Source of the DNA: Chitinophaga polysaccharea
GTDB taxonomy: Bacteria; Bacteroidota; Bacteroidia; Chitinophagales; Chitinophagaceae
Assembly: GCF_902150045.1 (NCBI RefSeq)
Contig: NZ_CABFVU010000002.1
Coordinates: forward strand, 1,166,001 to 1,230,000
Direction: 5' to 3'
Length of the DNA stretch: 64,000 nucleotides
The notes beneath the pieces were generated by a model. That model worked only from the letters and a program-made list of their open reading frames with translations. It was not told where the DNA came from and searched no databases. Shown here piece after piece: positions 1-64,000 of this stretch; position 1 is the first letter of the stretch, and every line of letters starts with the position of its first letter. The translations under genes and the position numbers were made by a program.

Positions 1-1
1 G

Positions 2-1855
2 AAATATCCGCTGAATGATACCATACAAACGCGCTGGGGAAAGATGTTTATCAAAGCGCAGGGCAAACATGCAGATACAACCGCCGGTTATGTACTGCAT
101 ATCATGAATGAAAAAACGTGGATGCAGATCATTCTCGCTACCATGAAAATTATGCCTGCCGCAAAAGCCGGCAGTGTAGTGGATCTTGAATATACTGATG
201 CCGCACCGGAACGTGGAGAAGATATTGTGAATGAACTGATCCGTGTGTATAGCCAGGCAGCTGTGGAAGATAAGAACAGGACCTCCGCCAATACCATGCG
301 GTTTGTGGAAGAGCGCCTGCGCATTGTCAGTGCAGAGCTGGGGCAGGCGGAAACAGAAGTGGAACATTTCAAAACCGCGCAGGGTATTGTTGATATCAGT
401 GAGCAAAGTAAAATATTCCTTGCCGGCGTACAGGAAAATGACCGCAAGATCAGCGAAGCCAATATGCAGCTATCTGTACTGGATGCCATTGAAAAATACG
501 TTACCAGCCAAAACCCTGGTGGTAATATTGTTCCGGGTACATTGGGTTTATCTGATCCTGTGTTACTGGAGCTGGTAAGCAGGCTTTCTGAAACGGAGCT
601 GCAACTGGAAAGGCTGCGTAAAACCACCGGTGAAAACAGCCCGTTGCTGGCAAGTTTAACCCGGCAGGTAGATCGCCTGAAACCCGCTATTATGGAGAAT
701 ATCGGGAGCCTCCGCACTAATCTTCAGGCCGGCCTGGCCCGCCTCCAGGCAGAGAACAGCCGCAATATGGGTATTATCCGCAGCGTGCCAGGAAAAGAAA
801 AAGCATTGCTGGAGGTAAGCAGGCAGCAGGTGATCAAAAATAATATCTACACCTTCCTGCTGGAGAAAAGAGAAGAAACCGCACTGGCATATGCAGCGGC
901 AGTATCAGATAGCCGTGTGGTGGATGCCGCGGAGGCGGCAGCATATGCTTTTAGTCCGCAGAAACCAATGGTGGTCGGCATCTCTGTACTGCTGGCACTG
1001 ACACTGGTGGCAGGATGCGTGTCGGTGAAGGATATGATGAACCGTGAAGTAATGTTCCGTGCAGATATTGAGAAAGTAACAACCGCGCCTATTGCATCAG
1101 AGATCATGTACCACGACGGCAAAGAAGCGATAGTAATGTCCAACAACAGCAGAACGGCTGTGGCAGAACAGTTCAGGGCATTGAGAACGTCGTTGTCTTA
1201 CATAGGGTTGAACGGCGACCGGAAAACATTACTGATCACGTCTTCCATATCAGGCGAGGGAAAAAGCTTTATATCCGTTAACCTGGCCATGAGCTTATCG
1301 CTTGCAAAAAAGAAAGTAGTATTGCTGGAGTTTGACCTGAGAAAGCCAATGGTCAGTAAAATGCTGAACATGCGTGCAGACCCCGGCATTAGCAACTACC
1401 TTGTTGGAAAGGCAACCCTGCAGCAGATACTGCAGCCAGTGGGAGACAATGAGTATCTCTATCTCCTGTCCGCTGGTATAATGCCGCCCAATCCCAGCGA
1501 GCTTATTCTCAATGGTGAGCTGGAGCGGTTGCTGAATGAACTGAAAGAACGTTTTGATTATATCATCATTGACTCGGCCCCTGTAGGGCTGGTAACCGAT
1601 GCCCGCCTGATATCGCCCTATTGTGATGCCACCTTGTATGTAGTGCGCCATCAGCGTACCCCGAAGAATTACCTTAAACTGATCGAGGAGTTATACCAGA
1701 ATAAAGAACTGGGAAAGCTGAACATTGTGTTTAACGGTATCAAACGTCAGGGAGTAGCAGGATATGGCTATGGGTCCGGATATGGAGATATTAACGGATA
1801 CGGATACACGGAAGTAACAAAGAAACCAGGATTATTCAGACGCAGCGTAAAATAA
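2..1855 (+). CDS. Polysaccharide co-polymerase / bacterial tyrosine autokinase (Wzc-like), 5' truncated
   Basis: The reading frame is open to the first base of the window, so the N-terminus (first transmembrane segment and most of the Wzz domain) lies outside. Visible parts in order are a long coiled-coil periplasmic region, a GNVR-type stretch just before the second membrane segment (about 965-1024), then a cytoplasmic BY-kinase domain. The Walker A motif SGEGKS is at 1250-1267, followed by a Walker A'-like segment (EFDLRKP) and a hydrophobic Walker B strand (IIIDSAP). The C-terminus is a Gly/Tyr-rich tail (about 1759-1818) that fits the autophosphorylated tyrosine cluster of Wzc/CpsD kinases. 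Family role: controls export and chain length of capsule or exopolysaccharide at the inner membrane. It heads the visible part of the polysaccharide operon. No Wzb-type cytoplasmic phosphatase is visible nearby. Confidence 0.93.
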   Translation, partial: KYPLNDTIQTRWGKMFIKAQGKHADTTAGYVLHIMNEKTWMQIILATMKIMPAAKAGSVVDLEYTDAAPERGEDIVNELIRVYSQAAVEDKNRTSANTMRFVEERLRIVSAELGQAETEVEHFKTAQGIVDISEQSKIFLAGVQENDRKISEANMQLSVLDAIEKYVTSQNPGGNIVPGTLGLSDPVLLELVSRLSETELQLERLRKTTGENSPLLASLTRQVDRLKPAIMENIGSLRTNLQAGLARLQAENSRNMGIIRSVPGKEKALLEVSRQQVIKNNIYTFLLEKREETALAYAAAVSDSRVVDAAEAAAYAFSPQKPMVVGISVLLALTLVAGCVSVKDMMNREVMFRADIEKVTTAPIASEIMYHDGKEAIVMSNNSRTAVAEQFRALRTSLSYIGLNGDRKTLLITSSISGEGKSFISVNLAMSLSLAKKKVVLLEFDLRKPMVSKMLNMRADPGISNYLVGKATLQQILQPVGDNEYLYLLSAGIMPPNPSELILNGELERLLNELKERFDYIIIDSAPVGLVTDARLISPYCDATLYVVRHQRTPKNYLKLIEELYQNKELGKLNIVFNGIKRQGVAGYGYGSGYGDINGYGYTEVTKKPGLFRRSVK

Positions 1856-1957
1856 CAACGCTGTAATCACTCAAAATAACCAAAGGGCAATACATTGCCT
1901 GTACCTGCCTTTATAAATTCTGCACAAAACTATCCGATCACCTTAAAACCGGCTACT

Positions 1958-2470
1958 ATGTTTAATGAACAGCCTCCGGTCTGGTATGCGGTATATACCC
2001 GGCCCAAATGCGAAAAAAAAGTGGCAGACCTTTTCACCCGAAAAAAGGTGGAGCACTACGTTCCTGCTACACCAGTGGTACGTGCCCGTAAGATCATCCA
2101 GGAACCTCTTTTCCCATCCTACGTATTTGTGCATATTCCTGAAAGCAGGAGCTGGGTGGTAAAGGAAACAGACAACGTGATCAATTTTGTTTACTGGCTG
2201 GGGCAACCGGCAGTGATACCGGATCACGAAATAGCCCTGATCCGTCATTTTATCCGGGATTATGAAGACGTGTCTGTGGAGAAGTTTCCCATACAGGCGA
2301 AAGAAGAACAGCAACAACGTACGGCCACTTCAGCCAAAATACTGCAGATCAGCCGCAATCGTGTAAAGGTGGAACTGAGCACCCTGGGCTGCATGCTGGT
2401 AGCAACGGTGCCATCCAGGGAAATGACCGTGATCACAGGACATAAAACCGTTAACGGACATCATTACTGA
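1958..2470 (+). CDS. UpxY/NusG-like transcription antiterminator
   Basis: A protein of 170 aa with the NGN fold signature near the start (WYAVYTRPKCEKKV) and a C-terminal KOW-like segment (about residues 125-165). Members of the UpxY/LoaP-type NusG paralogue family bind RNA polymerase at the start of long polysaccharide operons and suppress premature termination. I chose the ATG at 1958 because it puts the conserved WYxxYTRP motif eight residues in; the in-frame TTG at 1895 would add an unconserved 21-residue tail. It sits between the tyrosine kinase and manC rather than at the head of the operon, at least within the visible part. Confidence 0.85.
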   Translation: MFNEQPPVWYAVYTRPKCEKKVADLFTRKKVEHYVPATPVVRARKIIQEPLFPSYVFVHIPESRSWVVKETDNVINFVYWLGQPAVIPDHEIALIRHFIRDYEDVSVEKFPIQAKEEQQQRTATSAKILQISRNRVKVELSTLGCMLVATVPSREMTVITGHKTVNGHHY

Positions 2471-2488
2471 CCATAAACCAATCATTCC

Positions 2489-3511
2489 ATGATGCAGCAT
2501 ATTCTCCTTTGCGGTGGCTCCGGCACACGGTTATGGCCATTGTCTAACCAGCAAACGCCCAAGCAGTTACTTACCCTGTTTGATGGCTATAGTCTTTTAC
2601 AGCTGGCCTTCCGGCGGAACCGTTTTGCCTGTGGTAAAGTAATGGCAATTGTTAATGAGCAACAATCTGCCATTGTGCAGGAACAACTGGAACAGGCCGG
2701 CGCAGCTGCCCCGGTATGCCTGGCAGAACCTGTAGGCCGTAACACCGCCGCAGCGATTGCCCTGGCAGCCTTCACCACGACGCCGGAAACCATATTGCTG
2801 ATCACACCTGCAGATCACCTTATTGGTACGCCAGACAGATATGCCATGGCTATTGAAACGGCCGGCCTGCTGGCTGCAGGTAATCATATTGTTACCATTG
2901 GCCTGGTACCTACGCGTCCTGATACCGGTTTCGGCTACATCAATTATTCCGGCCACGATGTACTTCGTTTCGTGGAAAAACCCGATCGCACGGTAGCGGA
3001 AGCTATGCTGGCGGCCGGCGGGTTCCTCTGGAACAGCGGCATCTTCTGTTGTAAGGCAGGCATTATGCTGCAGGAACTGCAAAAGCATGCACCGGCCATT
3101 TATGAAGCTGCTGCCATTGCAGCGGAAGAATGGAAGCAGACCGGTGTGCTGTCGAGGGAAAGCATGGAAGCCATACCGGCTGACAGCATCGACTATGCTG
3201 TACTGGAGAAAAGCGATATCGTAAAAGTAGTGCCCAGTAAAATGGACTGGAGCGATGTAGGCAGCTATGAAGCGCTGGCAGACGCCCTCTCACACCATTA
3301 CCAGTACAGGAACCACCAGGCAGTATTTATTCAAAGCGATCCGCGCAAAAGCATAGTGATCGGGAAAGACAAACTGGTAGCCCTGGTAGGTGTGGAGAAC
3401 ATGGTGGTGGTGAACACGGAAAGCGCACTGCTCATCATGCAGAAAGGCAGTGGTCAGGATATTAAACAACTGCATCAATGGGTAAGGGAAAACCGCCCGG
3501 AATTGCTTTAA
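2489..3511 (+). CDS. manC: Mannose-1-phosphate guanylyltransferase
   Basis: Makes GDP-mannose from mannose-1-phosphate and GTP in the cytoplasm, the first committed step towards GDP-fucose. The nucleotidyltransferase signature [11 protein letters not shown] is at residues 9-19 and an FVEKP sugar-binding motif is near residue 161. At 340 aa it carries the pyrophosphorylase domain and a short beta-helical tail but lacks the phosphomannose isomerase domain of bifunctional ManC/AlgA (about 470 aa). It is followed after 25 bp by fcl and, further on, gmd, which use its product. The start has two adjacent ATG codons (2489 and 2492); either is possible. Confidence 0.9.
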
Positions 3512-3536
3512 ACATAAACACAATCAATCAATACGT

Positions 3537-4481
3537 ATGGAGGCAAACGATCTTATATATGTAGCCGGCCACCGCGGAATGGTAGGAAGTGCTATTAAAA
3601 GAAGACTGGAAACACTAGGTTACCAGCACATTATTACCCGCTCATCCGGTAGCCTGGATTTAAGGAATGCCGCTGCGGTAGACGAGTTTTTTGCAAAGGA
3701 AAAACCGGCGTATGTATTCCTGGCCGCCGCCAAAGTAGGTGGTATCCATGCCAATAATACCTATCGCGCAGAGTTCCTCTACGACAACCTCATGATTGCC
3801 GCCAATGTGATCCATGCAGCATGGAAACATAATGTTACCAAGCTGCAGTTCCTCGGGAGTTCCTGCATTTATCCCCGTATGGCCCCGCAGCCTATTAAGG
3901 AAAGCTTCCTGCTAACAGGTTTGCTGGAGCAAACCAATGAGCCTTATGCCATCGCTAAGATCGCAGGCATTAAGTTATGCGAAGCTTACCGCGATCAGTA
4001 TGGTTGCAACTTTATCAGCGTAATGCCTACCAATCTGTTTGGTATCGGCGATAATTATCACCCGGAGAATGCACATGTGCTTCCGGCCCTGATCCGCCGC
4101 TTTCATGAAGCCAAAGTAAACCAGAAGCCTTCCGTAACCGTATGGGGAACGGGAACGCCTAAACGGGAATTTCTTTTTGCAGATGACCTGGCAGATGCCT
4201 GTGTATATCTCATGCAGCATTACAACGACAAAGAACCGGTGAACATAGGGAAGGGAGAAGATATCACTATCAGGCAACTGGCAGAATACATCCGGGAAGT
4301 GGTATGCTACGAAGGAGACATCATTTTTGACGACACAAAACCCGATGGCACGCCCCGTAAGCTCATGGATGTATCGAAGCTGCACCGCCTGGGGTGGAAG
4401 CACAGCATCAGTCTGAAAGAGGGGCTGGTAATGGCTTACCGCGACTTCCTGCAGCAGGATCAGTTCAAATTACAATCTTAA
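3537..4481 (+). CDS. fcl: GDP-L-fucose synthase (epimerase/reductase)
   Basis: Converts GDP-4-keto-6-deoxymannose to GDP-L-fucose with NADPH. Extended short-chain dehydrogenase of 314 aa with the dinucleotide-binding motif GHRGMVG at residues 11-17, the conserved GSSC segment at 107-110 and the catalytic YxxxK pair Tyr137/Lys141. The [22 protein letters not shown] stretch is characteristic of GDP-fucose synthases. It lies in the same operon as gmd, which makes its substrate, although the two are separated by ugd; they are usually adjacent. Confidence 0.93.
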
Positions 4482-4492
4482 AAACCAGTGGT

Positions 4493-5839
4493 ATGAAAGT
4501 AGTCATTGTAGGAACAGGATATGTAGGATTGGTTACCGGTGCATGCCTGGCCGAAGTGGGAACCAGTGTTACCTGCGTGGATGTGGATGCAGGAAAGATA
4601 GCAAGGCTTCAGCAAGGGGTATTGCCTATCTACGAACCAGGCTTGCCTGAAATGGTGATGCGCAATCAGGCCGCCGGCCGTCTTGCATTCACTACTTCAC
4701 TGGCCAGTGCATTGCCCGGTGCAGAAGTGGTATTCATCGCGGTGGGAACACCACCGGGAGAAGATGGCAGCGCTGATCTGAAATACGTATTGCAGGTAGC
4801 ACGTGAAGTAGGACAGCACATGGAGCATTACCTGCTGCTGGTCACAAAAAGCACGGTGCCGGTGGGTACTGCTGCCCGTGTGAACCGCGCGGTAAAGGAA
4901 AGTCTTTCCGCCCGCGGAATGTTTATCGAATACGACGTAGCTTCTAACCCTGAATTCCTGAAGGAAGGTGCAGCCGTTAATGATTTCCTGAAACCGGATC
5001 GTATAGTCGCCGGCGTAAGCACCACTCATGCCCGTGAAGTATTGGAGCAGCTATACCGCCCTTTCGTATTAAACGGGCACCCGCTGTTGTTTATGGATAT
5101 TGCTTCCGCAGAGATGACCAAATATGCCGCCAACGCCATGCTGGCCACGCGGATCTCCTATATGAATGATATCGCCAATGTATGCACACTGGTAGGAGCA
5201 GATGTGAACCAGGTGCGCAAAGGCATTGGCAGCGATCCCCGTATAGGAAAACATTTCCTGTATCCGGGTATTGGTTACGGAGGCTCCTGTTTTCCTAAAG
5301 ATGTAAAAGCCCTGATCCAGACCGGCCGCGAATATGGCTACCAGCTTCGAATCCTGGAAGCAGTGGAAGCAGTAAATGAAGACCAGAAAAAGATATTATC
5401 AGATAAAGTGCTCCGTCATTTCGATGGGGATATCAGGGGCCGCACATTTGCCGTATGGGGGTTGTCGTTTAAGCCCAATACCGACGATATGCGGGAAGCG
5501 CCATCCCTGGTGCTGATCAACAGCCTGCTGGATGCCGGCGCACAGGTTCGTGTATACGATCCCGTTGCCATGGAGGAAGCGTTGCCGCTGCTGGGCAACA
5601 GCGTCACATTTGCAAAGGATATGTATGCCGCCGCGGAAGGTGCTGATGCCGTACTACTGGTAACGGAATGGAATGCCTTCCGGATGCCCGACTGGCCGCG
5701 CCTGCGCAGCTTACTGCAAACACCTTTACTGTTCGATGGCAGGAATATCTATGATGATGTACAACTGGTAAAACACGGGTTCACCTATTATGGTATCGGT
5801 AATAATGCCGCTGCCGCAGTAAATGCACTCATGCAATAA
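4493..5839 (+). CDS. ugd: UDP-glucose 6-dehydrogenase
   Basis: Oxidises UDP-glucose to UDP-glucuronate with two NAD+. The Rossmann motif GTGYVG is at residues 7-12, and the catalytic cysteine is Cys266 in the GYGGSCFPKD motif, with the C-terminal UDP-binding domain following. The length of 448 aa matches the family. The frame is open further upstream to 4394, inside fcl, but the ATG at 4493 starts the conserved MKVVIVGTGYVG sequence and lies 12 bp after the fcl stop. Its presence predicts a glucuronic acid (or derived) residue in the polymer. Confidence 0.95.
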   Translation: MKVVIVGTGYVGLVTGACLAEVGTSVTCVDVDAGKIARLQQGVLPIYEPGLPEMVMRNQAAGRLAFTTSLASALPGAEVVFIAVGTPPGEDGSADLKYVLQVAREVGQHMEHYLLLVTKSTVPVGTAARVNRAVKESLSARGMFIEYDVASNPEFLKEGAAVNDFLKPDRIVAGVSTTHAREVLEQLYRPFVLNGHPLLFMDIASAEMTKYAANAMLATRISYMNDIANVCTLVGADVNQVRKGIGSDPRIGKHFLYPGIGYGGSCFPKDVKALIQTGREYGYQLRILEAVEAVNEDQKKILSDKVLRHFDGDIRGRTFAVWGLSFKPNTDDMREAPSLVLINSLLDAGAQVRVYDPVAMEEALPLLGNSVTFAKDMYAAAEGADAVLLVTEWNAFRMPDWPRLRSLLQTPLLFDGRNIYDDVQLVKHGFTYYGIGNNAAAAVNALMQ

Positions 5840-5869
5840 CTATTTCTTTATCACTAAAATAATAATCGT

Positions 5870-6967
5870 ATGAAAGTAGCCCTGATAACAGGTATTACCG
5901 GCCAGGATGGCGCTTATCTGGCAGAACTGCTGCTGGGAAAAGGATATATGGTACATGGCGTAAAACGGCGCGCCTCACTGATCAATACAGAAAGAATTGA
6001 TCATCTCTACCAGGATATGCACAGCGAGAATGTACGTTTCCGCTTGCATTATGGCGATATGACCGACAGTACCAACCTCATACGCATTATACAGGAAACC
6101 CAACCCGACGAAATATACAACCTGGCGGCCATGAGCCATGTGCGCGTGAGCTTCGATACGCCGGAATACACCGCCAATGCAGATGGCATCGGTACCCTGC
6201 GACTCCTGGAAGCCCTGCGTATCCTGAAAATGGAAAAGAAAACACGCATCTATCAGGCCAGTACCTCTGAGTTGTATGGGCTGGTACAGGAAGTACCGCA
6301 ACGCGAAACCACGCCATTTTATCCCCGCAGCCCTTATGCCGTTGCTAAATTATATGCCTACTGGATCACTGTAAACTACCGCGAGGCATATGGTATGTAT
6401 GCCTGCAACGGGATCCTCTTTAACCATGAGAGCCCCCTGCGTGGCGAAACTTTCGTGACCCGCAAGATCACCAGGGGAGCGGCTGCTATTGCCCTGGGGC
6501 TACAGGATAAGCTGTATCTGGGTAACCTGGATGCACAACGCGACTGGGGCCATGCGAAAGACTATGTGGAGGCAATGTGGCGTATCCTGCAGCAGGAAAC
6601 ACCGGACGATTATGTAATTGCCACCGGCATCACCACCACCGTAAGGGAATTTGTGCGCATGGCCTTTGCAGAACTGGGTATTGAGATCACTTTCTCCGGT
6701 AGCGGTGTGGAAGAAATTGGTACAGTAACGGCCTGTACAAATGAAGTATATGCGTTGCCGTTAGGAAAGGAAGTAGTGGCCATTGATCCACGTTATTTCC
6801 GGCCTACAGAAGTAGAGCTGCTTATAGGCGACCCCACCAAGTCCAAAACAGTGCTGGGATGGGAACCCGCTTACGACCTGGCTGCACTGGTAAAGGAAAT
6901 GATGGCCGGCGATGTGGCATTGTTTGCAAAAAAAGAAGTTACACAACTGGAACATTTAATCGGATAA
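5870..6967 (+). CDS. gmd: GDP-mannose 4,6-dehydratase
   Basis: Converts GDP-D-mannose to GDP-4-keto-6-deoxy-D-mannose, the substrate of Fcl. Extended SDR of 365 aa with the GITGQDG nucleotide motif at residues 8-14, the VKRRAS segment that contacts NADP, the catalytic Thr132 in STSELYG, and Tyr156/Lys160 (YxxxK). With manC and fcl it completes the route from mannose-1-phosphate to GDP-L-fucose within one operon. Confidence 0.95.
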
Positions 6968-6977
6968 TATAAGCAAC

Positions 6978-8531
6978 ATGCAGGTAGCAAACAGGGTGAT
7001 ACTGAATACAGGCGCGCTTTACGGACGGATGCTGATCACCGTTTTTATTTCCCTGTACGCCACCAGGCTGGTACTTAATCTCCTGGGCGCGGCAGACTAT
7101 GGATTGTTTAACCTGATCAGCGGGGTCATTGCCATGTTATCTTTCCTGAACATGGCAATGACTATCAGCACGCAACGGTATATGTCGTTTCACCTGGGCA
7201 CAAGGGATACGCATAAACTGAGACTGGTGTTTAATTCGAGCGTATTGCTGCATTTCGTATTAGGACTGGCCCTGGTGCTGTTGTTTGAAGTAATGGGGAG
7301 TTACCTTTTTGATCATGTGCTCAACTACCCGGCATCCCGCACCGTGGCAGCCAAGCTCATTTTCCAGTTCATGGTGGTCAGCGCTTTCTTTACCATCATT
7401 TCCGTGCCTTATGATGCTACGCTGATAGCACAGGAGAACATGGTAATGGTGGCTATACTGGGTATTGTAGAATCTGTAGGCAAGTTGCTGATTGCGCTCA
7501 GCCTGCAATATACTTCTTACGACCGGCTGATTGTGTATGGAGGACTGATGGCACTGCTTACTATATTACTGCTCGTATTCAAACAGGTATACTGTGCAGT
7601 GAAATATGAAGAAAGCCGTATCCGGATACGGAAGTATTTCGATCGCAACCTGCTGAAAGAAATGTTTGCTTATGCAGGATGGAATATGTTTGGCGCGGGC
7701 AGTTTTGTAGCGCGTAACCAGGGGCTTGCCCTTTTGCTGAATATTTTCTTTGGCACTATTGTAAATGCCGCTTATGGCATCGCTAACCAGGTAAATGCAC
7801 AGCTCAGCTACTTTTCTGTTACCATGCTGCGGGCGTTGAACCCGCAGATCATTAAAAGTGAAGGCAGTGGCGATCGCCCGCGTATGTTGCGCCTGGCCAT
7901 GATTGCCAGTAAGTTTTCCTTCTACCTGCTGAGTTTTTTTGCTATCCCCATGATGATAGAAATGCCTTTTGTATTGCAATGCTGGTTAAAACAAGTACCT
8001 GCTTTTACGGTAATGATGTGCCGCCTTGTCATCATCGCTACATTGATCAACCAGTTATCATCGGGCATACAGGTGGCGGTGCAGTCGGTGGGCAAAATAA
8101 GGAAGTACCAGGTGATAGTGAGCACTATGGTGCTGTTCAATATACCCATTGCCTGGCTGCTGCTGAAAGCAGGGTACCCCGCATCATCAGTGCTTATCAG
8201 TGCTATCATAATAGAAGTAGTGAGTGGTGTTTACCGTATGGTGGCTGCAAAGAATATCACGGGTTTGTCGCCGGCCGTATTTACACGGCAGGTGGTCATT
8301 AAGGCAATTGTGCCGGTACTGCTGGCAGCCGGACTGTCCTGTATTCCACAGCTATTCATGGCGGAAGGGTTTGTAAGGCTGGGCATAACAACATTGGTAA
8401 GTATTATAAGTATTGTGTTCCTCATCCGGCTTATCGGGCTTACAACAGATGAAACGGCAAAAGTGGAACAATTGCTTAACAGGATTTTTACAAAACTACA
8501 GGCGGGACTGGTGGTATTAAAAGCGAATTAA
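6978..8531 (+). CDS. wzx: Polysaccharide flippase (Wzx/MOP superfamily)
   Basis: A 517-aa protein that is mostly hydrophobic, with about 12-14 predicted membrane segments. The N-terminal pattern (short amphipathic start, then LYATRLVLNLLGAADYGLFNL) is typical of O-antigen translocases. It would flip undecaprenyl-linked repeat units across the inner membrane. It lies 10 bp after gmd and 3 bp before a glycosyltransferase, so it is co-transcribed with the biosynthetic genes. With the Wzy-like protein at 9682 and the Wzc-like kinase this indicates a Wzx/Wzy-dependent pathway. Confidence 0.88.
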   Translation: MQVANRVILNTGALYGRMLITVFISLYATRLVLNLLGAADYGLFNLISGVIAMLSFLNMAMTISTQRYMSFHLGTRDTHKLRLVFNSSVLLHFVLGLALVLLFEVMGSYLFDHVLNYPASRTVAAKLIFQFMVVSAFFTIISVPYDATLIAQENMVMVAILGIVESVGKLLIALSLQYTSYDRLIVYGGLMALLTILLLVFKQVYCAVKYEESRIRIRKYFDRNLLKEMFAYAGWNMFGAGSFVARNQGLALLLNIFFGTIVNAAYGIANQVNAQLSYFSVTMLRALNPQIIKSEGSGDRPRMLRLAMIASKFSFYLLSFFAIPMMIEMPFVLQCWLKQVPAFTVMMCRLVIIATLINQLSSGIQVAVQSVGKIRKYQVIVSTMVLFNIPIAWLLLKAGYPASSVLISAIIIEVVSGVYRMVAAKNITGLSPAVFTRQVVIKAIVPVLLAAGLSCIPQLFMAEGFVRLGITTLVSIISIVFLIRLIGLTTDETAKVEQLLNRIFTKLQAGLVVLKAN

Positions 8532-8534
8532 CAT

Positions 8535-9689
8535 ATGAACATTCTTTTCTTCACAGACATATCTCCCTTTCCGCAAAACGGGGGAGAAAGGATCAGGAGC
8601 TATTACCTGATCAAAGCTTTATCGCAGCTGGGCTATGAGGTGATTGCCGTGGTGAGGAACGTGGAGAAGGTAGACTTACAGAAATACCATCTCCCAAATG
8701 TTACTTTTTATACCTATGAAACAAAACCATTCGATCTGCTCACCCGCATCACCGGTAAGCAATATTTTCAACGCTCTGCCACAGTGATGAACATTTTTGA
8801 AGAAGTGTGCCGGGAATATCCATTGGCAGCTGCAATATTGGACTATGGCTATGTTGGACATTATATTTCCTATTTCCGGCAAAAGCAGATCCCGGTTATT
8901 TTAGGCACTCACAATGCACAACCAATGATCACCTGGCAGCTACCTTCCAAGGGCCTGGTAGATAAGCTGCGTAAGTGGCAGCTGTTCAGTATGGAAAAGC
9001 TGCATGAGCGCATGTACTTTAATAAAGCGGCTGCAGTGCTGGTAGTTAGTGATGATGATAATGCCTATCATACACGCTTCCTGCCAAAGCAGAAAGTTTT
9101 TACCATTCCTAACTTCCTTGATGAGAAGGACTATCACTTCTCCGGGAAAAAGCAGCAACGGGTGCTGGTAATGACGGCTAACTTCGGCGTATATATGAAT
9201 TTTGCCGGTCTGAAATGGTTCATCGAGAATGTATGGGACGACGAATTGGCAAGTAAGTACGACCTGTGGCTGGTTGGCAGGGGATCAAAAGAAGCGCTGA
9301 AACAGATTACCGGTAAAGAAGAGTATCGCAATATTGTAGCCTTTGGAAAAGTTGATGATGTGAAATGGTATATTTCTGTGGCGAGCGCGGTGATCATTCC
9401 GCTGGTACATGGCAGCGGCACACGCCTCAAATGCCTGGAAGCCATGGCTCTCAGCACGCCCATTATCAGTACCCGCAAAGGGGTGGAGGGAGTGAAAAGC
9501 CATCACTTTATTGTATCTGATGAACCACAGGCGTTTAAGCAATCTTTACTCCGGTTTGATCCCGAAACAGATAAAGGCGCCCGGCTACGGGAGGATTTTT
9601 TACAGGAATATAGCATGGATGTAAACCGGCAACGGTTACAGCAAATTGTTCATTACGCCGTGCGCGGTAAAATGCCCGCCTATGTTTAA
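8535..9689 (+). CDS. Glycosyltransferase, GT4-like
   Basis: A 384-aa GT-B fold protein. The N-terminal acceptor domain begins MNILFFTDISPFPQNGGERI, a common start of GT4 enzymes, and the C-terminal half contains the nucleotide-sugar region with SGTRLKCLEAMALSTPIIST and a downstream Glu-rich segment (EX7E-like). Probably adds one sugar of the repeat unit at the cytoplasmic face. Donor and acceptor cannot be read from sequence. Its last bases overlap the start of the following polymerase gene by 8 bp, indicating translational coupling. Confidence 0.85.
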   Translation: MNILFFTDISPFPQNGGERIRSYYLIKALSQLGYEVIAVVRNVEKVDLQKYHLPNVTFYTYETKPFDLLTRITGKQYFQRSATVMNIFEEVCREYPLAAAILDYGYVGHYISYFRQKQIPVILGTHNAQPMITWQLPSKGLVDKLRKWQLFSMEKLHERMYFNKAAAVLVVSDDDNAYHTRFLPKQKVFTIPNFLDEKDYHFSGKKQQRVLVMTANFGVYMNFAGLKWFIENVWDDELASKYDLWLVGRGSKEALKQITGKEEYRNIVAFGKVDDVKWYISVASAVIIPLVHGSGTRLKCLEAMALSTPIISTRKGVEGVKSHHFIVSDEPQAFKQSLLRFDPETDKGARLREDFLQEYSMDVNRQRLQQIVHYAVRGKMPAYV

Positions 9690-10947
9690 CCGGATCAAAA
9701 TAGCGCTGTATACATTGCTGAGTGGCGTAAATGTAGCCATGGTAGGCCAGTTGAAGCTCAATGAGATCATGGTGCTGCTATCTGCTCCCTTTGTATTTGA
9801 CCTGCGGGATTTTAAAGCTTATCCCATGTTCCGCAAGATCATTTTTGCACTGGTAGCGCTGTTTGTATGCCAGGCGGTTACTGATCTGTTTGTAGTGCAT
9901 AGTTCTTCCGAGAATTTTATGCGGGGATGGGCAGCCATTGTAATGTCTATACTTTCTTTTATTTTTCTGTTTAAAACTTTGGAAGATGATAAAGCGATCT
10001 TCTTTTTCCTTTGCCTGACCCTTATTAAGAATATTATCTGGACTGATGAGAATGCAGACACGGATATGTCGTACTTCAAATTTAAGATGGTGCCCATCCT
10101 TTCATATGCAGTGTACATCTGTTCATTCCTGTTATACAGGAGAGGGCAATGGAAAGCCGTACTGGCGTTACTGTTAGGATACAGCCTTTTGTGCTTTGCG
10201 CGGGATTCCCGTTCTACAGGCATGGTCTTTTTCATTGGCGCTATCATTATCTATTGCTTTAACAGTGGTATGTACCTTACCCGCGACAGGCTCCTGGTGT
10301 TTGGTATTGCAGGCGCTGTCCTTTTCCAGTTTGCTTATGTATGTTATGTAAATGCCGTCATGAATCATGAGATTGGCGGAGACCATGCTTCTGAACAAAT
10401 AGACCGGCTCGATAACCCCTATAACCCACTGGCGTTGCTAATGACAGGAAGAGGCGAAACATTCGCAGCCCTGGCCGCCATCAGTGATGAACCGTTATTT
10501 GGCCACGGTTCCTGGGCAAAAGATGATAACCTGAAGTATTACCGTATCCTGTTACTATACCAGAATGAAGAGATGAATGAGCAGCTGGCTACTTCAACAG
10601 ATCACCTGATCCCCAGTCACTCTATCCTGCTGGGCGCCTGGGTAAACTGTGGGGTGGGCGGGTTTGCAGCGGTGCTTATGGTGTTTATACTCCTGTTGAG
10701 AATGGGCTTTTACATGATCCGTAATGCCGCCGATACTGCCTTATACCCGGTGCTGGTATTGATGACGATCGGTGTAATATGGACCTTTCTCTTTTCACCT
10801 ATCCAGCAGCTAAGATTTAATATACCTGCGATTGGTGCAATATTGCTGCGTGCGTATTATGATTTTAAGGAAGAAGTGGATACAGAAGAAATTACACTCC
10901 AAACCATGGAAACAACCGGTATGCTATCTCCCGGAGGAAAAATATAA
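9682..10947 (+). CDS. wzy: O-antigen/exopolysaccharide polymerase (Wzy-like)
   Basis: A 421-aa integral membrane protein with about 10 hydrophobic segments and a large loop between the later helices, followed by a PSHSILLGAWVNCGVGGF segment that resembles the conserved PxHNxxL region of the O-antigen ligase/polymerase (Wzy_C) family. It would polymerise lipid-linked repeats on the periplasmic side. I placed the start at ATG 9682, which overlaps the upstream gene by 8 bp, rather than the in-frame upstream codon at 9646. Wzy proteins are poorly conserved, so the assignment rests on topology, this motif and context. Confidence 0.78.
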   Translation: MFNRIKIALYTLLSGVNVAMVGQLKLNEIMVLLSAPFVFDLRDFKAYPMFRKIIFALVALFVCQAVTDLFVVHSSSENFMRGWAAIVMSILSFIFLFKTLEDDKAIFFFLCLTLIKNIIWTDENADTDMSYFKFKMVPILSYAVYICSFLLYRRGQWKAVLALLLGYSLLCFARDSRSTGMVFFIGAIIIYCFNSGMYLTRDRLLVFGIAGAVLFQFAYVCYVNAVMNHEIGGDHASEQIDRLDNPYNPLALLMTGRGETFAALAAISDEPLFGHGSWAKDDNLKYYRILLLYQNEEMNEQLATSTDHLIPSHSILLGAWVNCGVGGFAAVLMVFILLLRMGFYMIRNAADTALYPVLVLMTIGVIWTFLFSPIQQLRFNIPAIGAILLRAYYDFKEEVDTEEITLQTMETTGMLSPGGKI

Positions 10948-10965
10948 ACGGTAAAAACATCAGCT

Positions 10966-12111
10966 ATGAAAATATGCTTCATCACACTAGGGGATATTAA
11001 GTTCATTGCCACTATGAAACGGGCCATAGGCATGGCCGGGCCGCTCATGGCGCTGGGTTGGGAAGTGTCCATCATTGCGCAGGACAGTGAAGAGAACCGC
11101 AAGCGTATAGCCATGGAGTGCAGTGAAGCGGTGAAGGTATACTACTATCAGCCAGGCACTGCATCAGAAGAGGTACGCGTTAAAACAGAGCTGGTAAACC
11201 AGGTGGCGCCGGACTATGTGTTGTTTTGTTCCTTCAGTTTCCGCAATCGTATCTCCAAAAGTAAACTCACAGTAAAGCCTAAAATACTTATAGAACATTC
11301 TGAATTGCCTTCAGGTATTCCTGATAACAAGGGGATGCGTAAACTGGCCATGCTGGCGCTGGAGTATTGGTCGGTGTTATATGCAGATGGATTGCTGTGT
11401 GCCAGCAGGTATCTCTGTAACACCTATACGAAAAGGGCTGCGCAATTGTTCCGTAAGCAATTGCCGGTGTTATACTCTCCCTATGCATTTAATAACGAGG
11501 TGATCGAATCTCCCCGGATCCGCCTGCAGGACATACAGGACACTTATCATGGTAAAACAATCCTGATTTACATGGGAACGCTCACCCGTAACTATGGCCT
11601 GTTCACCATGTTGCAGGCAATGGAAATGGTAAGTAAGGAGAGAAAGGATGTGGTGTTGCTGTTGCTGGGTCAGGGACGTCATATGGCAGATGCAAAAGCT
11701 TATGTAAAAGAGAAACGGCTGGAGGCACAGGTAGAGTTCCAGGGCTATGCGCCGGAAGAAGAGCTGAGCTCCTGGTTTACAGCCGCTGATGCCTTTATTT
11801 CCCCGTTGAATGATACCGTGCAGGATTGGGCCCGTTGCCCCAGCAAAATTTATATGTACCTGCCATTTGAGAAACCAGTGTTCACCTGCGCTATCGGGGA
11901 GCCGCTGGAGATATTTGGTGAGCAGGGATATTATTTCAATAACAACGCACCGGCATCGCTGGCAGTATTGATCAGCAAGCTGGCCAATGGAAGACTGGAG
12001 CCGGGAACAGTGAACAGTGAAGCTCACAGCTGGGAACGACGGGCCATTGATTTTACAACATGGATTAACAGTAATGATGCAGTAAAACTATTACGTATTG
12101 CTAACCTGTAA
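10966..12111 (+). CDS. Glycosyltransferase, GT4-like
   Basis: A 381-aa GT-B type glycosyltransferase. The C-terminal domain has the strand ILIYMGTLTRNYGL, typical of the start of Glycos_transf_1 domains, and later GYAPEEELSSWFTAADAFISPL, the usual position before the donor-binding Glu region. The local sequence CPSKIYMYLPFEKPVFT replaces the more common SG.P..ilEAMA motif, so the donor site may be divergent. It lies 18 bp after the polymerase gene in the same operon. Substrate not predictable. Confidence 0.82.
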   Translation: MKICFITLGDIKFIATMKRAIGMAGPLMALGWEVSIIAQDSEENRKRIAMECSEAVKVYYYQPGTASEEVRVKTELVNQVAPDYVLFCSFSFRNRISKSKLTVKPKILIEHSELPSGIPDNKGMRKLAMLALEYWSVLYADGLLCASRYLCNTYTKRAAQLFRKQLPVLYSPYAFNNEVIESPRIRLQDIQDTYHGKTILIYMGTLTRNYGLFTMLQAMEMVSKERKDVVLLLLGQGRHMADAKAYVKEKRLEAQVEFQGYAPEEELSSWFTAADAFISPLNDTVQDWARCPSKIYMYLPFEKPVFTCAIGEPLEIFGEQGYYFNNNAPASLAVLISKLANGRLEPGTVNSEAHSWERRAIDFTTWINSNDAVKLLRIANL

Positions 12112-12122
12112 ATGACAACAAC

Positions 12123-13049
12123 GTGAACTATGTTTATTACAAGGATCCAAAAGGAAATTTCGGTGATGACCTGAACGGATGGCTGTGGCCCAAACTTTTT
12201 GGAGAAGGAAGCAGTAGCGACCCGGAAGTGTTCCTGGGTATTGGCTCTATCCTGTTCGACGGATCCCCGTTATTCAGGGATATACCGGATAAAAGCAAAA
12301 TTGTGTTTGGTACGGGTGTACGGCCTTCTTATCAAACGTTTAGCCTTAACAGCAGCTGGGATATCCGTTTCCTCCGTGGACCGCTGTCTGCGTATGCTTT
12401 TAACAACCAGTTCCCCTATATCGCAGATGCCGCTTATGCTATCCGCCAGCTGCCGGAGTTCGACAAGTTCATGAGGGTGACGAAGAAACATAAGGTGAGC
12501 GTGATCCCTTACTTTAAATCAGTGCCCTTTTTCGACTGGGAAGCACTCTGTAAAAAACTGGGCTTTAACTATATCTCACCGAGGTCTGAAAAAGGGGTGG
12601 AGTATACGCTGCAGGAAATTGCCGCATCGGAATATGTGATTGCGGAAGCCATGCACGGCGCTATCCTGGCTGATGCGCTGCGGGTTCCCTGGCACCGTTT
12701 CATTTTGTCTACGCCATATACGGAAGGCAGCGGCGTGGCTGAATTCAAATGGATGGACTGGCAGGCGGGTATCCAGCTGTATAACATCAATGCCACACAA
12801 GTGAAACTTTACCGTAAAAGTTTTCTTCATCAAAAAATTAAAAGCCTTTCCGGTAACCGCATCAGTGCTGAGTTTATGGCCAGGGATATCGTGAGAACCG
12901 AGCTCCTGAAAATGTTGCAGGGCGTTACAGGTTTTTATTTATCTGAAGATGATGTCATCAGGCGGATTGATAATAAAATTCATGATCAGGCTTTTTTACT
13001 GAGAAAGGAAAAGTGCCTGGGTAAATCATCTTTCATCACAACACATTAA
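12123..13049 (+). CDS. Polysaccharide pyruvyl transferase family protein
   Basis: A 308-aa protein whose start (NYVYYKDPKGNFGDDLNGWLW) shows the NxGDxL signature of the polysaccharide pyruvyl transferase family (PS_pyruv_trans; relatives include WcaK and CsaB). The later AEAMHGAILADALRVPW segment matches the conserved E..HG.I.A...G.P region. Family role: transfers pyruvate from phosphoenolpyruvate as a ketal to a sugar of the polymer, adding negative charge. The start is a GTG at 12123; no in-frame ATG fits. A minority of family members have glycosyltransferase-like or other roles, so pyruvylation is likely but not certain. Confidence 0.82.
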   Translation: MNYVYYKDPKGNFGDDLNGWLWPKLFGEGSSSDPEVFLGIGSILFDGSPLFRDIPDKSKIVFGTGVRPSYQTFSLNSSWDIRFLRGPLSAYAFNNQFPYIADAAYAIRQLPEFDKFMRVTKKHKVSVIPYFKSVPFFDWEALCKKLGFNYISPRSEKGVEYTLQEIAASEYVIAEAMHGAILADALRVPWHRFILSTPYTEGSGVAEFKWMDWQAGIQLYNINATQVKLYRKSFLHQKIKSLSGNRISAEFMARDIVRTELLKMLQGVTGFYLSEDDVIRRIDNKIHDQAFLLRKEKCLGKSSFITTH

Positions 13050-13052
13050 TAT

Positions 13053-14411
13053 ATGCAGCAGGAATTTATTTTATCAGCAGGAACAGGGCATTTCTTTTTT
13101 GGTTTTCATGACCTGGTAGCCTGGAATGCCGCAGGTGATAAATTGCTTGCATTGCAAACACCCGATATCACCGTTCCCCCGGATCCCCGTATTCCCTGCG
13201 GAGTTGGCTATTTTGATGCAGCCCAACAGTTCCGGAAAATGGGGGATACCTATGCCTACAATTATCCGCAGGGCGCCCGCCAGCAATGGATAGGCGATAC
13301 GGATACCTTTATCGTGAACGACCGTGTAGATGAGGTATGGGGCTCACGGATCTATGATGCGAATGCAGGTAAATGTGTAAGCGTATTGCATCAGCCGGCT
13401 CATGTGATCACGGATGATGGGATTGCCTTCGGCATCGACTATGCGCGGTTGTACCGCGTAGGTGGATACGGATATACCGGTCTTCCTGATAAGTATGCAC
13501 ATATGCACGTGCCAGATACTTCCGGTATTGTAAAACACAACGTATACACAGGTGAACAAACCTTGCTGCTGTCTATCGCTGCTGCAGCCAACTATAAAAT
13601 GAATCCTGCATTGGGGCAACATCATTATATCACACATCTTTTGTTGAATCCTTCTCAGCAACGGCTTGCATTTCTGCATCGCTATAAGTTGAAGGACGGA
13701 GGAGAAACTACCCGGCTCATGACCATAGGAATAGATGGCAGCGATCTGAAATGTTTGGCTACAGGATTTCTTAGCCATTTCGACTGGAAAGATGATTCGC
13801 ATATTGCCATCTGGGGCAGAACCGGTAGTAACATTGAAAAATTGCGTGGGTCGCTCCTGTATAAAATGATGCCTTCGGGACTAATTGCCGGTGGGAAGAA
13901 AGTGCTGAAGAAATTGTTATATACCCGGGAGAAAGGTGCAAAAGCAGTAGCGCCCTTTAACTGGTTGTTACTGGAAGATGTGGATAACGTGGCGCCGGCT
14001 ATGCTGGCAAAAGATATTATTACGGAAGACGGGCATCCGATGTTTTGCCCCGCAAACCGCGACTGGATGATCTGTGATACTTATCCCAACCAGCAGGGAA
14101 TACGCACATTGTTTCTTTTCCAGTTCAGTACACAGCAGAAAATTGACCTGGGCACTTACCGAATGATCGATGATAAACCAGACCTGCAACAGTCGCATCC
14201 TTTATTGGCCGGTGTGGAAGAGGCTGTGTTAAAAGCTTTCTCCCTGGAGCAGATGGCCTTTACACGCAGTGGCCTGCACTGTGATCTGCATCCGCGCTGG
14301 AAACGGGATGGCAATGTAGTGGCGTTCGACTCCATCCATGAAGGCCGGCGCATGATTTACGGTTATGATGTGAGCAGTATTATTCATGCACATAAAAATG
14401 TATTGGTATGA
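13053..14411 (+). CDS. Uncharacterised beta-propeller-like protein of the exopolysaccharide operon
   Basis: A 452-aa protein with no signal peptide or membrane segment. Repeated blade-like stretches end in short WxxDG or DG turns, including LLLNPSQQRLAFLHR, FLSHFDWKDDSHIAIWG, EDGHPMFCPANRDWMICDT and CDLHPRWKRDGNVVAFDS. This pattern suggests a seven-bladed TolB/oligogalacturonate-lyase-like propeller. His-containing blade motifs (QHHYITH, GHP, LHCDLHP) occur where metal ligands sit in PL22-type lyases, but I cannot align them without a tool. It lies 3 bp after the pyruvyltransferase and overlaps the next glycosyltransferase by 4 bp, so it belongs to the biosynthetic operon. Its cytoplasmic location argues against polymer degradation outside the cell. 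Function unknown. Confidence 0.7.
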   Translation: MQQEFILSAGTGHFFFGFHDLVAWNAAGDKLLALQTPDITVPPDPRIPCGVGYFDAAQQFRKMGDTYAYNYPQGARQQWIGDTDTFIVNDRVDEVWGSRIYDANAGKCVSVLHQPAHVITDDGIAFGIDYARLYRVGGYGYTGLPDKYAHMHVPDTSGIVKHNVYTGEQTLLLSIAAAANYKMNPALGQHHYITHLLLNPSQQRLAFLHRYKLKDGGETTRLMTIGIDGSDLKCLATGFLSHFDWKDDSHIAIWGRTGSNIEKLRGSLLYKMMPSGLIAGGKKVLKKLLYTREKGAKAVAPFNWLLLEDVDNVAPAMLAKDIITEDGHPMFCPANRDWMICDTYPNQQGIRTLFLFQFSTQQKIDLGTYRMIDDKPDLQQSHPLLAGVEEAVLKAFSLEQMAFTRSGLHCDLHPRWKRDGNVVAFDSIHEGRRMIYGYDVSSIIHAHKNVLV

Positions 14412-15484
14412 TTGCCATTCTGCAACCATTGGTGCCACATTACCGCGAGCATTTTTTTAACCGGCTCCATGAGCAGGCGCCTTTCGATCTGTACTGCTAC
14501 GATCAGGCGGATGCCATTAAACAACAAAATCTTTCAGCGGGTAATACCGTGGTGAAGCAATTGCCTTCTTTTAACGTAGGCCCGTTTGTGTTATATAACC
14601 CGCTGCGTTTTTTCAGGAAGGATTATAAGATACTGGTGCTGATGCTCAACTTCGCGCATCTTTCCACCTGGATGATCCTGCTGTTGAAGCCCCTGCTGAG
14701 GCAGAAAATCATCCTCTGGGGCCATGGCATATCTGTGAAGCGGTATGTACAGGAAGAACAGCGCCCTAGTCGCCTGTTGAAATGGATGATCCGACTGGCA
14801 GATGCCACCTGGTTTTATACGCCGAAGGAAATGGCCCTGTGGCAACAGGAAATGCCCGGTTTAAAAGCAGTGGCCCTGAATAATACTATTTCAGAAGTAG
14901 AGAAGATTATACAACGGGAAGTGCCCGATAAGGCGGCGCTTCGTGAAAAGTATAAGATCCGTTCCAAACGTGTGTTGATCTATTGTGCAAGGTTTAACGA
15001 AACCGGCCGCCGTATAGACCTGCTGGAAAAACTGGTGCAGGAAACCGATCCCGAACAGTATGGCTTTATCATAATCGGTGCCGGTAAATATAAACCCGAC
15101 TTCAGTGGTTATCCACATGTGCATGATTTCGGGGCTGTGTATGACGCAACTATCAAACAGGAATTATTTGGTATCGCCGATCTGTATTTCCAGCCCGGAT
15201 GGGTGGGCTTGTCGGTTGTGGAAGCAATGGCTTACGGCAAGCCGGTATGTACATTTAAGCGGAGTGAAGAAGTGTTGCAATGTGTGGAGTACAGTTATAT
15301 CCGGGATGGTTACAACGGGCTGATCTTCGACAATATGGAAGAGTGTTTGTATACGCTGGACCAGTTGTCGGATGAGGAGATCAGCAGGCTTGGACAACAT
15401 GCGAAACAATTTGTAGGAGCGCATCTTACCATGACCGCTATGGTGGATAATGCTTTTCACTCTTTGGATGCAATGAATAAATAA
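14408..15484 (+). CDS. Glycosyltransferase, GT4-like
   Basis: A 358-aa GT-B enzyme. The N-terminus MIAILQPLVPHYREHFFNRL is typical of a group of capsule GT4 proteins. The C-terminal donor domain has the strand RVLIYCARFNETGRR and the site ADLYFQPGWVGLSVVEAMAYGKPVCT, matching the GL..vEAma.G.Pv motif of GT4 with its conserved Glu. ATGA overlap with the upstream propeller gene. Donor sugar unknown. Confidence 0.88.
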   Translation: MIAILQPLVPHYREHFFNRLHEQAPFDLYCYDQADAIKQQNLSAGNTVVKQLPSFNVGPFVLYNPLRFFRKDYKILVLMLNFAHLSTWMILLLKPLLRQKIILWGHGISVKRYVQEEQRPSRLLKWMIRLADATWFYTPKEMALWQQEMPGLKAVALNNTISEVEKIIQREVPDKAALREKYKIRSKRVLIYCARFNETGRRIDLLEKLVQETDPEQYGFIIIGAGKYKPDFSGYPHVHDFGAVYDATIKQELFGIADLYFQPGWVGLSVVEAMAYGKPVCTFKRSEEVLQCVEYSYIRDGYNGLIFDNMEECLYTLDQLSDEEISRLGQHAKQFVGAHLTMTAMVDNAFHSLDAMNK

Positions 15485-15493
15485 AGCTCGTTT

Positions 15494-16624
15494 ATGAAGA
15501 TACTTTTTATTGTTCCTTCCTACAAGCCGGCCTATGTATATGGAGGGCCTATTGTGGTAATCGCACGGCTGGCAGAGCAGCTGGTGTTAATGGGGCATCA
15601 GGTGGAAGTATATACCACTACAGCCAACGGCGCGAAGGAACTGGATATAGCGGCTAATAGCACAGTGACGGTGGACGGGGTAAAGGTCACCTATTTCAAA
15701 AGGATCACCGGTGATCATACGCATGTGTCGCCAGCATTGTGGAAGGCTGTGTGGTCCAATGCCGGCCGGTTTGATAAAGTGCACATACATTCCTGGTGGA
15801 ATTTTCTTGTAATGGGAGCTTCGTTTATCTGTAAATGGAAAAACCTGAAACCGGTATTGTCGCCACATGGTATGTTCTGTGATTATGTGCTTACGGCACG
15901 CAACAACAGGAAGAAGAAATTATTACATACGGTAATGGGCAAACGGTTATTAAAGAGTACTTACCTGCATGTATCGTCGGAGCTGGAGTGGAAGGAGTGC
16001 CGGCAGGTGAACAGCCAATGGGAAGGCGGACAGGTATTCAATCTGGTGGATTTACCGGAAGGAAGTTTTATACGGAAGGAGAACGAAGTGTTTACCATCA
16101 GTTTTCTTTCAAGGGTAGATCCAAAGAAAGGATTGGACCTGCTGATCCGCGCTTTGGCTAACGTGTCGTTCCCTTATCGCCTGCAGATTGCAGGTAGCGG
16201 CGATGCGGCTTACGTGTCTGAACTGAAGGAATTAATTGCTTCGCTTAATATGGATAATAGCGTCGAATGGGTAGGTTGGAAAGGCAGTGAGGATAAATTT
16301 CATTTCCTCGCTGCCACCGACCTTTTTGCGCTTACCTCGCGGAATGAAAATTTCGCCATCGTGGTGATTGAGTCCCTGTATGCAGGTACGCCGGTGCTGA
16401 TCAGCGACCAGGTAGGACTGGCGGCATATGTGCAGCAGCATGGCCTGGGCTGGATCACAGGAATTGATAGTGTGGAGATGATTGCAGCGAAGCTCACCAC
16501 CGCTTACCGGGAGAAGGAGCAACGGCAACGCATCACCTCTTCTGCACCTGTGCAGATCCGTAATGATTTCAATGATGCCACACTGGCATCGTCTTATGTA
16601 GCATTGTATGAAAAATGTAGTTAG
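15494..16624 (+). CDS. Glycosyltransferase, GT4
   Basis: A 376-aa GT-B enzyme with a clear GT4 layout: the N-terminal Gly-rich loop YVYGGPIVVIARLAEQL at about residues 15-31, the SPHGMF acceptor-domain motif in the middle, the start of the donor domain at TISFLSRVDPKKGLDLLIRA, and the donor-binding motif NENFAIVVIESLYAGTPVLIS containing the EX7E-like glutamates. It lies 9 bp after the previous glycosyltransferase; its stop codon directly abuts the next start. Confidence 0.9.
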   Translation: MKILFIVPSYKPAYVYGGPIVVIARLAEQLVLMGHQVEVYTTTANGAKELDIAANSTVTVDGVKVTYFKRITGDHTHVSPALWKAVWSNAGRFDKVHIHSWWNFLVMGASFICKWKNLKPVLSPHGMFCDYVLTARNNRKKKLLHTVMGKRLLKSTYLHVSSELEWKECRQVNSQWEGGQVFNLVDLPEGSFIRKENEVFTISFLSRVDPKKGLDLLIRALANVSFPYRLQIAGSGDAAYVSELKELIASLNMDNSVEWVGWKGSEDKFHFLAATDLFALTSRNENFAIVVIESLYAGTPVLISDQVGLAAYVQQHGLGWITGIDSVEMIAAKLTTAYREKEQRQRITSSAPVQIRNDFNDATLASSYVALYEKCS

Positions 16625-17530
16625 ATGAAGATAGCGGTAGTTATACTCACTTTTAATGAATCGTTGCACCTGGCGCGCTGCCTGGATAACCTCCGGCAAA
16701 TAACGGATGAGCTGTATGTAATCGATGCTTTTTCTACAGATGATACAGTGGCAATAGCAGAGAAGTATGGTGCAAAGGTTTTTCAGCGGAAATGGATCAA
16801 TTATGCCAACCAGTTTCAATGGGCGTTGGACCACTGTGGTATTGAAGCGCCATGGGTAATGCGCATGGATGCGGATGAATACCTGGAACCCGGGCTGGTA
16901 AAAGAGATCCAGCAACGTATAGGCAAAGTGCCGGACGATATAACTGGAATATATATACGCCGTAAGGTGTTATTCAAAGGTAAATGGATCCGCTTCGGCG
17001 GTTTCTACCCGCATACCCTTTTGCGGATATGGCGCAATGGGGTAGGCAGCATCGAGCAGCGCTGGATGGATGAGCATATTGTATTGTCCAACGGCGCTAC
17101 GATGCTGTTTAAAGAGCATATTGTAGATGATAACCTGAACTCCATTCACTGGTGGGTAAACAAACACAATAATTACGCTATCCGTGAAATGGTAGACCTG
17201 CTGAATATCCGTTATGGTTTCTGGCAAACCGATGAAAGACTGTTGCGGGCTAATGGTACGCAGGCAAAGCGGAAGCGCTTCCTGAAAGAAAAAGTTTATG
17301 CGGCCATGTCGCCGGGAATGCGTGCCTCGCTGTATTTCCTGTTCCGCTATATAGTACGGGTGGGTTTCCTTGACGGGTATAAGGGTTTCCTTTTTCATTT
17401 TATGCAGGGATACTGGTATCGTTTACTCGTAGACGTTAACGTGCAGGAATTCCAACAGAAACTGGATGGAAATGAAAGCAGGGAAGATATTATGGCGTTG
17501 TTGAAACAAGACTATAACATTCATATCTGA
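16625..17530 (+). CDS. Glycosyltransferase family 2
   Basis: A 301-aa GT-A fold enzyme. The N-terminus is MKIAVVILTFNESLHLARCL with the conserved nucleotide-binding strand, followed by DAFSTDDTV, and the metal-binding DxD-like motif appears as MDADEYL. The arrangement resembles the WaaE/KdtX-like GT2 group that adds a hexose to lipid-linked or LPS core acceptors. The start codon directly follows the previous stop (TAG ATG), so translation is probably coupled. The sugar cannot be predicted. Confidence 0.88.
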   Translation: MKIAVVILTFNESLHLARCLDNLRQITDELYVIDAFSTDDTVAIAEKYGAKVFQRKWINYANQFQWALDHCGIEAPWVMRMDADEYLEPGLVKEIQQRIGKVPDDITGIYIRRKVLFKGKWIRFGGFYPHTLLRIWRNGVGSIEQRWMDEHIVLSNGATMLFKEHIVDDNLNSIHWWVNKHNNYAIREMVDLLNIRYGFWQTDERLLRANGTQAKRKRFLKEKVYAAMSPGMRASLYFLFRYIVRVGFLDGYKGFLFHFMQGYWYRLLVDVNVQEFQQKLDGNESREDIMALLKQDYNIHI

Positions 17531-17536
17531 TGTCAC

Positions 17537-18118
17537 ATGACCACTAATCTTGCTGCATTTAATACCGGCGATTATTATGCCGGCCCAAAGTGGAAAGTGC
17601 TGTTATGGTACTTTTGTAACTATTATATTTTTAACAGTGCCTTCCCCTGGCCCTATGGCTTCAAAAGCGGACTGCTGAGGCTGTTTGGTGCGCGTATAGG
17701 CAAAGGCTTCGTTATAAAAACCAAGGTGAGGATCAAGTATCCCTGGTTACTCAGTGTAGGCGATCATTGCTGGATAGGAGAGTCAGTGTGGATTGATAAC
17801 CTGGCCCCGGTAACGCTGGGTAATCATGTTTGCCTCTCCCAGGGGGCCTTGCTGCTGACAGGTAACCATGACTATAAGCAGGCCGACTTTCCCTATCGCC
17901 TGGGTGCAATTCATATTGATAACGGCGCATGGATTGGCGCCATGGCAGTGGTTTGTGCCGGTGTGACCTGTGGAAGCCATGCGGTGCTTACTGTGAACAG
18001 CGTAGCCTCAAAGGATTTGCAGCCCTGGCAGATCTATTCTGGTAATCCTGCAATGCCCGTACGTAAGCGGGAAATTAATGCGCATGCGGTAACCTTATTA
18101 AATACGGCGGCTATATGA
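17537..18118 (+). CDS. wcaF: WcaF-like exopolysaccharide acetyltransferase
   Basis: A 193-aa left-handed beta-helix acyltransferase. The N-terminal half (KVLLWYFCNYYIFNSAFPWP) is the conserved lead-in of the WcaF family, followed by hexapeptide repeats (about residues 55-170) with the catalytic-region histidine in TGNHDYK. It would O-acetylate a sugar of the repeat unit using acetyl-CoA. It lies 6 bp after the GT2 gene and overlaps the Wzi gene by 4 bp. The family name is well supported by the overall sequence pattern; the exact acceptor is inferred only. Confidence 0.88.
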   Translation: MTTNLAAFNTGDYYAGPKWKVLLWYFCNYYIFNSAFPWPYGFKSGLLRLFGARIGKGFVIKTKVRIKYPWLLSVGDHCWIGESVWIDNLAPVTLGNHVCLSQGALLLTGNHDYKQADFPYRLGAIHIDNGAWIGAMAVVCAGVTCGSHAVLTVNSVASKDLQPWQIYSGNPAMPVRKREINAHAVTLLNTAAI

Positions 18119-19548
18119 AAAAGTGGTGGTTATATATCGCGTTAACAGGTGGTTGTACAACCGCATGGGCACAAACCCACATAGCGGATTCACTGGAGGT
18201 GCACGCTGGTCTTACCGGTACTATTGCATCAAAAGACTACCAACCGCTCTGGCTCATGGCGAATCATTTTGGTACCATCAGCGACCGGAAAGGCGATGTA
18301 TCCACACATATAGGTTTCAGCAACCGGCACGTATGGAAGGATGATTTCTATATAAGATACGGTCTGGATGTTTATAACAATGACCAGTTCCATCAAACGT
18401 TTATAGAACAAGGGTATGTGAAAGCCGGTTACCGGCACTGGGAAATCAGGGCCGGGCGATATGAGGAGATCATAGGGGAAACAGATAGAGATCTCAGCAG
18501 CGGCTCTATGGGTATCAGTGGAAATGCGCTTCCTATACCTAAAGTTGGTATTGCCGTAACAGACTATACCAATATACCATACACAAACGGGTGGCTGCAG
18601 TTTAAAGGGCTTATCAGCCATGGTTGGATGGGAAACGATCAGTATATCAAAAAAGCCTGGTTGCACGAAAAGAATTTTTATCTCCGCATAGGTAAAAGAA
18701 AACTAAAGGTATTTGGAGGCATCCAGCATTATGCCGTATGGGGCGGGAACCGGAAAGACCTGCCCAGGATCACCGCCGACTGGCAGGGATTTATGGATGT
18801 GCTGCTGGTAAAAACAAAAGATGATGGTACAGTGGGCACTACAGACATACAGCCTAACAGGCCCGGCGATCACCGGGGTATCGTAGAAGGAGGTATTGAA
18901 TGGGAGAATGAGCGGCTGTTGCTTCGTATGTATAACCAAACACCATTTGAATCCGGGCAGGGAATAGATATCCGTAACATCGACCGCCTCCTTGGCATTG
19001 TTTATATTAACAAGCAGGCAGGGGGCTGGCTGCAAAAGATCACAACTGAGGTTATCTACACCAAACAAATGAATGATTTTTTTCCGCTTCATCAGCGTGA
19101 AAGCTACTACAATAACGGGGTTTATCTTACTGGTTGGGATTATCATGAGCGGGTGATCGGCACGCCGCTGTTTATTGACAGGGACCGTGGGCAGCATTAT
19201 TTCCCCTCCATGAAGCCATTCAACTGGGATGCCCCAAAAGATTCACTGCGGGCAAAAGGAGGAAACATCATTAATAACCGTATCATGGGAGTGCATATTG
19301 GTGCGCTTTATCATCTCCCCAAAAAAATTACCGGCAGAACATTAATTACCTACACCCAGAATTACGGGACCTACACCAACACCGTTCTTTTTAAGCCCAT
19401 GAAACGGCAATGGTATGCATTACAGGAGTTCCAGTGCCAGGTAACCGCGCAGGGGCTGTCACTGAAAGCTGCAATGGCAGTGGATCAGGGGCAATTGTCC
19501 GATAACGTTGGGTTTACGATGGGTGTATTATGGAACTGGCGGAAATAA
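18115..19548 (+). CDS. Capsule assembly protein, Wzi family (outer membrane)
   Basis: A 477-aa protein with an N-terminal signal peptide ending near residue 19-20 (TTAWAQ). The mature region begins with the Wzi-like LEVHAGLTGTIASKDYQPLWL and GTISD segments and continues as alternating amphipathic strands consistent with an outer-membrane beta-barrel. In Escherichia coli Wzi anchors K-type capsule to the surface. Overlap with wcaF (ATGA at 18115-18118) makes it part of the same transcript. It suggests that the polymer is at least partly cell-attached rather than entirely released. Confidence 0.86.
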   Translation: MKKWWLYIALTGGCTTAWAQTHIADSLEVHAGLTGTIASKDYQPLWLMANHFGTISDRKGDVSTHIGFSNRHVWKDDFYIRYGLDVYNNDQFHQTFIEQGYVKAGYRHWEIRAGRYEEIIGETDRDLSSGSMGISGNALPIPKVGIAVTDYTNIPYTNGWLQFKGLISHGWMGNDQYIKKAWLHEKNFYLRIGKRKLKVFGGIQHYAVWGGNRKDLPRITADWQGFMDVLLVKTKDDGTVGTTDIQPNRPGDHRGIVEGGIEWENERLLLRMYNQTPFESGQGIDIRNIDRLLGIVYINKQAGGWLQKITTEVIYTKQMNDFFPLHQRESYYNNGVYLTGWDYHERVIGTPLFIDRDRGQHYFPSMKPFNWDAPKDSLRAKGGNIINNRIMGVHIGALYHLPKKITGRTLITYTQNYGTYTNTVLFKPMKRQWYALQEFQCQVTAQGLSLKAAMAVDQGQLSDNVGFTMGVLWNWRK

Positions 19549-19563
19549 TTAAAAATAACGTAT

Positions 19564-20799
19564 ATGGGTAAACGAATATTACTGATAGGCGGCAATTTCT
19601 CACCAGAGCCAACAGGTATAGGGAAGTATAACGGGGAAATGATCAGTTGGCTGGCCAATAACGGGTACGACTGTACGGTAATTACAACTTATCCTTACTA
19701 TCCGCAATGGCAGGTGCAACCGCCCTATGAACGGTCAAAGAACTGGTTCAAAAAGGAAGTGCATCCGCAGGGAAAGGGAACATTCACTGTGTACCGTTGC
19801 CCGCAGTACGTACCGGCGGAGCCTTCCGGGAAAAAAAGGATGTTGCAGGATGCCTCTTTTGCTGCTGCTGCGTTTATTAAGATAATGCAGCTGGTGTGGA
19901 AAAAGAAGTATGATATTGTTATTACCGTAGCGCCTCCCTTCCACCTGGGACTGCTGGCGGTGCTTTATAAAAAGCTGAGAGGAGCCAGCTTTGTGTATCA
20001 TGTGCAGGATCTGCAGATTGAAGCTGCGCGCGACTTACAAATGATCCGCTCCCGGGGGCTTATCAACGGGTTGTTGAAGCTGGAGAAGATAATCCTGCGA
20101 CAGGCAGATCATGTGAGCAGTATTGCCGATGGTATGATCCGGAAAATCAGTGACAAAGCCGGAAGGGAGGTATTTTATTTTCCCAACTGGGTAGATGTAA
20201 CGCAGTTTCATCCACTAACGGAAAAGGATATATTAAAGCAGTCGTTTGGCTTTTCGCCTACTGATAAAATTGTGTTGTACTCAGGAGCTATCGGTGAAAA
20301 GCAGGGCCTGGAAGCCCTGTTGCACGCGGCCGCTGCATGGCAGCACCGGAAGGAAATGAAATTCCTGATCTGCGGGTCAGGGCCCTATAAAGAGAAGCTG
20401 GAGCAGCTCGCTGCGGAACTGCAGTTAAAGAACACGATATTTTTCCCGTTGCAACCGCTTGCAGAGTTTAACCGTTTCCTGAACATGGCCGATGTGCATC
20501 TCGTTATACAAAAGGCGCATGCCAGCGATCTTGTGATGCCATCAAAGTTAACAACCATACTGGCAGTGGGGGGGATTGCCCTGATAACGGCCAATGAAGG
20601 CACCGGGTTGCATGACCTGGTTAGCCGTTATCAAATGGGCATCCTGGTAAATGCTGAAGACCAGGAAGCCCTGCAAGCGGGCATAGGCAAGGCGGTATGG
20701 GAAAACACAGCAGACATTTCGAGAAATGCCCGTGAATTTGCCACCGGCCACCTTTCAATTTCAGGAGTGATGACGCGCTTTGAAGAGCAGGTGGCGTAG
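19564..20799 (+). CDS. wcaI: WcaI-family glycosyltransferase
   Basis: A 411-aa GT-B enzyme matching the WcaI subfamily: the N-terminal segment LLIGGNFSPEPTGIGKYNGE, the TTYPYYPQW motif, VTVAPPFHLG (here ITVAPPFHLG) in the middle of the N-domain, and FPNWVD just before the donor domain. In E. coli WcaI acts on a colanic acid intermediate as a fucosyltransferase; the same role here is inference but fits the GDP-fucose genes of this operon. Confidence 0.88.
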   Translation: MGKRILLIGGNFSPEPTGIGKYNGEMISWLANNGYDCTVITTYPYYPQWQVQPPYERSKNWFKKEVHPQGKGTFTVYRCPQYVPAEPSGKKRMLQDASFAAAAFIKIMQLVWKKKYDIVITVAPPFHLGLLAVLYKKLRGASFVYHVQDLQIEAARDLQMIRSRGLINGLLKLEKIILRQADHVSSIADGMIRKISDKAGREVFYFPNWVDVTQFHPLTEKDILKQSFGFSPTDKIVLYSGAIGEKQGLEALLHAAAAWQHRKEMKFLICGSGPYKEKLEQLAAELQLKNTIFFPLQPLAEFNRFLNMADVHLVIQKAHASDLVMPSKLTTILAVGGIALITANEGTGLHDLVSRYQMGILVNAEDQEALQAGIGKAVWENTADISRNAREFATGHLSISGVMTRFEEQVA

Positions 20800-20829
20800 C
20801 GTTTTTATTGATCAACCATATTCTATTTT

Positions 20830-22215
20830 ATGCTGAACCGGTATCTCAAAATTTGCAGTATCCAGTTGATTGTGCTGGATTTTATCTGGCTGAATGTATT
20901 GTTTTTTTTAACCAGTTCCTGGTTGCAGCGGTACGACCGTATGCAGGACATTGATGTGGATATTTTCCTTGTGGTGTCAAACCTTTCCTGGCTGGCCGCC
21001 CTGTACACTACTGGTATCTATTTTCTCAGCCAGCAGTTGTCGTTTGACCGTATTGCCCGTAAAACCATACAGAGCATAGCGCTATACCTGCTGCTACTGT
21101 TATTGTCGTTGTTCCTGACGAAGCAGTTATATTCCCGGTTGTTTATCCTTAGCTATTGTACCAGTTTTCTTTGCATGGTATTGCTGGGGCGCTGGCTTTT
21201 TTACAAGGTGACCCGTCACATCCTGCGAAGGAGCGGGGTGGAAAAGAAAGTGGTGATCCTGGGGTATAACGATCTTTCCAAACAACTGGCCGACCAGTTG
21301 ATAGAAGATAACAGTAACCTGAAATTTGAGGGCTATTTTGAGGAATACAGTAATGTACATGAGCTGTCTTATTACCCGGTGATCGGCAACCTGGAAGCCT
21401 GTGTGCCCTATGCACAGTCTAACAACATCCGTGAAATATATTCCACATTATCTCCCGAAAAATTTCCCTACCTGTATACTCTGGCGCGGGAAGCGGAGCT
21501 GAATTTGATCCATTTCCGTTTTGTTCCGGATTTCAAACTGTTTGTAAACAGGCAGATCTTTGTGGATTACTTCAATAATATTCCTATTATTTCATTACGC
21601 TCCGAACCGTTGGATGATATTGCCAACCGCATCCGTAAGCGGGTGTTTGATATTATTTTCAGCGGCCTTGTGATCGTTTTTATTCTTACCTGGCTGATCC
21701 CTTTACTGGCGCTGCTGATCAAGCTGGAATCCAAAGGGCCGGTATTTTTTATACAGTACCGTACGGGCCGGAATAATATGAATTTCCCCTGCCTGAAGCT
21801 GCGGAGCATGTATGTGAACGATGAAGCAAATGCGAAGCAGGCCACGCGGCACGATAGCCGGTTTACAAGGATAGGGCGTATCCTCCGGAAAACCAATCTC
21901 GATGAAATGCCGCAATTCCTGAATGTATTTATGGGCGATATGTCTATAGTAGGCCCCCGGCCTCATATGCTCCGGCATACCGAAGAATTTTCAAGGGTGA
22001 TCCAGCAGTATATGATCCGTCATTTTTTGAAGCCGGGCATTACGGGATGGGCGCAGGTATGCGGCCTGCGTGGGGAAATTACAGAGGAATCGCATCTGCG
22101 CAGAAGGATAGAACATGATATCTGGTATATGGAAAACTGGTCGGTATATCTTGATCTGAGGATTATTTTTTTAACGATCCGGAATACGATCAAAGGAGAT
22201 GAAAATGCGTTTTGA
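20830..22215 (+). CDS. wcaJ: Undecaprenyl-phosphate glucose phosphotransferase (WcaJ-type initiating enzyme)
   Basis: A 461-aa polyprenyl-phosphate hexose-1-phosphate transferase. There are four or five N-terminal membrane segments, a cytosolic CoA-binding-like Rossmann region (VVILGYNDLSKQLADQL), then a further membrane helix and the C-terminal bacterial sugar transferase domain with KLRSM, DEMPQFLNVFMGDMSIVGPRPH and LKPGITGWAQV motifs. It transfers glucose-1-phosphate (or galactose-1-phosphate) to undecaprenyl phosphate, the first step of repeat-unit assembly. The last gene of the polysaccharide locus; nothing clearly terminator-like is visible in the 94 bp after it. Confidence 0.92.
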   Translation: MLNRYLKICSIQLIVLDFIWLNVLFFLTSSWLQRYDRMQDIDVDIFLVVSNLSWLAALYTTGIYFLSQQLSFDRIARKTIQSIALYLLLLLLSLFLTKQLYSRLFILSYCTSFLCMVLLGRWLFYKVTRHILRRSGVEKKVVILGYNDLSKQLADQLIEDNSNLKFEGYFEEYSNVHELSYYPVIGNLEACVPYAQSNNIREIYSTLSPEKFPYLYTLAREAELNLIHFRFVPDFKLFVNRQIFVDYFNNIPIISLRSEPLDDIANRIRKRVFDIIFSGLVIVFILTWLIPLLALLIKLESKGPVFFIQYRTGRNNMNFPCLKLRSMYVNDEANAKQATRHDSRFTRIGRILRKTNLDEMPQFLNVFMGDMSIVGPRPHMLRHTEEFSRVIQQYMIRHFLKPGITGWAQVCGLRGEITEESHLRRRIEHDIWYMENWSVYLDLRIIFLTIRNTIKGDENAF

Positions 22216-22309
22216 ACAGGTATGGTTTATGTAAATGATAACCTGGTAGATATTTTGCAGATATCCGGCAAAGATCTAAATTAGGATTATCTTGACATAA
22301 ATTATTCCT

Positions 22310-22975
22310 ATGGAGATAAGAGCCATCATTACAGGAAGTACCGGAATGGTAGGGGAAGGGGTGTTGCATGAATGTTTACAGCATCCGGATGTAAAGGAGG
22401 TGCTGGTCATTAACCGTAAGCCCTGCGGGGTACAACATCCTAAGTTGAAGGAAATCATTCATGAAAACTTTTATGATATGCTGTCCATTGCCACGAAGCT
22501 GCATGGCTATAACGCCTGTTACTTCTGCCTGGGTGTTTCTTCCGTGGGTATGAAAGAGGATGCCTATAAACGTGTTACTTACGATATTACGATGGAGGTA
22601 GCCCGTACACTGGCTGCCCTTAATTCAGATATGACCTTTTGCTTTGTATCCGGCGCGGGTACGGATAGCTCAGAGAAAGGACGGATCATGTGGGCGCGGG
22701 TAAAAGGCAAGACGGAGAATGATTTGCAGAAACAGCCGTTTAAAGCGGTGTATATGTTCAGGCCCGGTTTTATGCGGTCTACGGAAGGATTGAAGAATAC
22801 CAGCAAATATTACAAGTATATAGGCCGGGCCTATCCTTTTTTCAGGCGGGTATTTCCACAATGGGTGTGTACCCTGGCGGAGGTGGGACAGGCCATGATC
22901 AACGTTACCCGTTATGGGTACCCCAGGACGGTATTGGAAGTAAAGGATATTGTGGCTTTGGCTCATCATCCGTAA
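22310..22975 (+). CDS. NAD(P)-binding SDR-like protein (HTATIP2/YbjT-like)
   Basis: A 221-aa atypical short-chain dehydrogenase with the dinucleotide motif GSTGMVGEG at residues 9-17. The central part has YFCLGVSSVGMKEDAYKRVTYD, a pattern seen in small NAD-dependent epimerase-like proteins of the oxidoreductase HTATIP2 type. The fold and NAD(P) binding are well supported; the substrate is unknown. It stands alone on its transcript between the polysaccharide locus and the Nudix regulator. Confidence 0.75.
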   Translation: MEIRAIITGSTGMVGEGVLHECLQHPDVKEVLVINRKPCGVQHPKLKEIIHENFYDMLSIATKLHGYNACYFCLGVSSVGMKEDAYKRVTYDITMEVARTLAALNSDMTFCFVSGAGTDSSEKGRIMWARVKGKTENDLQKQPFKAVYMFRPGFMRSTEGLKNTSKYYKYIGRAYPFFRRVFPQWVCTLAEVGQAMINVTRYGYPRTVLEVKDIVALAHHP

Positions 22976-23026
22976 AATGCTGGTAACCTGGGGGATAGCA
23001 GTTCACTTTATATAGCCTGAGGGATG

Positions 23027-23034
23027 TATATTTG
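23027..23034 (+). promoter_or_regulatory. Bacteroidota-type -7 box (TAnnTTTG)
   Basis: TATATTTG matches the Bacteroidota sigma-ABfr -7 consensus exactly. The -33 region is poor. A transcript from here would begin near 23040 and run into the hairpin terminator at 23110-23140, or through it into the Nudix regulator gene. Confidence 0.45.
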
Positions 23035-23039
23035 CATCT

Positions 23040-23142
23040 TGTTACTTTAACAGTGTAACAGTTGTAGGTTATGAGATGACTGGAATATTCCTATCCCGGG
23101 TCCAAATAAAAAAAGGCGGTGCTCAGGCGCCGCCTTTTTGTT
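23040..23142 (+). ncRNA. Candidate small RNA or attenuated leader (about 100 nt)
   Basis: Between the promoter box at 23027 and the strong terminator at 23110-23140 lies a stretch without a credible ORF. It contains an imperfect palindrome (GTTAC at 23040-23044 pairing with GTAAC 14 bases later) that includes two TAACAG repeats. It could be a free small RNA, a leader attenuating the Nudix regulator gene, or simply the 3' terminator of the upstream gene plus an operator. Sequence alone does not decide. Confidence 0.3.
23110..23141 (+). terminator. Intrinsic terminator
   Basis: GGCGGTGC pairs with GCGCCGCC around a TCAG loop, with A-tract and T-tract flanks that extend the stem. The flanking A and T runs make it potentially bidirectional. 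Confidence 0.8.
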
Positions 23143-23223
23143 TTATCTGCTCACATAAGACAACTTTATTAGGTTATCTCCCCCAAAATCCTTTACTTCA
23201 CGTTAAATTGACGCAAACAATAT

Positions 23224-23913
23224 ATGAAGCCGTTCCACGAGTATAAGAACCCTTCGCTGGCGATAGACCTGGTGGTATTTGGTTACCACGACAATACCCT
23301 GTCGGTATTGCTGCTGAACCGTAAGGAGGAGCCTTTTAAGGACTGCTGGACCTTACCGGGCGGTTTCCTGCAAATGGAAGAAACCTTCCTGGATACCTGT
23401 TATCGTATCCTGCAAACCAAGTTGGGTATGAAAGAAGTATTCCTGGAACAGCTTTATTCTTTTGATGCGGTAGACAGGGACCCACGCGGGCGGGTTATCG
23501 CAGTAGGATATTACGCGCTTATCAATCCTGCTAAATTCAGCGTGGTAGCAGGGAGTATGGCCAACGACGTAAAGTGGTTCAATGTAAGGAAAATGCCTGT
23601 CCTGGGTTTTGATCATAAACATATTTTCAAGCAGGCGCTCCAGAGGCTGCGGTCGAAGATACAGTATGACCCTGTTGGATTTGAGCTGCTGGATGAGCTG
23701 TTTACCATCACGGAGCTGCATGAGCTCTATGAATGTATCCTGCAAACCACTATTGATCGCCGCAATTTCCGCCGGAAAATACTGGATGCCGCTTATGTGA
23801 TCAATACAGGTCTGAAACGCGAGGGACTAAAGAACAGGCATCCCGAACTGTATAAGTTCAATAAACAACTGAAGAAAAATAGTTTCCAGATCAATGTTCC
23901 CAACGAAACCTGA
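23224..23913 (+). CDS. Nudix-domain transcriptional regulator (NrtR/AraR-like)
   Basis: A 229-aa protein with an N-terminal Nudix fold (about residues 10-145) and a C-terminal winged-helix region (about 150-225, FTITELHELYE... FRRKILD). The Nudix box begins GGFLQMEE but the catalytic REUXEE core reads RILQTK, so the acidic metal ligands are missing and hydrolysis is unlikely. This is the hallmark of NrtR-type regulators, where the Nudix domain senses a nucleotide or sugar ligand. It lies 4 bp upstream of the 2OG oxygenase reading frame (ATG at 23918) and is probably co-transcribed with it. The ligand and target genes are unknown. Confidence 0.85.
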   Translation: MKPFHEYKNPSLAIDLVVFGYHDNTLSVLLLNRKEEPFKDCWTLPGGFLQMEETFLDTCYRILQTKLGMKEVFLEQLYSFDAVDRDPRGRVIAVGYYALINPAKFSVVAGSMANDVKWFNVRKMPVLGFDHKHIFKQALQRLRSKIQYDPVGFELLDELFTITELHELYECILQTTIDRRNFRRKILDAAYVINTGLKREGLKNRHPELYKFNKQLKKNSFQINVPNET

Positions 23914-23917
23914 TGTT

Positions 23918-24463
23918 ATGGAAAAAATCACCTGCACCCCGTAGATCTTTATTATCAAAGATTTTTTCAGCACAGAGGAATGCGCCGCCCTCATAGAAAA
24001 GAGCGAGGCAATAGGTTATGAAGAAGCCACTGTAGACGTGGGCGGAGGCGTACAACGTATGATAAAAGGCGTACGGAATAATGAGCGGGTCTTGTATAAG
24101 GACCAGGCTTATGCTACCTTTATCTGGGAAAGGCTGAAAAATTTTGCTCCTGAAGGAAAAGATAGCAGGAATGCCTCGGGAGTAAATGAATTGTTCCGTT
24201 TTTATAAATACAGCACGGGCCAGCGCTTTAAAATGCATAAGGACGGCAGTTTTGAGCGGAACCGTTTTGAAGCCAGCCAGTATACTTTTATGATCTACCT
24301 GAACGAAGCATATACCGGCGGGGAAACCATTTTTGCCTCCGGTGAAGTTATCCGGCCTGAAACCGGTACTGCCCTGGTATTTCATCATCCGCTGCGGCAT
24401 GAAGGTTCCATGCTTACCGCCGGTGTGAAATATGTGCTTCGTACAGATATTATGTACAAATAA
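23918..24463 (+). pseudogene. 2OG-Fe(II) oxygenase (prolyl 4-hydroxylase-like) with in-frame TAG
   Basis: The frame from ATG 23918 reads MEKITCTP, then TAG at 23942-23944, then continues without a break as IFIIKDFFSTEECAALIEKS, which is the conserved first strand and helix of prolyl-4-hydroxylase-type oxygenases. Downstream are the iron-binding His/Asp pair in MHKDGS (24236-24244), the distal His in HPLRHEG and the 2OG-binding Arg in KYVLRTDI. The only ATG/GTG starts after the TAG (GTG at 24035, ATG at 24059) would delete the N-terminal strand and helix. So this is either a recent nonsense mutation, a sequencing error, or a gene using a rare start such as ATT/ATC at 23945-23956. GAG to TAG (Glu9) is the simplest explanation. 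The rest of the gene is intact, suggesting recent origin. Confidence 0.75.
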
Positions 24464-24471
24464 AACAAAAC

Positions 24472-25203
24472 ATGCCCGCAACCTACGTAATAGGTGACAT
24501 ACACGGTGCGCTGAAGGCCTTGAAACAGCTGGTAGAGCGTATCGCGCCGAAAACAACCGATACACTGATTTTTTTAGGAGACTATGTAGATGGATGGTCG
24601 GAGTCAGCTGAAGTGATTTCCTGGCTCATGGAACTGGAATCGCAATACCACTGCATTTTTATCAAAGGAAACCACGACGCCTGGTGCGAGTCCTGGCTGA
24701 ATGGCATAATGCCGGAAGCTTCCTGGCAGCGTAACGGTGGCAAAGCCACCGTGGAGAGCTTCAATAAACTATCACCTGAGGCACTGGAATGCCATCGCCA
24801 GTTCCTGAACCGCATGCGTATGTACTACATTGATGACCAGAACAGGTTGTATATACATGCAGGCTTTACTTCCACGCATGGCCCTGCCCATGAAAGGTTT
24901 GAGCCTATGCTTTACTGGGACCGGAGCCTCTGGGAACTTGCCCTGGCGATGGATCGCAGTATACCCAGGGATTCAAAGTTTTACCCGAAAAGACTGCTGC
25001 AGTTTAAAGAGATCTATATTGGTCATACGCCCAGCCTTAATTATGGGCAGGAGCTCCCCATGATCGCCTGCAACGTACACAACATCGACACCGGTGCGGC
25101 TTTCAAAGGCAAAATTTCCGCGATGAATGTGGATACGAAGGAGGTGTGGCAGAGCGATGCCGTGTATTTGCTGTATCCTGGGGAGAATGGCCGGAACCCA
25201 TGA
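24472..25203 (+). CDS. Metallophosphoesterase (Ser/Thr phosphatase-like)
   Basis: A 243-aa calcineurin-like phosphoesterase. All core metal-binding motifs are present: GDIHG at residues 8-12, GDYVDG at 36-41, GNHD at 66-69, a later IHAG and a GHTP near the C-terminus. The layout matches PrpA/ApaH-like bacterial PPP phosphatases, which act on phosphoproteins or dinucleoside polyphosphates. It lies 8 bp after the 2OG oxygenase frame, so the three genes from 23224 form a likely operon. Confidence 0.88.
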   Translation: MPATYVIGDIHGALKALKQLVERIAPKTTDTLIFLGDYVDGWSESAEVISWLMELESQYHCIFIKGNHDAWCESWLNGIMPEASWQRNGGKATVESFNKLSPEALECHRQFLNRMRMYYIDDQNRLYIHAGFTSTHGPAHERFEPMLYWDRSLWELALAMDRSIPRDSKFYPKRLLQFKEIYIGHTPSLNYGQELPMIACNVHNIDTGAAFKGKISAMNVDTKEVWQSDAVYLLYPGENGRNP

Positions 25204-25221
25204 TCCCGGCCATTTAGCGTA

Positions 25222-26312
25222 TTATTTATTCAAAGCAGCACGAAGTGTTTTTAACTCATTTGTCAATGTTTTATTGGTAGCTTTTACTTCCATTATTTCT
25301 TTCTGCATGGCAATCAGATGTAAGGTGAGCTCTTCCCTTTTTTCAGGAGTATAGCGTTCATATCTCCCAGGTCCTGGCCGTTTTCAGCCACTTCTTTTGC
25401 AGAAGGCACTTCCGGTAAATGTTTGTTTTCCCTGATAAAAGCTTCGGTTTTTTGGAGAGATGGCAATGGGTAATCCTGCTCAAAAACATAATCGGGCCAG
25501 GTGGCGGCTTGTGTTACTTTAACCCTTCTGGCGGCGATAGTGCCTTCCACGGCGAGCTTATTGGTACCGGGAGCAGTAGTGCCAATGCCCACGTTGCCAT
25601 TGGCTTTGATCATCAGCAACGAGGTACCATAGGAATTAACGGAAAAAACATTGGCATTGGCGAGCCTTGCATTGGTTTTACTTCTTCCGTCCAACATTAC
25701 AGCTGCTGAATATGGTTCCAATGCTGAAGGGACAACATCCTCAGCCTCTCCGTTCAAAGAAATACCATATGGTCTTCCAGGGCTATAGGACCGGCCGATA
25801 ATACCCGGGATATAGGCGCCTGTCTGATAAGTAGCATTGGAAAAGCGAAGCACAGCTTCTGTTTCAGCAACATTGGTGTAAGTGAATTTAGCCAATGTTG
25901 CTGGCTCAGCTCCATCTGTTCCAGGTAAACCGGAAACATGCAATTGAGCCGTAGGCGAAGCCGTATTAACCCCTGTAAACCCATTGCTCCTCATAACAGT
26001 CAGGTACCTTGGTCTGAGGCTCCCATCATTATTATAACCAAATAATGCAAAATCACTGCCTTCGAGGTTTGTACCGCTTTCTACATTGGTGGTTCCCAGA
26101 CCCCATCGATAGACACCATTCTGCATTAACATATAGTGTCCTGAACCGAGCCCGGCGGCGGTTGTACGGGAAGTGTTGAACAGGCTGGCACGCCCAATCC
26201 CATCTATATTAAAATTAGCACCACTCTGTAAGGTGGTCTGGTTGAGGATCTGTGCATTACTCCTTACTGCTGACAGGTAGCAAACGGAAGTTAACAAAAA
26301 GAATCTTTTCAT
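25222..26312 (-). pseudogene. Secreted tail-fibre-like protein with frameshifted coiled-coil C-terminus
   Basis: The uninterrupted frame (25314-26312) starts at ATG 26312 with a signal peptide (MKRFFLLTSVCYLS..., cleavage near SNAQ) and encodes repeats of the kind GNVGIGTTAPxxKLxVEGTIAARRVKVT, followed by YPLPSLQKTEAFIRENKHLPEVPSA and LGDMNAILLKK. In this Bacteroidota family the last motif continues into a leucine-zipper tail. Here the zero frame ends after 8 more unrelated residues, while the -1 frame reads EELTLHLIAMQKEIMEV and a further heptad pattern to a stop at 25222. The shift occurs at an A6G3 run (25335-25343 on the + strand). This is either a one-base indel, a sequencing error, or -1 slippage on AAA AAA. 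The probable role is a trimeric surface fibre; no ligand is predicted. Confidence 0.75.
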
Positions 26313-26335
26313 GATAAGGGACAATAGTTAGGTTA

Positions 26336-26343
26336 CAAATATA
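26336..26343 (-). promoter_or_regulatory. -7 box for the tail-fibre-like gene
   Basis: TATATTTG on the minus strand, 23 bp upstream of the ATG at 26312, matches TAnnTTTG exactly. The -33 region is only T-rich. Confidence 0.45.
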
Positions 26344-26372
26344 TCTCTCAAAGATGTAAAAAATCCCACATA

Positions 26373-26414
26373 AAAAAAAGCCCGGAACGCTCAGGTGTAC
26401 CCCCTTGCGTTCCG
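26373..26414 (-). terminator. Intrinsic terminator downstream of the outer-membrane beta-barrel gene
   Basis: On the minus strand CCGGAACGC pairs with GCGTTCCGG around a 16-base loop and is followed by GCTTTTTTTT. It lies 26 bp beyond the stop of the gene at 26440. Confidence 0.8.
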
Positions 26415-26439
26415 GTGCTTTACACTATAAGACAACTTC

Positions 26440-28989
26440 TTACTGGATCACTTCCTGCATTCCCTGCATACCGGCGCCCATGTTCTTTCTCTTAAACAGG
26501 CTGGCGTCAATTTTACCAAACCGGTAAGCAAAGGTCAGGCGCATCATCTGCGGGTCGCGGAGGCGGCTATAATATTGTGTGAAATAATCGCTTTGTGAAT
26601 ACTGGTCAGACCAGCGTGTTCTGAAGATGTCATTCACGCTGAACGTCACGGAAGCGGCATTGTTTTTCAGGAAGCTCTTTTTGATAGCGGCATCTACACC
26701 ATAAAAAGAAGCAATGTAGCCCTGGGACGCATTCTGTGATTGCTGCATGGGCGGACCGGCCTGTACGTTTTTATTGTCATTTACCGGCAGGTTGGTTTTC
26801 GATTGGTAGGTGCCGGTGAGCTGCACTTCAAAATTAGCGGGCAGCTTAAAGGTATTGTTAAGCTTGCCAAACCAGCTCCAGAGCGCATCCTGCGACTGTG
26901 TAACGTTATCGGTATTGATCTGTGAATTATACACATTCACATTGGCCGTGGCGCTCCACCATTTGGTGAGATTATACATAGCGGTTAGTTCCGCACCGGC
27001 GGAATAGCTGGAATTCGCATTGATGTATGTATTTACCAGCATCTCCTGGCCGTTTACCGGATCGGTTTCCTTGATGAGGTAACGGGTGATCAGGTTGTTG
27101 GTATGCCTGTAGTAAATTGATGCCAATATAGTATTGTTACCTTTCAGCGTTTTCAGGTACGACATTTCCAGTGAAGTAGTGAACTCCGGTACCAGGCCCG
27201 GGTTACCTTTCGTGATATTCAGCTTGTCAGTAGAATCAGTGAAAGGGATCAGCTGGAAGAAATTGGGCCGGTTAATACGACGGGTATAACTCAGCTGCAG
27301 CTCCTGGTCATGTTTCAGCTTCTGGCTCAGAAACAGGGAGGGGAACAGGCTTATCGGGTAGTTGTTTGAAAAGTGCTGCCCGTTGTTCAGCAGGTCGCCG
27401 GTATAATTGGAGCTTTCAGCACGTACGCCTACCTTGTAGCCAAAATTACCAATGGTATTGGATACGCTAACATAGGCTGCGTATACGTTATCGCTGTTCT
27501 TGTAATTATTGGAGGCGGCCGGGATCAGTACATATTTCTGTGTTTCCTGGTCCAGTATATAGTTGTTGAAATTACTCTTCGTGTTACGGATAGAGGCTCT
27601 CAAACCTGTTTCCAGCTTTAGTTTCCCGGTAAATGGTTTTACATAATCCGTTTGAATGGTCATAAAGCTTACAGAGCCGTTACCCAGGATCTGCTGTATA
27701 TCGCTGCCGCTGATATTGCTGCCGTTGTACCGGTCGGTCCGGTAGTCGGAGTTATTGTCGCTCTTTCCACCGAAGTAGTTAAAGTCGGCCGTCAGTTCCT
27801 CTCCCTCTTTAGGGAAAAGGTGTTTCATCCCCAATACCACGCCGTTTGCGTTGAACTTATTGTGGGAAGTGGAGTTACGCTGACTGAAAGCCCGTATGGT
27901 ACTGGATTTATCCAGGGTGTCGGTATTAATATCGATCCTTTCAGATGGATTCATGGAGCCATGTACCTTAATACCGGCAACAGATAAGGTAGTACGGTTG
28001 GTTACAAACCAGTCGAGCCCCAGTTTACCAAAAACGAAGCCTCCGTCTGTTTTATTGGCGTTGTACTGGTTAATGAAGGTAGGTGGTTCGTCTGCAAAGT
28101 TATTCCGCTCGGTAGTACCATTGGTACGCCCTTTCATCTGGTTGCCCATTACGCTGGCGGAAATATTTACCTTATCCTGGCGCAGGTTAAAGTCCGCGCC
28201 GCCATTTACAGCGCCGCGTTTATCCACGCCGGCACGGATGTTACCGTTGTAACCGGTTTTGCGGTTCTTTTTCAGCACAATGTTCAGGATACCGGCGCTT
28301 CCACCGGAAGCATCATATTTGGCGGAAGGATTGGTGATCACTTCCACATTTTCGATGGCATCCGCAGGAATCTGCTCCAGCGTGAGGGTAGTGGGGCGCC
28401 CGTCGATGTACAGTTGCGGGGCACTGTTACGCAGGGTTACATTACCGTCAATATCCACATTTACGGAAGGCACGTTTTTCATCACATCCAGCGCAGTACC
28501 ACCGGCGCTCACGATGTTTTTTTCCACATTGAACACCTTTTTATCGATATCCATCTGCATCAGCGGTTTGGTGCCGGCTACGGTAACGCCCTGGAGCTGG
28601 GTGGTGCTCACTTCCAGCTTAATATTGCCCAGGTCTTTTTCAAATGGAGGAAAGGTGACCGGTTGCTCAATGGTTTTGTACCCGGTAGCGGTGATCCGCA
28701 GTTTCAGCGGGCCTCTGCCGGGAAGGTCTTCCAGGCTGAACTCACCATTACCTTTGGTAAGTACGCCTTTGAGCAGCTTCTCCTTCATTTTTTTTGTGGC
28801 GCTGTCCATCCGGTTTCCGAGAATAATTACAGATGCGTACGGTACCGCTTTTCCATCGGGGTCAATAATTTTGCCATATACATGGCCACTCATACCCATA
28901 CCCATCGGCATTTTGGCGCCTGCGGGTGGTTGAGCTATAGCACTCATTGAAAGCAAAAACAGGGTGATAAACAAATAAATCTTATGCAT
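26440..28989 (-). CDS. Outer-membrane beta-barrel protein, TonB-receptor-like (carboxypeptidase-regulatory and plug domains)
   Basis: An 849-aa protein with a signal peptide ending at SAIAQ (about residue 19), a CarboxypepD_reg-like domain (about 32-115, GKIIDPDGKAVPYASV), a plug-like domain (about 125-235, with ADAIENVEVITNPSAKYDASG), and a long C-terminal beta-barrel of the OMP_b-brl_3 type. No TonB box is obvious. Such proteins are widespread in Bacteroidota; substrates are mostly unknown. A LytS/LytTR pair is encoded just upstream on the same strand, so regulation by it is plausible. It has its own promoter box at 29012-29019. Confidence 0.88.
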   Translation of the reverse strand: MHKIYLFITLFLLSMSAIAQPPAGAKMPMGMGMSGHVYGKIIDPDGKAVPYASVIILGNRMDSATKKMKEKLLKGVLTKGNGEFSLEDLPGRGPLKLRITATGYKTIEQPVTFPPFEKDLGNIKLEVSTTQLQGVTVAGTKPLMQMDIDKKVFNVEKNIVSAGGTALDVMKNVPSVNVDIDGNVTLRNSAPQLYIDGRPTTLTLEQIPADAIENVEVITNPSAKYDASGGSAGILNIVLKKNRKTGYNGNIRAGVDKRGAVNGGADFNLRQDKVNISASVMGNQMKGRTNGTTERNNFADEPPTFINQYNANKTDGGFVFGKLGLDWFVTNRTTLSVAGIKVHGSMNPSERIDINTDTLDKSSTIRAFSQRNSTSHNKFNANGVVLGMKHLFPKEGEELTADFNYFGGKSDNNSDYRTDRYNGSNISGSDIQQILGNGSVSFMTIQTDYVKPFTGKLKLETGLRASIRNTKSNFNNYILDQETQKYVLIPAASNNYKNSDNVYAAYVSVSNTIGNFGYKVGVRAESSNYTGDLLNNGQHFSNNYPISLFPSLFLSQKLKHDQELQLSYTRRINRPNFFQLIPFTDSTDKLNITKGNPGLVPEFTTSLEMSYLKTLKGNNTILASIYYRHTNNLITRYLIKETDPVNGQEMLVNTYINANSSYSAGAELTAMYNLTKWWSATANVNVYNSQINTDNVTQSQDALWSWFGKLNNTFKLPANFEVQLTGTYQSKTNLPVNDNKNVQAGPPMQQSQNASQGYIASFYGVDAAIKKSFLKNNAASVTFSVNDIFRTRWSDQYSQSDYFTQYYSRLRDPQMMRLTFAYRFGKIDASLFKRKNMGAGMQGMQEVIQ

Positions 28990-29011
28990 TTTAATATAAA
29001 TTCAGATGACG

Positions 29012-29019
29012 CAAAAGTA
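29012..29019 (-). promoter_or_regulatory. -7 box for the outer-membrane beta-barrel gene
   Basis: TACTTTTG on the minus strand, 22 bp upstream of the ATG at 28989, fits TAnnTTTG. It lies between the response regulator and the barrel gene, so the two need not be one transcript. Confidence 0.5.
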
Positions 29020-29087
29020 TAGTCACCAGATGGATAAAATGAATTAAATGAGATGAGTGGGGAAAAAATAGCTACGAACTGTCGGGA

Positions 29088-29798
29088 TCACTGACCGGCC
29101 TTGCCGGCAATGGCGTATACTGCATCACGATAAGTATCGCCCACAGGGAGTTCCAGCGTATCCAGGAAAACACTGTTTTTCCGGATGGTGGTAATAGCGG
29201 CAACAGAAACAATATATGATTTATGCACACGTACGAACCGGGAACCGGGCAATTGCTCCTCCAGGCCTTTAATGCTCATACGGGTAATAACCGGTTTGGG
29301 GCTGCTGCTAAGGTGTATTTTTACATAATCTTTCAATCCTTCCACCCAGCGGATATCGGAAAATACCACTTTCAGCAGGCTGTAATCCACATTTACAAAA
29401 AAGAAATCAGCTTCTTCCCGCGCCGTTTTTCCACCGGTTCTGAGCAGGAAAAGCTCCTGGGCTTTATTGCAGGCTTTGATGAAACGCTCCAGCGATACAG
29501 GTTTTACCAGATAATCCGTTACTGCCAGGTTGAAACCTTCAAGGGCATATTTTTCATAGGCGGTAATAAGTATCACCAATGGTTTGTTGGGCAGCGATTC
29601 CAGGAACTGTAATCCTGTAAGTCCGGGCATCTGGATATCGAGGAAGATAAGGTCTACCTGCTGGTGCCGCAAAACCTCCATCGCTTCAAATGCGTTGTTG
29701 CATTTGCCGGTGAGCTGCAGGTAAGGCACCATGCTGATATTATCTTCCAGCAGGTCCAGCGCTAACGGTTCATCGTCTATGGCAATACATTTCATCAT
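29088..29798 (-). CDS. LytTR-family response regulator
   Basis: A 236-aa two-component regulator. The receiver domain (about residues 1-120) has the acidic pair Asp8/Asp9, the phosphoacceptor Asp54 in LIFLDIQMPG, and Lys99 in DYLVKP. The C-terminal LytTR DNA-binding domain (about 135-232) contains RWVEGLKDYVKIHL and FVRVHKSYIV. Partner of the LytS-type kinase encoded immediately upstream; the kinase stop and this ATG overlap by one base. Confidence 0.93.
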   Translation of the reverse strand: MMKCIAIDDEPLALDLLEDNISMVPYLQLTGKCNNAFEAMEVLRHQQVDLIFLDIQMPGLTGLQFLESLPNKPLVILITAYEKYALEGFNLAVTDYLVKPVSLERFIKACNKAQELFLLRTGGKTAREEADFFFVNVDYSLLKVVFSDIRWVEGLKDYVKIHLSSSPKPVITRMSIKGLEEQLPGSRFVRVHKSYIVSVAAITTIRKNSVFLDTLELPVGDTYRDAVYAIAGKAGQ

Positions 29799-30838
29799 CA
29801 GTGGAGATTTAATTGTAAGGATACTATAAACCAGTCATCTTTTTTATCGATGTGCAAAACATAATCATCTCCATACAATAAATTTAAACGCCTTTTTACA
29901 TTTGTAAGGCCAATACCGCTTGTTTTATCCTTTATTTCGGAAGAATCTTTATTGAACCGGTTGCGTACGGAGAAAAACAGCATACCGGAACTTGTGTATA
30001 ACCGGATATCTATAGTGGCGTCCGTAATCATGCCGGTACCGTGTTTAAAAGCATTTTCCACGAAAGGGATCAGCAGCATGGGCTCGATTTCATAACTGGA
30101 GTCTGCTGTTTCCAGGGATACGAGGATGGTGACATTCTTCCCGAACCGCTGCTGTTGCAGGTCTATATAACTTTGCAGGTACTCCGTTTCCTTCTGCAGC
30201 GGTACTTTGTCTTCATCAGCTTCGTACAGCATATAACGCATCAGCGAGGAAAGCTTGATCAGGGAAGGCTCCAGTACATCCGATTTTTTACGTGCCAGTG
30301 CCACCATGTTATTGAGCACATTGAACATAAAATGCGGGCTTACCTGCGAGCGTAAAAGCGATAATTCCGTTTTCAGCAATTCATTTTCCCGAGCGCTGGT
30401 TTGCCGTTCCAGCTTCATTTTATCTACAATCATCTGGAAGGCGGTACTGGCAGACAGTACAAAGAAGAAGGTAAAAAAGGTGAACAGGATGGCGGGTTTT
30501 ATATCTATGACATGCGGTTTCAGAAATGTTTTTTCGAACCCGTATCGCATGCTGCACATGAAAATAAATATCCCCACGATATAAAGGATATAGTCGAAAA
30601 ATTTCTTTTTATATACGAGTCTTGGAATCAGCACCCAGGCGTTCAGGTAGAAGAAAACCACCAGCACCAGGTAGGAAAAATACATATACATGGCCCAGAC
30701 ATGCTTTTCATTCAAGCGGTCCTGCTCGTACTTTTCATTGGTAGGATGTAACAAATAGGGAAGGGAGAAGAATATAAGCCATGCAAGGATATGCCTGGCT
30801 ACTACTGCCCATTTCTGCTGGTACCATTCCTGTTTCAT
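29798..30838 (-). CDS. LytS/YehU-type sensor histidine kinase
   Basis: A 346-aa membrane kinase with four N-terminal membrane segments (about residues 12-30, 50-72, 82-98 and 115-133) and no large extracellular sensor domain. The His_kinase domain has the phosphoacceptor His169 in SPHFMFNVLNN, followed by an HATPase region with the N-box LLIPFVENAFKHG and the G-box GIGLTNVKRRL. It pairs with the LytTR regulator. The stimulus is unknown; the small input region suggests sensing within the membrane. Confidence 0.92.
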   Translation of the reverse strand: MKQEWYQQKWAVVARHILAWLIFFSLPYLLHPTNEKYEQDRLNEKHVWAMYMYFSYLVLVVFFYLNAWVLIPRLVYKKKFFDYILYIVGIFIFMCSMRYGFEKTFLKPHVIDIKPAILFTFFTFFFVLSASTAFQMIVDKMKLERQTSARENELLKTELSLLRSQVSPHFMFNVLNNMVALARKKSDVLEPSLIKLSSLMRYMLYEADEDKVPLQKETEYLQSYIDLQQQRFGKNVTILVSLETADSSYEIEPMLLIPFVENAFKHGTGMITDATIDIRLYTSSGMLFFSVRNRFNKDSSEIKDKTSGIGLTNVKRRLNLLYGDDYVLHIDKKDDWFIVSLQLNLH

Positions 30839-30842
30839 GGCG

Positions 30843-30850
30843 CAAAATTA
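30843..30850 (-). promoter_or_regulatory. -7 box abutting the kinase start codon
   Basis: TAATTTTG on the minus strand lies only 4 bp before the ATG at 30838. If used, the transcript would start at or just beside the start codon, giving a leaderless or nearly leaderless mRNA. The -33 match is weak. Confidence 0.35.
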
Positions 30851-30916
30851 GGGCAATCGGGTAATTATCAGGAAAGAGTTGCGACCAATTGCAGGAATTC
30901 TACGACTAACATCGGA

Positions 30917-30958
30917 AAAAACAGCGCTTTCCGGGGAAGATTTGCCCCGGAAAGCCTG
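30917..30958 (-). terminator. Intrinsic terminator downstream of aarF-like gene
   Basis: On the minus strand CTTTCCGGGG pairs with CCCCGGAAAG around a short A/T-rich loop, followed by GCGCTG and T6. It directly follows the stop codon at 30959. Confidence 0.8.
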
Positions 30959-32290
30959 TTAAGCAGTTTTTCCTGCAGCCATCAGCTCCTGAATCCTGGC
31001 GGGGCCGGTGATTACATTTGCTTTCAGATCGCTGAGAATGGAGTATAATCCAAAATAGGTACGGTTAATATAAAGGCTATGCCTGGAGCCGCGTGCTACC
31101 TTTGAATCACGGATCTCTTTCATATTGTAAAGCTCGTCCATGTAGGCATATATCTCATTAAAATAGGCCTCATTGCCGAAGTCGAAGGTATCCAGTGTGA
31201 AGGGAAGCGTCAGCAGGTCGATCATATGCTGGAACAGGCCGGAAAAGAATTCCACCTCTTTGGGACTGTCGGTGGGATGGATCATTTCCAGGTTGGTATA
31301 GATCTGGTGCCGGCGTTTTTCATCTTTCAGTACTTCCTTATCTACCAGCAGGAAATAATTTTCATAAAAATCTTCCGGTATTTCCTTTACACACCCAAAA
31401 TCGAAGATACCTACTGTACCATCGGGGCGCATGAGGAAATTGCCGGGATGCGGATCTGCATGTACCTGTTTCAGGCTATGTACCTGGAACTGGTAAAAAT
31501 CCCACAGGGCCTGGCCAATTTTATCCCGCACTTCCTGTGAAGGGTTGGTGAGGAGGAACTCTTTCAGGTGCTGCCCATCCAGCCAGTCCATGGTAATGAT
31601 CCGGTCCGACGACATTTCCGGGTAATACCCGGGAAATTTCAGGTTGGGAATATGGGCGCATGCCCCGGACAGGTCCATGGAACGGCGCAGCTCCAGCTGG
31701 TAGTCGGTTTCCTCCAGCAGTTTACTTTCTATTTCATCAAAATATTTATCCATATCCACCTCGTTCATGCCCACAATGCGGATAGCAAAGGGTTTTACAA
31801 TGCGGAGATCGGATTTTACGCTGTTGGCCACACCGGGATACTGGATCTTTACTGCCAGGGTTTTGCCGTTTTTCACGGCTTTATGCACCTGCCCTATGGA
31901 GGCGGCATTGCAGGCCTGCAGATCGAACCGGTCGTACAGCTGTGAGGGCGATTTTCCCAATGTCTTTACAAAAGTATTCACTACCAGCGGGCCGCTCAGC
32001 GGGGGAGCGCTGTATTGCGACATGGCGAATTTTTCGGTATAGGCCTTCGGAAGCATGCCTTTGTCCATACTCAGCATCTGCGCCACTTTCAGCGCACTGC
32101 CTTTCAGGTTGCTCAGTGTATCGTAGATATCCGCGGCATTGTCCTGGTGGAGCTCTTCTTTTGTGGTAGAAGGATCCATCAGTTTGCGCGTGTAGTGTTT
32201 AATATAATTGGTACCTACCTTCAATCCTGTCGTAACGAATCTGCCTGCCCTTTCCACTTTGGAAGTGGGAATATTGGATTGTTCTTTCAT
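30959..32290 (-). CDS. AarF/UbiB (ABC1) family atypical kinase
   Basis: A 443-aa protein with ABC1-kinase features: the Ala-rich nucleotide loop AASIGQVHKA in place of a P-loop, the VAIK-like lysine in LAVKIQYP, and the catalytic and metal motifs HADPHPGNF and FDFG. The N-terminal KxGQ motif typical of the family reads KVAQ here (in LKVAQMLSM). UbiB/ADCK relatives support ubiquinone or isoprenoid-lipid metabolism; Bacteroidota lack ubiquinone, so the substrate is likely another lipid or is unknown. It lies 5 bp after the TetR-like gene in one operon. Confidence 0.9.
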   Translation of the reverse strand: MKEQSNIPTSKVERAGRFVTTGLKVGTNYIKHYTRKLMDPSTTKEELHQDNAADIYDTLSNLKGSALKVAQMLSMDKGMLPKAYTEKFAMSQYSAPPLSGPLVVNTFVKTLGKSPSQLYDRFDLQACNAASIGQVHKAVKNGKTLAVKIQYPGVANSVKSDLRIVKPFAIRIVGMNEVDMDKYFDEIESKLLEETDYQLELRRSMDLSGACAHIPNLKFPGYYPEMSSDRIITMDWLDGQHLKEFLLTNPSQEVRDKIGQALWDFYQFQVHSLKQVHADPHPGNFLMRPDGTVGIFDFGCVKEIPEDFYENYFLLVDKEVLKDEKRRHQIYTNLEMIHPTDSPKEVEFFSGLFQHMIDLLTLPFTLDTFDFGNEAYFNEIYAYMDELYNMKEIRDSKVARGSRHSLYINRTYFGLYSILSDLKANVITGPARIQELMAAGKTA

Positions 32291-32295
32291 GATGC

Positions 32296-32922
32296 TTATT
32301 TCCGCGTAAAAATAAATTTCCCGAAATCCAGCAAACTATCCAGGGTATTGGATTTGATGAGCTGGAAGCTCAGGTTCACTGCTTTTTCAATGGCGGCATC
32401 GGTCATTTCAAACTGGTTGCTGGTATCGTCCAGCCAGTATTTCAGTACAAACAGGGCCTGTAACCAGAAACCATGAACATACTGATCGGAGATATATTTT
32501 CTTTCTTTGATTTCGCTGGATTGATAACCTTCTTTTATAAGGTTGCTTACATACCTGTTAAACGCCTGCCGGAAAGTTTCCAGTTTGTTGCGGTACAGGT
32601 CAGGTAGCCGGAAGTGCTTACGCTGTAATAACAGGTAGCTGCGGTCTTCCTTCAGCTTCTGCACCCAGAGGAAATAAAAGGCCAGCAATTTTTCCTGCGC
32701 ATTATATTGCTGATAAATTTCATCTGCATGCAGCTGATCCAATGTTTGTTGGAAGATAGCCAGCCAGATGTCTTTTTCTACTGCTTCCAGTGAACTGTAT
32801 TGTTCATAAAATTCAGTTTCAGAAACGTCCACAATTTTGCAGAGCGCATAAACAGAAACGGGTGCCTTGCCGTTTTCCAGCCAGTACACTTTATAGGCGT
32901 TGCGGATGAGCTGTTTGTCCAT
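32296..32922 (-). CDS. TetR-like transcriptional regulator
   Basis: A 208-aa all-helical protein. The N-terminal 50 residues form an HTH-like segment (YKVYWLENGKAPVSVYALCKIVDVSETEFYEQY) and the remainder looks like a TetR ligand domain. The HTH is less canonical than in typical TetR proteins, so it may bind DNA weakly or in a modified way. It probably regulates the operon it shares with the AarF-like gene. An inverted repeat (TCCGGA at 32955-32960 and 32967-32972) lies upstream and could be its operator. Confidence 0.78.
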   Translation of the reverse strand: MDKQLIRNAYKVYWLENGKAPVSVYALCKIVDVSETEFYEQYSSLEAVEKDIWLAIFQQTLDQLHADEIYQQYNAQEKLLAFYFLWVQKLKEDRSYLLLQRKHFRLPDLYRNKLETFRQAFNRYVSNLIKEGYQSSEIKERKYISDQYVHGFWLQALFVLKYWLDDTSNQFEMTDAAIEKAVNLSFQLIKSNTLDSLLDFGKFIFTRK

Positions 32923-32954
32923 AAGAAAAAGTTTTATAATGTTGATGTAGCCCG

Positions 32955-32972
32955 TCCGGAGCGGGTTCCGGA
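32955..32972. promoter_or_regulatory. Inverted repeat, possible TetR operator or 5' UTR hairpin
   Basis: Two copies of TCCGGA separated by six bases, between the -7 box at 32994 and the tetR-like start at 32922. It could be an operator or an RNA hairpin in the leader. Confidence 0.35.
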
Positions 32973-32993
32973 GGTTAAATACGCGGGTACATA

Positions 32994-33001
32994 CAAATTT
33001 A
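32994..33001 (-). promoter_or_regulatory. -7 box for the tetR-aarF operon
   Basis: TAAATTTG on the minus strand fits TAnnTTTG, with a TTTG 15 bases upstream as a somewhat close -33 element. It would give a leader of about 65 nt before the tetR-like gene. Confidence 0.45.
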
Positions 33002-33089
33002 CGTCAAGCATGGTTACAAACCCTTTTTTATCGGTACGCGAAATGTTAAAATCTTCGGCCGGGAGAAATAATATTATTATGTGAAAAAA

Positions 33090-33122
33090 TTGGGATCTAT
33101 TTGTAAAATAGATATACCTTTG
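33090..33122 (+). promoter_or_regulatory. Promoter for the rtcB-prfH leader
   Basis: TACCTTTG at 33115-33122 matches the -7 consensus and TTGGG at 33090-33094 is a fair -33 element at about 20 bp spacing. The nearest downstream gene on this strand is rtcB, so transcription from here implies a leader of roughly 390 nt. Confidence 0.5.
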
Positions 33123-33523
33123 CACGCGAATTCCTTATCCGTCATCTTTTAAAATGCAAGGAATCATGACAGAACATACCCACATATCGCTCCTTTCGCT
33201 GCTTGCCTGATCTGGCAAACGATGCCGCTTAATTTTACATAAGCCGGGATAATACTTATATACAATTTTATATCACGGTGTAATTATAGTTCGTATATAC
33301 GCATACGTTAGTGACGTTGTTTGCTTTATCTGCCACCTCCGGCGGAAGTGATGTTCCTGTACGGAACAAAATTTACACATAATTATAATTCAATATCCAG
33401 GCTGGCTAAGAAGCTGGAAGCGGGCCGCGGTTACGCGATCAGCAGCGCTTTTATTTTACTTTTTGGTCAGTCCCGGCAGCGCTGTGCCCGTAAGGGTTGC
33501 ATGCTGCAAATACATTAGCTTTT
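33123..33523 (+). other. Long structured leader of rtcB-prfH
   Basis: The 601-bp gap between the tetR-like gene and rtcB contains no recognised gene. On the + strand after the promoter there is a short ORF (ATG 33166, 14 codons, ending in the loop of a TTGCC/GGCAA hairpin), followed by a competing GGCA/TGCC pairing and a GCTTA/TAAGC hairpin. Further on, a 55-codon frame (33351-33518) ends 5 bp before rtcB. Near its end are two CAGCGCT copies able to pair, and a TTGCA/TGCAA hairpin. The order short ORF, alternating hairpins, gene is what leader-controlled expression looks like, but nothing here matches a known riboswitch I recognise. Confidence 0.4.
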
Positions 33524-34924
33524 ATGGGCAATATAAAAACAAAAGAACTTAGTAAAATAGGTTATACAAATGACCAGGCAAGAAGCCTTGTCATCAACAT
33601 TATTTCAAAACATTTCAAACACACGGCCAAAGCAGATATCATGAGCATGTTAACCGCCATCAAAGCGGATCCTGCTGCTTACCGTTCACACGAAGTACTG
33701 GGGAAAATAGCCGATACTTTTATGGACGAACCGGTGGAATGCAATTTTCAGTCGTACAGCCTGCTGGAAGAAACAGGGCAGCTGAAAATATATGGCGCTA
33801 AAGAAATAGAGCGCTCTGCCAAACAACAAATGGAAACGGCTATGTCTTTACCGGTTACCGTACAAGGCGCGCTTATGCCCGATGCACATACCGGTTATGG
33901 TTTGCCTATAGGCGGAGTGCTGGCCACCAATAATGCCGTACTGCCTTTTGCAGTGGGAGTGGATATTGGCTGCCGTATGGCGCTTACCATTTTTGATGAA
34001 GGAGAAAGTTTTCTGAAACGTTTTTCACACCAGGTAAAAGTAGCGTTGAAAGCGCACACTCACTTTGGAATGGAAGGCGGGCTGGAATTGCCACAGGAAC
34101 ATGAAGTGCTGGACAGCGCCGCATTCCAGGCGACAGAACTGTTGCGGAAACTGCAGGCAAAGGCTGCCAGGCAGCTGGGGTCTTCCGGTAGCGGCAATCA
34201 CTTCGTGGAATTTGGTATGATTGAATTGAAAGAAGACAATGCGCTGCAGCTACCGCCCAAAAAATACCTGGCCCTGTTATCACATTCAGGCAGCCGTGGG
34301 CTGGGGGCAAACATTGCGCAGCATTATACCCGCATTGCCATGGATACCTGCAAGCTGCCAAAATCGGCGCAGCAGCTGGCCTGGCTGGATCTTAACAGTG
34401 AAGCAGGACAGGAGTACTGGTTCTCTATGAACCTGGCCGGCGATTATGCAAAGGCATGTCACGACCGCATCCATCTCAATCTTGCAAAGGCGCTGGGATT
34501 GCAGCCGCTTGCGAAAGTGGAGAATCATCACAACTTTGCCTGGGAAGATACCCTGGCAAATGGACAACGGGTGATCATTCACCGCAAAGGCGCTACCCCG
34601 GCTCACGCCGGTGAAATGGGCATCATTCCCGGCAGCATGTGCACCGCCGCTTACCTGGTGATGGGTAAAGGCGTGGATAACGCCTTGTACTCCGCCTCAC
34701 ATGGCGCTGGGCGGGCCATGAGCCGTAAAAGGGCGAAAGAGAACATGACCGTGTCCGGGATGAAAAAAATGCTTGCCGCAGCAGGGGTAACCCTCATCGG
34801 CGGCAGCGTGGAAGAGAACCCGCTGGCGTATAAAGACATTGAAAATGTGATCAGCGCACAGCAGGAATTAGTAGATGTACAAGGAAGGTTTATGCCTGCT
34901 ATTGTAAGAATGAATAAAGACTAA
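33524..34924 (+). CDS. rtcB: RNA-splicing ligase RtcB
   Basis: A 466-aa GTP-dependent RNA ligase that joins 2',3'-cyclic phosphate or 3'-phosphate ends to 5'-OH ends. Visible motifs are the metal-binding GVDIGCRM, SSGSGNHFVEFG, HSGSRGLG, HHNFAWED, and HRKGATPAHAGEMGIIPGSM (guanylate and His-GMP region). Residues after the first 40 match well; the in-frame TTG/ATG codons further upstream (from 33497) are unconserved. It lies 5 bp before prfH, forming the rtcB-prfH pair known as an RNA-repair and ribosome-rescue module in some bacteria (RtcB2 type). Confidence 0.93.
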   Translation: MGNIKTKELSKIGYTNDQARSLVINIISKHFKHTAKADIMSMLTAIKADPAAYRSHEVLGKIADTFMDEPVECNFQSYSLLEETGQLKIYGAKEIERSAKQQMETAMSLPVTVQGALMPDAHTGYGLPIGGVLATNNAVLPFAVGVDIGCRMALTIFDEGESFLKRFSHQVKVALKAHTHFGMEGGLELPQEHEVLDSAAFQATELLRKLQAKAARQLGSSGSGNHFVEFGMIELKEDNALQLPPKKYLALLSHSGSRGLGANIAQHYTRIAMDTCKLPKSAQQLAWLDLNSEAGQEYWFSMNLAGDYAKACHDRIHLNLAKALGLQPLAKVENHHNFAWEDTLANGQRVIIHRKGATPAHAGEMGIIPGSMCTAAYLVMGKGVDNALYSASHGAGRAMSRKRAKENMTVSGMKKMLAAAGVTLIGGSVEENPLAYKDIENVISAQQELVDVQGRFMPAIVRMNKD

Positions 34925-34929
34925 CAGTT

Positions 34930-35544
34930 ATGGAACAAATGATAGTACAGATCACCTCCGGCCGCGGCCCTGCGGAATGCAGCAGGGTAGTGGCAAAGGT
35001 GCAGGAAATAATGATCAGGGAAGGCCGCGCGGCCGGCATCAGCATACAGGTACTGGAAAATGTAAAAGGAGATCTTAATGGTACCCTGCTTTCTGCTACC
35101 CTGCTGCTTAAAGGAAAAAATGTGGCGGCGTTTTGTCAGCCATGGGAAGGTACCATTCAGTGGATTGCGCAAAGCCCTTACCGTAAATTCCACAAGCGCA
35201 AAAACTGGTTTGTAGGCGTAGCGGTTTTTGATATCAGAAAACAGGTGCAGTGGGATCCGAAGGACGTAACGCTGGAAACCTGTCGTGCAGCCGGTCCGGG
35301 CGGACAACATGTGAATAAAGTGGAAACGGCTGTTCGTGGTACCCACCGTCCCAGCGGCTTACAGGTGCTGGCAATGGATAGCCGTTCCCAATTACAGAAC
35401 AAGCAACTATGCCTGGAACGGCTGGAAGCAAAGTTCCTCGCATGGCAAACCGGCGAGCTGGTAAAACAACAGCAGCAACGCTGGCAGGAGCATAATGAAC
35501 TGGAAAGAGGAGATGCGGTGAAAGTGATCAGGGAGCGGCTGTAA
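34930..35544 (+). CDS. prfH: Peptide chain release factor H
   Basis: A 204-aa release-factor homologue. The GGQ catalytic tripeptide (residues 124-126, in GPGGQHVNK) hydrolyses peptidyl-tRNA, while the codon-reading domain of RF1/RF2 is absent. An N-terminal PrfH-specific region of about 105 residues precedes it. The family, paired with RtcB, has been shown to rescue ribosomes whose 16S decoding region has been cut by ribotoxins such as colicin E3, with RtcB repairing the rRNA. Same role here is inferred from the operon. Confidence 0.92.
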   Translation: MEQMIVQITSGRGPAECSRVVAKVQEIMIREGRAAGISIQVLENVKGDLNGTLLSATLLLKGKNVAAFCQPWEGTIQWIAQSPYRKFHKRKNWFVGVAVFDIRKQVQWDPKDVTLETCRAAGPGGQHVNKVETAVRGTHRPSGLQVLAMDSRSQLQNKQLCLERLEAKFLAWQTGELVKQQQQRWQEHNELERGDAVKVIRERL

Positions 35545-35578
35545 GAAGAAGGGTGCTTTCATCGCCTTCGGCGATCAC

Positions 35579-35762
35579 GCGGAGTTTGTCTTGGAACACT
35601 GATTACACTGATTTTGATGATTTCATTGATTCTATTCTTTTGAATTTCTGTAAAAAGGAAAATATAAGCGAATTTACCTGCGCGCATTTCCCTGGTTTTT
35701 ACAAAAACTTAAAAATAGAATCAATGAAATCAGTGTAATCAGTGTTCCAAGACAAATTCCGC
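35579..35762. repeat. MITE-like element with about 50-bp terminal inverted repeats
   Basis: The arms at 35579-35636 and 35714-35762 are near-perfect inverted copies. Each arm is itself built from 9-bp units beginning TGATT (TGATTACAC, TGATTTTGA, TGATTTCAT, TGATTC); the left arm has one unit more than the right. The loop of about 77 bp is A/T-rich and non-coding. It sits between prfH and a sigma factor gene and no transposase is present. It could be a non-autonomous mobile element or a transcription-terminating hairpin. Confidence 0.8.
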
Positions 35763-35814
35763 TTCTTTTTACTTATTTTTATAGCACACACCGCATATCA
35801 ACCATTTACCACAC

Positions 35815-36375
35815 GTGGAGGAACTAAGTGACATAGCGCTATTACAAAGACTAAGGCAATCCGATGAATCTGCCTATACCGAAATATTTCATCGTTACTG
35901 GGAGAAACTGTACGCTATTGCGTATAACCGTTTACGTAGCCGTACTGCCGCTGAAGATGTGGTGCAGGAAGTACTGGCCAGTTTATGGGCCCGGAAAGCC
36001 GAACTGGATATCCGTCACCTCTCCGGTTATCTTGCTACTGCTACCCGTTATGCCGTGTTCCGGCAAATCAGCCGTTTACTACCGGATCATCCCCTCGATA
36101 CGCCCGATGTAGCACAGCAAATGATACAGGCACCGGATATGGATCACCTGGATTATTGCCGCCTGCAGGAGCGGCTTGGACTGGAAATAGCCACACTGCC
36201 GGAAAAATGCCGCCTCGTATTCCTTTATAGCCGCCGCGACCAATACAGCAACAAGGAAATTGCCACCGCCCTGCAACTGTCGGAAAAAACAGTGGAAGCC
36301 CATCTTACAAAAGCGCTCAAGCACCTGCGTGTCCGCCTAAAAGACGTATATCCCTATCTCTCTTTCTTCCTCTGA
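35815..36375 (+). CDS. ECF sigma factor (module 1)
   Basis: A 186-aa RNA polymerase sigma factor with region 2 (about residues 20-90, YxEIFHRYWEKLYAIAYNRL then AEDVVQEVLASLWARK) and region 4 (about 125-178, CRLVFLYSRRDQYSNKEIATAL with an HTH). It is the FecI-like type that partners with the anti-sigma FecR to drive the downstream susC/susD genes. The start codon appears to be GTG at 35815; no better ATG exists in the frame. Confidence 0.9.
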   Translation: MEELSDIALLQRLRQSDESAYTEIFHRYWEKLYAIAYNRLRSRTAAEDVVQEVLASLWARKAELDIRHLSGYLATATRYAVFRQISRLLPDHPLDTPDVAQQMIQAPDMDHLDYCRLQERLGLEIATLPEKCRLVFLYSRRDQYSNKEIATALQLSEKTVEAHLTKALKHLRVRLKDVYPYLSFFL

Positions 36376-36707
36376 AAAAATCGATATTGTCCGGTTAAGG
36401 CATGAATGGGAGTACAGATACTTCTCGGATACCTAGGAGTCGTTTATGTGTCGTGCACCCCATATAGTCCTTATATAGTCCTAATGCTCTTCTCATACAC
36501 CCCTAATACACTCCTGATGCACTCCTACTGCACTGTGCATGCTCTTAGCCCCAAAAAAAATACACCAATGCAACGAAATCCGGCAAAAAGCGGCAAAACC
36601 AGCGGATTGGTTTTTCCATTTTTCGCCAGGATGGTAATTTAGCGGTAGACTGAAAAAAAATATAAAAAACACTAAGGGTAACAGCAGTATTTCTGTACTC
36701 TGTTATT
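36376..36707. other. 332-bp gap between sigma factor and fecR
   Basis: No gene seen. It contains the 11-bp phased tandem array described separately (36450-36548) and an A/T-rich run just before fecR. I see no strong promoter box or terminator. Confidence 0.5.
36450..36548. repeat. 11-bp phased tandem array (nine degenerate units)
   Basis: Nine consecutive 11-bp units, many sharing the ending CTCCT or GTCCT. Two units are close copies (CATATAGTCCT, TATATAGTCCT), and three others vary at a few positions (CATACACCCCT, AATACACTCCT, GATGCACTCCT). The period is close to one helical turn, so identical faces of the helix are presented repeatedly. Confidence 0.75.
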
Positions 36708-37832
36708 ATGCAGCACCTGAAAGACCTGATCCAACGTTACCTGAAAGGCAATGCTTCCCCCGAAGAAGCAGCAGCGCTCCATGAGTGGTACAACAGCTTC
36801 GACGACAGCGAAGTGCTCCTGCCCCTGGAGCTGGGGGAAGACCGCAATATGCTGGAACAACGGCTGCTCAACCGGTTGAAACCAGTGATGCAGCCACTTG
36901 AAAGTAAAAGGTTCCCTTTCTGGCGTTATGCTGCTGCTGCGGCCCTGCTGGCCCTGGTAGCGATAACCGGGACAATGGTGTGGCAGCACCGGCATTTATC
37001 TCCCCAAAAAAATATAACGGCATACAATACCTCCGTAACAGATAAACCGCCTGCCAACAAAAAAGCTATGCTCACACTGGCCGATGGCAGCACTATTGCA
37101 CTGGATGATGCCGCCAACGGCGCGCTTGGCAAACAGGGGGGCGCCAGCGTTATAAAAAAAGAAAAAGGACAACTGGCTTACCAGGCCGGCGATGCCAATA
37201 GCGCAGTAGTATACAATACCCTTACTGTGCCCCGGGGTGGCAGGTACCAGCTGGTGCTGCCGGATGGTACCAAGGTATGGCTTAACTCAGCTACTTCACT
37301 CCGCTATCCCACCGCTTTCCGCGGAGGAGAAAGAAAGGTGACCCTGCAGGGACAAGCCTACTTCGAAATTGCCGCCAATGCCACACAGCCATTTAAAGTG
37401 CAGGCTGGTGAAATGGAAGTGGCCGTGCTGGGTACCCGCTTCGATATGATGGCCTATGCCGATGAGCCCACCATCAACGCTACCCTGGTGGATGGAAAAA
37501 TAAAAGTACAGGATAAGATCCTGCAACCCGGTCAACAGGCGGTACTGGCACTTTCAGGCCACCGGCTCACAATACGCGAGGCCGATGTTGATAAGATCAC
37601 CGCCTGGAAAAACGGCCTTTTCGTGTTTAATAATATGGACCTCCCTACCATACTCCGGGAAATAGCCCGCTGGTATGATGTGGAAATAGTATATCAGTCT
37701 GCACCCGGCAAAGAACTGTATGGGGGCGGCATCAGCCGGAATCTTAATTTATCAGCCGTATTGCGCGTTCTGGAAGAAAACGGAACTAATCACTTTAAAA
37801 CAGATGGAAATAAAGTAGTGGTATTACCGTAA
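36708..37832 (+). CDS. FecR-type anti-sigma factor (module 1)
   Basis: A 374-aa inner-membrane regulator: a short N-terminal cytoplasmic sigma-binding part (about 1-65), one membrane segment (about 70-92, FWRYAAAAALLALVAITGTMVW), then the periplasmic FecR domain with VPRGGRYQLVLPDGTKVWLNSATSLRYP, and a C-terminal DUF4974-like region. It would receive a signal from the STN domain of the SusC protein at 37969 and release the ECF sigma factor. Confidence 0.92.
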   Translation: MQHLKDLIQRYLKGNASPEEAAALHEWYNSFDDSEVLLPLELGEDRNMLEQRLLNRLKPVMQPLESKRFPFWRYAAAAALLALVAITGTMVWQHRHLSPQKNITAYNTSVTDKPPANKKAMLTLADGSTIALDDAANGALGKQGGASVIKKEKGQLAYQAGDANSAVVYNTLTVPRGGRYQLVLPDGTKVWLNSATSLRYPTAFRGGERKVTLQGQAYFEIAANATQPFKVQAGEMEVAVLGTRFDMMAYADEPTINATLVDGKIKVQDKILQPGQQAVLALSGHRLTIREADVDKITAWKNGLFVFNNMDLPTILREIARWYDVEIVYQSAPGKELYGGGISRNLNLSAVLRVLEENGTNHFKTDGNKVVVLP

Positions 37833-37879
37833 AACCTGTAAATAGAACATATGAAGTAACACATGGAACAATGAAAAAA

Positions 37880-37905
37880 GCCGGGGATGGTGACACACCC
37901 CCGGC
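37880..37905 (+). promoter_or_regulatory. GC-rich hairpin in the fecR-susC gap
   Basis: GCCGGGG pairs with CCCCGGC around a 12-base loop. No T-run follows, so it is not a simple terminator. It may stabilise or separate the fecR and susC transcripts. Confidence 0.5.
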
Positions 37906-37968
37906 AGCAGCTTAGCATCCTGTAAGATCAGCGACGATCATTTAAGAATTCTAAACCTTATTAAAAGT

Positions 37969-40900
37969 ATGCATTTAAAATTTAAGGAGATACCATTTCT
38001 CCCCAAGGGACTTTTATTAACCAAAATTTTGCGGGTTATGAAAATGACCACATGGCTTATCCTCGCTGCCTGCCTGCATGTAAGCGCCAGGGGTTTTTCC
38101 CAACAGGTTACCCTGTCGGTGAAAAATATGCCGTTACAGAAAGTGTTTGCAGAAATAATCCTGCAATCAGGGGCCACTATCGTATATAACGAATCCACCC
38201 TCAAAAACACCAGCCCCGTTACCCTGCAGGTAAGCAACGCCTCCGTGCAATCTGTACTCGAGCAATGCCTGCAACACCAGCCGGTAACATTTACCATCAA
38301 CAACGGCGTATTTGTGATCCGCCCAAAGTTGGTCCCCCCGCCGCCCCCGGCAGATACTATTGGCCGTATTACCGGTACAGTGCGTGGCCCCGATGGTACG
38401 TTGCTTCCCGGTGCTACGGTAATTGTAAAGGGCACCAGCAGGGGGAATGCCACCAACGCCGGGGGACGGTTCACCGTATCTGCCAACCCCGGTGAAATAC
38501 TGGTAGTTACCTTCACCGGGTACGATAAACAGGAACTGCCGGCCAGCAACGGTATGCAGGTAACCCTGCGCACCGCCAACAGCCAGCTTGACCAGGTAGT
38601 GGTGGTAGGCTACTCCGATAAAAAGAAAAGTGAATTAACCAGCGCTGTTACCGTAGTAGACGCCGCAAAACTGAAAGATGTAACCACCAACGACGTAGGC
38701 ACCATGCTGCAGGGCAAAGTGTCCGGTTTGCAGGTAGTGAGCAGCTCCGGCGTTCCCGGCGCAGCAGCGGAAATCCGTATGCGCGGTATCTCTTCTGTAA
38801 ATGCCTCGCAAAGCCCGCTTGTAGTGGTAGATGGTATTATTGGCGGCAACTACGATCCTAACGATATAGAAAGCGTGACCGTACTCAAAGATGCCGGGGC
38901 TACTGCCATGTATGGTTCACAGGCCAATGCAGGCGTAATCATTATTACTACCAAAAGAGCGACCACCGGTAAAATACAATTCCAGGCAAAAGTAACTACC
39001 GGCTTCCGTACACCCGACTTCGGAACCATGGACATGATGAACGGCAGCGAATTGTACGAAAGGCAGAAAGAATATTACCGCGATTACATTCCCGGCGCTA
39101 CCAACAACTCCTATAAAATAGACCTGCTGAAGTTCTATAACGAACGCCCGCTCTCCCTGCGCGATCAGAATTATAACTGGCTCACAGATATGTTCCGCCG
39201 TGCGCCCATGCAAAACGTGTATATCTCCGCCAGCGGCAGATCAGAAAGATCAGATTACTACCTGGGCCTTTCTTATTACAATGAGAAAGGAACTTTTATG
39301 AATACCAATTACCAGCGCGTAAACCTGAGAGCTAATTCTACCTATCACTTTACAAAACGTATCAGCTTAACCAACAACATCAATCTCAGCGGATCCTTTG
39401 GTAAAACATACGACTACAACGATATGTACTATGCCTTCCTGAACATGCCCTGGGATAATCCTTACGACAGCTCCGGTAAAGCATTGTATGTAGATGGCAA
39501 CTCCCCCTTTAAATGGTGGTCGCGCGATAAGGTAAACCCTATCCATACCATTAATAATTCAGAACATCCCTATAAAAACTTTGATGTGAATTATGATATG
39601 GGGCTTAATATCGGCATCACCGACTGGCTTACATTTACCAGCACCAACCGCCTCTCGCTGGGATACAATAAAAATAAAACCTGGTATTCACCGGATGTGG
39701 CGGGGCAGTATCATGGAACCGGTTTTCTCAATGAATTAAGCACGCTTAACTATGGTTACATTTCCAACAACCTGTTGAAAGTAGATTTCCGGATGGGCGA
39801 TCACCGGATCAGCGGTCTTGCAGGCGTGGCATTTGAAGGCAGCAATACTGAACTGATGGGAGCTTCAGGAAAAGGATTGCCCGCCGGGTTAAAAGTGCTG
39901 AACATCGTATCCAACAGCCAGCTGGTAAATGGCAGTATCAATGAAGCGATTATACAGTCGCTCATCTCCCAGGTAAACTACAGTTACCAGGATAAATATT
40001 TTCTCACTGCATCTTTCCGCGTAGATGGCTCTTCCAATTTCCCATCTGCCAACCGCTGGGCCTCTTTCCCGGCTGTTTCCGCGGCATGGCTGGCCAGCAA
40101 TGAAGATTTTCTGAAAGACAACAGTGTGTTCACCACCCTGAAACTCCGCGCCAGTTACGGGGTTACCGGTACCCAGGATATCGGGTCATCGCGTTACCTG
40201 GCTTTATTTTCATTGGATAACCAGTACAACGGGCAAACAGCGGCAACGCCATCACAGCTGCCCAGCCCCGACCTCACCTGGGAAAGCAAATACCAGTGGA
40301 ACGGCGGTATCGATATAGGATTGTTTAAGCGCATAGACCTCAGTGTGGATGTATACAACAACATCACCAAAAATCTCCTGCTGCAGGTGTCCCAGCCTTT
40401 ATCAGTAGGCTTTGAGAAACGCTGGGAGAACGTGGGCGAGCTGGTGAATAACGGTGTGGAACTGGGTATCAGCTCTGTTAATATCCGCAGCCGCAGGTTC
40501 CGGTGGAGTACTGATTTTAATATCAACTTTAACACTAACAAACTGCAGAAATTCCCGGCTAATATTATTAACACACAATCTACCTGGAGCATTTCACAGA
40601 TCTACCGCAACGGTGGTAATCTCTATGAATTTTACATGCCCAAATGGCTGGGGGTAGATAAGCAAACCGGCGCGCCTTTGTGGGAAGTGGTGGATAAAGA
40701 CGGCAACAGGTCGTCTACCTCAGACTATGCCAGCGCTACCTACCAGGAAGTGGGTTCCGCACTGCCGAAATTCCAGGGTGGTATGACCAATACCTTCACT
40801 TACAGCGGTATTTCCCTGGGTGTGAATATTTATTTCCTGTCGGGCAACAAGGTATACAGCAACAACCTCCGCTTTGTGGAGAATGATGGCAATGAACCTT

Positions 40901-41271
40901 ACTACAACCAGGTAAACCTTCCCAAAGGTAGCAGCACCTGGGCTAAGCCCGGCGATAATGCCACCGAGCCAAGTCCGCAGAACTCTGCTAACAGCACGCA
41001 AACGTCTACACGCTTCCTGAAAGACGGCAGCTTCTGGGCATTGCGTAATATCAGCCTGAGCTATGAACTGCCAAAGGCCCTTGTGAACAGGTGGCGCCTG
41101 GATGGTGTAACAGTTGGTTTTACTGCAGATAATGTGCATACGTTCACCAATTTCCTGGGGCAGGACCCGCAAACCACCATCACACCGGGTTCGCAGGTGA
41201 TGCCAGGCGTATCGGACTTTAAATATCCCAACAACCGCCAGTACCTGTTCAACATTAATTTCAGATTTTAA
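37969..41271 (+). CDS. SusC-like TonB-dependent receptor with STN domain (module 1)
   Basis: An 1100-aa outer-membrane transporter. An N-terminal signal region (about 1-45) carries an extended leader before the hydrophobic core; then come an STN domain (about 46-120) for signalling to FecR, a carboxypeptidase-regulatory-like domain (about 130-205, GRITGTVRGPDGTLLPGATV), a plug (about 210-330, with VVVVGYSDKKKSEL and VVVDGIIGG) and the beta-barrel. It imports an oligosaccharide or peptide captured by the SusD partner. A purine-rich sequence (TTTAAGGAGATACC) lies inside the early codons, so the exact start is not certain. Confidence 0.93.
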   Translation: MHLKFKEIPFLPKGLLLTKILRVMKMTTWLILAACLHVSARGFSQQVTLSVKNMPLQKVFAEIILQSGATIVYNESTLKNTSPVTLQVSNASVQSVLEQCLQHQPVTFTINNGVFVIRPKLVPPPPPADTIGRITGTVRGPDGTLLPGATVIVKGTSRGNATNAGGRFTVSANPGEILVVTFTGYDKQELPASNGMQVTLRTANSQLDQVVVVGYSDKKKSELTSAVTVVDAAKLKDVTTNDVGTMLQGKVSGLQVVSSSGVPGAAAEIRMRGISSVNASQSPLVVVDGIIGGNYDPNDIESVTVLKDAGATAMYGSQANAGVIIITTKRATTGKIQFQAKVTTGFRTPDFGTMDMMNGSELYERQKEYYRDYIPGATNNSYKIDLLKFYNERPLSLRDQNYNWLTDMFRRAPMQNVYISASGRSERSDYYLGLSYYNEKGTFMNTNYQRVNLRANSTYHFTKRISLTNNINLSGSFGKTYDYNDMYYAFLNMPWDNPYDSSGKALYVDGNSPFKWWSRDKVNPIHTINNSEHPYKNFDVNYDMGLNIGITDWLTFTSTNRLSLGYNKNKTWYSPDVAGQYHGTGFLNELSTLNYGYISNNLLKVDFRMGDHRISGLAGVAFEGSNTELMGASGKGLPAGLKVLNIVSNSQLVNGSINEAIIQSLISQVNYSYQDKYFLTASFRVDGSSNFPSANRWASFPAVSAAWLASNEDFLKDNSVFTTLKLRASYGVTGTQDIGSSRYLALFSLDNQYNGQTAATPSQLPSPDLTWESKYQWNGGIDIGLFKRIDLSVDVYNNITKNLLLQVSQPLSVGFEKRWENVGELVNNGVELGISSVNIRSRRFRWSTDFNINFNTNKLQKFPANIINTQSTWSISQIYRNGGNLYEFYMPKWLGVDKQTGAPLWEVVDKDGNRSSTSDYASATYQEVGSALPKFQGGMTNTFTYSGISLGVNIYFLSGNKVYSNNLRFVENDGNEPYYNQVNLPKGSSTWAKPGDNATEPSPQNSANSTQTSTRFLKDGSFWALRNISLSYELPKALVNRWRLDGVTVGFTADNVHTFTNFLGQDPQTTITPGSQVMPGVSDFKYPNNRQYLFNINFRF

Positions 41272-41272
41272 A

Positions 41273-42799
41273 ATGCCTGTCATGAGATCAGCGATTATTA
41301 TATTAATACTATTGCCTGTGTTGTTATGGCAAACAGGTTGTATGAAAGATGTGAATCCAAGTGATGCCCTTACCACAGAAACCATTACCGGTTCTCCTGA
41401 AGGACTGAAGAATGCGGTGAATGGCGCATATTCGTTGTTGAAGGATCACGTGGAGTTTAACGGTACAAGGGATGATAACAATATGTACCTGCGCCAGTAT
41501 TTCCAGCTCTCGGATTTTGCCAGCGATGATATTGTATGCGGGCAAACAACAGAAGATCCGCTGTTCTATAGCTTCTCGCTGGGTCATTCGCCCACGCAAA
41601 CAAACGTGCGTTACTTCTGGTATATTTCTTACAAGATCATCAACGATGCCAATACTGTTATTGAAGCGGTGGAGAAGCAGGGTAACCCCGACGCCACTAC
41701 GCAGCAGATGCTGGGTGAATGCTATTTCCTGCGCGCTTTCAGCCACTTCAACCTGGTGAAATTATTTGCCATGCCCTATACGCAAAACCCTGGTGCGCCC
41801 GGTGTGATCCTCCGTACTTCTACCAGTGATCCCGCGCAAAAGGCCCGGTCTACCGTAGGTGAAGTATATGCGCAGATCATTGCTGATGCGAAGAGAGGCG
41901 CGGACCTGATGTCGCAAAGCAGGGGCCCTCAGTACGCTTCCCGCGAAGCTGCATGGGCGTTGCTTTCCAGGGCATATCTTTATGAAGGCAACAACGACAG
42001 TACCGCTTACTTTGCTTCGCAGGTAATTTCATCCGGCCGCTTTTCACTCACTACCGCTGCTACTTACCCTGATCTTTTCGCCAACGCTACAGCAGGGTCG
42101 GAAACCATTTTTTGCGTAGCCTTTACGCCCGTAGACGATTATGGCAAGTTTGGCTCTATTGCCTCCATGATCTATTCCAATGGTAACTCCGGCTGGGGCG
42201 AGGAATTTGCATCCGCTTCACTGAGGGATACCATGTCGGCCAACCCGGAAGATGTGCGCTGGAAATATATTATACCTCTTAAAGACGGTAGTGGTGTATT
42301 GCAGCAGAAAAATGGCATCGACATTTATTATATCTCCAAATTTTCCGGGCAGGGTGGAAGTCCTACCTTAAGCTCGCCTATTCTTTTCCGGCTGGCGGAA
42401 ATGTACCTGAACAGGGCGGAAGCATCGGCCAAAGCCGGTAAAACGGCAGCCGCACTGGACGACCTGGATATTATACGCAGCAACCGCGGGTTATCAGGGG
42501 CCCTTTACCACCAGCAGCTGCCGGCAGGTAAAACCGCGCTGGATGTGGTATTGAAGGAAAGAAGACTGGAGCTGGCCTTTGAAGGCCACCGCAGTTTTGA
42601 TGTGTACCGCAATAAAAGGGCGATGAACAGGACCTACTGGGGCTATCATTTGCCGGGGCTGAAGCAATCGGATATCAATCCTGCCGTAAACCCTTCCGGT
42701 TATGCCGGCATGGTGATACAGCCCGATAATCCGAAGATCATCTATTACATCCCTATCGATGAAATAGAAACCAACAAACTGTGTGTACAGAACCCTTAA
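41273..42799 (+). CDS. SusD/RagB-like outer-membrane lipoprotein (module 1)
   Basis: A 508-aa lipoprotein with a lipobox ending in Cys23 (LLWQTGC). It has the SusD N-terminal (LTTETITGSPEGLKNAVNGAYSLL) and C-terminal (VVLKERRLELAFEGHRSFDVYRNKR) signatures. It caps the SusC barrel at the cell surface and captures the ligand. The second in-frame ATG at 41282 is an equally good start. The gene begins two bases after the susC stop codon. Confidence 0.93.
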   Translation: MPVMRSAIIILILLPVLLWQTGCMKDVNPSDALTTETITGSPEGLKNAVNGAYSLLKDHVEFNGTRDDNNMYLRQYFQLSDFASDDIVCGQTTEDPLFYSFSLGHSPTQTNVRYFWYISYKIINDANTVIEAVEKQGNPDATTQQMLGECYFLRAFSHFNLVKLFAMPYTQNPGAPGVILRTSTSDPAQKARSTVGEVYAQIIADAKRGADLMSQSRGPQYASREAAWALLSRAYLYEGNNDSTAYFASQVISSGRFSLTTAATYPDLFANATAGSETIFCVAFTPVDDYGKFGSIASMIYSNGNSGWGEEFASASLRDTMSANPEDVRWKYIIPLKDGSGVLQQKNGIDIYYISKFSGQGGSPTLSSPILFRLAEMYLNRAEASAKAGKTAAALDDLDIIRSNRGLSGALYHQQLPAGKTALDVVLKERRLELAFEGHRSFDVYRNKRAMNRTYWGYHLPGLKQSDINPAVNPSGYAGMVIQPDNPKIIYYIPIDEIETNKLCVQNP

Positions 42800-42811
42800 A
42801 ACCACCTGATC

Positions 42812-43681
42812 ATGCAAAAGAAACTGCTCTATATATTGTTGCTGCTCTGTGCAGCTACGGCCTGTAAAAAAGACGATAATAACCCTGCTCCACTGGTAGT
42901 ATACACTATTGCGGTAGATGGGAACCAGGTTACCTTTAATAATACCACTACCGGCGCCTCCTCCTGGAAGTGGGACTTTGGTGATGGCACCAGCTCTACG
43001 GAGCAAAGCCCCGTGCATGTTTACCAGGGCAAAGGTAAATATGTGCCTACGTTGTATGCCACTTCCGCCGCAGGGGTTACTGCGGAAGGATCTACTGTGA
43101 TCCGTATTTCCAAAACCTCGCCGGTGAAACTAACAGACAACAGCCTGTCCGACTGGGATACTATCAGCCAGAATGTGATCACTGCCGGTCCGGCCGGTGG
43201 CGTTTTCAAAAAGCTGAAGCTGGATTACGACGGGCAGAATGTTTATTTCTATGGAGAGATGACCGGTAAATTATCCGATGGCGCTATTTTCGATATGTAT
43301 ATCGACAGCGATAACAGCGCTGCTACAGGTTTGCTCACGGCCCTGTTTACCGGTGGGGCCTATGATGTACTGCTGGAAGGACAGCTGTTGCTGAAGCAAA
43401 GCACTGCACCCATCCCAATGGCTATGTATTACCATAACGGACCGCAAACCGGCTTTACCTTCGATCAGCAATCGGGCACCGACTTTTTCACTATGGGCAC
43501 CATTACGGAAGCAGGTGGCATAGTGCGCTTTGAAGGAAAGCTGGACCGGTCAAAAATCAAGGGCTTTACGGGAGCGGCTATACGGCTTGGCATGGTGGCT
43601 ACATCCAGTGACTGGTCCACCCAGCTGGGCACTATCCCTGATGAAGGCGCTGCCGCTTTTTTATTAAATATGCCGGAATAA
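42812..43681 (+). CDS. PKD-domain lipoprotein with CBM9/DOMON-like C-terminus (module 1)
   Basis: A 289-aa surface lipoprotein: signal and lipobox ending at Cys18, a PKD domain (about 35-105, WKWDFGDGTSSTEQSPVHVY) and a C-terminal beta-sandwich starting LSDWDTISQNV that resembles CBM9/DOMON-type ligand-binding modules (DMYIDSDNSAATG). It probably binds the same ligand as the SusCD pair, like SusE/SusF. No catalytic residues recognised. Confidence 0.78.
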   Translation: MQKKLLYILLLLCAATACKKDDNNPAPLVVYTIAVDGNQVTFNNTTTGASSWKWDFGDGTSSTEQSPVHVYQGKGKYVPTLYATSAAGVTAEGSTVIRISKTSPVKLTDNSLSDWDTISQNVITAGPAGGVFKKLKLDYDGQNVYFYGEMTGKLSDGAIFDMYIDSDNSAATGLLTALFTGGAYDVLLEGQLLLKQSTAPIPMAMYYHNGPQTGFTFDQQSGTDFFTMGTITEAGGIVRFEGKLDRSKIKGFTGAAIRLGMVATSSDWSTQLGTIPDEGAAAFLLNMPE

Positions 43682-43710
43682 ATTATTAATTTAAGCCAAC
43701 AAACAGGACA

Positions 43711-44820
43711 ATGAGCCAAACCACCAATGTCAGCCAACGATTGATTTCCCTGGATGTGATGCGCGGCCTTATCATGATCCTCCTGGCAGGAGAAAGCGCC
43801 CGTATCTATGAGTCGATAGCACACCTGCACCCTACGGGTATCGGAGGAAGCCTGATACAGCAGTTTTTTCACCATCCCTGGAACGGGCTACGCGCCTGGG
43901 ACCTGGTGCAGCCAGCCTTTATGACAATGGCCGGTGCAGCCATGTTCATCTCCTGGTATTATAAGACACAAAAGGGCGTTACCTGGTCACAAAATTTCCG
44001 GCATATAGCCTTGCGTTGTTTAAAGTTGTTTATATTTGGTACTGCCCTCCATTGCGTATATGCAGGAAGGTTAGTATGGGAGTTATGGAATGTGCTCACG
44101 CAGTTGTCTGTAACCACCCTGATCGCCTACCTTATTATACGCCGTTCCTTTGGTTTCCAGTTGGGCGTGAGCCTGTTGTTGTTGCTGGCAACCGATTTAA
44201 TGTACAGGTTTGTTTTATTGCCCGGTTTCGAAGAGCCCTTTACACAGGGACATAACTTCGGAGCATTTATGGATACTGTGCTGATGGGGAAGATCAACCC
44301 TGACGGATGGGTGACCATTAACTTTATACCCACTGCCGCGCATACCATCTGGGGCGCACTGGCGGGGAAGTTACTGATCAGCGACCGGCCGAAGGCGCAG
44401 AAAATAAAGATCCTGGTAACAGCAGGCGTGATTGGGCTTGTTACCGGCTTCGGGCTTGACCTGGCAGGTATTATCCCCATTATCAAACGGATTGCCACCG
44501 CATCTTTTACGCTGGCTTCCGGGGGATGGGTAATGCTGGTAATGGCCCTGCTGTACTGGCTCATAGATGTAAAACAAAATGTGCGCTACGCCTGGATAGC
44601 CACCGTGGTAGGCATGAACGCCATTTTTATTTACCTCTTCTTTGAAACAGTAGGTGGCCAATGGGTGAACCCAACCACCGGCATCTTTATAAAAGGATTT
44701 ACCGCCCTGGCGGGGATCCCTGAAAGCATCCGGGATATCTTATCTGCCTTTGCTGTACTGGCACTGGAATGGGGCTTATGCTACTGGTTATATAAAAAGA
44801 AGATCTTCTTCAAATTATAA
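43711..44820 (+). CDS. NagX/HGSNAT-like membrane acyltransferase (module 1)
   Basis: A 369-aa integral membrane protein with about 10 hydrophobic segments. The N-terminal RLISLDVMRGLIMILLAGE motif and the following AFMTMAGAAMFISWYYK match the heparan-alpha-glucosaminide N-acetyltransferase-like/DUF5009 family, whose bacterial members (NagX) often lie with glycan-use genes and may move or acetylate amino sugars. The start at 43711 lies 29 bp after the PKD gene. Its presence hints that module 1 handles an amino-sugar-containing ligand (inference). Confidence 0.78.
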   Translation: MSQTTNVSQRLISLDVMRGLIMILLAGESARIYESIAHLHPTGIGGSLIQQFFHHPWNGLRAWDLVQPAFMTMAGAAMFISWYYKTQKGVTWSQNFRHIALRCLKLFIFGTALHCVYAGRLVWELWNVLTQLSVTTLIAYLIIRRSFGFQLGVSLLLLLATDLMYRFVLLPGFEEPFTQGHNFGAFMDTVLMGKINPDGWVTINFIPTAAHTIWGALAGKLLISDRPKAQKIKILVTAGVIGLVTGFGLDLAGIIPIIKRIATASFTLASGGWVMLVMALLYWLIDVKQNVRYAWIATVVGMNAIFIYLFFETVGGQWVNPTTGIFIKGFTALAGIPESIRDILSAFAVLALEWGLCYWLYKKKIFFKL

Positions 44821-44841
44821 GCTATCTACTGAAACCCCCAT

Positions 44842-44881
44842 GGAAAAAAAGCTCCGGTATCATTTACCGGGGCTTTTAATT
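44842..44881 (+). terminator. Intrinsic terminator after module 1
   Basis: AAGCTCCGGTA pairs with TACCGGGGCTT around a short ATCATT-type loop and is followed by a T-rich tract. A-tract on the other side makes it potentially bidirectional. Confidence 0.8.
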
Positions 44882-45021
44882 TTTTTACCGCTGGACGTAT
44901 ATTTTTCCAATTTTATTATTTACCTTGATTGCGGTTTAATAATTAATTCGCCAAAATCTTTAGTATCAAAGCGTGAACAATGGAAGAAATAAATCTCTTC
45001 CACTCTCATTGGTCAAAATCA

Positions 45022-45054
45022 CTGTAATAAACCTGTCACCTGACAGTGTTACAG
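45022..45054 (+). promoter_or_regulatory. Nested palindrome upstream of the second ECF sigma gene
   Basis: CTGTAA...TTACAG (45022-45027 and 45049-45054) encloses CTGTC...GACAG (45033-45037 and 45042-45046). It is 58 bp before the sigma start and could be an operator or a leader hairpin. No clean -7 box is seen in this 291-bp gap. Confidence 0.4.
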
Positions 45055-45111
45055 ATATATTATGTGTTTAAGCTACCTGTAATGAATAATTACCAATAAG
45101 GTTCCGGTTAC

Positions 45112-45654
45112 ATGAGTCATTCATCAGACATAGTATTGGTACAACGTTTAAAGGAAGGCGATGCTTCAGCATATGATGCTTTATTTTTAAAGTATCACAA
45201 GCTGCTTTGCCTGAATGCTTATTGGTTCCTGCGGAATGAAGCCGAAGCAAATGATCTTGTACAAACTTTTTTCCTCGACATCTGGGACAAAAAGTTATAC
45301 CTTCATTTTACCGGTGATATCAGGGGATACCTGCATCAGGCCATCAAGAACCGCTGCCTGACGCATCTTAAAAAACAAAGAACAGAACTGGAGAATAAAG
45401 TGGCCTTCACGCAGTTGCAGGACGATTCCTGTTTTACGAGCACTGAAGTTTCACCGGATTATTATAAGCAGGTACTCACTGCCATTAATGATATGGCCGT
45501 ACAAAAAAGATCGGCTATACAAATGGTATACATCCAGGGAAAGCGTTACCAGGAAGCGGCGGATGAAATGGGCATCAGTATCAATTCTTTCAAAACCCAC
45601 CTGAAAAGGGGATTGAAAGTATTACGTCATGCAATTACTAATAAAGGGTATTAG
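45112..45654 (+). CDS. ECF sigma factor (module 2)
   Basis: A 180-aa sigma factor with region 2 (about 15-85, YDALFLKYHKLLCLNAYWFLRNEAEANDLVQTFFLDIW) and region 4 with an HTH (about 120-172, YQEAADEMGISINSFKTHLKRGL). It is unlike the module 1 paralogue in sequence detail, so the two modules are not a recent duplication. Confidence 0.9.
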   Translation: MSHSSDIVLVQRLKEGDASAYDALFLKYHKLLCLNAYWFLRNEAEANDLVQTFFLDIWDKKLYLHFTGDIRGYLHQAIKNRCLTHLKKQRTELENKVAFTQLQDDSCFTSTEVSPDYYKQVLTAINDMAVQKRSAIQMVYIQGKRYQEAADEMGISINSFKTHLKRGLKVLRHAITNKGY

Positions 45655-45671
45655 TCCCCGATTTGTTAACA

Positions 45672-46799
45672 ATGGAGCAGGTACAGGAGAAAATATTTGA
45701 ATTATATCTACAACGTTTGTCGGGAGCACTCTCTGCAGATGAAGAAGCCTATGTGCAGGAAATGCTGCTGCACGATGCCCACTTCAAGGCGCAGTGGAAC
45801 CAGCTTGAACAGGAAAGCATTACGCTGCATACAGACGAGTACCTGCAACAGATAGATTCAGCTTCTGCCCTCCGGCAGATCAGGGAAGAAAGGGCAGCAC
45901 ACCGCCCGGTCACCCACCTTAAAAAGTGGCTGGCAGCTGCTGCTGTGTTATTATTAGCGGGTAGCGGCGTCTATTATTTCTTTGCCCGCACAGCTCCTGT
46001 GATATCTCCAACTGTAGCCATGCAGCAACAAAAGCAACCGGTGCGCCTGTTGCTGAGCAATGGTGAAAAAGTAGAGCTGACTAAAGACAGCGGCGCCAAA
46101 ACCATTGCCCTTAACAACGCCACACTGAGCACCAGCAATGGCGCGCTTCAATATACTTCTGCCGATACTGTATTGAATACCCTTGATGTACCTGCCGGCG
46201 AAAGTTATAAACTAACACTGTCCGACGGTACGGAGGTATGGCTGAATGCCGCTACCAGGCTCCGTTTTCCTTTCCATTTTGGCCGTGCGGAAAGGGAAGT
46301 ATATGTAGATGGGGAAGCTTATTTTAAGGTGGCCTCCAACGCGGGAAAACCCTTCGTGGTTCATACCGCATTGACCAGTGTACAGGTATTGGGAACAGCT
46401 TTTAATATTAATACGTACCAGGCCGGTACAGTGAAAACGGCCCTGGTGGAAGGCCGGGTGATCACCAAAGGGAAAATGAACGAGCGCCAGGCGCTGCAAC
46501 CCGGTATCCAGGCCGATTATGATGCCGGTAAAGGATTTGTGACCCGTCACTTTGATGAAGAAGAAGTATTGGCCTGGCGCAATGGCATTTATTATTATCA
46601 TCGTATGCCGCTTGCTACGCTTATCGCCACTGCCTCCCGCTTTTACGGGATGCGCTTTGTGCTGGATAAAAACAAAGCGGCTGACCAGGTGGTTACAGGG
46701 CTGATGGACCGCAACCGGCTGGAAGATTTCCTCTCCGATCTCAAAACAACTGCACATATCGATTATCGTTTATCAGGTAATGAAATTACCCTGAAATAA
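45672..46799 (+). CDS. FecR-type anti-sigma factor (module 2)
   Basis: A 375-aa protein with the cytoplasmic N-terminus, a membrane segment (about 83-104, WLAAAAVLLLAGSGVYYFFA), the FecR domain with VPAGESYKLTLSDGTEVWLNAATRLRFP, and the C-terminal extension. The start is taken at ATG 45672 rather than the upstream TTG at 45663. It lies 17 bp after the sigma gene. Partner of the STN receptor encoded at 46933. Confidence 0.9.
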   Translation: MEQVQEKIFELYLQRLSGALSADEEAYVQEMLLHDAHFKAQWNQLEQESITLHTDEYLQQIDSASALRQIREERAAHRPVTHLKKWLAAAAVLLLAGSGVYYFFARTAPVISPTVAMQQQKQPVRLLLSNGEKVELTKDSGAKTIALNNATLSTSNGALQYTSADTVLNTLDVPAGESYKLTLSDGTEVWLNAATRLRFPFHFGRAEREVYVDGEAYFKVASNAGKPFVVHTALTSVQVLGTAFNINTYQAGTVKTALVEGRVITKGKMNERQALQPGIQADYDAGKGFVTRHFDEEEVLAWRNGIYYYHRMPLATLIATASRFYGMRFVLDKNKAADQVVTGLMDRNRLEDFLSDLKTTAHIDYRLSGNEITLK

Positions 46800-46932
46800 G
46801 ATTTTCCTTCCCCTCAAAAAATATTTTTACTACTCCTTGTCACCCGTTTCCAGGAAAACGATGTAGTTGTGATGAAAGCATTTGTTACTGTCATTTGCTG
46901 TACCATCATTTTAACTTGTAAACAATTCCCGA

Positions 46933-49900
46933 ATGAGAAAAAGTATACGCCACTGTAAGCTGGCTATGCGAAACGTTGTGCGCATGTTGGTGTTGTGTGC
47001 CCTTTTATGCACTTCATTTTCCGGCGTGAAAGCACAAACACCGGAGCCTTCGCTGCAATCGATCGTCACGGTTACCGGCAATGAGGTAACGCTCCTGCAG
47101 ATCTTCCGGGCCATTAAAAAACAAACAGGTCTTACCCTTGTTTACAGCAACCAGCTGCTGAACGATGGGGAGAAAATGTCGCTCAACTTCCGCCAGGCAA
47201 AGCTGGAAGAGGTGCTGGCTTTTATTTTTAAAGATAAAAACATCAGCTATGTACTGCAACGCAATCGGATTGTGCTCGACAAAAAAGCCGATGCACCGGA
47301 AAACACCGCAACGCCGATGGCGGCAAAGCAGGAGGAATGGCTGGTTCGCGGGCAGGTAATGGATGTGGATGGAAATCCCCTGCCCGGCGCTACCATTACG
47401 GTGAAAGACAGTAAAAAAGGAACTGTTACAGATGTAATGGGCGTGTTTTCCATTGCAGCCAACAAGGATGATATCCTCAAGGTGGCTATGATGGGCATGA
47501 ACCCTGAAGAGGTAAAGGTCGTTAACCAGAAAACGCTGAAGGTGAGTCTCACTGCAAAAGTGGACAAGCTGAACGAAGTAGTGGTAGTTGGTTTTGGCAG
47601 CCAGAAAAAAGTAACCGTAACCGGCGCCGTATCCACTGTAAACATGGCCGATATGCAAACGCCGGTACGTTCTTTAACCAATGCACTGGTGGGAAAAGTG
47701 GCCGGGGTGATTTCCATGCAGAGCGGCGGTGGCGAACCTGGTTATGATAATCCGAATTTTACCATCCGTGGGATCGGTACTTTTAAAGGAAGCGTTTCCC
47801 CGCTCATTATTGTTGACGGTGTGCAGAGGGAAGATGTAAACAGTACTTACGGCGGTGCTTTTAATAACATTGACCCGGAAGACATCCAGAGCATTTCGCT
47901 GCTGAAAGATGCCTCTGCTACTGCCGTATATGGAGCCAAAGGAGCCAATGGGGTATTGATCATCACCACCCGCAGGGGTATTGCCGGTAAACCCAAAGTA
48001 TCTGCCAAAGCAGAAACGGGTTTCAGTGGTCTTACGAAAATGCCCAAAATGCTGGACGGCGTGAACTATATGAAATTGTACAATGAAGCCCGTGCCAACG
48101 CCGGTGAAGAACCAGTATATTCTGATGAGCTGATCCGTAAAACGGCCAGCGGCCTTGATCCGTATATCTATCCCAATGTAAACTGGATCAATACCATTTA
48201 TAAAGACTGGGCATCCATGACAAATGCCAATGTGAATGTAAGTGGTGGCGGAGAAGCTATGCGCTATTATGTGTCTATGTCTTTTTATAACCAGGACGGA
48301 CAATATAATGTAAGAGACATCAGTTATAATCCCAATCTCAATTTTAAAAGATATGATTTCAGGAGCAATGTAGATCTGAACGTCACCAAAACAACCTTAC
48401 TTTCCCTTAACCTGGCTTCCATGCTGGTAAATACCCGTTACCCGGGCAATTCGGCAGGAGCTATATGGTATTCCACCTACGCTACCAATCCTATATCCTT
48501 CCCTGTTTCCTACCCCGATGGTAAATGGGCCGGCCCGGTAAACAACGGCGGTTCCAACCCGTTTAACCTTGTACAGAATTCCGGCTATTCCACAGAGTTC
48601 AGACCTTCCATCCAATCTGTATTATCGCTTAATCAGAAGCTGGATGTAATTACTGAAGGATTAAGCGCGAATGCCCGTTTTTCTTTTGATACCTACAGCG
48701 AATTTGATAACAGCAGGAAAGGTGTAAATGACCTGTTCTATGCACCCGGAAGAGATGAAAATGGTAACCTGGTATACAACCAAACCAGGACCGGAAACAC
48801 CTATCTTGGTTATGAAGCTTCATCTACCGGTGAACGTATGATGTACCTGGAAGGCAATCTCACTTACGATCACAACTTCGGTAAACATAACTTTGGCGGA
48901 CTACTGGTAGGTAGTATCCGGAATCGCCTGGTGGGCTCCGCAGGAGATGTAAAAGGCGCCATTCCTTACCGCAACCAGAGCGCTGCGGCAAGGGTTACGT
49001 ATTCTTATATGGATAAATACCTCGCGGAAGCAAATATGGGCGCTACCGGTTCAGAGAACTTTGACCGGGGAAAAAGATGGGGGTACTTCCCGGCAGGTTC
49101 CGTTGGTTGGGTGATCTCTAAAGAAAATTTCTTCCTGCCATATACAAAAGTAATAAGTCTTCTGAAAATCCGCGGATCTTATGGCATGACAGGAAATGAT
49201 CAGATCGACCAGAACCGCTTCGGTTATCTTACCTATTATAACGGTGCGAGCGGCGTATCTTTTGGCAGCTCCGGCACACCTTCTTATTATGGAGGTATTA
49301 ATGCTGATGTAATCGGTACTCAGAACCTTACCTGGGAGAAATCAGCGAAAGCAGACATTGGCCTGGAGATAGGAGTTTTAAATAAACTGAATATCGTCGT
49401 AGATGGATTCCAGGATAAGAGAAGCGCCATTCTTGTAGAAAGGCAGTCTATTTCACCGGTTGCGGGATATGGCGGCAGCAGGATTTATGGTAATATCGGC
49501 GAAATGGTGAATAAAGGAGTAGATGGTAGTATAGAATATACCGACCATATCGGGAGGGATGTTTCTATTCGTGTATTCGGTAACGTTACCTATGCAAAAA
49601 ACAAGATCATCTATGCTGATAATCCCATTGCCTTATATGCTTATGCCCAGCAGGAAGGGCATAAATACGGCGAATTCAAAGGCTATCAGAGCCTCGGCCT
49701 TTTCACCAGCCAGGATGATGTAGAGAAAAGCCCGCAGCAGTTCAGGGTAGTGCATCCGGGTGATGTGAAATACGCTGATCTGAATAATGACGGTAAAGTA
49801 GATGGTAATGATCAAACCTATCTGGGTAAATCAAGTTTCCCTACCTGGTCATACGGTTACGGTTTTAATATCGGTTATAAGAGATTTGAGCTTTCTGCTG

Positions 49901-50364
49901 TTTTTGCAGGTGTGGCAGATGTGGGTATTATGGCGAATGGTATAGGCGTTACCGGCAATGGCGCCGGCGCAGATGGAGTAGGCGTAGTACCCTTCGCTGG
50001 TATGGGCCAGTATACCGCCAGCGTACTGGAAGATATGATGAACCGCTGGACAACAGAAAACCCCAGCCAGGATGTACATTATCCACGGCTCACCATAGCC
50101 AACATCAACGACAATAATTATTTAAACAGTAGCTGGTGGATACGCGACGGCAGCTTTATGCGCCTGAAACAGGCTACTTTCAGCTACTCTTTTATTACGC
50201 CGGATATGAAACGCAAAGGGATCAGCAATCTGCAGGTATACACAACGGCTACCAATATGCTCACGTTCACGAAGTTTAAGCTATGGGATCCTGAACTGGG
50301 CATTTCCGGCTCAAGGTATCCTTTCCCGAAAACAGTTACCCTGGGTGTAAGGGCGCAGTTTTAA
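46933..50364 (+). CDS. SusC-like TonB-dependent receptor with STN domain (module 2)
   Basis: A 1143-aa outer-membrane transporter with a signal peptide (about 1-35), an STN domain (about 45-120, IFRAIKKQTGLTLVYSNQLL), a carboxypeptidase-regulatory domain (about 137-215, RGQVMDVDGNPLPGATITVK), a plug (about 215-340, VVVVGFGSQKKVTVTGAVS) and the barrel, which shows the SusC/RagA signature regions. It imports the ligand of module 2 and relays its presence to FecR. Confidence 0.93.
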   Translation: MRKSIRHCKLAMRNVVRMLVLCALLCTSFSGVKAQTPEPSLQSIVTVTGNEVTLLQIFRAIKKQTGLTLVYSNQLLNDGEKMSLNFRQAKLEEVLAFIFKDKNISYVLQRNRIVLDKKADAPENTATPMAAKQEEWLVRGQVMDVDGNPLPGATITVKDSKKGTVTDVMGVFSIAANKDDILKVAMMGMNPEEVKVVNQKTLKVSLTAKVDKLNEVVVVGFGSQKKVTVTGAVSTVNMADMQTPVRSLTNALVGKVAGVISMQSGGGEPGYDNPNFTIRGIGTFKGSVSPLIIVDGVQREDVNSTYGGAFNNIDPEDIQSISLLKDASATAVYGAKGANGVLIITTRRGIAGKPKVSAKAETGFSGLTKMPKMLDGVNYMKLYNEARANAGEEPVYSDELIRKTASGLDPYIYPNVNWINTIYKDWASMTNANVNVSGGGEAMRYYVSMSFYNQDGQYNVRDISYNPNLNFKRYDFRSNVDLNVTKTTLLSLNLASMLVNTRYPGNSAGAIWYSTYATNPISFPVSYPDGKWAGPVNNGGSNPFNLVQNSGYSTEFRPSIQSVLSLNQKLDVITEGLSANARFSFDTYSEFDNSRKGVNDLFYAPGRDENGNLVYNQTRTGNTYLGYEASSTGERMMYLEGNLTYDHNFGKHNFGGLLVGSIRNRLVGSAGDVKGAIPYRNQSAAARVTYSYMDKYLAEANMGATGSENFDRGKRWGYFPAGSVGWVISKENFFLPYTKVISLLKIRGSYGMTGNDQIDQNRFGYLTYYNGASGVSFGSSGTPSYYGGINADVIGTQNLTWEKSAKADIGLEIGVLNKLNIVVDGFQDKRSAILVERQSISPVAGYGGSRIYGNIGEMVNKGVDGSIEYTDHIGRDVSIRVFGNVTYAKNKIIYADNPIALYAYAQQEGHKYGEFKGYQSLGLFTSQDDVEKSPQQFRVVHPGDVKYADLNNDGKVDGNDQTYLGKSSFPTWSYGYGFNIGYKRFELSAVFAGVADVGIMANGIGVTGNGAGADGVGVVPFAGMGQYTASVLEDMMNRWTTENPSQDVHYPRLTIANINDNNYLNSSWWIRDGSFMRLKQATFSYSFITPDMKRKGISNLQVYTTATNMLTFTKFKLWDPELGISGSRYPFPKTVTLGVRAQF

Positions 50365-50388
50365 TCAACGACCAAAAAGATCATCGTC

Positions 50389-52224
50389 ATGACCAGCTAT
50401 AAATACCTGTTACTTCTTTTCACCGGTATCACTGCTATTACATTGGTATCCTGCAGTAAGTACCTGGATAAAAAACCTGATAACCTGCTCACGGAAGAGC
50501 AGATCTGGCAAACCAGGGCCAACGCCGAAGCCTACCTGAGTAATATTTACAGCGCCCGCCAGGCGGGCGGCGACTATGCCGGTATCGGTGCGGCAGATGA
50601 ATTGTCCGTTTCCATTCCCGGTACCACTGTAAGGTATATGGTAGGCGGTAACTGGAGCGCCTCCGATTGGTACTACTATAACTGGGGCGGATATTATACC
50701 GCCATCCGGAAATCCTTCATCTTTGAACAGAACATCGATAAGGTGCCGGCGGATCAGTTGAGTAACGAACTGAAGGCACAATACAAGGCAGAGAACCTTT
50801 TTCTGCGCGGCTATTTTTACTGGATGCTGTTAAGGCAATACGGTCCGTTTGTAAAACTTACCAACACCGTAAGCCAGGATGAAGACATGAATAAATATCC
50901 AAGGGCGCCTTTCGATACCTGTGTGAAATTTATCAATGATATGATGGATGGCGCCGCGGCTGGTCTTCCTTTTGTATGGAACTCTTCTGGTAACAATGGT
51001 CGGGCTACCCGTGGCGCATGCCTTGCTGTAAAAGCAAAAGTGGCACAATGGGCGGCCAGCCCCTTATGGAATGGCAACCCCGCTTTTGCATCGTTCAAAA
51101 ACCAGGACGGTACCGCATTGGCGCCTTCCGGCTATGATGTGAATAAGTGGCGCATCGCTGCACAGGCAGCAAAAGCGATTATTGATTCCAACAAGTATAA
51201 ACTGTTTACTAATCTCGACAACGGCGGTACCAGCTTCGATCCGTTTCTCTCAGTCCGCGACCTGTTCCTTACTTCCTGGAATGATGAAATTATCCTCGCC
51301 TCCATGAACTGGCAACGCTGGGGATACACCATTTGTTCTTCTCCTGGTCCCGCGGGGTATAATTTGTATAACGCCACACAAAATGTAGTGGATGCGTTTT
51401 ATATGAACAATGGTAAAGCTATCACCGACCCTTCTTCCGGGTATGTGGAAACTGGCTTTGCTACGAAGGATGGCGATCACTACTGGGAAAATAAAGAAGG
51501 CGACTGGAACATGTATGCCAAACGTGAGCCGCGGTTCTACGCATACATTGCCTACAATCGCCGTCCTGTGGTAGCAGCGGTATCTGTAGATGATAAGAAC
51601 TATTTCTCCTCAGAAAAAAATAAAGACGGCACCGGCCGCCAGGAGTTTTACTACAGCGGTAAATCAGGCATGCTGGGAATGGGTAGCAATATTATTACAG
51701 GATATCTTCCCTCCAAATTACTGAGCCCGAATGATAACCTCCGAAGTATGTCTACCGATGCATACCGTTCTCCGTATATTCTTATCCGTTACTCAGAGAT
51801 CCTGCTGGACTATGTGGAAGCATTAAACGAATATGATCCGGCCAATACCGATATCGTAAAATACCTTAACATGGTAAGAGCACGCGCAGGCCTGCCTGGT
51901 ATTGAAACTGTATATCCCGGCGCCGTAGGGAACCAGGAAGAAATGAGGAAGTATATCCTCCGTGAAAGACAGGTGGAATTCTGCTTCGAAGGCGACAGGT
52001 ACTATACTCTTATCCGCAGGTTATTGATGAGCAAGCCGGAGAACCAGGCGATCTATGGTATGAATGTGAATGCGAAAGACAATGACCAGGGATTTTCTTT
52101 CACCGGTTTTTATACACGTACCCTGTTCCAGAAAAGATACTGGGACAACAAGATGTACATGTTCCCTATTCAGCAACAGGACCTGGAAAGGGACCGTGCT
52201 TTAGTACAAAACCCCGGCTGGTAA
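50389..52224 (+). CDS. SusD/RagB-like outer-membrane lipoprotein (module 2)
   Basis: A 611-aa lipoprotein with lipobox Cys22 (ITLVSC), the SusD N-terminal repeat region (NLLTEEQIWQTRANAEAYLSNIY) and the C-terminal VEFCFEGDRYYTLIRR motif. It is longer than the module 1 SusD, with insertions in the ligand-facing half, so a different ligand is expected. It begins 25 bp after susC. Confidence 0.92.
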   Translation: MTSYKYLLLLFTGITAITLVSCSKYLDKKPDNLLTEEQIWQTRANAEAYLSNIYSARQAGGDYAGIGAADELSVSIPGTTVRYMVGGNWSASDWYYYNWGGYYTAIRKSFIFEQNIDKVPADQLSNELKAQYKAENLFLRGYFYWMLLRQYGPFVKLTNTVSQDEDMNKYPRAPFDTCVKFINDMMDGAAAGLPFVWNSSGNNGRATRGACLAVKAKVAQWAASPLWNGNPAFASFKNQDGTALAPSGYDVNKWRIAAQAAKAIIDSNKYKLFTNLDNGGTSFDPFLSVRDLFLTSWNDEIILASMNWQRWGYTICSSPGPAGYNLYNATQNVVDAFYMNNGKAITDPSSGYVETGFATKDGDHYWENKEGDWNMYAKREPRFYAYIAYNRRPVVAAVSVDDKNYFSSEKNKDGTGRQEFYYSGKSGMLGMGSNIITGYLPSKLLSPNDNLRSMSTDAYRSPYILIRYSEILLDYVEALNEYDPANTDIVKYLNMVRARAGLPGIETVYPGAVGNQEEMRKYILRERQVEFCFEGDRYYTLIRRLLMSKPENQAIYGMNVNAKDNDQGFSFTGFYTRTLFQKRYWDNKMYMFPIQQQDLERDRALVQNPGW

Positions 52225-52253
52225 TTTCTTTATTTAATTTTTAACTAACTGCT

Positions 52254-53555
52254 ATGATCAGGCCACTGAATTCATATATATTGAAAGGTTGTTTACTGGT
52301 ATCTGTCTTGCTCGCAGGATGTTCAAAAGACGACGATCTGAAACATGCAGACGGGCAGCCCGTACTGCTCAACGACTTTATTCCCGCCACTGGCGGAGCT
52401 ACCACGGAAGTATTGATTACAGGTGATAATTTTTCTGCAGACACATCGGATATCACTGTTACCATCAACGGCAAACGTTGTGCTATCGTGAACGCCAATA
52501 CGAAACAGATTATGGTAATAGTGCCAAAGAAATGTGGTACCGGTAACCTGGTGGTAAAAGTAGGAAAGGACAGTGTAACGAGCAGTACGCCGTTTACCTA
52601 CGTATTTTCCAGAACGGTTAGTACACTTGCTGGTAACGGGACTGCAGGTTTTGCCAACGGAAAAGGCGCCGATGCTTTGTTTAACTTCAACGGGCAAAGC
52701 TGGTACCGGATGATGGGCATTGCTGCCGATGATAACGGGAACGTATATGTGGCAGATCCCGGCAACGCCTGTATCCGTAAAATAGATAGCGCAGGTAATG
52801 CTACCGTTCTTGCCGGCAGCCCTGGTAATGGCGGCAGCGACGATGGCAAAGGACCAGCTGCACGTTTCCAGATACCATATGGTGTGGCGTTAGATGCACA
52901 AGGCAATGTGTATGCCGCAGATCCGGGTACCTGGAGCATCCGCAAAATTACGCCGGATGGTACCACTACCACACTCGGGGGCACAGTACAGGAACCCTGG
53001 AATGTAGCCGTGGATAAAACTTCCGGCAAGGTGTACTATTGCAGTAATGGGGGAGGAAGCGTTTTTGAAATGAGCGCCAACGGCAGCAGCACCGCTATTA
53101 TTAACGGTATCACCGCTCCCGGCGGAATGGACTTCGATAAGGCCGGTAACCTGTATGTATCCAGTAATACAGGTCATACCATTATCCGTTTTAAGGCAGG
53201 CACTTGGGAACCCACTGTGATAGCAGGATCAACAGGAGTAGCCGGATATGTAAACGGAACCGGCACTGCTGCAAGGTTTGCCAATCCATGGGGAGTGGCA
53301 GTAGATCTTTCCGGTAATATTTATGTGGCCGGCAACGGTAGCTATGGCGCTAATGCTGATGAAAGCATCCGTGCTATTTCCGCCAATACCTGGAACGTGA
53401 TCACCTATGCCGGTAGCAATGCTGCAGGCTTTGCAGATGGCATTGGAGCCGCTGCTTCATTTAATGCGCCAATGGGCGTGGCGGTGGATAAGAATGGTGT
53501 AGTATATGTGCTGGACAAAAACAATAACAGGGTGAGGAAAATAATTTCTGAATAA
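52254..53555 (+). CDS. IPT/TIG and NHL-repeat lipoprotein (module 2)
   Basis: A 433-aa lipoprotein: lipobox ending at Cys23 (LLAGC), an IPT/TIG domain (about 38-118, FIPATGGATTEVLITGDNFS), then a beta-propeller made of NHL repeats (about 120-430) with recurring DNGNVYVADPGNACIRKI and PWGVAVDLSGNIYVAG segments. In SusCD loci such proteins are surface ligand-binding or scaffold proteins. No enzymatic residues recognised. Confidence 0.85.
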   Translation: MIRPLNSYILKGCLLVSVLLAGCSKDDDLKHADGQPVLLNDFIPATGGATTEVLITGDNFSADTSDITVTINGKRCAIVNANTKQIMVIVPKKCGTGNLVVKVGKDSVTSSTPFTYVFSRTVSTLAGNGTAGFANGKGADALFNFNGQSWYRMMGIAADDNGNVYVADPGNACIRKIDSAGNATVLAGSPGNGGSDDGKGPAARFQIPYGVALDAQGNVYAADPGTWSIRKITPDGTTTTLGGTVQEPWNVAVDKTSGKVYYCSNGGGSVFEMSANGSSTAIINGITAPGGMDFDKAGNLYVSSNTGHTIIRFKAGTWEPTVIAGSTGVAGYVNGTGTAARFANPWGVAVDLSGNIYVAGNGSYGANADESIRAISANTWNVITYAGSNAAGFADGIGAAASFNAPMGVAVDKNGVVYVLDKNNNRVRKIISE

Positions 53556-53571
53556 CCGATACGTAAACCTG

Positions 53572-53607
53572 CGGCGACAGCTCCTGCTGTTGCCGTTTAT
53601 TTTTTTA
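53572..53607 (+). terminator. Intrinsic terminator just before the beta-helix gene
   Basis: CGGCGACAGC pairs with GCTGTTGCCG (one G-T wobble) around a TCCT loop and is followed by TTTATTTTTTT. It ends about 3 bp before the next start codon. Confidence 0.75.
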
Positions 53608-53609
53608 AG

Positions 53610-55145
53610 ATGTTAAACAGGAACATGCATTTATTACTATTCACTATGCTGGCAGGGGCCTGTAGTAAAGGATCTACTACCGTTACTCCCGTTGATGTTG
53701 TACAAACACATACTTACTATGTGGCAGAAAACGGAGATAACTCCGCAGCCGGTACTATCAGTAAACCTGTGCGCAGCATTAACATTGCCCTGGCCAAAGC
53801 CCTGCCCGGCGATACAGTGTTGGTACGGGCAGGTACCTACCCGGAAAAGGTAGTATTCCCACGTTCAGGCCGGCTTGAAAAGCTGATCACTCTAAAAGCT
53901 TATCCCGGTGAAAAGGCCGTGATTGACGGCTCAGGAATGATTGTTACCGGCAGGGAAGCACTGGTAACGATCAGTAACACCAGCTATGTAGTGCTGGAGG
54001 GATTTGATATCTGCAACTTAAAAAGCAACGCGGCAGGCGCCAATGTGAATGGGATTACAGCAGATGCAGGAGCCGGCAATATCATCATCCGGAAAAATAA
54101 AATCTATAACATAGAACATAATGTAGATCCTTCGCAGGGCCGCAGCGGCCATGGTATTGAAATTATCGGGAACACGGCTGATGTGATGAAGAACATCCTC
54201 GTGGAAGATAATATCATTCATGACACTAAAACAGGTTACAGTGAGAATCTTACTATCAATGGTTATGTAGATGGATTTATAATCAGGAGGAACACCATTT
54301 ACAATACCGAAAACATTGGTATTGATGCGGCAGGCGGTTACGCGGCTAATACTAATCCTGCGTTTAACTATGCAAGGAATGGTGTGATCAGCGAAAATGA
54401 ACTGTACAACATTGATATGACCCGTGGGCCTGTGGGCGGCGTACATGGTCACGGCGCCATTGCTATTTACGTGGATGGTGCAAGGAACATTACCGTGGAA
54501 AGGAACCGCATTCATGAGGCCGACCGCGGCATTGGTATTGTAAGTGAGAATGATGCTTATCCTACCAGTAACTGTATTGTACGGAATAATTTCGTGTATA
54601 ACTGCTGGCGTACGGGTATTTATCTGGGTGGTTACCTGGGCTATACTTCGGGCGGTACACGTAATTGCTACGTGGTGAACAATACGCTCCTGTTCAATGA
54701 CCGGGAGCCGGGCGCTTTCGGCGAAATAGAGGGAGAGATCCGGCTTACCGAGCAATGCTTTGATAATGTGATCCGTAATAATATCGTATATGCGAGACCG
54801 GTAGATATATTTATACATAAGTACACCAATACCGGATCAGGCAATATCATCGACAATAATCTTTATTTCACCACCGGTACGCCGCAATGGATCTGGAATG
54901 GTACCAACACAAATATCATTACTGATTTTAATGCCTGGAAAACCACCTCCGGTACAGATGCTGCCTCGGTATATGGTACCGATCCGTTACTCATCAGTAC
55001 CACTGTGCCAGACCTGCATATTGCTGCCAGCTCACCTGCCCGTAATACGGGGATAGTTATTTCTGAGGCAGTGAACGGGAGTGTTGATATTGACGGTAAT
55101 GCACGTATCGTAAATAATAAGATCAGTAAAGGAGCACAGCAATGA
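53610..55145 (+). CDS. Right-handed beta-helix lipoprotein (module 2)
   Basis: A 511-aa protein with a short signal region and a possible lipid-anchored Cys18. It starts with a DUF1565-like segment (AENGDNSAAGTISKPVRSIN) and continues with many parallel beta-helix coils (IIRKNKIYNIEHN, VEDNIIHD, VERNRIHEADRGIGIV). The fold is shared with polysaccharide lyase families such as PL6, but I could not confirm catalytic Lys/Arg or calcium ligands, so enzyme activity is only possible. Start may be ATG 53610 or 53625. Confidence 0.78.
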   Translation: MLNRNMHLLLFTMLAGACSKGSTTVTPVDVVQTHTYYVAENGDNSAAGTISKPVRSINIALAKALPGDTVLVRAGTYPEKVVFPRSGRLEKLITLKAYPGEKAVIDGSGMIVTGREALVTISNTSYVVLEGFDICNLKSNAAGANVNGITADAGAGNIIIRKNKIYNIEHNVDPSQGRSGHGIEIIGNTADVMKNILVEDNIIHDTKTGYSENLTINGYVDGFIIRRNTIYNTENIGIDAAGGYAANTNPAFNYARNGVISENELYNIDMTRGPVGGVHGHGAIAIYVDGARNITVERNRIHEADRGIGIVSENDAYPTSNCIVRNNFVYNCWRTGIYLGGYLGYTSGGTRNCYVVNNTLLFNDREPGAFGEIEGEIRLTEQCFDNVIRNNIVYARPVDIFIHKYTNTGSGNIIDNNLYFTTGTPQWIWNGTNTNIITDFNAWKTTSGTDAASVYGTDPLLISTTVPDLHIAASSPARNTGIVISEAVNGSVDIDGNARIVNNKISKGAQQ

Positions 55146-55218
55146 TAAATCCCCTTTTTACGTGATTGATGATAACAGATTCTAATCGTAGATTGAAGTA
55201 ACCTAAATCTGTATCAAT

Positions 55219-55362
55219 ATGAAAAAGAAAATCACTTCAAAGCTGAAGCTCACAAAAATTACCGTGGCCAGTCTTAGCAAAGCACCACCGGAAAAAGGCA
55301 AAGACCGCTCGCTGCCAACTACGCAGTTTATTTCCTGCGGAGAAACTTTTTGGGTATGCTAA
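55219..55362 (+). CDS. Class I lanthipeptide-type precursor peptide (orphan)
   Basis: A 47-codon gene found by reading the gap by eye. The N-terminal part is Lys-rich with the LxLxKxTVAxL pattern (MKKKITSKLKLTKITVASLS) typical of Bacteroidota class I lanthipeptide leaders. The C-terminal third (residues 29-47) is Ser/Thr-rich with two cysteines at 40 and 47 and aromatic residues, as expected for a core that forms lanthionine rings. It is followed by a good terminator. No LanB/LanC-like genes are visible in the window, so modification would need enzymes encoded elsewhere. No function can be read from sequence; pinensins from Chitinophaga pinensis belong to this class. Confidence 0.72.
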   Translation: MKKKITSKLKLTKITVASLSKAPPEKGKDRSLPTTQFISCGETFWVC

Positions 55363-55404
55363 TAGCCGGATACCCAATGGCTAAAGTTTGTTTTAGTTGA
55401 ATTG

Positions 55405-55431
55405 AACCCGCTGTCACAGGCGGGTTCAGTG
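55405..55431 (+). terminator. Hairpin downstream of the lanthipeptide-like gene
   Basis: GAACCCGC pairs with GCGGGTTC around an 8-base loop, followed by AGTGTTTT. Its T-run is short, so strength is uncertain. Confidence 0.6.
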
Positions 55432-55478
55432 TTTTACTTCTTTGAAGAGCATCACGGTACCCTAATGCTTCCTCATAT

Positions 55479-56573
55479 TCAAAGTGCCGCCTCATACGCC
55501 GGGTAATCGGTATACCCGTGCGCAGCCCCTCCATAGTGTAATGCCCGGTCGGGTGGATTCAATGGCCAGTTGTTTTTCAGTCGTTCAGTAAGATCAGGAT
55601 TGGCTATAAATGGTTCTCCCCATGCAGCCAGGTCGATGATGCCGGTATTTAAATACTGCTCCGCTTTTTCCCGGTTCATACCACCTGCCAGGATGATCAC
55701 ACCATTGAATTGTTTCCTGAACCGGGCCATGAAGCCTTCCGGTAAGGCAAAGCTCCCTCTTGATTGCTGATCCATGATATGGATGTAAGCGATGTTCCGC
55801 TTGCCGAGTTCAGTGGCAAGATATTGATAAGTAGCTTCCAGTTCGTCGTAGTGCGGCATTTCATGCAGGCCGCCATAGGGAGTAAGACGGATCGCGGTTT
55901 TCTCTGCGCCGATGTTGGCAATACACGCATCGATGGCTTCGAGCAGGAAGCGGCTGCGGTTAATAATGCTGCCGCCATATTCATCTGTACGGTTATTCAC
56001 AAAAGGATTCAGGAACTGCTCAATGAGATAGCCGTTGGCGCCATGCAGCTCTACACCGTCGAAGCCTGCTTTCACCGCATTGGCGGCGGCATTGGCAAAA
56101 TCCTGTACCACTGCCTTTACACCTTCTGTAGTTAATGCTACCGGAACGGAGCAGGTTACAAATGCTTCCCGGCCGTTTTCATCATAACCCCATGCATGCG
56201 AGTTGGCTGCCTGGATGCTTGATGCGCCTACCGGTGCAATACCACCGGGTTGATTGCTGGTATGTGATACGCGACCCACATGCCATAACTGTGTGAATAT
56301 TTTGCTGCCTGCCGCATGAGCGGCGCTGGTAACCAGTTTCCAGCCTTCCACCTGCTCCGGCGCGAATAACCCGGGAATATGTAATACACCCGATGCCGTA
56401 GGGGAGATGGAAGTGCCTTCCGTGACAATGAGCCCTGCGTTGGTACGTTGACGATAGTACAGCGCATTCATTTCATTGGGAATCCCGTTGGGGTTCCTGG
56501 CGCGCGTCATAGGCGCCATCACGATCCTGTTCTTTAATGCCAGGCTTTTGCCGGTATATGGTTCAAATAACAT
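55479..56573 (-). CDS. Old Yellow Enzyme family alkene reductase (second copy)
   Basis: A 364-aa FMN enzyme of the NemA/OYE type that reduces activated alkenes or nitro-compounds with NAD(P)H. Visible motifs are NRIVMAPMTRARN near the start, QLWHVGRVSHTSNQPGG, and FDGVELHGANGYLIEQFLNPFVNNRTDEYGGS. I use ATG 56573 because the sequence before it is not family-like. It overlaps the upstream OYE gene by 11 bp. The pair likely arose by duplication but has diverged. Confidence 0.9.
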   Translation of the reverse strand: MLFEPYTGKSLALKNRIVMAPMTRARNPNGIPNEMNALYYRQRTNAGLIVTEGTSISPTASGVLHIPGLFAPEQVEGWKLVTSAAHAAGSKIFTQLWHVGRVSHTSNQPGGIAPVGASSIQAANSHAWGYDENGREAFVTCSVPVALTTEGVKAVVQDFANAAANAVKAGFDGVELHGANGYLIEQFLNPFVNNRTDEYGGSIINRSRFLLEAIDACIANIGAEKTAIRLTPYGGLHEMPHYDELEATYQYLATELGKRNIAYIHIMDQQSRGSFALPEGFMARFRKQFNGVIILAGGMNREKAEQYLNTGIIDLAAWGEPFIANPDLTERLKNNWPLNPPDRALHYGGAAHGYTDYPAYEAAL

Positions 56574-57681
56574 CTGCTGTTTTTTTAATGGTAGGATAAT
56601 CTGTGTAACCTGCTGCGCCGCCACCAAAGAATGTAGATCTGTCGGGCTCATTTAATGGCAGCTGGTGCTGCAGCCGGTAGGGAAGGTCCGGGTTGGCAAT
56701 GAATGGACGGCCAAAGGCAATAAGATCTGCCCATCCTTTCTGTAATGCTTCCCCGGCCCTGGCAACAGTATATTTACCGGCGTAGATGAGCGTACCCGTG
56801 AAAGCTTTCCTGTACGCTTCCTTGAATGCCACCGGCATCACCGGGGCATTGTCCCAATCGGCTTCAGCAATGTGGATATACGCAATGCCAATATCGTTCA
56901 GCACTTTTGCAGCGGCAATGTAGGTTTCTTCCGGGTGGTCGTCCATGGCGCCCATCAGCGTAGTTAAAGGCGCCTGCCGCACGCCTACACGGTCTTTCCC
57001 GATGGCATTGGCTACAGCAGTTGCCACTTCTTTCAGAAACCGCAAACGGTTTTCCAGGGAACCGCCATATTCATCTGTACGATGATTGGTTTGTGAGTCG
57101 ATAAACTGCTCAATCAGGTAACCGTTGGCGCCATGCAACTCCACACCGTCAAAGCCGGCGGCAATAGCATTTTTAGCCGCCTGCGCAAACTCATTGATGA
57201 TAGCTTTGATTTCAGGCTTTGTTAGCTCGCGGGGCATAGAGTGCTGCACCATTTCTCCGGCCCCGGCTTCAGGCCCTTTGCCTGCCGGATCGGCAAATAC
57301 TTTCACGCCTTCTGCGAGGATAGCGGAAGGCGCCACCGGGGCAGCCCCGTTTTCCTGGATGGAAATATGCGATACCCGGCCTACATGCCATAGTTGTGCG
57401 AAGATGAGCCCGTTATTGGCATGCACCGCATCCGTTACCTGTTTCCAGCCGGTTATCTGGTCCTGGGTGTATATACCCGGCGTCCAGGCATATCCCTGGC
57501 CCTGCCGGCTGATTTGTGTGCCTTCTGATATCAGCAACCCGGCGCCGGTCCGCTGACTGTAATATTCGGCCATCTGTGAAGTGGCTACATCGCCACGGGC
57601 GGCCCTGGACCTGGTCATCGGCGGCATTACTATCCTGTTTTTCAAGTGAAGCCCGCCTAGTTTATAATCTGTAAAAAGCAT
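56563..57681 (-). CDS. Old Yellow Enzyme family alkene reductase (first copy)
   Basis: A 372-aa FMN-dependent oxidoreductase with NRIVMPPMTRSRA, the active-site QLWHVGRVSH, FDGVELHGANGYLIEQF and RTDEYGGSLENRLRF motifs. The start is ATG 57681; the upstream codon at 57732 adds an unconserved stretch. It is transcribed divergently from a LysR gene, the common arrangement for regulated OYE genes. Confidence 0.92.
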   Translation of the reverse strand: MLFTDYKLGGLHLKNRIVMPPMTRSRAARGDVATSQMAEYYSQRTGAGLLISEGTQISRQGQGYAWTPGIYTQDQITGWKQVTDAVHANNGLIFAQLWHVGRVSHISIQENGAAPVAPSAILAEGVKVFADPAGKGPEAGAGEMVQHSMPRELTKPEIKAIINEFAQAAKNAIAAGFDGVELHGANGYLIEQFIDSQTNHRTDEYGGSLENRLRFLKEVATAVANAIGKDRVGVRQAPLTTLMGAMDDHPEETYIAAAKVLNDIGIAYIHIAEADWDNAPVMPVAFKEAYRKAFTGTLIYAGKYTVARAGEALQKGWADLIAFGRPFIANPDLPYRLQHQLPLNEPDRSTFFGGGAAGYTDYPTIKKTADVI

Positions 57682-57726
57682 TGTTTTCGCATTTTGATAA
57701 AGCAAAATTCCCTTAAAAAGTATTAT

Positions 57727-57770
57727 TATCATAATTATTTAACTTATACCTTTGTATCATAAAAATGATA
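57727..57770. promoter_or_regulatory. LysR promoter and putative operator
   Basis: TACCTTTG at 57747-57754 is a -7 box for the LysR gene. Just after it is a perfect palindrome, TATCAT-AAAA-ATGATA (57755-57770), and a further TATCAT half-site lies at 57727-57732. These fit a LysR operator for autoregulation and control of the divergent OYE operon, though the operator is inferred. Confidence 0.5.
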
Positions 57771-57775
57771 ATGAT

Positions 57776-58711
57776 ATGGGACTCAACCTGGAATGGCTCC
57801 GTACCTTCAAATCCATTTATGAGCAGGGCTCGCTTACAGGAGCGGCGCAGGAGCTTTTTATCTCGCAACCTGGCGTAAGCCTGCACCTCAATTCCCTGGA
57901 AGCATATACCGGCTATAAACTGTTCGACCGCTCCGCCAAAAAACTGGTGCCTACAGAAAGAGGCAAGGTGATCTACAACTTTATAGAGGAACCTTTACTT
58001 AAACTGGAAAATGCAGAACAGCTTTTCCACAAAAGCACAAAAGCCGACAGGGCCACTATCAGCATAGGTATGTGTTTTGAAACATTTCAGTATACGTTGG
58101 AGAAATATATTGCCAGGCTGCCATTTAATGTGATCATCAAGTTCGGTGATTATCCACAGATGATCAACGATCTTGATAAAGGCCTGCTGGACCTCATCAT
58201 TACGCCACAGAAAGGGGATCAGAAAAACCTGGAGTTTAAACCGTTTTCCAAAGAAAGGATCGTACTGGTAGCCGACGGGAAAACAGATGTGAAACCACTG
58301 CTCGCATTATTAAAGAAGAAGGATATCAAAGCTGCGGAGAACTGGCTGAAGGAGCAGTTGTGGTATAGTACCGCCGCAGATATGGAGCACCTGAAACGTT
58401 TCTGGCAGCATAACTTCCGCCACCACATGGATTTCAAACCCAATTATATTGTTCCCAACATCTGCTCTATTGTTCGTTGCCTCAGCGGGGGAACAGGTTT
58501 CTCCGTGGTGCCCGATTTTTTATGCACACAGGAAATTGAAACAGGTGCCATGAAACTGGTATGGGAAGGTGAACCGGCAATGGAAAATACATTGTATTTC
58601 GGCACCCGGAAAAAAACAATGTACGCCGGCGAAATAGACCAGGTACAGCAGATCTTTACCAAAGAATTCCGCAGGCCTTCACTCGTGAATAGTAACGCCC
58701 GGCGTAACTAA
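57776..58711 (+). CDS. LysR-family transcriptional regulator
   Basis: A 311-aa regulator with the LysR HTH (about residues 2-62, EWLRTFKSIYEQGSLTGAAQELFISQPGVSLHLNSLE) and a substrate-binding domain of the PBP2 type (about 90-300). I use ATG 57776 (MGLNLEWLRTF), which starts the conserved HTH, rather than the upstream in-frame codon. It is divergent from the OYE genes and probably controls them; the inducer is unknown. Its 3' end overlaps the convergent AraC-type gene by 33 bp. Confidence 0.9.
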   Translation: MGLNLEWLRTFKSIYEQGSLTGAAQELFISQPGVSLHLNSLEAYTGYKLFDRSAKKLVPTERGKVIYNFIEEPLLKLENAEQLFHKSTKADRATISIGMCFETFQYTLEKYIARLPFNVIIKFGDYPQMINDLDKGLLDLIITPQKGDQKNLEFKPFSKERIVLVADGKTDVKPLLALLKKKDIKAAENWLKEQLWYSTAADMEHLKRFWQHNFRHHMDFKPNYIVPNICSIVRCLSGGTGFSVVPDFLCTQEIETGAMKLVWEGEPAMENTLYFGTRKKTMYAGEIDQVQQIFTKEFRRPSLVNSNARRN

Positions 58712-59791
58712 CGATTTAATATATTCGGTAGGTGTAAGACCGGTAATCTTTTTGAAATACTGGTTGAAGGATGATTTGGCCTTAAAGCCGCAATCATACG
58801 CCAGTGTAAGCACATTCACCGGTAGTGCTTTTTCATTCATGAAACGGATCTGTTCCATGGCCCTCCTGATTCGCCATTCATTGATATACTGGTAGAACGA
58901 TTTGCCTGCATAACTGTTCAGCGTTTCGGAAATATGATATTTGCTGATACCTGCTCCCTGAGCGAGTTTGTCGAGGTTTAACGCTGCATCTGTATATATC
59001 CTGGTTTTATGAAGATGTGCTTCCAGCACCTGTAGCACCTGCCGCTGTTCTTCAGCACTGAGCTGCATTTTGCGGGCAGGAGGTATCTCCGCCGTTCCGG
59101 GAGGCGCCTCTGCTTTCACCGTCTGTAAGCCTATAATCCCTACATATTTGTACCGGATGATCACCAGGCACACTACTAACAGCAACGAGTATACGATATC
59201 CCTGCAGATAATATTGTACGAACCATGCAGCATATGAAGTGATTGCGCCGTTTTAAATCCCAGCGAAATAATACTTATAATACCCAGCAGGTAACTGATA
59301 CTGTTGATCAGCTTCTTCTCCTGCGGCATATCAGTTAACTGCTTTGCAATACGGAGCGACAACGCCGGGAAAAGGAAGCCCGGTATCATCATCATCCACG
59401 TAGTGCTTTCATTATAATAATACAACACGGCATGGCCTGCATCGGCAGACCACATCAGCACACATACTACTGTAAGATAACCCACCGCACCAAATATAAA
59501 TGGCAGGAAAACATACCAGCGGGAAGCGGGAATGAATGCTGCATCCCGGCGCTGGCAAGCGTACAGGTACAACAATGGCCCGTAACAAAAACCGATAAAG
59601 GTATTCATCTGCGTACGCACTTCATGATCGTCCACAAACGAATAGATACAGAATTTAATAGCAAGATGCGCAGCAATACTGCACAACAATAAGATCAGCA
59701 GGAAGTCGGCCTTGCTGCGCAGTTTACTGCTGCTTAGCAAAGCTACTGCGGTTAGCGCCTGAAAAGCTCCGATGGCAATAACATATATCAT
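58679..59791 (-). CDS. AraC-type regulator with membrane-embedded N-terminus
   Basis: A 370-aa protein. The first 200 residues have six or seven hydrophobic segments with short loops, and the C-terminal 100 residues are an AraC HTH domain (about 265-365) including LDKLAQGAGISKYHISETLNSYAGKSFYQYINEWRI and LAYDCGFKAKSSFNQYFKKITGLTPTEYI. This arrangement is a one-component membrane sensor that binds DNA directly. The start is taken at ATG 59791; the frame remains open upstream but is less hydrophobic there. Confidence 0.88.
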   Translation of the reverse strand: MIYVIAIGAFQALTAVALLSSSKLRSKADFLLILLLCSIAAHLAIKFCIYSFVDDHEVRTQMNTFIGFCYGPLLYLYACQRRDAAFIPASRWYVFLPFIFGAVGYLTVVCVLMWSADAGHAVLYYYNESTTWMMMIPGFLFPALSLRIAKQLTDMPQEKKLINSISYLLGIISIISLGFKTAQSLHMLHGSYNIICRDIVYSLLLVVCLVIIRYKYVGIIGLQTVKAEAPPGTAEIPPARKMQLSAEEQRQVLQVLEAHLHKTRIYTDAALNLDKLAQGAGISKYHISETLNSYAGKSFYQYINEWRIRRAMEQIRFMNEKALPVNVLTLAYDCGFKAKSSFNQYFKKITGLTPTEYIKSLVTPGVTIHE

Positions 59792-60020
59792 AGTGCGGAT
59801 ATGCCACCGAAAGTATAAAACCAATATTACCACAATGTTAAACCTGCCGGTTCCGCCAGTTGCAGCTCCATTGGTAATGATTTCGTAACACAGGTTAAGG
59901 CACTGGTTTTCAATAAAAGTGAGTACGTTTAAACCGAAAGATACGTATACACGTAGCAGTAGTTGGATGCGGTCGAACGCATCATCAGCAATCCCCACTT
60001 TTGCTGAAAAATACCTTCAT

Positions 60021-62897
60021 ATGGATCGCATCTTTATACCATTAAAACGTAGCCGCTGCTGCACATTACTGCTTCTGCTAGTAATAACAGGCGCGGCAAA
60101 GGCACAAACCATTAAAGGAATCATCAACGGAAGGGAAGGTCATCTGCCCGGCGCCTCCGTGCAAACTGCAGGCAACAAACAAGGTACAGCCACCGATTTA
60201 AATGGGGCATTCACTTTAAACGTACACGCCACCGGTAAAGTAACCTTGCTGGTATCTTATATAGGGCATGAAACACAAACAGTGGAGCTTACGGTAAAAC
60301 CAGGTATCAACGATGCCGGCAACATCGTCCTGGCGCCCACCGGCGGTAAACTGGGGGAAGTGCTGGTAAAGGGTACCATGGCGCCTTCCACCGTAAAGGC
60401 GCTCAGTATTAAAAAGAATTCCCTCGCTATCATGGATGTTATCGCGGCAGATGCCATAGGGAAATTGCCGGATCGCAACGCGGCAGAAGCAGTACAACGT
60501 ATACAGGGCGTGGCAGTGGCCCGCTACCACGGAGAAGCGGATGCCGCTACGGTAAGAGGTACACCCTTCGCGTGGACATCCACCCTTTTCAACGGCAGCC
60601 GCCTGCCCAGCGCCAATGTACTGGGCAACCGTAACTCTGTACTCGATGCGGTACCTTCAGAAATTATCCAGTACGTACAGGTGGCCAAGGCCATCACACC
60701 GGATATGGAGGGCGATGCTATCGGCGGTTCCATAAACTTCATTACCCGCACCGCTCCTGCTAAAAGAACGCTTAATGTAAGCGCGGCCGGTGGGTATAAT
60801 ACTTTTTCAAAAGATGCAACCTATAATGCATCACTCGTGTACGGCGACCGCTTTTTCAAAGACAAACTGGGCGTGATGATTGCCGGCGCCATCTGGGACC
60901 GCCAATGGGGAACGGATGCCTTTGAAGTGGCCTACAATACGGCTTTGCCCGATCCTGCCCAGCAGAAGTCCATCAGTACCGTTATGCTTAAACGGTATAT
61001 GGGGAAACGCCAGACCTATGGCGCTAACGCTGGACTGGAATACAGGTTTAACTCCTCCAATAAAATATTCTTCCGCGGACTGATGGATAAGTTTAACGAT
61101 ATACGCCCGGTATACGAATCCTATGTAGATTACAATAACAGCCGCTACCAGTATAACTATCGCTACTCCTATTATCAGACAGTGCTTAACGGCGGAGAAC
61201 TTGGCGGCGAGCACCAGTTGTCGTCCAAAGTAAAAATGGACTGGGCTATCAGCGACTACTATACGAAATATTTTCTTGAAACACCACCCACCAATAGTAA
61301 TAAAGGACTGCCCATTGCTACTTTCCGCCAGAAAATAACCGGCGGGTTTAATAATCTTTCTGCAGATGGTAAACGGTACTGGGGCTTCGATTCTCCGGGA
61401 GGTATTGGCGGCGACCCGCTGCACTTTGATGCCGGTGTAAAAAACAGCGGGGAAGTAATGGATCCTGCAAAGCTTACACTGCAACAGCTGGTGATTGCTC
61501 AGCTGGATACAAAAGAAGAAGATAAAACCGCACAGCTGAATTTTAAGGTGAGCGCATCTTCCAGGGTAAACCTGAAGTTCGGCGCCAAATACCGCCATAA
61601 AGACCGCGCCGGTATGTATGGTTCCAACATCGTATACCTGCCGGGCGCAGCATTGGGTGTTCCAAATTCACCAGGCCTGTTGCCGCTGAATACATTGCAA
61701 ACCACCGATTTCCCCGTTCGAGGCGGTTTCTTCCAGGGCCTGAAAGGGAACTACGATCAGTTTATGATAGATCCCCTCACCAAACAACAGTTGTTTGATT
61801 TATATGATACTGCCACGCTACGTAAGAACGGCTTCGCAGATTATACCTCGAAATCCAATGCCACCAACATTTATACGGGCACGGAAAATGTAGCTGCAGC
61901 CTATGCGATGGCAGAAGTGGATGTGACAGATAAACTGAAAATGATTGCCGGTGTGAGAAATGAATATACCACATTCACCCTGCATGGCTCAAAGGCTACA
62001 GCAGAAGGCTCGCCGAAACAAACAGTCATTACGCCGGCTACGGTAAAAAACAATTACAATGCCCTGCTGCCTATGCTGCATCTTAAATACAGCATCAACG
62101 ACCAGGCTAACCTGCGTGCAGCCTATACCCGTACTTTTATCCGTCCTAACTTCACCGATCTCACCCCGGGTGAATCTGTGGACAATACAGGTTCCAATGT
62201 AACCATCACCAAAGGAAACCCTGATCTGCAGCCTACCTTCTCCAATAACTTCGACCTGATGGGGGAATACTATTTTAAAAATATTGGTCTCATTTCCGGC
62301 GGTGTTTTTTATAAACAGATCAGCCATGTGATTTTTGCAGATAAAAATTACTATGTGGAGAATGGGGTGAATTATGTGGTAGCACAGGCAAAGAACCTGA
62401 ATAATGCTTCCCTGGCCGGACTGGAAGCAGGTATCAACAAACGGTTCGATTTTCTGCCAGGTATCCTCAGTGGGTTAGGCGCAGAGCTGAACTATACTTT
62501 TATTAATTCAACCGTTGAAGTGCCGAGAACCATAAGTGGAAATAAGATCACTGATAAAACCAGCTTGCCTAACCAATCGCGCCATCTATTTAACAGTATC
62601 CTCTTTTATGAGCGTAAAGGCGTCATGATCCGCGTTGCCGGTAACTATCGCGGCGCTTCGGTGGAAACCATCAACCAGCAGCTGGGTAAGGACTTCTATA
62701 TCTGGACAGATAAGAATTTTACTGTAGATGCCTCTGCCACTGTGAACATCACTTCCAAAATACGGGTGTTTGCCGAGCTCAATAATATCACTAACGAACC
62801 GCTGAAAACCTATATGGGCGATAAACGGCGTGTAGCCGCAGAAGAATGGTATGGAAGTCGCGGCCAGGCCGGTATCCGCTGGGATATCATCAAATAA
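60021..62897 (+). CDS. TonB-dependent receptor
   Basis: A 958-aa outer-membrane receptor with a signal peptide (LLLLLVITGAAKAQ), a carboxypeptidase-regulatory-like domain (about 29-110), a plug with LPDRNAAEAVQRIQGVAVARYHGEAD and a C-terminal barrel ending near the window's last 1.2 kb. The plug resembles the Caulobacter/Sphingomonad-type receptors (KxxxAIxDVIAADAIGKLPDRN). It is not a SusC protein and has no STN domain. I start at ATG 60021; the open frame from 59919 is antisense to the AraC-type gene region. It lies 29 bp before the phosphatase, so they are probably co-transcribed. Confidence 0.92.
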   Translation: MDRIFIPLKRSRCCTLLLLLVITGAAKAQTIKGIINGREGHLPGASVQTAGNKQGTATDLNGAFTLNVHATGKVTLLVSYIGHETQTVELTVKPGINDAGNIVLAPTGGKLGEVLVKGTMAPSTVKALSIKKNSLAIMDVIAADAIGKLPDRNAAEAVQRIQGVAVARYHGEADAATVRGTPFAWTSTLFNGSRLPSANVLGNRNSVLDAVPSEIIQYVQVAKAITPDMEGDAIGGSINFITRTAPAKRTLNVSAAGGYNTFSKDATYNASLVYGDRFFKDKLGVMIAGAIWDRQWGTDAFEVAYNTALPDPAQQKSISTVMLKRYMGKRQTYGANAGLEYRFNSSNKIFFRGLMDKFNDIRPVYESYVDYNNSRYQYNYRYSYYQTVLNGGELGGEHQLSSKVKMDWAISDYYTKYFLETPPTNSNKGLPIATFRQKITGGFNNLSADGKRYWGFDSPGGIGGDPLHFDAGVKNSGEVMDPAKLTLQQLVIAQLDTKEEDKTAQLNFKVSASSRVNLKFGAKYRHKDRAGMYGSNIVYLPGAALGVPNSPGLLPLNTLQTTDFPVRGGFFQGLKGNYDQFMIDPLTKQQLFDLYDTATLRKNGFADYTSKSNATNIYTGTENVAAAYAMAEVDVTDKLKMIAGVRNEYTTFTLHGSKATAEGSPKQTVITPATVKNNYNALLPMLHLKYSINDQANLRAAYTRTFIRPNFTDLTPGESVDNTGSNVTITKGNPDLQPTFSNNFDLMGEYYFKNIGLISGGVFYKQISHVIFADKNYYVENGVNYVVAQAKNLNNASLAGLEAGINKRFDFLPGILSGLGAELNYTFINSTVEVPRTISGNKITDKTSLPNQSRHLFNSILFYERKGVMIRVAGNYRGASVETINQQLGKDFYIWTDKNFTVDASATVNITSKIRVFAELNNITNEPLKTYMGDKRRVAAEEWYGSRGQAGIRWDIIK

Positions 62898-62926
62898 TTC
62901 ATCTTTCAAAAAATAACAAACAACAT

Positions 62927-63736
62927 ATGAAAAAATTAATGTTGGTACTGGCTATTGCCTTACCGGGAGCAACTTTTGCCCAATTAGCCGACAGCGCGCA
63001 ACGGGTAGTGCATATGCAGGGAACTGTGAACTTCCGCGATGTAGGCGGATACAAAACAAAAGATGGTAAAAAAGTAGTGTGGGGAAAAGTGTTCCGCTCG
63101 GCTGATGTAAGCCGCTTGACAGACCAGGATCTTACTGTGCTGGAGCAAAAGCATATCCATACTGTGATTGATTTCCGTGGGGTGAAAGAAGCCGCTGCCG
63201 CACCAGACCACTTGCTGCCCAAAACGGATTACCTGCTCTGCCCGGCGGGAAGCGATAGTCTCCCTGGCGCCGCGCAAATGGGGGAGATCATTAAGAACGG
63301 TAATTTCCTTGAGAAGTTCTATGGCAATACCCAATACCTGGGCGATCGTTATAAACCATTGTTCCAGAAACTGCTGATGCTGCCGGCGAATGAATCCATC
63401 ATGTATCATTGCACCGGTGGCCGCGACAGGACCGGTATGGCCACCGCTTTGTTCCTCTATGCGCTGGGCGTGCCACAGCAAACCATAGAGGCCGATTTTA
63501 CTGCCAGCAATGTATACCTGCTGCCTATGAACAAGCGGATGTTCCAGGGGTTACAACAAAGCACCGGCATGGATGAGGAAACTATCCGTAAAGCGCTGGA
63601 ACTGAGACCAGAGTTACTGCATAGCCTTTTCAACGCTATTAAAGGTAAATACGGTACAGTAGAGAATTTCTTTGAGAAAGAATTGGGTATAGGTGAAAAG
63701 GAGAGGGCTATCCTGAAAGAGAAGTATACTATTTAA
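62927..63736 (+). CDS. Secreted tyrosine-type phosphatase
   Basis: A 269-aa protein with a signal peptide (MKKLMLVLAIALPGATFAQ) and a Tyr_phosphatase3-like domain. The CX5R active site is HCTGGRDRTG with Cys162 and Arg168, and the family motif NFRDVGGYKTKDGK is near the N-terminus. Secreted enzymes of this group act on phosphotyrosine, phosphoinositides or phytate-like inositol phosphates. It lies directly after a TonB receptor, suggesting that the product of the phosphatase, or its substrate, is taken up. Confidence 0.9.
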   Translation: MKKLMLVLAIALPGATFAQLADSAQRVVHMQGTVNFRDVGGYKTKDGKKVVWGKVFRSADVSRLTDQDLTVLEQKHIHTVIDFRGVKEAAAAPDHLLPKTDYLLCPAGSDSLPGAAQMGEIIKNGNFLEKFYGNTQYLGDRYKPLFQKLLMLPANESIMYHCTGGRDRTGMATALFLYALGVPQQTIEADFTASNVYLLPMNKRMFQGLQQSTGMDEETIRKALELRPELLHSLFNAIKGKYGTVENFFEKELGIGEKERAILKEKYTI

Positions 63737-63740
63737 GGGT

Positions 63741-63769
63741 TTAAGCGGAGGGTGGCTCCCTCCGCTTAA
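63741..63769. terminator. Bidirectional terminator hairpin
   Basis: TTAAGCGGAGGG pairs perfectly with CCCTCCGCTTAA around a TGGCT loop, between the convergent phosphatase and MFS genes. Confidence 0.8.
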
Positions 63770-64000
63770 CTATTCTTTTAATCCTTTAACCAGCGCAACA
63801 ATAGCCAGGCCACACAGGGCCATAATGGCAAAAGACCAGCGCAAACTGGTAGCCTGGGCCACCAATCCTACCAGCGGTGGTACTATCATAAACCCGAGGT
63901 AACCAATAGTGGAAATGGAGGCCAGTGTTTGCCCGCTGTTAGTGCTCTTCGATCTGCCTGCCAGGCTGAACACCAGGGGAACCACGCATGCCACGCCGAG
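63770..64000 (-). CDS. MFS transporter, C-terminal fragment (cut by window edge)
   Basis: The minus-strand frame is open to the last base. The last 77 residues show VVPLVFSLAGRSKSTNSG followed by two hydrophobic helices and the GLKE terminus, which fits the final two membrane segments of a major facilitator superfamily transporter (YbjJ-like pattern). Substrate unknown. The rest lies beyond the window. Confidence 0.8.
   Translation of the reverse strand, partial: LGVACVVPLVFSLAGRSKSTNSGQTLASISTIGYLGFMIVPPLVGLVAQATSLRWSFAIMALCGLAIVALVKGLKE

Follow-up and report, generated by a model that had tools for sequence, protein, structure and literature searches.

A conserved stand-alone gene of Chitinophaga as a candidate class I lanthipeptide precursor sharing a putative operator with a remote LanB/LanC locus

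The window, that is, the whole 64-kb stretch of Chitinophaga polysaccharea DNA analysed here, contains on its plus strand a gene of 47 codons plus stop (55219-55362), which we refer to as the orphan or family 1. Translation gives the peptide MKKKITSKLKLTKITVASLSKAPPEKGKDRSLPTTQFISCGETFWVC, confirming the length of the ORF, the Lys-rich leader and the cysteines at positions 40 and 47 that an earlier note on this DNA had described. The leader comprises approximately residues 1-30 (55219-55308, +) and the putative core SLPTTQFISCGETFWVC residues 31-47 (55309-55359, +), as judged from an alignment of 25 orthologues, with the boundary between the two being guessed. The LxLxKxTVAxL pattern ascribed to the leader is literally present, and residues L9, L11, K13 and L19 are an exact fit to the LxLxKx5L motif (residues 9-19) of Bacteroidetes class I precursors, as given by Walker et al. 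2020 (PMC7268733). Reading of the sequence revealed no GG site in the leader.

Upstream of the gene lies the palindrome AATCCCCTTTTTACGTGATT (55148-55167), a proposed operator identified by pattern scans and a position weight matrix (PWM), which starts 71 nt before the ATG and 2 nt past the stop codon of the upstream gene. Reading of the sequence and of an upstream alignment by eye, with the Bacteroidota promoter consensus in mind, yielded a possible but weak promoter (55166-55195, +) that consists of TTG at 55166-55168, a spacer of 20 nt and TAGATTG at 55189-55195. On the 3' side the region 55363-55445 folds with -27 kcal/mol (z -3.16), and the terminator-like hairpin at 55401-55430 (+) is followed by a short T run, in line with the earlier assignment of a hairpin to this gene. 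Several orthologues carry hairpins of different sequence at the equivalent 3' place, as read by eye.

A search of the orphan peptide against NCBIfam returned NF038153 (lant_leader_L1a) as the sole match, and a search against Pfam returned zero matches. In this leader-model check, suggested in the earlier note, the score of 15.2 bits (E 0.018) is under the curated cut-off of 22, and the peptide is therefore not counted as a member of NF038153. Among the 25 orthologues 16 matched NF038153 at E<=1 (best 2.7e-4). Three of the four precursors located beside the candidate clade-A LanB introduced below are also under this cut-off (14-19.9), the fourth being without match, and since these resident precursors miss the cut-off too, the miss tells little about the class of the orphan.

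Of the 79 Chitinophaga genomes searched, 25 have a full-length orthologue of 46 to 50 aa (E<=1e-5), weaker matches at E<=10, present in 61 of the 79, being left out of this count. No in-frame stop occurs in any of the 25 orthologues; frame 1 contains stops in 25/25 and frame 2 in 22/25. The median dN/dS is 0.126 (61 pairs, 75-97% nucleotide identity). Residues M1-K4, L9, L32, C40, T43, W45, V46 and C47 are invariant, and core positions 31, 35, 39 and 43 hold Ser or Thr in 25/25, with exchange between the two at 31, 35 and 39. Hence, both the reading frame and the two cysteines are conserved, a check that the earlier note had proposed. Counted over all pairs, 1680 non-synonymous and 1768 synonymous codon differences fall into residues 30-47 as compared to 4007 and 1634, respectively, in residues 1-29, so that amino-acid changes are relatively fewer in residues 30-47. 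A profile search of 394 genomes from the taxonomic family, a sample listing 10 genomes of the own genus, matched four genomes, all Chitinophaga, and gave no match in other genera (0/100); one of the four (G000) has the orphan gene, the other three have different precursors with the shared leader. In a named collection all 16 orphan loci belong to Chitinophaga, the nearest being from C. ginsengisegetis (91%).

The usual clustering of LanB and LanC with the precursor is not found for the orphan. Using LanB and LanC of the same genome as queries, tblastn (E<=1e-3) detected neither in the 64-kb window, in agreement with the earlier reading, and among 24 fetched orthologue regions plus the window (L051, L055 and L056 being truncated on one side by the end of the contig) G050 is the only case in which LanB and LanC, of another clade, were detected at a distance of up to about 10 kb. 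In two examples in which the orphan and the candidate LanB share a contig they are 3.7 Mb (G031) and 1.6 Mb (G003) apart. Grouped by their nearest genes, the 24 orphan regions fall into 12 contexts, a number that rests on crude ORF calls and may in reality be lower. The location beside a SusCD module holds as far as SusD is concerned (50389-52224, Pfam), but a functional association looks incidental because only four close relatives (G020, G003, G059 and G023) have the neighbourhood of the window, which is different in the other genomes, and we rejected a functional SusCD link on these grounds. SusC, FecR and sigma-like genes, present in 10 to 13 orphan loci at varying distance and on varying sides, were taken as background.

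Relics of family 1 with the palindrome kept are found at a SusCD/beta-helix locus in three genomes (L183 in G014, L170 in G039 and L194 in G058). In G014 and G039 this is the same locus as in the window, and stops precede a G(K/E)TFWVC end that is still intact, both as judged by eye. As all three genomes have an intact copy elsewhere, the family-1 gene has moved or been duplicated there. Such relics, together with the shortness of the gene, are what one might bring forward for a chance ORF or a decaying remnant, an idea refuted by the 25 intact orthologues, the dN/dS of 0.126 and the conserved upstream element, and to which we assign a practically negligible probability. The orphan ORF is more than a chance ORF.

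Following the proposal to look for LanB and LanC elsewhere in the genome, we found four LanB genes (five match rows, two of which are one gene) and two LanC genes. A LanB tree of 75 rows with one locus entered twice, calculated with a quick method and with long branches flagged, separated clades A (on contig C5 at 145 kb in the own genome), X and C1 and a loose C5a group. Clade-A LanB is present in 48 of the 79 genomes. In the own genome its locus (L008, contig C5, a different contig from that of the orphan) is arranged in the order LanB (PF04738+PF14028), palindrome, precursors, LanC (PF05147) and NarL-type response regulator (PF00072+PF00196). The WCYG...CHG residues of this LanC are presumably the usual zinc ligands, and LLDTLLPD in the receiver domain of the regulator holds what we take to be the expected Asp. 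Gene order was read in 21 of the 48 clade-A loci, and LanC and the NarL-type regulator, both opposite in direction to LanB, are present in 21/21, with small precursors sitting between LanB and LanC. LanB, LanC and the regulator are the only recurrent genes at loci of this type, a recurrent protease or exporter not being among them.

We asked which of the LanB loci contain leaders like that of the orphan, and for this built a leader HMM from the 25 orphans (residues 1-21) and searched 4079 small ORFs with it. The ORFs came from 24 clade-A-type (three of them LanB-less), 20 clade-X, 16 clade-C1 and 4 C5a loci, with the G050 orphan excluded. At E<=0.01 all 34 matches are in clade-A-type loci, where they spread over 20 of the 24, and the X, C1 and C5a loci gave zero matches. 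Looser thresholds gave 52 matches in clade A and one in clade X (E<=0.1), and 70 and five, respectively (E<=1). When the own genome was searched with a profile of the whole family, one further match at E<=0.001 appeared at C5:144237, directly behind the clade-A LanB; it encodes a peptide of 46 aa with the C-terminal end PTTTVIRTFDC.

The palindrome connects the same two places. In either orientation, the pattern AATC[AC]C[GC]TTTTT[AC]CG[GT]GATT is found upstream of 25/25 orphans, matching at 17-20 of 20 positions and starting 70-82 nt before the ATG. Our initial pattern, CCCCTTTTTNCGKGATTG, was too narrow as it matched the orphan alone. A 19-base pattern has exactly two exact matches in the own genome, one at the orphan and one in the intergenic region between the clade-A LanB and its precursors, a result that is partly by design because the pattern was written after both sites had been seen; there are none at one mismatch and four at two mismatches, the reversed control giving three at up to two. 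A PWM for which just the 13 distinct sites before orphans were used was scanned over the 300 nt upstream and the first 60 nt of LanB genes and reached at least 12.0 at 29/30 clade-A LanB (the best 30 of 48, which are the closest relatives; range 3.5-27.3), as compared to 0/44 other LanB (best 11.5). The exception, G024, has a site with one mismatch 116 nt from the LanB match, inside an over-long ORF call. Most clade-A loci score below the orphan sites (24.1-33.2). In 1.22 Mb of background, 31 scores were at least 12.0 and four of these exceeded 20; this 1.22-Mb set was used in place of random windows, which were contaminated by clade-A loci.

Across the genus the orphan is confined to genomes with the locus of the regulator. 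The regulator was detected at E<=1e-60 in 51 genomes, i.e. the 48 with clade-A LanB plus G018, G030 and G060, in a screen in which up to 40 candidates were scored per genome and the genome list was read by hand. Family 1 is present in 25 of these 51 and in none of the other 28 genomes (Fisher 1e-6, kinship of the genomes being ignored). Against clade-A LanB alone the count is 22/25 (p 5.5e-4, kinship again ignored), and 26 of the 48 genomes with clade-A LanB are without the orphan.

We therefore favour, with a probability of roughly 70%, the reading that the orphan encodes a stand-alone class I lanthipeptide precursor that belongs, at a distance from the enzymes, to a dispersed regulon and would be modified in trans; we read it so because of the leader match, the shared palindrome and the co-occurrence with one LanB/LanC/regulator locus. 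The NarL-type regulator of L008 probably binds the palindrome both before the orphan and between LanB and the resident precursors. The putative operator lies immediately before the possible promoter, and precursor and enzymes would be produced jointly. The clade-A LanB would probably recognise the LxLxKx5L leader and dehydrate Ser/Thr residues of the core, and LanC would then close thioether rings, most simply Thr35-Cys40 and Thr43-Cys47, a pairing guessed from the spacing. The earlier suggestion of a distant enzyme acting in trans gains from the same three lines of evidence, whereas the modification itself, like regulator binding, the ring pattern, leader release by a protease, export and function, is something that we infer from sequence. 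Several findings speak against the regulon: the leader is below the NF038153 cut-off, three orphan-bearing genomes are without clade-A LanB, 26 genomes with this LanB are without the orphan, PWM scores at clade-A loci are mostly the lower ones, and neither a protease nor an exporter recurs at the locus. To these may be added the palindromes without an assigned gene and the family-2 copy without palindrome described below.

In these three genomes (G018, G030 and G060) the locus precursors, LanC and the regulator (67-75% identity) are present without clade-A LanB, LanC having been called by a BLAST cluster in G030 and by eye in G018 and G060. The LanB-less loci are L246 (G018), L219 (G030) and L245 (G060), and in two of them, those of G018 and G060, the palindrome is weak (2/19 mismatches; PWM 14.1). 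For these genomes one has to assume that another LanB takes over, that the peptide stays without dehydration, or that the system is breaking down. The first option can be extended to the whole genus, in that the regulon is the same but the usual dehydratase is another LanB, for instance that of clade C1, or several LanB share the orphan. All three genomes do have a clade-C1 LanB, and the C1 LanB of the own genome has neither a LanC nearby nor, by the filter used, a convincing Cys-bearing precursor. However, judged by a gap in the scores, clade-C1 LanB is missing from 8 of the 25 orphan-bearing genomes, and the 16 clade-C1 loci contain no leader matches and no palindrome upstream of LanB (best 13-15 of 20 positions), which makes this variant rather improbable in our view. 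The C1 LanB of the own genome is a stand-alone full-length gene (L046:7947-11045, corresponding to C1:1166849-1169944) beside LytTR-like regulators, identified by eye; both LanC of this genome are on C5, and most C1 loci look alike in having no convincing Cys-bearing precursor by this filter.

The remaining LanB groups were not retained as partners. The C5a LanB (C5 near 42 kb) was rejected as main partner, as its precursors bear a different, GG-ended leader and the four C5a loci contain no match to the orphan-leader HMM at E<=1. It belongs to a second complete class I cluster with LanB and LanC (L007:11600-17003, about 41.6-47 kb of C5), whose three GG-leader precursors with GCGxGGS-type cores are the three NF038153 matches over the cut-off. 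The array-type clade-X LanB, including the copy that G050 has at about 3.5 kb from its orphan, is not favoured because it is missing from eight orphan-bearing genomes (read by hand), among them the own genome, where none of the LanB matches is of this clade, and because its 20 loci gave no leader match at E<=0.01 and no upstream palindrome. Each of the clade-X loci (L105-L126 and L058) has an array with as many as 11 GG-leader precursors.

A regulon member need not be a lanthipeptide, and the orphan peptide might be left unmodified, bear a disulfide or be changed by a different enzyme. The missed NF038153 cut-off would agree with this, as would the invariant Trp-Val-Cys end, which is unnecessary for a thioether. 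Yet four Ser/Thr positions of the core are kept in 25/25 orthologues, with exchange at 31, 35 and 39, and the leader resembles in kind those of precursors that have both LanB and LanC encoded next to them, so that we consider a non-lanthipeptide quite improbable, more so than a different dehydratase.

Scanning the whole genus at up to one mismatch gave 102 palindromes in 44 of the 79 genomes (reversed control: 2). Perfect palindromes number 37, of which 18 belong to family 1, 11 to clade-A LanB, two to a second family and three to further precursors or to the locus without LanB in G030; of the three unassigned ones, two precede the family-1 relics of G014 and G039 and the third falls within what by eye seems to be a coding open frame. 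In total, 36/37 are at a precursor, a LanB/LanC locus or a family-1 relic. The 65 palindromes with one mismatch comprise 36 assigned to a gene and 29 that are not, one of the latter (G058) being at a family-1 relic. The second family (family 2; MKKK...SDPLTENPCDP...C) has full-length copies in 13 genomes (E<=1e-24; loci L180, L181, L188-L193, L195, L198 and L251-L263), all 13 with the regulator locus and 12 also with family 1; the own genome has no family-2 match. Its palindrome, absent before the copy of G029, is present in 12/13 and starts 84-88 nt before the ATG (18-20 of 20 positions). Variants with a family-1-like leader and weaker sites (14-16 of 20) occur in G057, G021 and G043, and single cases of other dispersed precursors in G030, G034 and G057.

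The palindrome could also be bound by another factor, such as a Crp/Fnr-like protein, since in three genomes (G019, G040 and G076) the gene divergent to family 2 was recognised by eye as Crp/Fnr-like, or it could be the terminator of the upstream gene, whose stop codon it follows by 2 nt in the window. The terminator was rejected because the palindrome accompanies the precursor into other contexts, about a dozen altogether, and at the LanB locus lies between divergent genes, where it cannot terminate one upstream gene. Perfect palindromes are moreover confined to regulator-bearing genomes (25/51 versus 0/28). Taken together we regard these alternatives as unlikely, albeit less so than the other readings weighed here, and keep to the NarL-type regulator as the putative ligand. 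Whether the regulon extends over the genus, such that one regulator and one LanB/LanC pair serve scattered single-gene precursors (families 1, 2 and others) sharing the operator, we propose tentatively, at slightly less than even odds. The cores, being conserved and not diversified, suggest dedicated roles and not an ever-varying set of antibiotics; a peptide of this kind might, for example, serve in signalling or development and may in turn influence the regulator.

Class II provides known cases of scattered precursors with modification in trans, and the new part in Chitinophaga would be the combination of class I and an operator. The precursor genes of prochlorosins and synechococsins lie at scattered places of the genome, and a single synthetase modifies their products (PMC10783134, PMC7268733); the prochlorosin system employs a class II LanM, Nif11-type GG leaders and variable cores, whereas the Chitinophaga orphan has a candidate class I LanB/LanC, no GG and one conserved core. 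On the Chitinophaga side, where the palindrome was looked for, it is common to orphan and enzyme locus. According to Walker et al. (PMC7268733), their survey covered genes within seven genes of a LanC-domain protein. Its Bacteroidota precursors resemble the orphan in the LxLxKx5L motif, in LanB and LanC in the genome and in core Ser/Thr and Cys; the orphan differs in being far from a LanC-domain protein and in having a leader without GG, in which many leaders of that type end. Pinensins, from the same genus, are class I lanthipeptides as well (PMC7268733, PMC9248904), but by the description given there their LanB is split (PMC7268733), whereas the candidate clade-A LanB is one two-domain protein. 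Unclustered lanthipeptide proteases (PMC8960859) likewise represent a split pathway, with the protease being remote there and the precursor in Chitinophaga. In the open-access literature, as far as its text was accessible, we found no description of class I precursors that lie dispersed and are linked with their enzymes through a shared operator, and the available parts of PMC10239826 (chitinocin), PMC10352776 and PMC12328550 contain nothing on this. If class I precursors are dispersed and marked by an operator, surveys of enzyme neighbourhoods miss products, and the shared operator would be a cheap and direct route to hidden precursor genes; the orphan would also provide a tangible example of an enzyme pair possibly acting on class I substrates that are encoded far away in the genome.

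Finally, three further genomes, G017 (L238), G075 (L242) and G069 (L244), encode a peptide that has no palindrome upstream and, by eye, no LanB-like ORF near it in the regions of G017 and G075; it is 44 aa long, has a leader similar to that of the orphan and ends in FWCTTTGL or YFCTTTDI.
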